From positions 1-30,614 of the IMG/VR virus record IMGVR_UViG_3300046685_000011: DNA of 30,614 nt; one strand, written 5' to 3'. Position 1 is the first letter of the stretch; each line of letters starts with the position of its first letter. This document shows, piece after piece, positions 1-30,614 of the stretch. The DNA is from a virus. The notes under the pieces are model-generated. The model saw only the letters and a program-made list of their open reading frames with translations, ran no database searches and had not been told where the DNA came from. The translations under genes and the position numbers were made by a program.

Positions 1-200
1 CCTTTTTGTAACTCCCGCCTTTTCAACATCTTAGCGACAAAACTTCTTACAAAAAACTGACTTAATCATACATAAGCAAGTACAAATCAGACAAAATTAG
101 AGGCAAAAATTAAGCAAAAGGTATGTGTTTTCAATACGAACAAACTTATTAGTATAAAATTTCTCTAGTAGAGTCTATTAAAATAATGTTCAATTTTTAG

Positions 201-240
201 AATAAATAATAATAATAAATAATAATAATAATAAATAATA
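201..240. repeat. AAT trinucleotide-type repeat tract
   Basis: Forty bases consist only of A and T, arranged as AAT/AATA units. Such tracts melt easily and are often found at replication origins or upstream of promoters. The repeat itself is seen; a role is inferred. Confidence 0.7.
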
Positions 241-332
241 GCCGTTATTTAGGAATGGTCGTGTATCTGAGAGATCACAGATTTCGGCGGGCGGAAGTCT
301 GCAAAGCTAAAGTGTTGAAAACAAACAACTTT

Positions 333-346
333 GTTCGCTTAGAACG
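333..346. promoter_or_regulatory. GTTCG-type inverted repeat next to the -35 box
   Basis: GTTC (333-336) and GAAC (342-345) form an inverted repeat with a 5-base spacer, three bases upstream of the -35 box at 349-354. It shares the GTTCG half-site with the other palindromes in this window. The position fits an operator or activator site. Confidence 0.4.
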
Positions 347-348
347 AC

Positions 349-377
349 TTGACATTGGGATAGAAGTTTGGTAAGAT
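349..377 (+). promoter_or_regulatory. Sigma70-like promoter for the 456-1067 gene
   Basis: A perfect -35 box TTGACA (349-354) is followed by a 17-base spacer and a -10 box TAAGAT (372-377). This is the strongest promoter match seen in the window. Transcription would begin near 384 and give a 5' leader of about 70 bases. Confidence 0.75.
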
Positions 378-385
378 GGTTCAAG

Positions 386-455
386 TGGGGAAAAGAAACC
401 CCGCCAAACTTCGCTTCCAGAAGCGTAAATCTGGAGAAAAAGAGGATATACGAAA
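386..455 (+). promoter_or_regulatory. Structured 5' leader with two competing hairpins
   Basis: Inside the predicted leader, CGCTTC (412-417) can pair with GAAGCG (420-425), while CCAGA (417-421) can pair with TCTGG (430-434). The two pairings share bases and exclude each other. A GGGG/CCCC hairpin (387-390 and 399-402) lies upstream. The leader ends in GAGGATATACGA, a Shine-Dalgarno context shared with the gene at 1173. Translational control is an inference. Confidence 0.4.
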
Positions 456-1067
456 ATGTTGACCTGTAAGAACGTAGTTGTGATCAACGATGAGAAGACC
501 ACCAGCTATCAGTTGGTGGATTACAACAGGCTGTATCTGGACTTTGTCCCAACTGACAAAGTTGAAAACTTTGGCAAGACAAACAAAGGCAAGTCTCTGA
601 CAGTTTTGGCTGACGGGAAAGAGGTCGCTTGGGAAGGAACGCGGCCTGTTTCGGGCGTTACCAGTGAACGCACGTTGCAGAGCGTCGATGCGATGATTGC
701 AGCGGCGATTGCTCAACTGGTCGCGGATTACGGCAAAGACAAGGACTACAAGGATCTGCCAGCGGAGATTCAAGGCAAACTGCTTTTGCTCCATGCTGCG
801 GATTACGGGCGTGACCTGTGGGTGCGTGCCGCTTTGCAGAGTGCTAACCGTGAGGTTAAGGCTCTTGATCCTGCTAAGGCGATTGAGAATACGGCTAAGG
901 CTATGGTGGCGGAATGGAAGTCGCGCGGTAAGGTTATCAGTCTGGACGACGCCAAGATCCGTGTTCTGGCGATGCAGTTAGTCGAAGATGCGGAAGCGGA
1001 AGGCAATGAGTTGTCCATGAAGGAAGCCATTGCACAGGTTAAGGAGCAGATGAGCGTGGCTGTCTAG
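456..1067 (+). CDS. Unknown 203-residue phage protein
   Basis: I do not recognise this protein. It is soluble, with no membrane segment or signal peptide. The first 60 residues look beta-rich; the rest looks mostly helical and charged, with an alanine-rich stretch around residues 78-92. The start is fixed by AGAGG about 7 bases before the ATG. It is a one-gene unit: strong promoter at 349-377, structured leader, and intrinsic terminator at 1095-1133. Its third codon positions are GC-richer than those of the later structural genes, which hints at a different origin or strong expression. A dedicated strong promoter away from the virion block suggests an early or regulatory role, but that is inference. 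Confidence 0.8.
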   Translation: MLTCKNVVVINDEKTTSYQLVDYNRLYLDFVPTDKVENFGKTNKGKSLTVLADGKEVAWEGTRPVSGVTSERTLQSVDAMIAAAIAQLVADYGKDKDYKDLPAEIQGKLLLLHAADYGRDLWVRAALQSANREVKALDPAKAIENTAKAMVAEWKSRGKVISLDDAKIRVLAMQLVEDAEAEGNELSMKEAIAQVKEQMSVAV

Positions 1068-1084
1068 TTCGATCTGATCGAACT
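1066..1084. repeat. GTTCG/CGAAC palindrome at the stop codon
   Basis: AGTTCGAT (1066-1073) and ATCGAACT (1077-1084) are perfect 8-base inverted arms around CTG. It overlaps the stop codon of the upstream gene and lies just before its terminator. It shares GTTCG/CGAAC with other palindromes in the window, here with a 7-base spacing. Confidence 0.6.
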
Positions 1085-1094
1085 GTAAACACTT

Positions 1095-1133
1095 GGCGCC
1101 TTGGGAGCAATCCTGAGGCGCCGATTTTCTTTT
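1095..1133 (+). terminator. Rho-independent terminator
   Basis: GGCGCCT (1095-1101) pairs perfectly with AGGCGCC (1116-1122), followed by a T-rich run (GATTTTCTTTT) to 1133. It lies 27 bases after the stop codon at 1067. Confidence 0.85.
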
Positions 1134-1139
1134 ATACCG

Positions 1140-1172
1140 CTATCTTATAGATAGAGAAAAGGATATACGACA
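1140..1172 (+). promoter_or_regulatory. Hairpin plus shared ribosome-binding leader
   Basis: CTATCT (1140-1145) pairs with AGATAG (1149-1154) directly upstream of GAGAAAAGGATATACGA. The same ribosome-site context, with two extra bases, precedes the gene at 456. The shared leader suggests that both small genes were built or are controlled in the same way. Confidence 0.4.
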
Positions 1173-1334
1173 ATGGAACAGATGATACAAGATCTCGTAA
1201 GAAGATTTGAGGATAAGTTATTGTGTGAGTCGAACTTAGTAATCACAATCAAGACGAACCCTTACAAGGGTTCGATTGACATTACAATCACCAGAGTATT
1301 GAAGACCTCAATACCGACCGATGGACGTATCTAG
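1173..1334 (+). CDS. Unknown 53-residue small protein
   Basis: ATG at 1173 with AAGGAT upstream opens a 53-codon frame ending in TAG at 1332-1334. The N-terminus (MEQMIQDLVRRFEDKL) looks helical; residues 23-42 look like two beta strands (VITIKT and IDITITRV) around a turn. I do not recognise a family. The gene sits just after the terminator of the upstream gene and shares its leader, so it may be expressed by read-through. A 20-base perfect palindrome lies inside it at 1255-1274. It is short, so the call rests on start quality, leader similarity and a plausible protein. Confidence 0.5.
   Translation: MEQMIQDLVRRFEDKLLCESNLVITIKTNPYKGSIDITITRVLKTSIPTDGRI
1255..1274. repeat. 20-bp palindrome with CGAAC/GTTCG ends
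   Basis: CGAACCCTT (1255-1263) and AAGGGTTCG (1266-1274) are perfect inverted 9-base arms separated by only AC. With a two-base centre it is better read as a DNA-binding palindrome than as an RNA hairpin. It lies within the small gene 1173-1334. Confidence 0.65.
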
Positions 1335-1352
1335 TCTGTAGCAGTACCGTTC

Positions 1353-1373
1353 GCTAGCATCGGATAAGCTAGC
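1353..1373 (+). other. GCTAGC inverted pair, possible weak terminator
   Basis: GCTAGC at 1353-1358 and again at 1368-1373 can form a 6-bp stem with a 9-base loop, 18 bases after the stop of the 53-residue gene. The downstream sequence AATTTCC is only weakly T-rich, so termination is uncertain. Confidence 0.3.
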
Positions 1374-1569
1374 AATTTCCTCTCGCCTCTCCGAAAAACA
1401 ATCCCCCCCCCCATGCCCCCACGAAAGAGTCTCTCGCTCCCTACAAAAACGCCCCCTTGTCGCCTCATGTGTCTTCAATCAAACAGAATTTCTCATTGAT
1501 GCTAATTGCTAAAAAGGGTCCTCTTTATACAAAGGGATGGTTATGAAGAATTTGGAGATATTAAGAATT

Positions 1570-1666
1570 GTTCGGAAGGAGTATGTTCGTATACCGAACA
1601 CTTAACTTGAACAAAACAAAGAGTTGCTTTTCTATTGACAAAGTGTTATAATGATAGTTCGGAAGG
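1570..1666. promoter_or_regulatory. Cluster of GTTCG sites around the terS promoter
   Basis: The 10-mer GTTCGGAAGG occurs twice in direct orientation (1570-1579 and 1657-1666). Between them is GTTCG-TATAC-CGAAC (1585-1599), one of four GTTCG-N5-CGAAC palindromes in the window. The second direct repeat falls at the predicted transcription start. This arrangement fits an operator for a dimeric regulator; the regulator itself is not seen in this window. Confidence 0.5.
1624..1652 (+). promoter_or_regulatory. Extended -10 promoter for the terminase/structural block
   Basis: A perfect -10 box TATAAT (1647-1652) is preceded by TGT, an extended -10 element. With a 17-base spacer, the -35 region is TTGCTT (1624-1629), which matches only the TTG part. 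The nearby TTGACA (1635-1640) is too close to the -10 to be its partner. Transcription would start near 1659 and run into terS. Confidence 0.6.
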
Positions 1667-1729
1667 TGAAGTTAGACTTCACCCATTCCAGGCTTCTCCC
1701 ATACTAGAGAATTACCAAGAGAGCCAGCG

Positions 1730-2266
1730 ATGTTTATATCAAAGGAAGAACTAAATCGCAGGCTAAATTCTAGTAAGAATTTGGCTACAGTGTTGCCGCA
1801 GGCAGCACCAAAGACAGCCCCTTGTGTTCAGAGCGATATTCCGTCAGTTCCCAATTCAATCACACCGGATGAAGTCTTGCCGAGCGTGCAGACAATCCCT
1901 CCCTCAGTGAGAAGCCTGGCTGTATCTCTTGTAATGCAAGGGGCAAAAATCAATGACGTCGCCAGGCAATTCAGCGTGCCTGTAGACATCATTACTAAGG
2001 GATTGAAAAATCCTGATGACAAAGTTGTAGATTCAATGCAGCGCGTGCGCGAATTAGCGCTCGATAGACTCTTGATTGCATTAGGCTTGATGACTCCAGA
2101 CAAGTTTGAGTCAGCTCCGTTCAAAGAGTTAACCAACAGTGTGGGGCATCTTGCTCGTGTGCTGGATAAAACAGCACCCTCTATTACTAATGACAATCGT
2201 GTTCAGTATCTTGTGTACGCTCCGCCAGCAAGGTCGCTGGATCAGTACGATGTAAAAGAAGTTTAG
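1730..2266 (+). CDS. terS: Probable small terminase subunit
   Basis: The call rests on position directly upstream of the large terminase and on a helix-turn-helix-like segment at residues 60-91 (SVRSLAVSLVMQGAKINDVA and following, with the pattern 'VARQFSVPVDIITKGL'). TerS proteins recognise phage DNA and hand it to TerL for cutting and packaging. The first 55 residues are Ser/Pro-rich and probably disordered; residues 100-155 look helical and could form the oligomerisation core. The length (178) fits the family. The ribosome site is weak (AGAGAG). It is the first gene after the promoter at 1624-1652. It could be another DNA-binding protein, but gene order favours TerS. Confidence 0.65.
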   Translation: MFISKEELNRRLNSSKNLATVLPQAAPKTAPCVQSDIPSVPNSITPDEVLPSVQTIPPSVRSLAVSLVMQGAKINDVARQFSVPVDIITKGLKNPDDKVVDSMQRVRELALDRLLIALGLMTPDKFESAPFKELTNSVGHLARVLDKTAPSITNDNRVQYLVYAPPARSLDQYDVKEV

Positions 2267-2270
2267 TCTT

Positions 2271-2308
2271 ACTCTTTTTCGGTTATTCCTCTTAGCCTGA
2301 GAAAGAGT
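2271..2308 (+). other. Stem-loop between terS and terL (first)
   Basis: ACTCTTT (2271-2277) pairs with AAAGAGT (2302-2308), and the stem can extend inward through TTC/GAG and GG/CC with one mismatch. It starts four bases after the terS stop. It has no T-run after it, so it is not a classic terminator. Confidence 0.5.
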
Positions 2309-2312
2309 GGAG

Positions 2313-2351
2313 TGCTAGGGAACACTGTCGTGATGATAGAGTTCCCTAGCA
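2313..2351 (+). other. 11-bp perfect stem-loop between terS and terL (second)
   Basis: TGCTAGGGAAC (2313-2323) and GTTCCCTAGCA (2341-2351) are perfect inverted arms with a 17-base loop. A weak T-rich stretch (CTTGTCTTTT) follows a few bases later, so partial termination or RNA processing is possible. Its place beside the terminase genes also makes it a candidate packaging-recognition site. Confidence 0.6.
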
Positions 2352-2390
2352 ATATTACTTGTCTTTTAAGAATACTACACACCGTTTAGC

Positions 2391-2454
2391 TGTTCTCTCC
2401 ATCTCTCCATCCCTATTTCCCTCCCTATTTCTCTTCCCTGTCAGAGGAGAGAAG
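2391..2454 (+). promoter_or_regulatory. Pyrimidine tract that can mask the terL ribosome site
   Basis: About 50 bases before terL are nearly all C and T. TTCTCTCC (2393-2400) is exactly complementary to GGAGAGAA (2446-2453), which carries the terL Shine-Dalgarno site. Pairing would hide the site; other CTCTCC copies nearby could compete for it. Confidence 0.4.
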
Positions 2455-2456
2455 TA

Positions 2457-4142
2457 ATGCCAACTACTAACTGGACACCTACTCCCCGCCAGGCAGATGC
2501 TCTGAGTGTGCCAGATGAAGTTTTTGAGGTATTATATGGTGGCGCCGCTGGAGGTGGTAAAACTGATTTCCTCGCATCAATTCCCTTTGCAAAGACTGAT
2601 AAGAATAACAAACCACTATACACTAATCCTCGTTTTAAGATGCTCTTTCTCCGGAGAACATACCCAGAACTGGAGAAAGAAGTCATCCATCGTACTAAAG
2701 GTTATGGCAACATCCCTCCCTATGAAGCGTTTGATTTCAATCCCTACCAGGCAAAAGAAAAACGCTGGGTGAATAAATCTGGTGCCATCATACAGTTTGG
2801 ACACTGTGAAAATGAGAAGGATGTGCGTCGCTATGATACGGATGAGTATAACATCATAGCCTTTGATGAAGTTACATCTTTCACGCCATTTCAGTATGAG
2901 TACCTTTCTTTTTCGAGATGCCGTTCTTCTTCATCTGATCTTGCAGCTTATGTAAGGGCAGGTACCAATCCTGGTAATATTGGCCACTCCTACTTTAGAA
3001 AACGCTTTGTAGAGCCTGTGCGTACAGGTAATACTATTCTCAAAGAAACACGTACTATTCGTGGTTCTGTCCAAACGATCCTGCGAATCTTCATCCCATC
3101 CAAAGTTCAGGATAATTCCTTCCTAATGAAGGCAGATCCTGATTATGTTAATCGTCTCAATAGACTGCCTGAGGCAGAACGTGCTGCCAAAGCGGACGGA
3201 GATTGGTGGACATTCTCTGGTCAGGTATTTGAAGATTTTAGAACAGAACCATTTCCTGATGAGCCTCATAATGCCAGGCATGTTCTAACTCAGAATGAAG
3301 TCTTTCGTATTCCTGATTACTGGCCTAAAGTTCTTGCTATAGATTGGGGTTACTCTGCATCGACAGTGGCTGGATGGTATGCTATAAATCCCATGCCTTC
3401 CAGCAGGTTCCCTGCTAAAATCTACAAATACAGAGAGTACGTCTGCAAGAAAACAAAAATCTCTACATGGGCATCAGACTTGCGACGGCTATCTCAGGGT
3501 GAAACCCTAACAGACGTTGTACTCGATCCGTCAGCCTGGGATGATCGTGGTGATCCTGCCACCATTCAAGAGCAATTTACAAGAGAATTTGGACGTAAGC
3601 CTCGCAAAGCTCATAACTCCCGTATTGGTGGAAAGATGCTTTTGCAGGAGGCTTTGAGGTGGCGTCCTCGGCCTCCGAGGGCCATCCCTCAGGAAGGCTT
3701 TGATCAAGAGATAGCAGATCGCATCCGTCGCCAAGCCGGTCCCAGAGCATACGAAGAGTATTGCAGCCTGTTCCAGCCTGAAGTTGAGGAGGGATTTCTT
3801 CCTCAGTTAATGTTCTTTCCTGACTGCAAAGAGACTATCAATACATTACCCATCATTGTATATGACAAGGATAAGGTAGAAGATGCTGCTGAGTTTGATG
3901 GTGATGATCCTTATGATGAGACTCGCTATGGAATAGCAGCGTGTCAGCTTTATTTAGATGGAGGCTTGGCTGAGGCCCAGGCAGAGGCAGAGAGGAATGA
4001 AGTTTGTTCGAGACACGAACAGGGTAATCTCTCTACAACTGGATTCTATATCCAAATGGGTAATCTGGAGGCGAGACAGGCTAAAGAGTCTCGCGGCATA
4101 AGAAGATTTCATAAGATTCGTGGTGTGTATAGGAATTACTAA
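2457..4142 (+). CDS. terL: Large terminase subunit (packaging ATPase/nuclease)
   Basis: This is the motor that cuts phage DNA and pumps it through the portal. Walker A is seen as GGAAGGGKT at residues 28-36, with a following LFLRRTYPEL segment typical of phage terminases. Walker B is IIAFDE at 133-138 (catalytic E138), and a coupling-type stretch RAGTNPGN follows. The C-terminal RNase H-like nuclease starts at IDWG (D296), with further acidic candidates D357 (VVLDPS) and the D484/D487 cluster (DDPYDETRYG). Length 561 is usual. The start is set by AGAGGAGA 6-12 bases upstream. Its stop overlaps the next start as TAATG, so the genes are translationally coupled. The Terminase_3/6-like fold is clear, the subfamily is not. 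Confidence 0.95.
   Translation: MPTTNWTPTPRQADALSVPDEVFEVLYGGAAGGGKTDFLASIPFAKTDKNNKPLYTNPRFKMLFLRRTYPELEKEVIHRTKGYGNIPPYEAFDFNPYQAKEKRWVNKSGAIIQFGHCENEKDVRRYDTDEYNIIAFDEVTSFTPFQYEYLSFSRCRSSSSDLAAYVRAGTNPGNIGHSYFRKRFVEPVRTGNTILKETRTIRGSVQTILRIFIPSKVQDNSFLMKADPDYVNRLNRLPEAERAAKADGDWWTFSGQVFEDFRTEPFPDEPHNARHVLTQNEVFRIPDYWPKVLAIDWGYSASTVAGWYAINPMPSSRFPAKIYKYREYVCKKTKISTWASDLRRLSQGETLTDVVLDPSAWDDRGDPATIQEQFTREFGRKPRKAHNSRIGGKMLLQEALRWRPRPPRAIPQEGFDQEIADRIRRQAGPRAYEEYCSLFQPEVEEGFLPQLMFFPDCKETINTLPIIVYDKDKVEDAAEFDGDDPYDETRYGIAACQLYLDGGLAEAQAEAERNEVCSRHEQGNLSTTGFYIQMGNLEARQAKESRGIRRFHKIRGVYRNY
4006..4020. repeat. GTTCG-N5-CGAAC palindrome inside terL
   Basis: GTTCG (4006-4010), AGACA, CGAAC (4016-4020). 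It is one of four copies of this 15-bp pattern in the window. The reading frame here differs from the copies at 11549 and 23260, so protein constraint does not explain the shared DNA pattern. Confidence 0.6.
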
Positions 4143-4432
4143 TGCCTGATATTGATCTTTCCTCACACATCAAATGGCTGGAGGAGAAAGTCAACGAGCT
4201 TGAGTTGAAGAACCAGGCTTTGCTTGATCTTTTGCTTAGGCAAGCTCATGTTCTTCCCATGAATGAAGAAATAGAATCTACTGAAAGAGTTGAGTTCTCT
4301 AACATGCAAGCTATCCCAGGAAGAGTTCCCTGGTATAAGAAAAAGCTGGAGTTGGAAAGACATCATAAGAAACCCAGCCTTCAAGAAATTACAGGGATTG
4401 AGGATGCAGAGGGATTAAAAGATGCCAGCTAA
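4142..4432 (+). CDS. Small coiled-coil protein, unknown role
   Basis: Ninety-six residues. Residues 8-35 form an amphipathic leucine-rich helix (IKWLEEKVNELELKNQALL) that should make a short coiled coil. The remainder is charged and probably flexible. The start overlaps the TerL stop (TAATG), and the C-terminal end overlaps the next small gene by 11 bases, so all three are coupled. I do not recognise a named family. Short coiled-coil proteins beside terminase genes are common in phages, and a role in packaging or head assembly is only a guess. Confidence 0.8.
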   Translation: MPDIDLSSHIKWLEEKVNELELKNQALLDLLLRQAHVLPMNEEIESTERVEFSNMQAIPGRVPWYKKKLELERHHKKPSLQEITGIEDAEGLKDAS

Positions 4433-4589
4433 ATCTGCTAAACAATACGGCCTTATGCAGGGAGTTCTTCATGGTTCCATTGTTGGTTCGGGTGTATCCA
4501 AGAAAACTGCTGGCGACTTTGTAGAAAAGACTCCCTCTAAGAAGCGTAAGAAGTTTGCTCAGATGCTAGCAGGGCATAAGGGTAAGTAG
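4422..4589 (+). CDS. 55-residue basic phage protein of the MPAKS type
   Basis: ATG at 4422, with AGAGGG upstream, opens a 55-codon frame ending at 4589. The protein begins MPAKSAKQYGLMQGVLHG and has a basic C-terminal half (TPSKKRKKFAQMLAGHKGK). From memory, this pattern of small proteins starting 'MPxKSxxQ' and ending with a lysine-rich tail recurs near terminase or portal genes in many phages (DUF3008-like). No function is known to me. It overlaps the upstream gene by 11 bases and ends directly against the next ATG (TAGATG). It is too short for many gene callers. Confidence 0.75.
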   Translation: MPAKSAKQYGLMQGVLHGSIVGSGVSKKTAGDFVEKTPSKKRKKFAQMLAGHKGK

Positions 4590-4904
4590 ATGGGGCCTAT
4601 TAAGGCAATTAAGTTAGCTCTAACTTTTGGAAGGATGGAGCAACTATTTAAACAACTTTCAGATGAGGTGCATATGAAATTTTCCTGGAATATGGTCTTT
4701 CAGGTGGTGGCGACGGTTGGTCAAGTTCTCAATGTTACAACTCCTTTTCTTCCTCAGAAGTGGCAGACTCTACTTGCTGCTCTCTTGGGAAGTATTCAGG
4801 GAGCTGTAGCAGGATTTGCTAACTTCTCTAATCCTGATGGAACTAAAGCTGGTACAGCTTACATTCCTACGGTGACAGCCACACCAGTAGTAGAGAAGAA
4901 GTAG
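4590..4904 (+). CDS. Small hydrophobic protein, possible membrane protein
   Basis: One hundred and four residues. Two hydrophobic stretches are visible, about residues 36-52 (VFQVVATVGQVLNVTTPFL) and 60-76 (LLAALLGSIQGAVAGFANF), with a polar, Thr-rich tail. This layout could be a holin-like or membrane-associated protein, but the helices are only moderately hydrophobic. The ATG at 4590 follows the preceding TAG without a gap. A second in-frame ATG near residue 29 (MKFSWNMVFQ), with AGATGAGG upstream, could be an alternative start; that would give dual starts as in many holins. Function is not established. Confidence 0.7.
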   Translation: MGPIKAIKLALTFGRMEQLFKQLSDEVHMKFSWNMVFQVVATVGQVLNVTTPFLPQKWQTLLAALLGSIQGAVAGFANFSNPDGTKAGTAYIPTVTATPVVEKK

Positions 4905-4912
4905 GAGAAAGT

Positions 4913-5242
4913 GTGGGTAACTTTCTTCAATCTTTGATTCTCAAGTTAATGGGTTTTAGCGATCTAAGATCCAAAATTGACACAATACTAACTAAGCTGG
5001 ATATGCTTACAGCTTTGGAGATGGAAATTATGACGGATTTGACTGCTCTTACGGCACAAGTTAAGGCTAACACGGATGTTGAGAATTCCGCTGTTATCCT
5101 GATTCAGGGTATTGCTGCGCAGCTTGCTTCTGTTGCTGCTGATCCTGCTGCGGTTGCTGCTCTGGCAGCTCAGTTGAAGACCAGCGCTGATGCTTTGGCA
5201 GCGGCTGTTGCTGCTAATACGCCTGTTGCTCCTTCTGCTTAG
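4913..5242 (+). CDS. Helical coiled-coil phage protein, GTG start
   Basis: GTG at 4913 with AGGAG upstream (4903-4907) gives 109 residues. Residues 1-30 form an amphipathic helix. From about residue 40 the protein is an alanine-rich heptad-like helix (DLTALTAQVKANTDVENSAV and an AAQLASVAADPAAVAALAAQL repeat region). This 'TAQVKANTDVENSAVxL' segment recurs in many phage and prophage small proteins as I recall, with no assigned function. It lies in the terminase-to-portal interval and is probably structural or membrane-associated. A strong hairpin follows at 5259-5305. Confidence 0.75.
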   Translation: MGNFLQSLILKLMGFSDLRSKIDTILTKLDMLTALEMEIMTDLTALTAQVKANTDVENSAVILIQGIAAQLASVAADPAAVAALAAQLKTSADALAAAVAANTPVAPSA

Positions 5243-5258
5243 TAGGGAGTTTAACAAC

Positions 5259-5305
5259 TTTCTATCTGGTGGGTATTACAAGAAAATATACTCACCAGAT
5301 AGAAA
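5259..5305 (+). other. 18-bp stem-loop in the intergenic gap
   Basis: Bases 5259-5276 pair with 5288-5305 (one G-T pair) around an 11-base loop. The core is TTTCTATCTGGTG with CACCAGATAGAAA. The following sequence is purine-rich, not a T-run, so this is not a normal terminator. It could stabilise or process the mRNA of the next gene. A weak promoter match (TTAACA at 5251, TATTAC at 5274) overlaps it. Confidence 0.75.
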
Positions 5306-5338
5306 AGAGAAAAAGAAAGACTAGGAGATTAAAACGAG

Positions 5339-5959
5339 ATGATACAACTACCGCCTAATTCAAGTGGGACAATCCTGCAAAGCTCTGTTCCTGTAACTGG
5401 TACGGGAACTGCGGCCCCAACCTATCAGGCTGGTGAGGTTCAGGAAGTTGCCCTTACTCCCTCTGGAAAGCCAACTTATCGTTGTGCTTTTACAGCTCTC
5501 AATGTTGGTACGGGTGCAACTACAGTTCTAGCTCAGATTACGGGATCTGCCACTAAGGTTGTGAAGGTTACTAAGGTTGCTGTTTCAGGTACTGAGGCCA
5601 CTGCAGCGGCTTATCACAATATTCAGTTGGTTAAATCCTCAACTGCTATCTCTGGTGGAACTCCCTCTGCTGGAACTAACATTCCTCTGGATAGTGGCTT
5701 TGGTGCTGCTACAGTCACTACTCAGGGCTTTACGGCTGCTCCTACTGCGGGAACTCCTGTGGGAACGATTGCAGCTAAGAAGATCTTCCTGCCTATCACA
5801 GGAACTGCTGCGAATGGTGTCGGCCTGGCAGAGTGGGATCTCTCTAAGTATCCTGTAGTTCTGCATGGAGTTGCTCAGTCTCTCGACATTAAGTCTAATA
5901 GTGAGACTCCTGCTAACGCTCCTCTGTTGGACATTGAGATTGAGTGGACGGAGGAATAA
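5339..5959 (+). CDS. Beta-rich virion protein, possible head decoration or fibre
   Basis: The protein has 206 residues rich in Gly, Thr, Ala and Val, with short alternating strands throughout, no signal peptide and no membrane segment. The composition (for example FTALNVGTGATTVLAQITGS) is typical of phage surface proteins. The C-terminus (LHGVAQSLDIKSNSETP, then an acidic end) resembles proteins seen next to portal and capsid genes. The role is inferred from composition and place. The start follows TAGGAG plus spacer. The separation from upstream genes by a strong hairpin suggests its own mRNA level, which would fit an abundant virion protein. Confidence 0.7.
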   Translation: MIQLPPNSSGTILQSSVPVTGTGTAAPTYQAGEVQEVALTPSGKPTYRCAFTALNVGTGATTVLAQITGSATKVVKVTKVAVSGTEATAAAYHNIQLVKSSTAISGGTPSAGTNIPLDSGFGAATVTTQGFTAAPTAGTPVGTIAAKKIFLPITGTAANGVGLAEWDLSKYPVVLHGVAQSLDIKSNSETPANAPLLDIEIEWTEE

Positions 5960-5960
5960 C

Positions 5961-6260
5961 ATGGCCCCTCTTGATTTCATGTGGATGGCAGGTAGATGGC
6001 TTCCCTCTGGTTATGTAACGCCTGGAATCAACGATGCAATGGTTGATGTCTTTGGCCAGGCCATCACTGTGGGAGCTACGGTCAAGTTGATTTGCAAGGT
6101 AATTGCTCTAAACCCTTCTAACACGCATTTTCAGGATGTCACCTTGAAGCCTATCTATCCTGATAGTGCGTTGGTAGAGAATGAATGTGGAGTGTACCCA
6201 CAAAACATTCCGTCCAAAGTTACCTTTGCACACCCATTGCAACTAGTAGTGGGGAGTTAG
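5961..6260 (+). CDS. Small structural-type protein, first of a tandem pair
   Basis: Ninety-nine residues from the ATG at 5961, chosen because GGAGG lies 5-9 bases upstream; a longer in-frame extension to 5865 lies inside the previous gene and is rejected. The central part (MVDVFGQAITVGATVKLICK, then VIALNPSNTHFQDVT) matches the next gene (MVDANGVAIAVGETVMITG, then VIALNPASTHYREVT), so the two are duplicated copies. They look like small beta-barrel proteins. An N-terminal extension of about 26 residues is unique to this copy. I do not recognise a function; a virion or chaperone role is a guess from position. Confidence 0.8.
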   Translation: MAPLDFMWMAGRWLPSGYVTPGINDAMVDVFGQAITVGATVKLICKVIALNPSNTHFQDVTLKPIYPDSALVENECGVYPQNIPSKVTFAHPLQLVVGS

Positions 6261-6267
6261 GAGACCT

Positions 6268-6528
6268 ATGGTAGATGCTAATGGAGTTGCAATTGCTGTT
6301 GGTGAAACTGTAATGATTACCGGGGTGGTTATTGCCCTCAATCCGGCCTCCACTCATTACAGGGAAGTTACCATCCGAGTTATCCACCCCGTACCTGGGG
6401 TGCCGGCTAATGACATTCCTACTGCTCCTGATGCAGGTGGAACTGTTAACGCTAGGACTGAGATGCATATGCATCATCCTGGTGCTGACTACATTCTTAA
6501 AGTCAGTAACCTAGTTCTAAATCACTAG
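6268..6528 (+). CDS. Small structural-type protein, second of a tandem pair
   Basis: The protein has 86 residues; the start is set by TTAGGAG upstream. The first 45 residues match residues 27-70 of the preceding gene at many positions, including VG-TV, VIALNP-xx-TH and a following VT strand. The second half differs: it is Pro-rich and then carries MHMHH, a His-rich segment that could bind metal. The gene ends at 6528 inside an unusually long Shine-Dalgarno-like sequence (6527-6538). Confidence 0.8.
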   Translation: MVDANGVAIAVGETVMITGVVIALNPASTHYREVTIRVIHPVPGVPANDIPTAPDAGGTVNARTEMHMHHPGADYILKVSNLVLNH

Positions 6529-6582
6529 GAGGTGATCCTTTTCTCGGGGGTGGGGAAACTCACCCCTGATAGGATCTTATAA
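6527..6582 (+). promoter_or_regulatory. 12-base anti-SD match and hairpin before the portal gene
   Basis: AGGAGGTGATCC (6527-6538) is the exact complement of the last conserved bases of bacterial 16S rRNA (GGATCACCTCCT), but it lies 44 bases before the portal ATG. Between them GGGGTG (6547-6552) pairs with CACCCC (6561-6566), and GATCCT (6534-6539) pairs with AGGATC (6571-6576), which holds the local ribosome site of the portal gene. A 10-codon frame from GTG 6550 ends in TAA at 6580-6582, directly against the portal ATG. Translational control of portal level is a reasonable inference. Confidence 0.55.
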
Positions 6583-8829
6583 ATGGCTGAAGAAAAAGAC
6601 ATTAAACTTTCACCTGAGGAAGAGAAAAGCCTCAAAGATATAGTGAAGTCCTGTGAGAAAGAGGACGAAGAAATCTGGAAGTGCATGTCTCGCCAGTGGA
6701 AGAAAGCTGAAGAGTTCTGGAAAGGTGTACAATATCTATTCTGGGATTCTGCTAATGAAACCTGGGGGAGTCCTATAGAAGGTGCTGCTGGTGTATCAAC
6801 CAATTCTAGTTTAGGTCTTGCAGATCAGGATGAAGAAGATCAATTAGGTTCTTTCTCAGATAAGGTTGTAGATATTTATAAAGGTCATGGCGAGTCAATC
6901 GTTTCTGCTTTAGCCTCTCAAATTCCTGCTCTACGTTATCTCCCTGATGATGCTGATCAGGATGAAGACACTCTTACTGCTAGAACATATAGTAAGATAG
7001 CTGATCTTATTCAACGTCACAACAAAGCTAAACTTATATTCCTTAAAGCTCTTTTCTATCTTGCCAATCATGGTATTGTTGCTAGTTATAGATATAAAGA
7101 TTCTGACTTTGCTTATGGTTCTAAGAAAGTTCCCACATTTGGTGAGCAAGAGGTTACTCAGACTTCTTATACCTGCCCTGATTGTGGATACGAAGCAGAG
7201 CAAAGTTGGTCTGGAAATCCTTGCCCCAATTGTGGTAGTATAGATGAACCTGAAGAGAATGAAACTAAGTCTAAAGTTCCTGTGCAGACTGGCATAGAGG
7301 ATCAGCCGAAAACCAGGATTAAATTAGATATATTTGGTGCTTTACACTTCAAAGTCCCAATTTGGTCAAGAAATCAAAAAGAGTGCTCTTACTTTGGTTT
7401 GCGTGTAGATCAGGGAAAAGATACTGTATGTGAGATGTTTCCTGTTTTATACGATGAAATTCAGTCAGATCAGATTGATAACCTTGAGCGTTTCACTCGT
7501 GCGTCTTTCTCTTATCCAACAGAGCAAGATATCAGTGTAATGAATCTTATAACTATTGGGAGGTGGTGGTTACGCCCAGCCGCCCTCAATAGGGAGACAA
7601 GAAAGACTATCAGGGAAAGTCTGAAGAAGAAGTTTCCTAAAGGCTGTAAGGTTACCCTTGTAGGTAAAGAAAAACACATAGGGGAAGTAAAAAATGAGGA
7701 TCTTGACGATCGCTGGGAAATCGGGCAGGCTGGATTGTCTACGTACATTTATTCTGATCCTTTACTTCGACCTCTCATTCAGATTCAGGAGATGCGTAAC
7801 CAACTGGTTAACCTCATAGTTGAGACTATTGAGCATGGCATACCTTCTGAATTTGCAGATCCCCAAGTTCTAAACTTTGATACTTATTCTAGATTTGAAG
7901 CTGTTCCAGGCTACATCTATAAGACCAAAGCCGGCCGACCTGGTGAGCCTATTGGTAATTCTTTCTACACATCAAATCGTGCGACTCTTAGTCGTGAAGT
8001 TGCTATGTTTTTGAAGCAACTGGATCAAGATGCTCAGTTTGCTACAGGTTCTTTTCCCTCTATCTATGGTGGACCAAGTGAGGGTAAGAGTAGAACATAT
8101 GCGGAATATGCTGCATCCAGGCAAATGGCATTACAGCGGCTCTCCATTGTTTGGACATTAGTAGTTGACTGGTGGGTTCGTACCATTGATGGTGCTGTAC
8201 ATCAGTATGCTGATCTTGTTGTAGAAGATGAGAAATTCACACAGTTTAAGGATGGAAACTTCATCAATGTGTGGATTAAACGCTCTGCAATGCAGGGTAA
8301 AGTCGGTGGTGTAGAGCCAGAAGCATCTGAGTCTTTCCCTGTTTCTCTTGCTCAGAAGAAGGATTTGATTCTTAAACTTATGGAGATGCAGAATGAATAT
8401 ATCAATTCTGCCCTCTATAAGCCAGAAAATGCTAGACTTATTCAAGATGTTCTTGCATTGAATGAGCTTAAACTCCCTGGTGAAGAGCAGAGAATTAAGC
8501 AGATAATGGAGATCCAGGAGCTTATTAAACCTGGAAATGAAGCTATTCCTACAGGTGAAATGGGACCTGATGGTCAGGAAGTAACTAAGCCAACTGTTCC
8601 TATTGATCCTAACGTGGATGATGATGATGTTCACATTGGGACTTTGATTGGGTTCATGGTTGACCTTCCAGGCTTAGATGTTGCTAAAGAAAATCCTGCT
8701 GGATATGCCAATCTAACTGCTCACTTGAAAGCACATCAACTTAGTAAGATGATGAAAACAGCATCAGCTGCAAGTGGAACTCCCTCCGGAACTCCTCCCC
8801 CGACAGCTCATGCAGGAGTTGAAGAATGA
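6583..8829 (+). CDS. Portal protein with a zinc-ribbon insertion
   Basis: The portal forms the ring through which DNA enters and leaves the capsid. The call rests on length (748, typical of podovirus-like P22-type portals), on its place between terminase and scaffold/capsid, and on the overall acidic helical N-terminus with a mixed core (IQEMRNQLVNLIVETIEHGI; a TYAEYAASRQMALQRL helix) and a long helical C-terminus. Residues 198-217 form CPDCG-x12-CPNCG, a zinc ribbon, inserted in a charged loop. Such a finger is unusual for a portal. The C-terminal tail is Pro/Thr/Ala-rich. The stop overlaps the next start as ATGA. Translation may be controlled by the structure at 6527-6582. Confidence 0.85.
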   Translation: MAEEKDIKLSPEEEKSLKDIVKSCEKEDEEIWKCMSRQWKKAEEFWKGVQYLFWDSANETWGSPIEGAAGVSTNSSLGLADQDEEDQLGSFSDKVVDIYKGHGESIVSALASQIPALRYLPDDADQDEDTLTARTYSKIADLIQRHNKAKLIFLKALFYLANHGIVASYRYKDSDFAYGSKKVPTFGEQEVTQTSYTCPDCGYEAEQSWSGNPCPNCGSIDEPEENETKSKVPVQTGIEDQPKTRIKLDIFGALHFKVPIWSRNQKECSYFGLRVDQGKDTVCEMFPVLYDEIQSDQIDNLERFTRASFSYPTEQDISVMNLITIGRWWLRPAALNRETRKTIRESLKKKFPKGCKVTLVGKEKHIGEVKNEDLDDRWEIGQAGLSTYIYSDPLLRPLIQIQEMRNQLVNLIVETIEHGIPSEFADPQVLNFDTYSRFEAVPGYIYKTKAGRPGEPIGNSFYTSNRATLSREVAMFLKQLDQDAQFATGSFPSIYGGPSEGKSRTYAEYAASRQMALQRLSIVWTLVVDWWVRTIDGAVHQYADLVVEDEKFTQFKDGNFINVWIKRSAMQGKVGGVEPEASESFPVSLAQKKDLILKLMEMQNEYINSALYKPENARLIQDVLALNELKLPGEEQRIKQIMEIQELIKPGNEAIPTGEMGPDGQEVTKPTVPIDPNVDDDDVHIGTLIGFMVDLPGLDVAKENPAGYANLTAHLKAHQLSKMMKTASAASGTPSGTPPPTAHAGVEE

Positions 8830-9161
8830 CACTTGCTTTAGGTCTCCTAAATCTCTTTGTGCTTATCTTCATTGCTGTGCAGCTGGCTAAACTTGCACAT
8901 CTAGCTGACACTAAAATTGAGATTGCTGTCACTCCCCCTTTAGAGGAACCTAATGCGAAGGCGTCTGTAGAACCTTCTCTAGATAAACTTCTTGAGGAAA
9001 CTCCTCCTTCAAAGTTAGAGATTCGTCCTAGTGCTTATTATAATCCAGATTATGAGCTTATGCACGAGGATGGAACACCTACAGGTCATTATGTTACAGT
9101 AGGTTCTCTACATTATAAGCAAGCTATAGAGAGAGGCTATAACTTAAGGAGAGTTGAGTAA
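8826..9161 (+). CDS. Small protein with an N-terminal membrane helix
   Basis: There are 111 residues. Residues 3-22 (LALGLLNLFVLIFIAVQLAK) form one hydrophobic helix with no cleavage site, followed by a Pro/Glu-rich linker (35-68). The C-terminal domain (residues 69-111) has several Tyr (YYNPDYELMHEDGTPTGHY). A short N-anchored protein of this shape could be a lysis accessory protein or a membrane-attached assembly factor; the position right after portal does not decide. It overlaps the portal stop by four bases (ATGA) and abuts the next ATG. Confidence 0.7.
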   Translation: MTLALGLLNLFVLIFIAVQLAKLAHLADTKIEIAVTPPLEEPNAKASVEPSLDKLLEETPPSKLEIRPSAYYNPDYELMHEDGTPTGHYVTVGSLHYKQAIERGYNLRRVE

Positions 9162-10175
9162 ATGGTTGATATACTTCAAGGTCCCTGGCAAACACATGGC
9201 ATATATGATGCTTATGGTGTGCCTATATCTATCATAAATCCTTTACCTGTATCTCTCACGGGTGTAGGTGCATCTTCTCTTAAGCCTTTATTTGTAACTG
9301 GTACTTCTGTTGTAGGTGGGGCTGTTACTATTGCAGATGGATCAGATATTACAGAGGGTCTTATAGCAGATGCAGCTGTTCAGGGAGATTTGGCAGGAAC
9401 TGTCTCGGCAAAACTCAGGGGAATTAGTAAGACTCTTTCTGCCGGTCTTTCCATCACCGGCCCACTCACCGATACGCAATTGCGGGCGAGTGCGGTCTCA
9501 GTATCTCTCGCTACTGGAGTTACTGCCAATGCAGGAACAAATTTAAATACATCGGCATTGGCTTTAGAAACAGGAGGTAATCTAGCCACACTTGCTGGCG
9601 CTGTAACTGGAGGTAAGGTTAAAGTAACTCCTGACTCTGTAGCACTCCCGGCTAATCAAAGCGTCAACCAAGCCCAGGTCGCGGGAACTACAACCTCCGT
9701 AAACTCGGGCAACAAAGACGCGGGGACTCAGCGCGTTGTGCTGGCTACGGATCAGCCAGCAGTTCCAGTCTCGGGCACGTTCTACCAGACTACTCAGCCA
9801 GTTTCCCCAACCGCCGCCACATCGGGAGGAGCCACGCCGTACAAGTTCATTGCAGCGGCGGGAGCGAATCAGGATTCAACGGTAGTGAAAAATGCAGCGG
9901 GGCAGGTATTCAGCATCGTGGCAATGTGCCTCGTGGCTACGGCGCGGTTCGTGAAGCTGTATGACAAGGCGAGTGCGCCTACAAGCGGTGATACGCCGGT
10001 TCACACGCTGATGATCCCCGCCAATTCCACAACGGGAGCGGGTTTCTCAATCCCGCTCTCCATGCCACTTGTGTTCGCAAATGGGATTTCCTTCCGACTG
10101 ACTACCGGCGTTGCGGATAATGACACTGGAGCCTGCACGGCAGCGGATTGTGTGCTGAACTTAGGGTATAAATAA
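9162..10175 (+). CDS. Mosaic beta-rich virion protein, fibre or decoration type
   Basis: A 337-residue Gly/Thr/Val-rich protein without signal or membrane segment. The N-terminal part (residues 1-85) looks like a docking domain. The middle (AGTQRVVLATDQPAVPVSG) is a module I recall from many phage structural proteins. The C-terminal domain from about residue 220 (FVKLYDKASAPTSGDTPVHT, then IPANSTTG, ending GYK) is another recurring phage module of unknown function. Base use changes inside the gene: mostly AT-rich to about 9420, mixed to 9640, then clearly GC-rich to the stop. That points to module exchange. Likely exposed on the virion; the exact role is not known. Confidence 0.75.
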   Translation: MVDILQGPWQTHGIYDAYGVPISIINPLPVSLTGVGASSLKPLFVTGTSVVGGAVTIADGSDITEGLIADAAVQGDLAGTVSAKLRGISKTLSAGLSITGPLTDTQLRASAVSVSLATGVTANAGTNLNTSALALETGGNLATLAGAVTGGKVKVTPDSVALPANQSVNQAQVAGTTTSVNSGNKDAGTQRVVLATDQPAVPVSGTFYQTTQPVSPTAATSGGATPYKFIAAAGANQDSTVVKNAAGQVFSIVAMCLVATARFVKLYDKASAPTSGDTPVHTLMIPANSTTGAGFSIPLSMPLVFANGISFRLTTGVADNDTGACTAADCVLNLGYK

Positions 10176-10189
10176 TATGTGGAACGCAT

Positions 10190-10864
10190 ATGTCAATCAC
10201 TAGAGGAAATTATACAGTAGCGGCTACTTATGCTATCCCTTTAACTTCCACAGCAATTGATACTACCGGATCTAGCTTATTGCTTGTAATGGTTGGTATA
10301 TCACGATCTTCCACAAGTATCACTATAAGTGATTCTAAATCTAATACCTGGCGTTCTTTAACGCAATATGTTAGTACAAGTGTACTGTGTCAGATTTTTT
10401 ATGCTTATGATAAGGCAGGGGCTTCATTAAGTGTTGGCACTGGGCATACAGTCACAATTTCATTTTCTCCGACTAGTGGCTATCCTATATTGTTTTTTAC
10501 TTGTGCTTCTGGTACTGTGACTGATTCTAGTGTGTTAATTGGGGGTAATGGTGCTGCAAACGATACTCTAAGCACAGGAACAGTTACGCCTAGTGCTGCT
10601 GGTGATTGGGTAGTTTCTGGTATCATAAGTGACCAATATGTTATCCCGACAGTTGCGAGTGGGCCGGTTTCATTTGCTACGCAACCGACTACAGCTTATT
10701 GTATTGGTAGAATATGTGATAGTGTTGTAGCAAATAATAACCCCATTGGATCTACTTTTACTGGGGGCACACAACATCGACCTTGTTGCATAGCTTGTTT
10801 TAAGGCATATGTAGCCCCCGCTGGCGGTTTTCCATCTCTCACTTTGATGGGAGTAGGAACATAG
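10190..10864 (+). CDS. Beta-sandwich-type virion protein, unknown
   Basis: The protein has 224 residues rich in Ser, Thr, Gly and Val. Residues 25-60 (SSLLLVMVGISRSSTSITIS, then DSKSNTWRSL) match a pattern I know from secreted and phage beta-sandwich proteins ('SDSxxNTW'). The C-terminal 40 residues hold several Cys (RPCCIACF). Unlike the end of the previous gene, this one returns to AT-rich codon use. It belongs to the run of beta-rich genes after the portal and is probably an accessory surface or adhesion protein. The ribosome site is weak. Confidence 0.65.
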   Translation: MSITRGNYTVAATYAIPLTSTAIDTTGSSLLLVMVGISRSSTSITISDSKSNTWRSLTQYVSTSVLCQIFYAYDKAGASLSVGTGHTVTISFSPTSGYPILFFTCASGTVTDSSVLIGGNGAANDTLSTGTVTPSAAGDWVVSGIISDQYVIPTVASGPVSFATQPTTAYCIGRICDSVVANNNPIGSTFTGGTQHRPCCIACFKAYVAPAGGFPSLTLMGVGT

Positions 10865-10874
10865 GAGATTAGGA

Positions 10875-11183
10875 ATGACAAGATCATACGTATTTACACT
10901 TGCAAATAAGAATACAGCTTACAATCTTTGGAGTGCTCTTATCCTCCCAACATTTACAGATCCATCTTTCGGGAATACTCCCTTTGTTCCCAATATGGTT
11001 AGTACTCTTAAGTATCAGAATCTGACCTCTGGAGCAACTGTAAGGGTGAATGGTAGCTCTATTCTATCAGGAGCTTCGGGAGATATGGTTACTGCACCAA
11101 CTAACTGTATTGATCTGGGGGCGTGGACCTTTACTACTGATACAGATGGATCTCAGATTGAGGTTATTTTTATATCAAAATGA
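10875..11183 (+). CDS. Small beta-rich phage protein
   Basis: One hundred and two residues, with TTAGGA upstream of the ATG. The pattern is a simple beta fold: YVFTLANKNTAYNLWSALI, a loop rich in Pro and Asn, then short strands (TVRVNGSSILSGASGD) and a C-terminal FTTDTDGSQIEVIFISK. Similar small proteins occur among phage head genes as I recall, without a named function. The stop overlaps the ATG of the ATP-grasp gene by four bases (ATGA), so the two are translationally coupled. That coupling makes it a candidate partner or substrate of the enzyme. Confidence 0.7.
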   Translation: MTRSYVFTLANKNTAYNLWSALILPTFTDPSFGNTPFVPNMVSTLKYQNLTSGATVRVNGSSILSGASGDMVTAPTNCIDLGAWTFTTDTDGSQIEVIFISK

Positions 11184-12454
11184 AATTCTTACTATATTCT
11201 GAGTGTGGAGAGGGGGCTCAAATCCTCAAGAAGATTGAGTCTGAAGGAAATGAGTGCTCTCTCTACATTCATGATTCTGGGTATAAGTCTGTATTTGATG
11301 GCTTACTGAATAAGACCGACAATCCAGATAGTTTCATAGATAAAGATACAATTATAATCTTTGATATGTCTGGCAACGGTGCGATAGCTGAAGGCTATCG
11401 TAAAGCTGGTCACGCAGTGTTTGGAGCTAGTAAATTTCACGATGATCTTGAGAAAGATCGTGAGTTTGGCTTTGATGTAATGAGACAGTGTGGAATACAA
11501 CTCCCAGAATATAAGGAGTTTACTTCTTTTAGGCAGGGAATGGACTATGTTCGTCAAGCGAACAAAAAGCTAGTGTTCAAACCCTCTGGAAGTATGCCCT
11601 GTAAGTTGACTTACTGCTCTGAAAGTATGGATGAGCTACTTTCTTATATGCAGTTTGTTGAGAAATACTTTGGTTCTAAGATTCATTCTTTTGTTTTACA
11701 GGAGTTTATTGAAGGAACAGTAGTATCATCTGAATTCTTTTGCAATGGGAAGAAGTTCCTTGAGCCTCCTAATCATACTGTTGAAAATAAGAAGTTTATG
11801 AATGATAATCTTGGACCTTCAACAGGGTGTTCAGGAAATATAACTTGGGTGGAACCTGTTGGAACTGAGATTATAGATTCTGGTGTAGCTAGAGCAGAAG
11901 ATATTTGTATTTCTGAGCAACTTATAGGTCAAATTGATTTGAATGCTGTCGTAACTGCCAACGGCATTTACGGCCTAGAATGGACACCAAGATTTGGTTA
12001 TGACGCTACTCCAACGCTATTAGCGTTGCTACAAGATGATTTTGGTAAATTCTTTTCTTCTATAGCAAAAGGTGAAGATTACAAGCCCTCTTTTTCTCCC
12101 TCATATGCAGGAGGTGTAAGAGTTACTATTCCCCCTTATCCTGTAGAGATAATGGGAGGAAAAGAGAAAATGCTGGAGAATATATCTCCTAACAAAGGTG
12201 TTCCTATATTAAACTATGAAGAGTTTGAAAAGGAAATCTATTTCTATGAGGTTTCCTCTAATGAAGAAACGCTGGTACATTCTGGTGGTACAGGTGTCAT
12301 TGGTTGTGTAATGGGTATATCTGATGATCCTGAAAAATCCCTGGAAAGACCATATGAGATTCTGGAAAAGCTAGTAATTCCAGATAAGCAGTACAGAACT
12401 GATCTAGTGGAAGTTTTAACTAAAGATATTAAAGAGGTAAAGAAAAATGGCTGA
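11180..12454 (+). CDS. PurD-like ATP-grasp ligase within the head genes
   Basis: ATP-grasp enzymes join a carboxylate to an amine using ATP. The 424-residue length and layout match glycinamide ribonucleotide synthetase (PurD): an N-terminal Rossmann-like part (1-90), then the ATP-binding Lys in VFKPSG (132-137), an adenine-contact strand VLQEFIEG (172-179), the PurD signature-like stretch NKKFMNDNLGPSTGCSG (203-219), and the metal-binding region GLEWTPRFGYD (265-275) with E267 and R271. PurD has 'LEFNxRFGDPE' at that point; here it is LEWTPRFGYDAT. No other purine gene is nearby. It lies between portal and scaffold and overlaps both neighbours (4 and 8 bases), so it is co-made with head proteins. 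Known phage amidoligases beside head genes are thought to modify virion proteins; that is the favoured inference here. Confidence 0.85.
   Translation: MKFLLYSECGEGAQILKKIESEGNECSLYIHDSGYKSVFDGLLNKTDNPDSFIDKDTIIIFDMSGNGAIAEGYRKAGHAVFGASKFHDDLEKDREFGFDVMRQCGIQLPEYKEFTSFRQGMDYVRQANKKLVFKPSGSMPCKLTYCSESMDELLSYMQFVEKYFGSKIHSFVLQEFIEGTVVSSEFFCNGKKFLEPPNHTVENKKFMNDNLGPSTGCSGNITWVEPVGTEIIDSGVARAEDICISEQLIGQIDLNAVVTANGIYGLEWTPRFGYDATPTLLALLQDDFGKFFSSIAKGEDYKPSFSPSYAGGVRVTIPPYPVEIMGGKEKMLENISPNKGVPILNYEEFEKEIYFYEVSSNEETLVHSGGTGVIGCVMGISDDPEKSLERPYEILEKLVIPDKQYRTDLVEVLTKDIKEVKKNG
11549..11563. repeat. GTTCG-N5-CGAAC palindrome inside the ATP-grasp gene
   Basis: GTTCG (11549-11553), TCAAG, CGAAC (11559-11563). 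It differs from the copy at 23260-23274 by one spacer base. Both encode VRQAN in unrelated proteins. Confidence 0.6.
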
Positions 12455-13715
12455 CACTTTGGTCGCGTCGATTGCTCCGACTTCTGCCCCCTCCAGTCCT
12501 AATTCTGGAGCAGGTCCGAAATATAACCCTGATGTAACAACTCTCGAAGATGGTCTGGAAGAAGAGCATCTTGAGACTGAAGAAGAAGATGAGGATGATG
12601 AAGACTCTTCTGGGAAGAGTAAGATTCACAAAGTAGTTAAAGAAGATGATGGAGAAGACGAAGAGGACAAAGAAGATAAAGAAGATGACGAAGACTCAGA
12701 CGAAGATGATGAAGAGGATAAGACAGAAATTCCCTTCAATCGTCCTTCTTTGAAAGAGATCAAAGCTGAGTTTCCTGATCTCTTTAAGAAGTTTCCTGAG
12801 CTTCGTGAGAGTTTCTTTAGAGAGCTTGAGTTTACTAAACTCTTTCCCAGTATTGAAGATGCTAAAGAGGCTTTTACTGAGAATGAAGCCTTTAGTAATC
12901 TTCAGGAGAGTGTCCTCTCCGGTGATCCAGCCCCTCTACTTGACAGCGTAGAAAAGACCGATAAGAATGCTTTTGAGCTCTTGTCGCTTTCTTTTCTCCC
13001 TTCTTTGTATAAGAAGAATCCTGAGCTATACACTCAGGCTGTCAATCCTCTTCTTCAGAATCTTGTTCGCTCTCTTTACAAGAGTAGTGATGAGAACACT
13101 AAAAATGCAGGCTTGGTTCTAGCACAATTCCTCTTTGATGATGATGGAGAGGGTATTGCTAAAGGGCTGAAGAGCATTGTTAAGAGTCTTAAGCCTGATG
13201 AGGAACAGACTAAACTGAAGGCTAAAAGAGAAGAGCAACTATCCACTCAGTTTAGAACTTCTGTAGGTCATGTAGAAGAAACTATAGCAAAGAGTCTTAG
13301 AGCTATAGTTCTCAAGAATCCTGCGTTTGATCCAAACAAGACTTTTTCTAAGTTTCTACGTGAGCAGGGAGCTACTGAGATTGGTCGTAGAATTAGTAAA
13401 CAGCTCCAACAGGATCGTGGTCATATGGATGTTATGGCTTCTCGTTGGAAGAGAGCCAGAGCAAATGGTTTTTCAAGTGATGACGAAAGCAAGATTGTCT
13501 CCACGTACCTTGCACGTGCGAAATCACTCATTCCAGATGCTTGTGCAAAAGTAACAGCTGCCATGCTTGGCACTAGAACTAAGGTTGAAAAGCCAGGCAA
13601 GGAAAGGAAAGAGAGTTTCTCTGGCAAAGCTAGTAGTTCTGGAAACGGAGCTTCTAGTAAGACAGAGAAGGTAGATTACAACAAGATGTCCGATATGGAT
13701 ATTCTTGCCTCATAG
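12447..13715 (+). CDS. Probable scaffolding protein
   Basis: Scaffold proteins guide capsid assembly and leave before or during DNA filling. The 422-residue protein lies directly upstream of the capsid gene. It has a Ser/Pro-rich start, a very acidic Asp/Glu tract (about residues 34-95, interrupted by few Lys and Ser), a long helical middle (95-345) and a flexible basic/Ser-rich tail that ends in a conserved-looking short helix (YNKMSDMDILAS). This acidic-helical-flexible plan is typical of podovirus scaffolds. The start overlaps the end of the ATP-grasp gene by 8 bases. There is no protease gene or visible cleavage motif. The sequence is too simple to rule out another acidic assembly protein. 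Confidence 0.75.
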   Translation: MADTLVASIAPTSAPSSPNSGAGPKYNPDVTTLEDGLEEEHLETEEEDEDDEDSSGKSKIHKVVKEDDGEDEEDKEDKEDDEDSDEDDEEDKTEIPFNRPSLKEIKAEFPDLFKKFPELRESFFRELEFTKLFPSIEDAKEAFTENEAFSNLQESVLSGDPAPLLDSVEKTDKNAFELLSLSFLPSLYKKNPELYTQAVNPLLQNLVRSLYKSSDENTKNAGLVLAQFLFDDDGEGIAKGLKSIVKSLKPDEEQTKLKAKREEQLSTQFRTSVGHVEETIAKSLRAIVLKNPAFDPNKTFSKFLREQGATEIGRRISKQLQQDRGHMDVMASRWKRARANGFSSDDESKIVSTYLARAKSLIPDACAKVTAAMLGTRTKVEKPGKERKESFSGKASSSGNGASSKTEKVDYNKMSDMDILAS

Positions 13716-13724
13716 GAGACAATC

Positions 13725-15002
13725 ATGCCCGTAGGTGGAAGTGCAGGTACTATTGCTGCTGAGCTAGAGCGTGTGGAATCTAAGATTCCTGTTCTCTTTG
13801 AAAGAGATGACACGTTCTATTCTCATATCGAGAAACGTCCAGGCGAGGTCGTATCAGAGATCTCGATGCGCGTTCCTCTGGAAATTCATCCCTCTGCTGC
13901 TCTTAGCCAATTCTCCTCAGATGGTGGAGATTTGGGTACTGGTGACATGCCAGATTATGATAAGGCAGAGATTAACACCATTGAAATCCGTAATGCTCTT
14001 CAATGGACGTCTCGTAGGAAATACGCGACTGACTCTGCTCGTAAGGCTGTTCTTAATACCTTCCGTCGTGACCTAGCCAGTTCTATGGCTGAGTTTCGTC
14101 GTGGTATGGATAGTCTTTGCATGACTGCTGGTAATGGTGTGTTGGGTACTATCACCACTATTACTAACGCTGGTGGTTTGGGTGGAACTGATACTTTGGT
14201 TCTCAATACGGATGGTTATGGTGCCAGGCTTGTCCGTATGAAGCAACCAGTAAATATCTGGGACCCAACCCTTGCTACCCTTCGTAATACTGGCACTCTT
14301 GCTGGTGAGCCCAAGGTTATTTACTATGATGGTCCTAATAAGACCATTCAGACTAATAACTCTCCCAATAACATCCAGAATGGTGACCTAGTTACCTTCT
14401 CTGGTCTTTGGAACGCTCCCCCCAGCTCTCTGTTGGGTGTTCCTTATCACGCTTCTAATGCCAGTACTGGTAACTGGCTTGGATTTAACCGCGCTACTAC
14501 TCCTGAAATCAGGGCTAACCGTGTAGCTGCTGGTGGAGCTTTGTCTCTGCCTATGCCTCGGTTGGCAATGAATAAAATTGGAGATCGTGTTGGTATCAAG
14601 AAACGTAAGTCTCTTGCTGCCTGGATGCATCCCTGTCAAAAGCAGCAGTATGAAGAACTGGGCTTTGAGGCATCTATCATCAATAAGGATGCTAAAGAAC
14701 AGGGACTGGATCTCTACTTCAACGACAACATGCGAATGGCAGGATGTCCTGTCAATGAAAGCTATTCCTGGGATAAGACCAGGATTGACTTCATTGATTA
14801 TGAATCCTGGTCAAGGGCTGAGTTCTATCCCACCCAGTGGTATAAGGATGAGAATGGGCTGAAGTTCTTTGTCATGCGTGGTACTTCAGGTGGAGTTGCT
14901 ACGAGTAACTTGGCGTACATTGTTACCTCGTGGAACCTCTACGTGAATAATCCTGCCACCATTTCGTACATTGACACGTTGAGTGTGCCATCGGGTTACT
15001 AG
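13725..15002 (+). CDS. Major capsid protein, HK97-type fold
   Basis: This is the main shell protein. The call rests on order (after scaffold), length (425) and typical segments: an N-arm, then SEISMRVPLEIHPSAALSQF, an E-loop-like region, a helix with RRDLASSMAEFRRGMDSL (about 114-131), a GNGVLGTITTI strand, and a C-terminal domain with GDRVGIKKRKSLAAWMHPCQ, then MAGCPVNESYSWDKTRIDFI and RAEFYPTQWYKDENGLKFF. The Gly/Asn-rich middle (about 170-280) may be an inserted domain. The start has AGGAG 8-12 bases upstream. A hairpin terminator follows the stop. Codons are well adapted, as expected for the most abundant phage protein. Confidence 0.85.
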   Translation: MPVGGSAGTIAAELERVESKIPVLFERDDTFYSHIEKRPGEVVSEISMRVPLEIHPSAALSQFSSDGGDLGTGDMPDYDKAEINTIEIRNALQWTSRRKYATDSARKAVLNTFRRDLASSMAEFRRGMDSLCMTAGNGVLGTITTITNAGGLGGTDTLVLNTDGYGARLVRMKQPVNIWDPTLATLRNTGTLAGEPKVIYYDGPNKTIQTNNSPNNIQNGDLVTFSGLWNAPPSSLLGVPYHASNASTGNWLGFNRATTPEIRANRVAAGGALSLPMPRLAMNKIGDRVGIKKRKSLAAWMHPCQKQQYEELGFEASIINKDAKEQGLDLYFNDNMRMAGCPVNESYSWDKTRIDFIDYESWSRAEFYPTQWYKDENGLKFFVMRGTSGGVATSNLAYIVTSWNLYVNNPATISYIDTLSVPSGY

Positions 15003-15018
15003 CCGCGACCGCCGACTT

Positions 15019-15048
15019 GGGGGCTGTGATGGTCATAGCCCCCGTTTT
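15019..15048 (+). terminator. Probable terminator after the capsid gene
   Basis: GGGGGCT (15019-15025) pairs with AGCCCCC (15037-15043), with further TGA/TCA pairing inside, followed by only four T (15045-15048). The short T-run suggests partial termination, which would raise capsid mRNA above that of the later genes. Confidence 0.65.
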
Positions 15049-15058
15049 AAGAGGAAAT

Positions 15059-15607
15059 ATGAGAGAACAGTTAGAAGCTGAAGTAATTAACGGCTGGTTA
15101 GAGCGTAATGCTCCTAAGATTCCTCTAACTGATAAACCAATGTTCAAACTTGTCTGGTCAGATGATCAGTATGAGTTAAGAACTGGTAACTTCAGAGAGT
15201 TTCTTGGGGATATCTTTGTTAGAGAGGTTAAGAAGACTGAAAGAACTTTGAAGTATAATTACCTCTCTGAAATGTGGATTTTGGAACAGTGGTTTCCTCC
15301 TGATGTATCTTTCAATGAGGAACTTCCAGAATCTATTCACGGATCTTTTGAGCCACTTTATGTCTTTGCTGATAAGAATAACACTCCCTTGCCATTAAAG
15401 CTGGATGTTGTTCAGTTCATTATTAGAACACTTCTTACAAAGAGTTCTAACAAACTGTTTCTAGGCTCTTATGCAAAGACATTGAGGGAAGAAAAAGAAC
15501 GTATTGCTAGAAAACAAGATTGGGATATTCTCAGTGATGAGGGTCCACTTGTTAGCCAATTTCACGACGGTTCGGCAATCATTTTGCCGGGAAAGAGCAT
15601 TCAATGA
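15059..15607 (+). CDS. Unknown 182-residue head/neck protein
   Basis: The ATG at 15059 is chosen because AGAGGA lies upstream; an in-frame TTG at 15017 would lie inside the terminator. The protein is mixed alpha/beta and soluble: an N-terminal helix (MREQLEAEVINGWLERNAPK), a strand region (KPMFKLVWSDDQYELRTGNF), several aromatic residues (YLSEMWILEQWFPPDV) and a charged C-terminus. I do not recognise it by name. It overlaps the next gene by four bases (ATGA), and the two probably act together. The position between capsid and adaptors suggests head completion or an assembly factor. Confidence 0.75.
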   Translation: MREQLEAEVINGWLERNAPKIPLTDKPMFKLVWSDDQYELRTGNFREFLGDIFVREVKKTERTLKYNYLSEMWILEQWFPPDVSFNEELPESIHGSFEPLYVFADKNNTPLPLKLDVVQFIIRTLLTKSSNKLFLGSYAKTLREEKERIARKQDWDILSDEGPLVSQFHDGSAIILPGKSIQ

Positions 15608-16269
15608 TCGAGCTTTACAAGCAAGACAAATCCACGATTTTTTCTATTGCACCCTTTGGTGGGGAAGAGTTCAAGCCAGGTCTTTATCCCGGCCGTTTTC
15701 TGATTCCCCCTTGTAAGGATGATAGAGAACCTGTCAGGCTAGTAGTTGGAGCTAGTGAACATTTAGTCTCTATTGCTGGTCGTAAGCAGCCTCTAAGGGT
15801 TGTTACACCCTCTATGGAGGTTGCAAACTCTGTTGTAACTGACTATCTTGATGGTCAGCTTTTCTCTGCTCATGATGCCAAGCCAGGCCTTTGTTGGTTA
15901 CAGGGAGATGTTTCTGTAGCTAACTTCATAAAGGATCACAAGGCTCTTTATGATGCTCTCTTGAATCAGCAGAGAAAGTGGTTTGTAAACATTGTCAAAC
16001 ATACACAGGATGATTGGAATAAGTACCATCATTCTCGTGTGGTATCAGATCAGGCTAGGTTCGCTGTAAGAGTGCTTGGCCTGGATACTCCTGAATGGAT
16101 GACTGTTGACTCTATGGGTAGCGCACCTGCAAAGTGCCCTGCTTGTGGGGAAACTGTTAATCCTGAAGTTGCCTGGTGCCCTAACTGTATTCAGGGTGGA
16201 CACAAGGTTGTCATTAATCTAAAGAAGTTTGAAGAACTAATGAAGAATCAGCCAGCCTTGGCTAAATAG
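15604..16269 (+). CDS. Unknown 221-residue protein with a C-terminal zinc ribbon
   Basis: Residues 178-195 read CPACG-x10-CPNC, a zinc ribbon. It is the second such motif in this window after that of the portal (portal Cys198, 201, 214, 217). The N-terminal part (residues 1-70) is beta-rich (TIFSIAPFGGEEFKPGLYPG), and the middle is helical with many aromatic residues (a region with ALYDALLNQQRKWFVNIVKH). It overlaps the preceding gene by four bases. No enzyme signature is visible. The position suggests a head-assembly role, but function is unknown. Confidence 0.75.
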   Translation: MIELYKQDKSTIFSIAPFGGEEFKPGLYPGRFLIPPCKDDREPVRLVVGASEHLVSIAGRKQPLRVVTPSMEVANSVVTDYLDGQLFSAHDAKPGLCWLQGDVSVANFIKDHKALYDALLNQQRKWFVNIVKHTQDDWNKYHHSRVVSDQARFAVRVLGLDTPEWMTVDSMGSAPAKCPACGETVNPEVAWCPNCIQGGHKVVINLKKFEELMKNQPALAK

Positions 16270-16277
16270 GAGAGAAC

Positions 16278-16601
16278 ATGCTTACTGTAACTGTTAAAGA
16301 TCACTGGCAGGACACAAAGAGAAATCATATCACTGGTGTAATTGTTGCTAGTGGTAGTTACTCTACTGGTGGTGATACAGCTGTCTTTGCTGCGGGAGAG
16401 CTTGCCAAGATTAAAAGCTCTTTACCTCCTGTAGTCTTTATGCTGCAGGGAATTACTAAGTATCTTTACAGAGTCATTCCTGCTACGGGAAAAATTTTGG
16501 TTTTTATTCCTGATACAGGATTGGAGCTAGCTGCTGGTGCTTATCCTGCTGGAATTACGGGAGATTCTATCTCCTTCTATGCGATTTTTCACAAGTACTA
16601 G
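16278..16601 (+). CDS. Small beta-rich virion protein
   Basis: The protein has 107 residues with strong alternating-strand character: MLTVTVKDHWQDTKRNHITG, then VIVASGSYSTGGDTAVF, a middle hairpin and the end GDSISFYAIFHKY. The 'GxYxTGGD' turn is one I recall from a recurring family of small phage proteins found next to capsid genes, likely decoration or adaptor-type, of no firmly known function. The start has AGGAGA upstream. It is followed nine bases later by the duplicated adaptor genes. Confidence 0.7.
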   Translation: MLTVTVKDHWQDTKRNHITGVIVASGSYSTGGDTAVFAAGELAKIKSSLPPVVFMLQGITKYLYRVIPATGKILVFIPDTGLELAAGAYPAGITGDSISFYAIFHKY

Positions 16602-16610
16602 GAGCTAGTA

Positions 16611-17234
16611 ATGGCCTTGCTAAGTGATGCTCTAACGATTGCTAGAACTTATCTAAATGATGATCTAGCAACACAGTTTCCTGATCCTGCACTAATTCCT
16701 AAAGTGCAGGAAGCTCACAGGGAACTGCAAGAGCAACTTTGGCTTGTTGGATCTCCTATTGTAAGAGGGCAGGTAGTTTTAGCCTATCTGTCCTCTTCTG
16801 GAGCTGTATTTCCTACAGTTCCTACAGATTTCCTTTGTCCTTTTGCTTTGCTAGAAAATACAGCAAGTTCAACAATTAGCTCTCTGAACTGGATTCCAAT
16901 GACTGAGTGCTTTTCTATTCCAGAAGGTACAGTACTTGCAGCCACGCTGAAACTGTGGGCATGGAATAATGAAGTTATTCAGATTGTTGGTGCTAGTGCT
17001 AATAGAGCTATACTATTAAAGTATAGAAAGTTAATTCCTATTCCTGTAGATCCTTCTGATCCTTTAGGGATGATTTTTGCAGAAAGCTATCTTGGAGCTA
17101 GAGCAGCAGCTATAGCTTATGGAACGGTTCAGAATTTAGAAGCTGCTGGTGCTGCTGATACTGTTGCACAGACCAATCTGCAAAGACTAATGGCCACTCA
17201 TAGAGGCCAGCAGAAACCCTTGGAGCGACCTTAA
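16611..17234 (+). CDS. Head-tail adaptor-like protein, first copy
   Basis: The protein has 207 residues. The N-terminal helix (ALTIARTYLNDDLATQFPDP), then LIPKVQEAHRELQEQL, is the pattern I associate with the P22 gp4-type adaptor family, which docks below the portal and seals the head. The C-terminal LGMIFAESYLGARAAAIAYG helix and AQTNLQRLM end are shared with the next gene, so the two are full-length duplicates. The stop overlaps the next start as TAATG. The start has AGGAG upstream. Adaptor function is inferred from family pattern and place before the nozzle gene. Confidence 0.75.
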   Translation: MALLSDALTIARTYLNDDLATQFPDPALIPKVQEAHRELQEQLWLVGSPIVRGQVVLAYLSSSGAVFPTVPTDFLCPFALLENTASSTISSLNWIPMTECFSIPEGTVLAATLKLWAWNNEVIQIVGASANRAILLKYRKLIPIPVDPSDPLGMIFAESYLGARAAAIAYGTVQNLEAAGAADTVAQTNLQRLMATHRGQQKPLERP

Positions 17235-17896
17235 TGTCTCAAGCATTAGTAGCATTAAAACTAGCTAGAACATATCTGCATGATAATAATGCTATTACTT
17301 GGACTGATGCAGAGTTAATGCCACTTCTTCAAGTGGCTCACTCTGAAATGGTAGAAGAGTTAAAACTGCATCAGCTAGGTACATTGAAGGCTGTATCCGC
17401 GCGTATTACAATTCCTGCTTTAGCTCTTGATATGGGAGTTAATCAACCAACTAACATTATTGATCCTATTTCTCTGGTAGAGGGAGATCCTGGAGCTGAT
17501 ATAGCTAACTTTCAGGATATGGTTAGGACTAACTTTATTCCTTTTGAGGATCAAACAAACTGGCTCACTTACTGGTCTTGGATAGGAGAGAAAATTGTTT
17601 TTCTGGGAGCTAATACTGCAAGAGAGGTTATCCTTAGATATACAGGTTCTATAGCAACTCCTCAATATGTAACAGATCAACTAGGAATAATTTTTGCTGA
17701 GAACTTTATAGCTCCTAGAATAGTTTCTTTAGCTTTCATGAATATTGGAAAGCCAAATCAGAATATAGAGGATATTGCTCAGACTAATCTATACAAGATT
17801 ATTCAACATTCTGTAGTAGACGATCAGCGTCCAACACGTAGAAGAAGTTATAGAAGTGGTAAGGGTTGCTATTCTCCTGGGAGATCACGTGGCTAA
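17234..17896 (+). CDS. Head-tail adaptor-like protein, second copy
   Basis: The protein has 220 residues and is a paralogue of the preceding gene: ALKLARTYLHDNNAITWTDA, then LMPLLQVAHSEMVEEL at the N-terminus and LGIIFAENFIAPRIVSLAF plus AQTNLYKII at the C-terminus align along the whole length. It ends in a basic Arg/Ser-rich tail (RPTRRRSYRSGKG) that the first copy lacks; such a tail could touch DNA or the portal. The pair may form two stacked or mixed rings at the neck, or one copy may have taken a new role. It overlaps the next gene by 8 bases. Confidence 0.75.
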   Translation: MSQALVALKLARTYLHDNNAITWTDAELMPLLQVAHSEMVEELKLHQLGTLKAVSARITIPALALDMGVNQPTNIIDPISLVEGDPGADIANFQDMVRTNFIPFEDQTNWLTYWSWIGEKIVFLGANTAREVILRYTGSIATPQYVTDQLGIIFAENFIAPRIVSLAFMNIGKPNQNIEDIAQTNLYKIIQHSVVDDQRPTRRRSYRSGKGCYSPGRSRG

Positions 17897-18182
17897 TCCA
17901 TTTCAGGGTCTATATGCCTCTGAGAGAGCTAAGAGTCCTGTATTATGTCAGGCATTAGATAAGATAGGTGATGTTTTGATGAGTTTACAAGATCAGTTAT
18001 CAGAGTTAACAGTTCACACACCACTTACTTTAGCAGATTCTGGTTTGCCTTTTGTAACTAATACATTGTATAAACAGAATGATGTTATAACTTATTCTGG
18101 TCATGTATATGTTAGAAAACTTGCTGGAAGAGGTTCTACAGCACCAAATCTTGATACACGTAATTGGACATTATTGGTCTAA
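17889..18182 (+). CDS. Small protein with a CBM5/12-like carbohydrate-binding module
   Basis: GTG at 17889 is chosen because GGGAG (17879-17883) lies five bases upstream; a longer frame from 17856 is unlikely. The 97-residue protein has a helical N-terminus (residues 8-35), then a C-terminal module LYKQNDVITYSGHVYVRKLA, followed by GSTAPNLDTRNWTLL. This 'YxxGDxVxYxGxxYxxxxxxxSxxP....W' pattern is that of chitin/cellulose-binding modules of the CBM5/12 type. The aromatic positions needed for sugar stacking are present. It lies just before the nozzle gene and overlaps the adaptor by 8 bases, so it is probably a tail or neck part that touches surface polysaccharide. Confidence 0.65.
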   Translation: MANPFQGLYASERAKSPVLCQALDKIGDVLMSLQDQLSELTVHTPLTLADSGLPFVTNTLYKQNDVITYSGHVYVRKLAGRGSTAPNLDTRNWTLLV

Positions 18183-18184
18183 TC

Positions 18185-20233
18185 ATGGAAGAACAGCAAA
18201 CAATCTTATCTGGCTTTAAGGGTCTTTGGGCACGCGGATCTTATACTACCTGCCCTCCAGATCATCTTACTGATTGCTATAACTGTGTTTTTCCTGGTAA
18301 TGATCAAGTTACTATAAGACCTTCATTTATATTCTCCTCTACTGTTTTAGCTAATTGTATTTGGTACACTGTAGCTCGTTGTGGCTCTACTGACATCTTA
18401 ATTACTCTTTCTGATGATGGAAAGCTGAGAGACGAGACTAACGCAGTTCTTCTACATACTTATAATCCTTTAACAGTAAATAGCTTTGCTTCTTTAAGTA
18501 TATTTGGTAGAATTTATCTCTGTGCTACTTTTAATTCTCGAGCAGTAAGTGGGGAAGTTGTTTATTCCTATGATGGCACTAATTTTCGCCAAGCTGCAGG
18601 AATTGCACCTGTTACGCCAGTAATACTCACACAGCCAAACGCTGGAATTGTTGACCCCGGAATTCATCAAATAGCTGTTAGTTTTCTATATGCGACAGGT
18701 TATCTATCTCCTCCTTCTCCCTTAGTTGCTATAACTTCTGATGGTGTGCATAATATTCATATAGCTAATATACCCATTGGGGGTGCAGGAGTAGTTGGTA
18801 GGGTTCTATTGATTACTCTGGCTAATCAGAGTGAGTTATACTTTATTCCTGGGGGAACTATAAACAACAACACGGCAACTACATTTGACTACGATCAGTA
18901 CGATACAGTTCTTTTAGAGTCTGCGGACTATTTGAATGATATAATTACAAGTATTCCCTCTTGTTCTGCTATAAGGTTCTATAAAGGAAGAGTAGTTTAT
19001 ATTGGGCAGTATGGAGCACCTGATCAGATATTAGTATCTAACATTCTATTTCCTGAAAATGTAAATTCAGTCGCAGGTCTAATCAATCTTCCTGTAGATA
19101 GTATAGCTAATGCTGCAAATACGGGTGCAGTAATTCAAGATATACTATACCTAATTAAACCTAATGGAATCTATTCCACCCAAGATAATGGTGGAGATCC
19201 TGATACATGGGGAGTAACTCTAATAGATTCTGGATTAGGATGTTATGATAATGGAATGTCAGCATTTTCTTCCTCTGCATCCTCTCAAGATATTCTTGAT
19301 ACTACATTATGTGTGAATAAGAGAGGTTTGTTACTCTTTAATGGAGCATTTGCTGATCCTCCTTTATCTTATAAAATAGAGTCTATATGGCAATTGATTG
19401 ATTCTAGATTTATATCAAATGTGCAAATAGCTCATGACGCACAGAAGAAGTTAGTGTTTATTGCTGCTCCCCTTATTCCTGGGGTTAATGTAGGAGACAA
19501 AGTAAAATCAGCAATATCAACTAATAATTCCCTCATACTAATGATGGATTATAAAGAGGGTTTATCTCCTACGGCTGTAAAGTGGTCAGTATGGACAAGT
19601 GCATCATTCCCCATAAAGAGGCTTTATATGGAGAATTTTACACTTGCTGGCTTTGGTTCCTCTTTTACTATATATCAACTAACATTTTGTAATGGATCAA
19701 CTACAATATATTCCCTTAATCCTCAGGTAAACATAAATGGAGGTACAGTAAACACAGCAGGAAATTTGGTTACACTTGTTTCTGGTAATGATTTTCTTGC
19801 TCTTTCTACTGGAGATAATATAAACATTGCTGGAACTGATGGTATTGTTGCATTGATTTTAGACTCCAGTCATTTGTTAGTGCAGACTCCTTTGCCAACA
19901 CTTGCAGGAGCAAGTTACTATGCTTCCCTTGGTCAGGATAATAATCTAGGAGATTATAATATTGTTAGTAATGGTTATATTCCTATAAATCAGTATGTTA
20001 TATCTCCTGTAATATCTCCTCTAAGGGGTGTGAATGTTTTCAATCTCCTTGAGTTTGATGTTATAGGACATGGCCAGCTTAGCTTCTATATCTTTAACAA
20101 AGATCGTTTGTTAATGTTTACTAGTATTAGAGGATTTGCACTAGATGCTTATAAGGATGTAAATCTTTATAGGCAAATTAACTTTCAAACAGAAGGGATT
20201 CAGGTAGCTTTTCAAGCTAATTCAGAGGTGTAA
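18185..20233 (+). CDS. Tail nozzle/hub-like protein
   Basis: The 682-residue protein starts at the ATG at 18185, two bases after the previous stop; an in-frame TTG at 18164 is an alternative. The N-terminus (SGFKGLWARGSYTTCPPDHL, then TDCYNCVF) and the repeated beta-blade-like segments (for example FYKGRVVYIGQYGAPDQI; ILYLIKPNGIYST; TKRGLL-type 'NKRGLLLFNG') resemble the tail hub/nozzle proteins of podoviruses (P22 gp10 and T7 gp12 class), which form a beta-propeller. Length and place after adaptors and before the tailspike fit. No enzyme motif is seen. Its base use is AT-rich, in contrast to the next gene. Confidence 0.7.
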   Translation: MEEQQTILSGFKGLWARGSYTTCPPDHLTDCYNCVFPGNDQVTIRPSFIFSSTVLANCIWYTVARCGSTDILITLSDDGKLRDETNAVLLHTYNPLTVNSFASLSIFGRIYLCATFNSRAVSGEVVYSYDGTNFRQAAGIAPVTPVILTQPNAGIVDPGIHQIAVSFLYATGYLSPPSPLVAITSDGVHNIHIANIPIGGAGVVGRVLLITLANQSELYFIPGGTINNNTATTFDYDQYDTVLLESADYLNDIITSIPSCSAIRFYKGRVVYIGQYGAPDQILVSNILFPENVNSVAGLINLPVDSIANAANTGAVIQDILYLIKPNGIYSTQDNGGDPDTWGVTLIDSGLGCYDNGMSAFSSSASSQDILDTTLCVNKRGLLLFNGAFADPPLSYKIESIWQLIDSRFISNVQIAHDAQKKLVFIAAPLIPGVNVGDKVKSAISTNNSLILMMDYKEGLSPTAVKWSVWTSASFPIKRLYMENFTLAGFGSSFTIYQLTFCNGSTTIYSLNPQVNINGGTVNTAGNLVTLVSGNDFLALSTGDNINIAGTDGIVALILDSSHLLVQTPLPTLAGASYYASLGQDNNLGDYNIVSNGYIPINQYVISPVISPLRGVNVFNLLEFDVIGHGQLSFYIFNKDRLLMFTSIRGFALDAYKDVNLYRQINFQTEGIQVAFQANSEV

Positions 20234-20235
20234 TT

Positions 20236-22200
20236 ATGAAAAAGTTTGCTCTTTTCTTTCTCTTTGTAGTCTGTTCTTTTGGCCAGACTATCACCTGTGT
20301 TGGAAATCCAGGAAATACTACTGGCGCTTATCGACAACAATGTCGCACGTCTACAAATGTAACCTATGTGTGTAGTGTTTCTTCTGGATGTACTATTGCA
20401 TCTAGCTGGAAGATACAGACCCTTACTGATTTTGCTACTCAGGTAAAGAACCGGACTGCTGACCAGTTGACCTACACCACCCCTGGAACTGGAGCGGTGG
20501 CCAGGACGCAGGCGGATAGGAACGCCGATATCATAAGCGTGAAAGACTATGGGGCAAAGGGAGACGGAGCAACCGACGACACCCTGGCGATCCAGAAAGC
20601 TATTGATTACGTTGGGCCGCTTCGGGAAAGCCTGTACTTCCCCGCTGGCACGTACATCGTCTCCACGCTGAGCCTGTACCACGGAGCCACGCCGTACCAC
20701 GGAATGACTGTGCGTGGTTCCGGCCCCAGTACTATCATCAAGATCAAGGACCACTGCAATCCCGGCGGGTTCAATCAGTTCTACGTGGGCGGGACCATTT
20801 GCAATGGATTCTCCGTCTCCGATCCAGGCGATACGTCAGGATCGAACCCGACGCAGGACGTTACGATTCAGGATTTGACAATCGACGGGAATCGGGTCAA
20901 TCAGACAGCACCGCCGACCTTAAATGACGATATCAGCCACGATGGGATTCTGAGCCAGCAATCAACTCGGCTAACGGTTTCCAATGTAACCGTCAAGAAC
21001 TTCTGGTTTTTTGGAATCTGCCTGGGGATCTGGAGTTCGTACGCGAACATCAGTAACCTGCACACGATAAATAACGGCTACGACGCCGCGACCGGGTATG
21101 GGGGGCTTCAGATTGCAGGAACCAGCTTCGGGGACACAGTTAGTGGACACGTAAGCGACGGAGATGTTATTGGCGCGTGGATCATCAACAACGCGCATCG
21201 CAACGTGATCTCGGGAACGTACAATAACTCTCTCAGTCAAGGCTTCATTCTGGCGGCATATGGCACGTCTCACGCCTATGGCAACATCATCAACGTGACG
21301 GTGTATAACTCAGGGAGCCAAGGGCTACTGTTCGGTACAGCCCAAGGCTTAGGCGTAGAGAACAACGAAGTCACGGCAACTCTCGATGGTTGTGGCGGAA
21401 CGCTGGGCGTCCAGGGCGCTTACATCGGCAGCATGGCGAAAGGGAATAAGTTGAGTCTAGCGATCCGTCGCTCAAGCCACGGTGGGATTGAAGATAACGG
21501 AAGTAATAACACCCTTGACCTTACGCTCACCGAGAATAGCCAGTTTTCCGCTCTCGGGGACTATGCCTTGCGCGTGAATGGAACGCTCAACCAATACCGT
21601 GTACTCGCCTATGACGGACAGGTGACTCCAACGCAGCGCGGAATCCGCTTCGAGTCCGGCTCGACGCTCAATCAGGTGCAGGTGTCGATATACCCACCGG
21701 CCAGCAACATTTCAGATGTCGGAACGGGAAACTCATACATCCTGAACGGGCAGGATTTTATCAATAATGGCGTGGATCGAGTGAGTCAAGTCCTGACGTT
21801 AGCGGCTGGACAGACGAACTACGCCAAGGAGATCAAGGATTCTAACGGAGTGGATTTGTGGGCCATCGGCCCGAACGGCTCTCCAACCACATGGGGATCA
21901 TATTACACCGCACGGGGCGCGACCGAAGCTGGGATGTTCACGCACACGGCAAACTCTACAATCACTGGTCAGGTGTATCAGGCTGGAGACGTGATGAAGT
22001 TTGCAAATTATGGCGTGAAGGTCCCCTTTACGGTGGACTTGAATGCAAATTCAGGTTCGTTGGATGTGACCACGACATCCGTTAAAACTCAACTGCTATT
22101 CGATGCATCCACGAAGGGGGTTAAGCTCCCAACGTCTTGCTCCGGCCTTGCCGCTGGAACGCTCTACAATAACTCCGGTACTCCAGCGATCTGCCCATGA
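20236..22200 (+). CDS. Tailspike with pectate-lyase fold and a signal-like N-terminus
   Basis: The 654-residue protein has a pectate-lyase-type beta-helix. Residues 98-124 carry the family entry motif (IISVKDYGAKGDGATDDTLA), and many short repeated strands with Asn/Gly turns follow to about residue 480. A C-terminal domain (about 520-654) ends in a Cys-containing tail. Such spikes bind and often cut capsule or O-antigen. Oddly, residues 1-17 (MKKFALFFLFVVCSFGQ) look like a secretion signal, unusual for a virion protein; the next part is Cys-rich (C21, C36, C46, C52). Base use jumps from AT-rich to GC-rich near 20450 (residue 72) and returns to AT-rich after 22200, showing a module acquired by exchange. 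GAGGTG precedes the start. Confidence 0.85.
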   Translation: MKKFALFFLFVVCSFGQTITCVGNPGNTTGAYRQQCRTSTNVTYVCSVSSGCTIASSWKIQTLTDFATQVKNRTADQLTYTTPGTGAVARTQADRNADIISVKDYGAKGDGATDDTLAIQKAIDYVGPLRESLYFPAGTYIVSTLSLYHGATPYHGMTVRGSGPSTIIKIKDHCNPGGFNQFYVGGTICNGFSVSDPGDTSGSNPTQDVTIQDLTIDGNRVNQTAPPTLNDDISHDGILSQQSTRLTVSNVTVKNFWFFGICLGIWSSYANISNLHTINNGYDAATGYGGLQIAGTSFGDTVSGHVSDGDVIGAWIINNAHRNVISGTYNNSLSQGFILAAYGTSHAYGNIINVTVYNSGSQGLLFGTAQGLGVENNEVTATLDGCGGTLGVQGAYIGSMAKGNKLSLAIRRSSHGGIEDNGSNNTLDLTLTENSQFSALGDYALRVNGTLNQYRVLAYDGQVTPTQRGIRFESGSTLNQVQVSIYPPASNISDVGTGNSYILNGQDFINNGVDRVSQVLTLAAGQTNYAKEIKDSNGVDLWAIGPNGSPTTWGSYYTARGATEAGMFTHTANSTITGQVYQAGDVMKFANYGVKVPFTVDLNANSGSLDVTTTSVKTQLLFDASTKGVKLPTSCSGLAAGTLYNNSGTPAICP

Positions 22201-22261
22201 CCACCCTCCAATTCAGCACGTAAGGTGATAGCATTTAGAGATGGTAAGCCAATAAAATTAT

Positions 22262-22984
22262 ATGCAAAGACTTGTGATCTCAGGAGCTATTGACGGAGTT
22301 AACAGAACTTATACTGTTAACTTGACTCCTACGTGTCTTCTTCTGTTTCAAGATGGTTTGCTACAATACCTTGTTAATGATTATACATTTAATGTATCTA
22401 CAAGGACTATATTTTTCAATCTCCCTCCTCTTCCTGGTGTTATCTTAGGTGCTATAGATGACCCAACGATGATACTACGTACAGTTAGTGGGACAGTAAA
22501 TGGTAGATTAAGAAGTTTTGGCTTTTATAATGTTTCTGGTAACTCTAGTAACTTTGTAGTTTTCCTTAATGGTTCACTACAGTTACCCTATCTTGATTAT
22601 TATAAATATGGCATGAGTTTTAAGTTTCTTGTAGATCCTGCATTAGATTCTCAATTAGTTGTATATACAAGAACCAGTTTACAATATACCCCTTTTATTG
22701 GCCTTATAGATGGTACTAATGCACTATTTACGTATGCTTTTCCAGGTATAACAAATAATCTAACTTTCAAGAATGGACTTTATCAGTCTCCTGGGACTGA
22801 TTATAATGTATTAGGAAATACTTCTACTTTTACTGTAGCTCCAGCACAGAATGATATCATTACAACTATAACAGATATTTTAGCTATTGTAACACCTAAA
22901 ACATCGTTCTTTCACCTTAAAGGTATGACAGTTTATAGTAGGCAAGCCTTCGAAGTCAGACCAGCAGCATCACAACTATTATGA
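22262..22984 (+). CDS. Three-repeat beta protein, tail-associated
   Basis: The protein has 240 residues built from three copies of about 65-75 residues. They begin at SGAIDGVNRTYTV, SGTVNGRLRSFGF and IGLIDGTNALFTY. Each continues with a hydrophobic strand, then FQDG, FLNG or FKNG, and an acidic-aromatic DY. This 'DGxNxxF... LxxFxNGxxxxxxxDY' unit is a recurring element of phage fibre and baseplate proteins. A C-terminal extension (residues 210-240) is not repeated. It follows the spike gene after a 61-base gap without a good ribosome site. It overlaps the next gene by four bases. Likely a tail appendage. Confidence 0.7.
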   Translation: MQRLVISGAIDGVNRTYTVNLTPTCLLLFQDGLLQYLVNDYTFNVSTRTIFFNLPPLPGVILGAIDDPTMILRTVSGTVNGRLRSFGFYNVSGNSSNFVVFLNGSLQLPYLDYYKYGMSFKFLVDPALDSQLVVYTRTSLQYTPFIGLIDGTNALFTYAFPGITNNLTFKNGLYQSPGTDYNVLGNTSTFTVAPAQNDIITTITDILAIVTPKTSFFHLKGMTVYSRQAFEVRPAASQLL

Positions 22985-23346
22985 TAGTATTATCTGGTGC
23001 AGATCAAGAGTTAATGGAGTCTATCCATGATGGTAGTTTTCCACTGCCAAACTTGGATGATCCAAACTATATCTGTAAAGCCACTGTAGTAGATGGGGGT
23101 ATTATGTCAGTTATAGTTCTAGTGAGAAGAACTACTGAGGCTACTCTTATCTGTAATTCTAACTGCTCCCTCTTTGAGAGGGGAAAAGGGCTATTAGAAG
23201 CTACAGAGACATTGAAAAAGCAACTTAGAGCACAGAGTTATACTGATGTTCATGCGTTTGTTCGTCAGGCGAACGTAGAGAAAGTTATAAAAAAACTGGG
23301 CTTTGAAGAATCTATAAGTGGTAAGCCATTGGTATTACAGCTATGA
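22981..23346 (+). CDS. GNAT-like acetyltransferase-fold protein
   Basis: The 121-residue protein follows the GNAT plan in short form: an early acidic segment (LMESIHDGSFPLPNL), a central strand (GGIMSVIVLVRRTTEATLIC), a helix (LLEATETLKKQLRAQSY) and the typical late strand-helix-strand (VHAFVRQANVEKVIKKLGFE, then a final strand). The clear R/QxxGxG/A acetyl-CoA loop is not obvious near residues 64-76 (SLFERGKGLLEA), so activity is uncertain. Short GNAT proteins appear beside ejection genes in podoviruses, and T7 internal protein gp13 was described with this fold. It overlaps both neighbours by four bases. Confidence 0.6.
   Translation: MIVLSGADQELMESIHDGSFPLPNLDDPNYICKATVVDGGIMSVIVLVRRTTEATLICNSNCSLFERGKGLLEATETLKKQLRAQSYTDVHAFVRQANVEKVIKKLGFEESISGKPLVLQL
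23260..23274. repeat. GTTCG-N5-CGAAC palindrome inside the GNAT-like gene
   Basis: GTTCG (23260-23264), TCAGG, CGAAC (23270-23274); the fourth copy of the pattern. It differs by one spacer base from the copy at 11549-11563. Confidence 0.6.
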
Positions 23347-23708
23347 AGGATTGGGTTGGCTTTGATTTCGATGGTACTTTGTGCAGAGACGACCAGCCTT
23401 CTTCCAACGGAGCGTTGGGCGATCCTATAAAACCTATGATTGACAAGGCTATTGAACATATCAAAAAGGGTGACCAAGTATATATCTTTACAGCTAGAAT
23501 TTGGCCCCTAGGAACATTAGATGAAGGGAAGAACAAGTCAGTTACTAACAAAGCTCGTGCAGAACTTGCAAAGATTAGAGTATTCTGTCGTAAGAACTTT
23601 GGGCAGGTACTGCCCATAACTTGTGTCAAGTTACCTGCAATGCAGTTGCTTTATGATGATAACGCTATTAGGGTAGAAAGGAATACAGGTAAATGTCTCC
23701 ATACATAA
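23343..23708 (+). CDS. Small HAD-family phosphatase
   Basis: The 121-residue protein shows all four HAD motifs: DFDGTL at 8-13 (nucleophile D8, acid-base D10), FTAR with T50 as motif II, K96 as motif III, and YDDN with D105/D106 as motif IV. The plan matches short phage HAD phosphatases without a cap domain, which I recall in many phage genomes. Substrate is unknown: a nucleotide, sugar phosphate or nucleic-acid 3'-phosphate are all possible. It overlaps the GNAT-like gene (ATGA) and the next gene by 16 bases, so it is translated with tail and ejection genes rather than with replication genes. Confidence 0.85.
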   Translation: MKDWVGFDFDGTLCRDDQPSSNGALGDPIKPMIDKAIEHIKKGDQVYIFTARIWPLGTLDEGKNKSVTNKARAELAKIRVFCRKNFGQVLPITCVKLPAMQLLYDDNAIRVERNTGKCLHT

Positions 23709-23932
23709 AGCAGGTGCTAGAAATTCTTCCTGGATTAGCAATAGTAGCTGCATTATTTGCTTGGATTGTCAGATCCATTATACGTAAGGAGCTTAAAAGT
23801 TATAGAGAAATTCCTGAGTGTCTTATCATTGAAGCAAAGAATGATAGACGCATGGAGAGAATGGAAAAGAAGTTTGATCGCATAATTGAGATTGTTGTTA
23901 TTCTTGAGGGTAGAACAGCGGAGAGTAATTAA
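23693..23932 (+). CDS. Small single-span membrane protein
   Basis: Seventy-nine residues. Residues 11-29 (ILPGLAIVAALFAWIVRSI) form one membrane helix, followed by a basic stretch (RKELKSY) and a charged helical tail (RRMERMEKKFDRIIEIVVIL) that could form a coiled coil. The positive-inside pattern places the C-terminus in the cytoplasm. This shape fits a lysis accessory protein or a small phage membrane protein; no endolysin is seen in the window to settle it. The start overlaps the HAD gene by 16 bases with GGTAAATG upstream. Confidence 0.65.
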   Translation: MSPYIKQVLEILPGLAIVAALFAWIVRSIIRKELKSYREIPECLIIEAKNDRRMERMEKKFDRIIEIVVILEGRTAESN

Positions 23933-23933
23933 C

Positions 23934-24695
23934 ATGGGTAAATCAGATCAGAATAAGGTAAAAGGTCAGGCTCAAGATCAGATTAAGCAGAATGATGCTG
24001 CTATGAATCAGACTAATACCCAACTTCAGGGTATTTTGGGCACATCTCAAGAAAATGCTAATGCTCTTTATCCTGGTATTACGGGGGGATACTCAGATAT
24101 CAGTTCTACAGGTGGTTATGATCCCTCTGTCTTGGGTACTATCAATAAGACCTATGGTGATCTAGCTACTACTGGAGGTATTTCTGATGCTGATTCTACA
24201 GCCATGAGAAATAGAGCAATGGATACTGCTCGTTCTTCCTACACAACTGCTTCTGCTGATGCCTCAAGAGCACTAGCAGCTACAGGAGCTTATGGTATGT
24301 CTGGCTCTATTATAGGAAGCCTGGCAAGGAAAGGCTCCCAGGCTGCTGATAATGCCTCTGAAGGTATTGAAGGTACTATTGGTCAGCTAAGGCAGTCTGG
24401 TAAGATTGCTGGTGCATCTGGATTGTCATCTACACAGCAGAATCTAACGTCTAATAAACTTGCTGGCTTGCAGGGCAATACCAATATATATGGTATGAAT
24501 GAGCAGCAGATGAATACTACTGTTAGTCAAATCCTGCAAAACTATCAGCAAACAGGCCAGTTGAATAATCAAGATATGGCTATTCTTGCTAATCTTGCTA
24601 ATCAACCTGGTGTGTTTGATAAGATCATGAGCACTTTGGGCACTCTCTCTGGATCTTTTGCTAATGTTGCTAAAGGTATTTCAAGCCTGCCATAG
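23934..24695 (+). CDS. Ejection/internal virion-type protein 1
   Basis: The ATG at 23934 is chosen, with GGAGAG upstream; an in-frame extension to 23886 lies inside the previous gene. The 253-residue protein is rich in Gln, Gly, Ser and Asn, with helices separated by Gly-rich turns (STGGYDPSVLGTINKTYGDL; ALAATGAYGMSGSIIGSL). This composition and its place after the tail genes match the first of three internal/ejection proteins in podoviruses (P22 gp7/gp20/gp16 class). Such proteins leave with the genome and help it cross the cell envelope. Sequence motifs are not decisive, so the call is by pattern and order. Confidence 0.65.
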   Translation: MGKSDQNKVKGQAQDQIKQNDAAMNQTNTQLQGILGTSQENANALYPGITGGYSDISSTGGYDPSVLGTINKTYGDLATTGGISDADSTAMRNRAMDTARSSYTTASADASRALAATGAYGMSGSIIGSLARKGSQAADNASEGIEGTIGQLRQSGKIAGASGLSSTQQNLTSNKLAGLQGNTNIYGMNEQQMNTTVSQILQNYQQTGQLNNQDMAILANLANQPGVFDKIMSTLGTLSGSFANVAKGISSLP

Positions 24696-24713
24696 TAGGA
24701 GAAAGAGCTAAAT

Positions 24714-26087
24714 ATGACTATTCCTCCTGATGAAGATACTTTGAGAAGGATCTTTCAGCTGCCACCACAGGTTGCTCAGCCTCCTGTTATGATGGGGGAT
24801 CCTCCTATAGTACAACAACCGCAAATGCAGGCTCCAGCCCCTTCCATATTACAGGGGCAGCCTCAAGCTCCTCCTCCGATTGATCCAAGAGCTGCATTTG
24901 CTCCCCGCGCTATTTCCCCAGAGGAAACTGCGTATCAGGAAGCTATGGCTAGCTACAAGCCAGCCAAACCTCCAAGTACACTGGCTTCTATCTTAGCTAT
25001 AGCTACTGGCGGAATGTCACTAGTTCCTGGTGCACTAAAGCAATCTGTTGAAAATAAGAACTGGCAGCATGGAGTAGAAGCTAAGAAAATAGCAGCTGAG
25101 TCAGCAGAAAAGCGGGCACAACAAGGTATTTCTATCGGTGCTGATATCTCTGTAGATGACTGGAGAAATGCTCAGGCTGAGAATACAAGGCTAAAAGAAG
25201 AAAATGCAAAGTCTCTAGGAAATAGAAAGCTGGAACTTGCTGCAGCTAAACAGAAAGCTCTAGAACAGAATCGTAAGGATAGACTGGATCTTGATAAACT
25301 TGCTACACAGCAAAGAGATCCAATGGCTATTCTTGATTGGTTAGATGCTTCAGATGTAAAAGAAGATCCTGATGATCCTGATATACAGAAAACTACTAAA
25401 GAGGAACGTAAAAGACTCTGGGATGAATATAAGGGTAAGATGACCCCTGATGAGAAAGTTGCCCTCCAGAATAGAATGGTTCAATCTAAATTGGATCTTC
25501 TTTCCTCCCCAGATAATGTAGCTAAAGCATCTAGTATTGCTGGTAATAGATCCATGGCTGTTGCTCAAGGTGCGATTGACGTAAAAACAGATCCTGAGAA
25601 TATCAAGAAAGAGCAAGAGTTGATGGCTGCAAAGGATGCTGTTACAAGATCGCAAGTATCCAAAGGAGCAGCAGAGAAGTCTAAAATTGCTCTGGAGCGA
25701 TATCCTGATATTATGTCTCAGCTTAATACTGCCAGTGATAAGATATTTGGAAATCGCTGGAAAGATTTTCAGGCTGGAACCTTGGGTAAGGGTGCGGAAG
25801 AGTTTGAACCTTTAAGACTTAACATTGGACTTTTGCAGAGTTTAATTGCTCAAATTCACGTTCAAAGAACTGGTGCAGTAATTCTACAAAAGTTTGAGGG
25901 TCTGTTTAATGCTAAACAGATGGACAGAAAAACTCTCCAGAATGGCTTGATTGAGATGAAAAAGTGGCTGGAAGCATATGCCAGAAATCCAAATGATCCT
26001 AAGTTAGATAAGGGTGTTCCAACTCAAGTTAACGCTCCAGGATCTACAGGTGGATTTGACTGGAGTTCTATTAGGAGGGCAAAATAA
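24714..26087 (+). CDS. Ejection/internal virion-type protein 2
   Basis: The 457-residue protein has a Pro/Gln-rich N-terminus (about residues 10-85), one moderately hydrophobic segment (STLASILAIATGGMSLVPGA, about 87-107), a long charged coiled-coil region (about 120-200) and a helical C-terminal domain. No enzyme motif is visible. AGGAGA precedes the start. The stop overlaps the next start (TAATG). Place and composition suggest an ejection protein; the coiled coil could form part of a trans-envelope channel. Confidence 0.65.
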   Translation: MTIPPDEDTLRRIFQLPPQVAQPPVMMGDPPIVQQPQMQAPAPSILQGQPQAPPPIDPRAAFAPRAISPEETAYQEAMASYKPAKPPSTLASILAIATGGMSLVPGALKQSVENKNWQHGVEAKKIAAESAEKRAQQGISIGADISVDDWRNAQAENTRLKEENAKSLGNRKLELAAAKQKALEQNRKDRLDLDKLATQQRDPMAILDWLDASDVKEDPDDPDIQKTTKEERKRLWDEYKGKMTPDEKVALQNRMVQSKLDLLSSPDNVAKASSIAGNRSMAVAQGAIDVKTDPENIKKEQELMAAKDAVTRSQVSKGAAEKSKIALERYPDIMSQLNTASDKIFGNRWKDFQAGTLGKGAEEFEPLRLNIGLLQSLIAQIHVQRTGAVILQKFEGLFNAKQMDRKTLQNGLIEMKKWLEAYARNPNDPKLDKGVPTQVNAPGSTGGFDWSSIRRAK

Positions 26088-28654
26088 TGCCCAATGAGAG
26101 CATAATTATTCCCTATAAAACTAAAGATGGCAGAGAACTTCCTATCACTGTTTCCATTCCTAGTGACAAGATAAAATTTGATAAGGATGGAATAGCCACT
26201 GGAGGAGATGAGGCTTACATTAAGCAGGCAGCTGAAATGGCTGCTAAAGTAAGTCATCCTGAAGAGTTTGATGCCTTCAAGCCAAAAGGACCTAATCCTC
26301 TAAGTGTTATCAAACCTGTTGGATATAGCGATCCTACTCCAAGAGCTTCCCAAACGCCCCAATCTGATGGATCTGTAGTTTCTAGAATTAGAGATATATT
26401 AGGAGGAGAAAGAAAATCCATTAGTATACCCTTTATAAGTCCCCAAGTAGATCAAATGGATCGTGCTTTACATGCTCCTATATCTGGCCGTTCTACAGTA
26501 GGAAAGATAGCTGATATTGCAGGAGGAGCAGCAAGTATGGCTTCTTCTGCTGCACTTCCTGAATTGGGTGGCGCACTCATGACAGCTCCTAAAGCAATAG
26601 CAAAGATGCTAGCTTTAGGAACTGCTGGTGATCTAGCTGGAAGGGGAATTTCCTCCCTAGCTGGAGGAGATCAGGATGTTCAGGATTTATCTGGGCTAGC
26701 TGGTGGTATAGTAGGTGGAGGAATATCTGCTTCTCCAAAACTCTCTGCTGCTGCTAGAGGAGCAATGATTGGTGGTAAATTAGCTACTGAGGATTTACCA
26801 CCTTCCGCTGTAGGTAAAGCAGTAGGTGGTTATTTAGGTGCATTGGGAGGTGCTGCTACATCTCCTCATGCTCCTTATGTAGGAGGTTATGCTGGAGCAA
26901 AAGGGGGAGCAGATTTAGGGGCCAAGCTTCATCCTATAGAGTTTGCAAAAGGTGCATTTGAGGGAGCTAGAGCACTAGCATCTAAACAGCCTTGGTTGCC
27001 TGAATTTCTTTCACCTAAAACTGAGCAGGCTCCTCCTGCTGCTGTTAATGCTCTTACTACTCCTAATGCACCTAGAACACCTCCTCCCTTTATGGGGGGA
27101 ACAGGATGGCAGGAAACTACTCCTCGTTCTAGCCCAATAACTACTCCTCCTCCATTTCAGCCCCAAGTATCTCCAGCGGCACAGGGATTGCTTGCTGATG
27201 CAGCAAATACTCCACAGATGAAGATGCTTCCTGCTCCTGCTGAGGATACGAGCTTTGTCAAATCAGTTCCAGGCCAAGTTGCTCAGAGGGAAGAAGGCTG
27301 GGTGCCCAGGACTTCTTCAGGTGCAATCATAATGCCTGATAATAATTCTACTCCTGTCAAACCTCCTGTAGCAAAACCTGCTGTTGTAGCAAAGATAACA
27401 CCAAAAGTCTCTGCTACTGAGAATATTGCTAAAGTAGCTTCTGAAAGAAAGCCTGTGCAGCCTCCTGTCGTAAAAGCAGCGACAGCTGAAAATCCAAAGC
27501 TAAATTCTGGAGAAGAGATTCCACCCGAAAGACAAGCTCCTATTGCTGAAAAGAAACCCTCTGAATCTGACTGGCACTTAGAGCAAAAGAAGCTACAAAA
27601 TGTTGTTTTCTCTCTAGCTAAAAATAGGGAAATTGGTGCTGATTTCGTTGCTAGAGAACTTGGCATTCCAATGGATCGAGCAAAGCAGGTAATAAACGGC
27701 TTAGTGTCCGAGGGAAGGCTGGTGCGTCAAGGTAATACCTTCAGAGTTCCCAAACCTGTTGGGGCTGATAAACCTCCAGTAGTTAAAGCCCCTAAAGGTG
27801 GTGTTGAGGAGATTGATGAACTACATAAGAGTGAGAGTGACATTATCGACAAGATAGATAAAATGTCCTCTACTCCTAATCATGATTCCTCAGAAATCAA
27901 AAAGCTGGAGGATGAGCATAACAGAGTAGCCACAAGAATAACAGAGCTTACTAAGAAGGGAGTAAATCCCTCAGAAGATAAGCCAGTTATAAAGGTTACT
28001 CCCCCCGGAGAGAAAAATGCTAAAAGTGAAACGCCCAAAGAAACTAGCAACACAGATGCCAAAGGTGAAAGCACCAAAACTGATGAGCATGGCAAACTCA
28101 AAGAAGCTAAGAGTTCCCTACCCAAGGGTGCAACTGTAGAAGGTGTAGAATCTCATAAACCTTCTATTGCTGAGCAGAAAACTCTTGAAACTGAACGCAG
28201 AACTCGTGCTAATGAACTACTAGCTTCGCTAGAAAAGGAAGATACACCAGATCCTGCTAAGATCACAGAACTACGTTCTTTACATGCTAAAGAGGGTGAT
28301 TCAGATCCAGAGACAGTTAGTATCGGAGAGATGGCTACATTAGCACGTCACAATCAAACATCTATATCAGTAATGGGACGTAAACTAATTGATATGGGTG
28401 TAAAGGTTGAACCCTCAAAGATGGATGTAGGTGGTAAGTATGGACTTGGACTAGGAAAGAAACAAACCTCTCCTGCTCAGGCTACACATCTAGCTTTAGA
28501 TGAAGATGATATCCTCCATCAGCTAGATTTGCTTGGCAAGAAGCCTAGCACGTTCACTGAGGATAAGGGACTGTTTTCGAGGGAAAATAGACAAAAGAGC
28601 GTTACCAGTGGGGGAAAGATTGATCCTGATGTCATGAAGAGATTGTTCAAGTAA
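26087..28654 (+). CDS. Large ejection-type protein with a winged-helix-like domain
   Basis: The 855-residue protein is the last of the rightward block. Residues about 1-65 look like a small folded domain. About 138-280 is Gly/Ala-rich and moderately hydrophobic (GGAASMASSAALPELGGAL; GKAVGGYLGALGGAATS), suited to membrane insertion. About 300-490 is a Pro-rich flexible linker. About 498-553 reads as a winged helix-turn-helix (LQNVVFSLAKNREIGADFVA, then RELGIPMDRAKQVINGLVSE and a GRLVRQGNTFRV wing), similar in plan to FtsK-gamma/MarR-type DNA-binding domains. The rest is charged and Lys/Glu-rich. The final 132 bases overlap the end of a minus-strand gene. Most likely an internal virion protein able to contact DNA. 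Confidence 0.65.
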   Translation: MPNESIIIPYKTKDGRELPITVSIPSDKIKFDKDGIATGGDEAYIKQAAEMAAKVSHPEEFDAFKPKGPNPLSVIKPVGYSDPTPRASQTPQSDGSVVSRIRDILGGERKSISIPFISPQVDQMDRALHAPISGRSTVGKIADIAGGAASMASSAALPELGGALMTAPKAIAKMLALGTAGDLAGRGISSLAGGDQDVQDLSGLAGGIVGGGISASPKLSAAARGAMIGGKLATEDLPPSAVGKAVGGYLGALGGAATSPHAPYVGGYAGAKGGADLGAKLHPIEFAKGAFEGARALASKQPWLPEFLSPKTEQAPPAAVNALTTPNAPRTPPPFMGGTGWQETTPRSSPITTPPPFQPQVSPAAQGLLADAANTPQMKMLPAPAEDTSFVKSVPGQVAQREEGWVPRTSSGAIIMPDNNSTPVKPPVAKPAVVAKITPKVSATENIAKVASERKPVQPPVVKAATAENPKLNSGEEIPPERQAPIAEKKPSESDWHLEQKKLQNVVFSLAKNREIGADFVARELGIPMDRAKQVINGLVSEGRLVRQGNTFRVPKPVGADKPPVVKAPKGGVEEIDELHKSESDIIDKIDKMSSTPNHDSSEIKKLEDEHNRVATRITELTKKGVNPSEDKPVIKVTPPGEKNAKSETPKETSNTDAKGESTKTDEHGKLKEAKSSLPKGATVEGVESHKPSIAEQKTLETERRTRANELLASLEKEDTPDPAKITELRSLHAKEGDSDPETVSIGEMATLARHNQTSISVMGRKLIDMGVKVEPSKMDVGGKYGLGLGKKQTSPAQATHLALDEDDILHQLDLLGKKPSTFTEDKGLFSRENRQKSVTSGGKIDPDVMKRLFK

Positions 28655-28828
28655 GAACTTCATCTCTATGGCATAGTCTTGCATACCTAAGTATGCACCA
28701 TACTCGTCATACGCTGTCCAATGCTCACAGATAGAGGCTCCAGCCATTAGAGAGCCTCTACCTGTTAGAAACATAGCTGCACAATTAAAGAAACTTACTT
28801 CTAGTCGCTGAATCTGCTGTGTTGTCAT
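28523..28828 (-). CDS. Conserved-type small phage protein, convergent overlap
   Basis: The ATG at 28828 gives 101 residues; the TTG at 28882 is less likely. The segment FLTGRGSLMAGASICEHWTA, then YDEYGAYLGMQDYAIEMKFLL, is a pattern I recall from small phage proteins ('GxxxAGAxxxEHWxxYDEYGxHLGxxDY'), function unknown. The last 43 codons run antisense into the end of the ejection gene (28523-28654) and look less conserved, so the true protein may once have ended near 28650. It is the last gene of the leftward operon and overlaps the gene upstream by 44 bases. Two hairpin-forming inverted repeats lie inside it. Confidence 0.55.
   Translation of the reverse strand: MTTQQIQRLEVSFFNCAAMFLTGRGSLMAGASICEHWTAYDEYGAYLGMQDYAIEMKFLLEQSLHDIRINLSPTGNALLSIFPRKQSLILSERARLLAKQI
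28680..28760. repeat. Two perfect inverted repeats at the convergent junction
   Basis: TGCATAC/GTATGCA (28680-28686 and 28691-28697, loop CTAA) and TAGAGGCTC/GAGCCTCTA (28732-28740 and 28752-28760, 11-base loop). They lie 26 and 78 bases after the stop of the rightward block, within a minus-strand gene. Neither has a T-run, so they may be mRNA 3'-end barriers rather than classic terminators. Confidence 0.55.
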
Positions 28829-29081
28829 AATGAAATTTGCTGTTCTCTGGTGCCAGCGTTTCAAGATAGCAGTAATTGGCAATATTTAGTAAATTCTCCA
28901 TATTGCCTGTTCTCTTGTAAGATTTTACTTCCATAATCATTCTGGTCATGTAGTTCCGGGATTTGTCTGGTCCTCCATATCTACAGTAACCTTGAATGAT
29001 TCTGAACGCCATCTTCTGTATGAAGTCTTGAAATGACTTCTTGTAAGAAATGCTTACTTTCTCTGAAAAAAAGATTTCCAT
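28785..29081 (-). CDS. Conserved-type small phage protein, unknown
   Basis: Ninety-eight residues. The core (FRIIQGYCRYGGPDKSRNYM, then VKSYKRTGNMENLLNIANYC, and LETLAPENSKFHYD) matches a small phage protein family I recall ('TGNxEQLxNIANYxxLExxAPExxxxHxD'), with no known function. It starts at 29081, overlapping the stop of the upstream Cys-rich gene (TAATG), with AGGAG upstream. It is part of the leftward operon that contains the replication ATPase, so an early or replication-linked role is likely. Confidence 0.75.
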   Translation of the reverse strand: MEIFFSEKVSISYKKSFQDFIQKMAFRIIQGYCRYGGPDKSRNYMTRMIMEVKSYKRTGNMENLLNIANYCYLETLAPENSKFHYDNTADSATRSKFL

Positions 29082-29410
29082 TAGATTTCTCCTCTCTTTC
29101 TTCTACACGCAGTACAATTGCAACTTCTCCACTTTCTTTTTGGAAGATCAAGTTTTGGCTCTAGTGGCTTACCAGCTCTGCGTCTATGTGAGTTTCTATT
29201 ACTTAGTCTATTTCTCACACAAGAAACACACATACAGATATCAGGTCTTTCATAATCTCTTACCCTTATCTTCTTTATAGGCAAAGAGAGATTGAGTTTT
29301 TCTTTTATCTCTTGTCTATGTTCATTGTATACTTTTAGCTTAATTCTAGCAATGCAGAGCTTGCAAGATCCACAATCACATACTGCTTTAATTTCTAGTG
29401 GAACTCTCAT
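29081..29410 (-). CDS. Cys-rich zinc-type protein (C-terminal 109 codons)
   Basis: From the ATG at 29410 the protein has 109 residues with three Cys clusters of the form CxCxxC: CDCGSCKLC (11-19), CMCVSC (59-64) and CNCTAC (97-102), each followed by Arg/Lys-rich sequence. This implies several zinc sites and nucleic-acid contact. The frame is open further upstream for 36 more codons and reaches CEICG, a likely fourth metal cluster, but meets TAA before a well-placed ATG at 29530 (see the next entry). ATG 29410 has no good Shine-Dalgarno, so the annotated start may be an internal Met. It is followed by TAATG coupling to the next gene. Confidence 0.6.
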   Translation of the reverse strand: MRVPLEIKAVCDCGSCKLCIARIKLKVYNEHRQEIKEKLNLSLPIKKIRVRDYERPDICMCVSCVRNRLSNRNSHRRRAGKPLEPKLDLPKRKWRSCNCTACRRKRGEI

Positions 29411-29530
29411 TGGCTTAGATAGTATTGGAAGTTTTGACTTCCCAAGCCAGAAAGCATGAGCTTTTGTTTTTTCATGTTCTTCTGAAGTTTTTTCTGGGTA
29501 ATAACCACAAATTTCACATTAGTATGACAT
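29411..29530 (-). other. Interrupted 5' end of the Cys-rich gene (in-frame TAA at codon 4)
   Basis: Ten bases after the ATPase stop there is an ATG (29530-29528) preceded by AAGGGGGAT. It reads M-S-Y-stop and then, in the same frame, CEICGYYPEKTSEEHEKTKA and on without a break into the Cys-rich gene. A single base change (TAA from CAA or AAA) would restore a 149-residue protein. The stop is at 29521-29519. Options are a true nonsense mutation, an assembly error, or stop-codon read-through. Confidence 0.6.
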
Positions 29531-29540
29531 GCTATCCCCC

Positions 29541-30614
29541 TTATTGAATTGACTGCACAGCCTTCTGGTACATATTAACAGCACTCTTTTTCATCTTGTA
29601 GAGTTGAGCAGATCCGTTAATCTGAATGTCAATAGCATCTGCTGCTGCTAAAGTAGCTACAATTCTATCAAGATCAAAGTCTGTAAATTCACCCCAAAAC
29701 TTCGATAGTAGCTTGGATCTCAGTATCTGATTACCCGATGCAGATAGAAGCTCTCTCACAACTAACTTTGTCTGATAGGCAAGATTGGATCTGCCAGCTC
29801 CCATCGTTACCTGCTTCATTCCCTGTACACAGTCAAGGCTGGATGTGATTGCCTCAACAATGTGGCTTTCTTTTAATACTAAATCAGGGCTTTCTGCTAA
29901 TGAAAGCAGCATGGCAACTTTAAGAATCTGATCTCCAATTCTATTATTTGTTCCTGTAGGATCATGCCCGTCAAGAGCTTTCATGAATGGATAGTACCAA
30001 GCATCATAAGTATCTTTTGAGTTATTTCCCCACTTAAACTCTCCTGATACTTTTGCTAGCTCACTCAGATAGACAGACATGAAGGTAACATCAGGAACTT
30101 TCTTAGGAGCATGAGTTAAAGAGTTTAACTGCCCCCTTTCCTGTGAGAAGACGATAAATGTACGAGCAATGAATCCTCCCCCAATAGCATTGGAGGGAAC
30201 GGCGTCTGCAAAGTGCTCCTCGTTCGTAGCACCAAGTAGCGTAATGCAAGGTGCCTTGAGCTTATCGACTCCAGTACCCTTAAGAGTGTTAATCCATTCC
30301 TTCTCATAAGCATGGGTATCATGCAAGTCGGTAAGAATAGTAAGGGCGTCAGGGTCCTTAACAAGAAACGCTCCGAGTTCACCTGATATGAGAAAAGCTT
30401 GAGCATCTTTAACTACACCTCCATTTTCCAGGCTATAAGCCTTAGACAAATCTTTTAGAATCGAAGGAACAGAATTTCTACCAGATACAATTCTAGTAAC
30501 CTTAGCTTCCTCTACCAAAGTACGAGCAGTAGTGGTAGCAGTTCCTTTCTTCATCCCTGATTTTGCTACAATGAAAACATAAATGTTAGGGTATAGCTTG
30601 TAAATGACCCGATT
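29541..30614 (-). CDS. DUF3987-like phage ATPase, 5' truncated by the window edge
   Basis: The frame is open to base 30614, so the ATG at 30554 is not the true start. Just upstream of it the frame reads NIYVFIVAKSGMKKGTA, a Walker A-like loop (KSGMKKGT), as in the DUF3987 family (large phage/plasmid primase- or helicase-type ATPases, usually 'LxGxPGxRKGT'). Further motifs: AFLISGELGAFL (Walker B/catalytic region), ITLLGATNEEHF (sensor) and GGGFIARTFIVF (Arg finger-like). The C-terminal 90 residues look like a winged-helix tail. The role is probably DNA unwinding or loading at replication. It is the most upstream gene seen of the leftward operon. Confidence 0.8.
   Translation of the reverse strand, partial: NRVIYKLYPNIYVFIVAKSGMKKGTATTTARTLVEEAKVTRIVSGRNSVPSILKDLSKAYSLENGGVVKDAQAFLISGELGAFLVKDPDALTILTDLHDTHAYEKEWINTLKGTGVDKLKAPCITLLGATNEEHFADAVPSNAIGGGFIARTFIVFSQERGQLNSLTHAPKKVPDVTFMSVYLSELAKVSGEFKWGNNSKDTYDAWYYPFMKALDGHDPTGTNNRIGDQILKVAMLLSLAESPDLVLKESHIVEAITSSLDCVQGMKQVTMGAGRSNLAYQTKLVVRELLSASGNQILRSKLLSKFWGEFTDFDLDRIVATLAAADAIDIQINGSAQLYKMKKSAVNMYQKAVQSIQ

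Follow-up and report, generated by a model that had tools for sequence, protein, structure and literature searches.

A PurD-fold ATP-grasp ligase with replaced PurD-specific residues in the late structural operons of three phage lineages

Phage gene clusters that combine ATP-grasp and amidoligase enzymes were reportedly described by Iyer et al. in 2009. The ATP-grasp/amidoligase clusters of LUZ24-like phages (PMC3890496) resemble the ligase studied here in their podovirus-type phage setting and in the amide ligation proposed for them, but their ATP-grasps are short (291 aa in UFV-P2) and belong to early-gene clusters that also hold an amidoligase and a GATase. Among characterised systems the one closest to our ligase is PurD, or GAR synthetase (TIGR00877; PDB 2YW2, 2QK4 and 1GSO); in viral surveys, 'purD' is tallied among the auxiliary metabolic genes of purine synthesis (PMC11360552, PMC11097641, PMC12043954). 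The two proteins share domain order, fold, a C-terminal YRxD and the equivalents of E100, K143, K214, E283 and R287, whereas the ligase lacks N285, D290, E292, the REH loop, the GKG loop and the GARS_N domain of PurD, has an added D-x-N and is only 15–20% identical. Similar losses are on record in haloarchaea, in which two extra PurD-like proteins, Hlac_1553 and rrnAC0307, were judged not to be GAR synthetases during curation of archaeal purine genes (PMC3261824). By that published description they lack GARS_N, the aspartate of R[LF]GDPE and a normal N-terminal loop, like the phage ligase; unlike it, they are cellular.

The ligase gene, its predicted fold and its active site

We analysed the whole of IMGVR_UViG_3300046685_000011, a 30,614-base record of a soil-type bacterial virus (the window), which is probably incomplete, since its relatives measure 40–48 kb. 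The ligase gene is a real open reading frame (Table 1) that overlaps its upstream neighbour by 4 bases and the scaffold gene by 8 bases, as an earlier note on this DNA had claimed. The upstream overlap reads ATGA and a Shine-Dalgarno-like AGAGG of the scaffold gene sits within the 3' end of the ligase gene; judged from the sequence, these overlaps and the embedded AGAGG make translational coupling of the ligase with its neighbours plausible. The scaffold gene takes its name from its match to phrog_3927, and the portal-position gene from its size and position. For the major capsid protein (MCP) candidate, 12 of 26 relatives match a PHROG 'major head protein', and a predicted, low-confidence model gives HK97-fold matches by Foldseek. 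The order portal–[slot]–scaffold–MCP is conserved in about 80 relatives.

Table 1 Features of the ligase locus (positions in the window)
Feature	Position	Strand	Evidence or remark
Portal-position gene, 748 aa, bounding the ligase-holding variable slot on its upstream side	6583..8829	+	Conserved position
102-aa protein, 4-nt overlap with ligase	10875..11183	+	Not conserved in ligase-bearing relatives
PurD-fold ATP-grasp ligase, 424 aa	11180..12454	+	ATG ORF; Pfam, NCBIfam and PDB matches; AF2 pLDDT 94; ~85 viral homologues
Codons for residues 91–94 (E91, R94; AaPurD E100, K103; Mg/ATP)	11450..11461	+	E and R kept in 71/71
Residues 134–145: K134 (AaPurD K143), then degenerate P-loop	11579..11614	+	PurD GLAAGKG lost, 0/60
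VENKKFMNDNLGPSTGC motif, residues 201–217: E202 (AaPurD D212), K204 (K214), C217 (PurD Gly)	11780..11830	+	
D253-x-N255	11936..11944	+	Invariant in phage and cellular relatives; absent in PurD (Y/F-x-G)
LEWTPRFGYDA, residues 266–276, in place of PurD LEFNxRxGDPE	11975..12007	+	E267 and R271 kept
YRTD, residues 405–408, C-terminal PurD-domain motif	12392..12403	+	R406 and D408 invariant
Scaffold gene (putative), 8-nt overlap with ligase, acidic N-terminal region	12447..13715	+	phrog_3927 head scaffolding, E=5e-4
Major capsid protein candidate (HK97-like)	13725..15002	+	PHROG match in relatives; Foldseek on low-confidence model

At the sequence level the similarity of the window ligase to PurD is unambiguous and far past chance. 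The protein matches Pfam GARS_A (6e-12), GARS_C at 0.003, which is under the cut-off of that family, and PurD chains in the PDB (8e-18); a profile of 60 homologues reached up to 5e-32 against the same chains. Its match to TIGR00877 (6e-25, 87.9 bits) missed the family cut-off of 288 bits, as did those of two other homologues tested (23–88 bits). We built an AlphaFold2 model from 60 window and locus sequences (pLDDT 94.1, pTM 0.92), and the best 15 PDB matches to it by Foldseek were all GAR synthetases (whole-chain TM 0.69–0.79, 15–20% identity); the predicted fold is a complete PurD/GAR-synthetase fold. Membership in the ATP-grasp superfamily follows from the Foldseek fold and from the invariance of K134, K204, E267 and D253. 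The best match in a viral structure library had a TMq of about 0.44, so a full-length PurD-like viral protein is not represented in that library, and PHROGs offered a single weak, unannotated family that touched 11 of the 60 homologues. The earlier note had looked to a structural comparison with PurD for signs of a changed substrate pocket; in our prediction the whole PurD fold is kept and PurD-specific residues are replaced.

To follow these replacements residue by residue, we mapped the Mg/ATP and active-site residues named for AaPurD (PMC8880213) onto an alignment of 71 phage proteins, 10 cellular relatives and 9 true PurDs. The equivalents of E100, K143, K214, E283 and R287 (E91, K134, K204, E267 and R271 of the ligase) are kept in 71/71 phage proteins, and that of K103 is an arginine, R94, in every one; the PurD states of these ATP/Mg and transition-state residues are invariant in the 9 true PurDs. 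E185 is replaced by Q and D212 by E, both in 71/71; N285 is replaced by T in 70 proteins and by G in one. The equivalent of D290 is Y, I or L and that of E292 is A, S, C or G throughout the 71, and at these three positions (N285, D290 and E292) the PurD state is invariant in 9/9 true PurDs. The second Gly of GPNTGG has become C in 70 phage proteins and A in one, and D253/N255 has been gained in all 71.

Motif searches gave a matching picture. The window reads RFGYDAT and does not match the PS00184 motif R[LF]GDPEx[EQIM], which holds the glycine-binding E292. Neither the GGREH or REH N-terminal loop nor GKG or GRG in the P-loop stretch occurs in any of 60 phage homologues, the REH loop and the GKG P-loop both being invariant in the 9 true PurDs. 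GARS_N was found in 0 of 29 phage records; in three bacterial bins it was detected, in their true PurD. The signature stretches listed in the earlier note (VFKPSG, VLQEFIEG, NKKFMNDNLGPSTGCSG and GLEWTPRFGYD) do lie where it had placed them, and they lack the PurD diagnostic residues. Values of dN/dS were about 0.03–0.16 between those homologue pairs for which dS was unsaturated, so the ligase is under purifying selection. On this alignment, ATP/acyl-phosphate chemistry appears to be kept and substrate recognition to be altered. The motifs, together with a divergent N-domain, suggest loss of the phosphoribosylamine site, which is itself not resolved in PurD structures (PMC8880213). E202 and R271 could bind a glycine-like acid, and PurD chemistry may thus persist in part.

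Viral homologues and three operon positions

Viral scans with two queries yielded 67 loci, and added capsid, hub and late-gene queries brought the viral homologues to about 85 in total. The phage proteins, 75 rows in a FastTree tree, group together in a single clade separate from PurD. We distinguished three types of operon position, A, B and C; in this tree type A arose once, as did type C, and type B is one clade except for three untyped fragments inside it. All 63 typed loci carry the ligase within a same-strand late block, and its position suggests that the ligase is expressed late. Placement in a late structural operon, as the earlier note had described it for the window, is therefore real and repeated in three lineages.

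The neighbours differ from type to type. Type A, which includes the window, is arranged portal–[variable slot]–ligase–scaffold–MCP; 17 of 19 homologues have the ligase overlapping the scaffold gene or at most 9 nt away from it, and in three type A phages (L134, L149 and L150) the ligase directly follows the portal. In type B the ligase comes after the internal-virion module, behind a late-gene run following a structural gene (phrog_3287), and before a large unannotated gene, c1, in 33 of 38 loci. In type C it usually overlaps an unannotated upstream gene, c20; the next gene downstream is c13 in 19 of 20 loci, and the hub gene of the block matches phrog_511, an internal virion protein. No homologous ligase neighbour is common to types A, B and C, and most of those in B and C lack a Pfam or PHROG annotation. 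Linkage to the scaffold is peculiar to lineage A; the fixed scaffold or capsid linkage raised in the earlier note holds in type A only, with B and C having the ligase elsewhere.

We also observed differences in how firmly the gene is held. In types B and C every contig that extends as far as the position of the ligase carries it, a count for which the queries were drawn from ligase-bearing phages, so that ligase-free lineages may be under-sampled. Of the distinct MCP rows related to that of the window, 19 come with the ligase; on the MCP tree its presence takes three changes, which can be read as a single gain plus two losses within a 24-row clade. Two losses in lineage A mean that the ligase is not essential there. 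The gene was absent from anywhere in 31/31 ligase-minus records tested and present in exactly one copy in 29/29 ligase-plus records tested.

To look for partners, we compared whole records (12 type A with ligase, 4 type A without, 3 type B and 3 type C). The only family with the pattern 12/12, 0/4, 3/3 and 3/3 was the ligase itself; no co-occurring partner gene was found among these records, nor any co-encoded amidoligase, GATase or GNAT-type partner co-varying with the ligase, and with few records and phmmer-level clustering a fast-evolving partner could be missed. One candidate GNAT partner, the family of the gene at 22981-23346, was set aside: it occurs in 16/16 type A records regardless of the ligase and has no Pfam or PHROG match.

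Several other genes of the window drew attention. The portal-position gene has a zinc-ribbon-like CxxC...CxxC insertion at 7150-7260 (residues ~190–225) with weak Pfam zinc-ribbon matches, and the pattern CxxC-x(8-25)-CxxC occurs in 45 of 75 related portals. A second zinc-ribbon-like motif (CPACG...CPNC, weak Pfam DZR matches) lies at residues 175–195 of the gene at 15604-16269, a core gene downstream of the capsid gene. The gene at 20236-22200 encodes a pectate-lyase/rhamnogalacturonase fold (PF12708, 7e-14) with a signal-peptide-like N-terminus and is likely a tailspike. Adjacent paralogue pairs occur in the late region (16611-17234 with 17234-17896, and 5865-6260 with 6268-6528; clusters c35 and c95). 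The stretch 22981-23708 holds a small core gene (22981-23346), which resembles an acetyltransferase by eye only, and after it a DxDGT HAD-like gene that weakly matches PHROGs for phosphoheptose isomerase and polynucleotide kinase.

Two sets of database records touch on the viral family. The fecal, Listeria, Enterococcus and Acinetobacter 'phage' records returned by our searches (H2-H17 and H20-H30) were rejected as ligase homologues, as they look like host purD, which suggests that several GenBank 'phage' records contain contaminating host DNA or are wrongly labelled. The sole annotated phage with a distant ligase homologue is MW202796 (L009); that homologue is unannotated there, and the coding sequences at 34127-34372 and 38075-38485 of the same record are labelled 'ubiquitin' and 'N-acetyltransferase gcN5'.

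Probable function of the ligase and candidate acceptors

We consider it probable that the ligase is a stand-alone, late-expressed and neofunctionalised carboxylate–amine (amide-bond) ligase, a chemistry to which the kept residues and the fold point. The protein appears to keep the PurD fold and its ATP/acyl-phosphate machinery and to have lost the features specific to glycine and phosphoribosylamine. It would most likely carry out the ATP-driven activation of an amino acid or related acid at its carboxyl group and join the activated acid to an amine; the acceptor would be encoded by the phage core genome or by the host, without a dedicated partner gene. Our tentative proposal, held with somewhat less than even confidence, is that late in infection the ligase attaches an amino acid, or an acid of that kind, to a component of the virion or to an envelope- or defence-related molecule, the re-tooling of this PurD-derived enzyme having occurred before or on entry into phages. 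As for the acceptor, we lean, with similar caution, towards a virion protein and rank a small-molecule or host-envelope target only slightly behind it.

Cellular relatives bear on the latter possibility. Full-length relatives occur in 11 of 396 Acidobacteriota genomes, away from recognisable phage genes; samples of 299 Pseudomonadota and 201 Chloroflexota genomes yielded none, bar known phage contigs. These Acidobacteriota proteins (L246-L249 and L255-L260) are about 26–31% identical to the phage ligase over their full length, fall on the sister side of the phage clade in the FastTree tree and share with it E202, Q174, R94, D-x-N, T269, G-Y and YRTD. Unlike the phage ligase they are chromosomal and in a non-phage context, with G-E-M-G where phages have G-C, F or L in place of W268, and, in one subclade, a Lys/Pro/Ala/Glu-rich N-terminal extension. 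D-x-N, T269, Y274 and E202 are common to both clades, which places the active-site change at or before the split between phage and cellular proteins. Five of the 10 cellular loci examined are arranged aminotransferase III–MFS–PurD-like–AmpG-like MFS, an order found in one subclade, and the remainder are orphans; by analogy this setting hints at small-molecule chemistry and is no proof for the phage enzyme.

The ligase may, on this reading, make or modify a small molecule or a host-envelope component such as an amino-acid conjugate or an anti-superinfection or lysis-related product. We regard this as possible and only slightly less probable than a virion-protein target: the context of the closest cellular kin and the lack of a co-occurring phage partner protein among the records compared speak for it, but the phage gene sits in structural operons and not among moron or lysis genes, the kin are themselves uncharacterised, and the two clades differ at C217, W268 and P270.

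A virion protein common to the three lineages, whether an internal or ejection protein, a hub or a fibre, is a possible acceptor that, specified in this way, ranks slightly below the small-molecule reading. It would fit the constant presence of the ligase in late structural blocks and, in types B and C, in which the gene seems to be fixed, its place next to genes of internal-virion type. No neighbour is shared across the types, however, those in B and C are mostly unannotated, and ligase-minus A phages retain the same core genes.

The earlier note had favoured acceptors closer at hand, namely the acidic scaffold tail, the capsid or the coupled 102-aa protein, and we now find addition of an amino acid to any of these improbable. 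The overlaps with both neighbours in the window and the tight spacing to the scaffold gene in 17/19 type A homologues do suggest such a link, but types B and C place the ligase away from the scaffold. As a substrate the scaffold was rejected on this lineage-specific linkage and on its acidity, which is much the same whether or not the phage has the ligase (median D+E 0.32 with it, 0.36 without). The 102-aa protein fell because it is not conserved among relatives and is absent between portal and ligase in L134, L149 and L150, where nothing separates the two genes. For the capsid, no MCP residue tracks ligase presence: in MCP, portal and scaffold alike, no column separates 18–19 ligase-plus from 4–5 sister ligase-minus phages, a comparison of low power with two independent losses. 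The alignment of the type B gene c7 proved too divergent for a column scan. Lineage-specific linkage, similar acidity and the lack of a tracking column thus remove, within this limited power, the specific support for all three substrates.

Purine synthesis fares worse still. A true PurD acting as an auxiliary metabolic gene would account for the PurD fold and the TIGR00877 similarity, and viral purD genes have been reported in that role (PMC11360552, PMC11097641, PMC12043954), but at 88 bits the ligase stays well below the cut-off of 288, and it has lost PurD-invariant residues, GARS_N and the REH and P-loop motifs. The one companion purine gene searched for, purF, was found in 0 of 29 phage records. 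Five bacterial bins carry the ligase on phage-like contigs, and each also holds its own true purD (5/5); haloarchaeal proteins with like losses were rejected as GAR synthetases (PMC3261824). GAR synthesis by the window ligase is, on its residues, very unlikely, and the earlier note's claim that it does not serve purine synthesis is supported. Least probable of all is a catalytically dead PurD relative serving as a structural or assembly factor, for which the degenerate P-loop region might speak, but E91, R94, K134, K204, D253, E267 and R271 are invariant in 71/71 and the gene is under purifying selection.

Implications for viral purD genes and phage biology

The family passes the Pfam GARS_A threshold yet lacks the PurD diagnostic residues, so viral purD calls need residue checks. 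Viral 'purD' genes should have their residues verified before they are counted as metabolic; the genes of the published surveys may or may not belong to this family. Apparently universal in two lineages and accessory in a third, the ligase offers a natural comparison set, and the table of residues supplies direct mutants for testing. If a virion or envelope molecule is indeed modified, this would be a new late-stage phage function: an unrecognised protein- or metabolite-modifying step in at least three phage lineages, with an origin shared with an uncharacterised Acidobacteriota enzyme.
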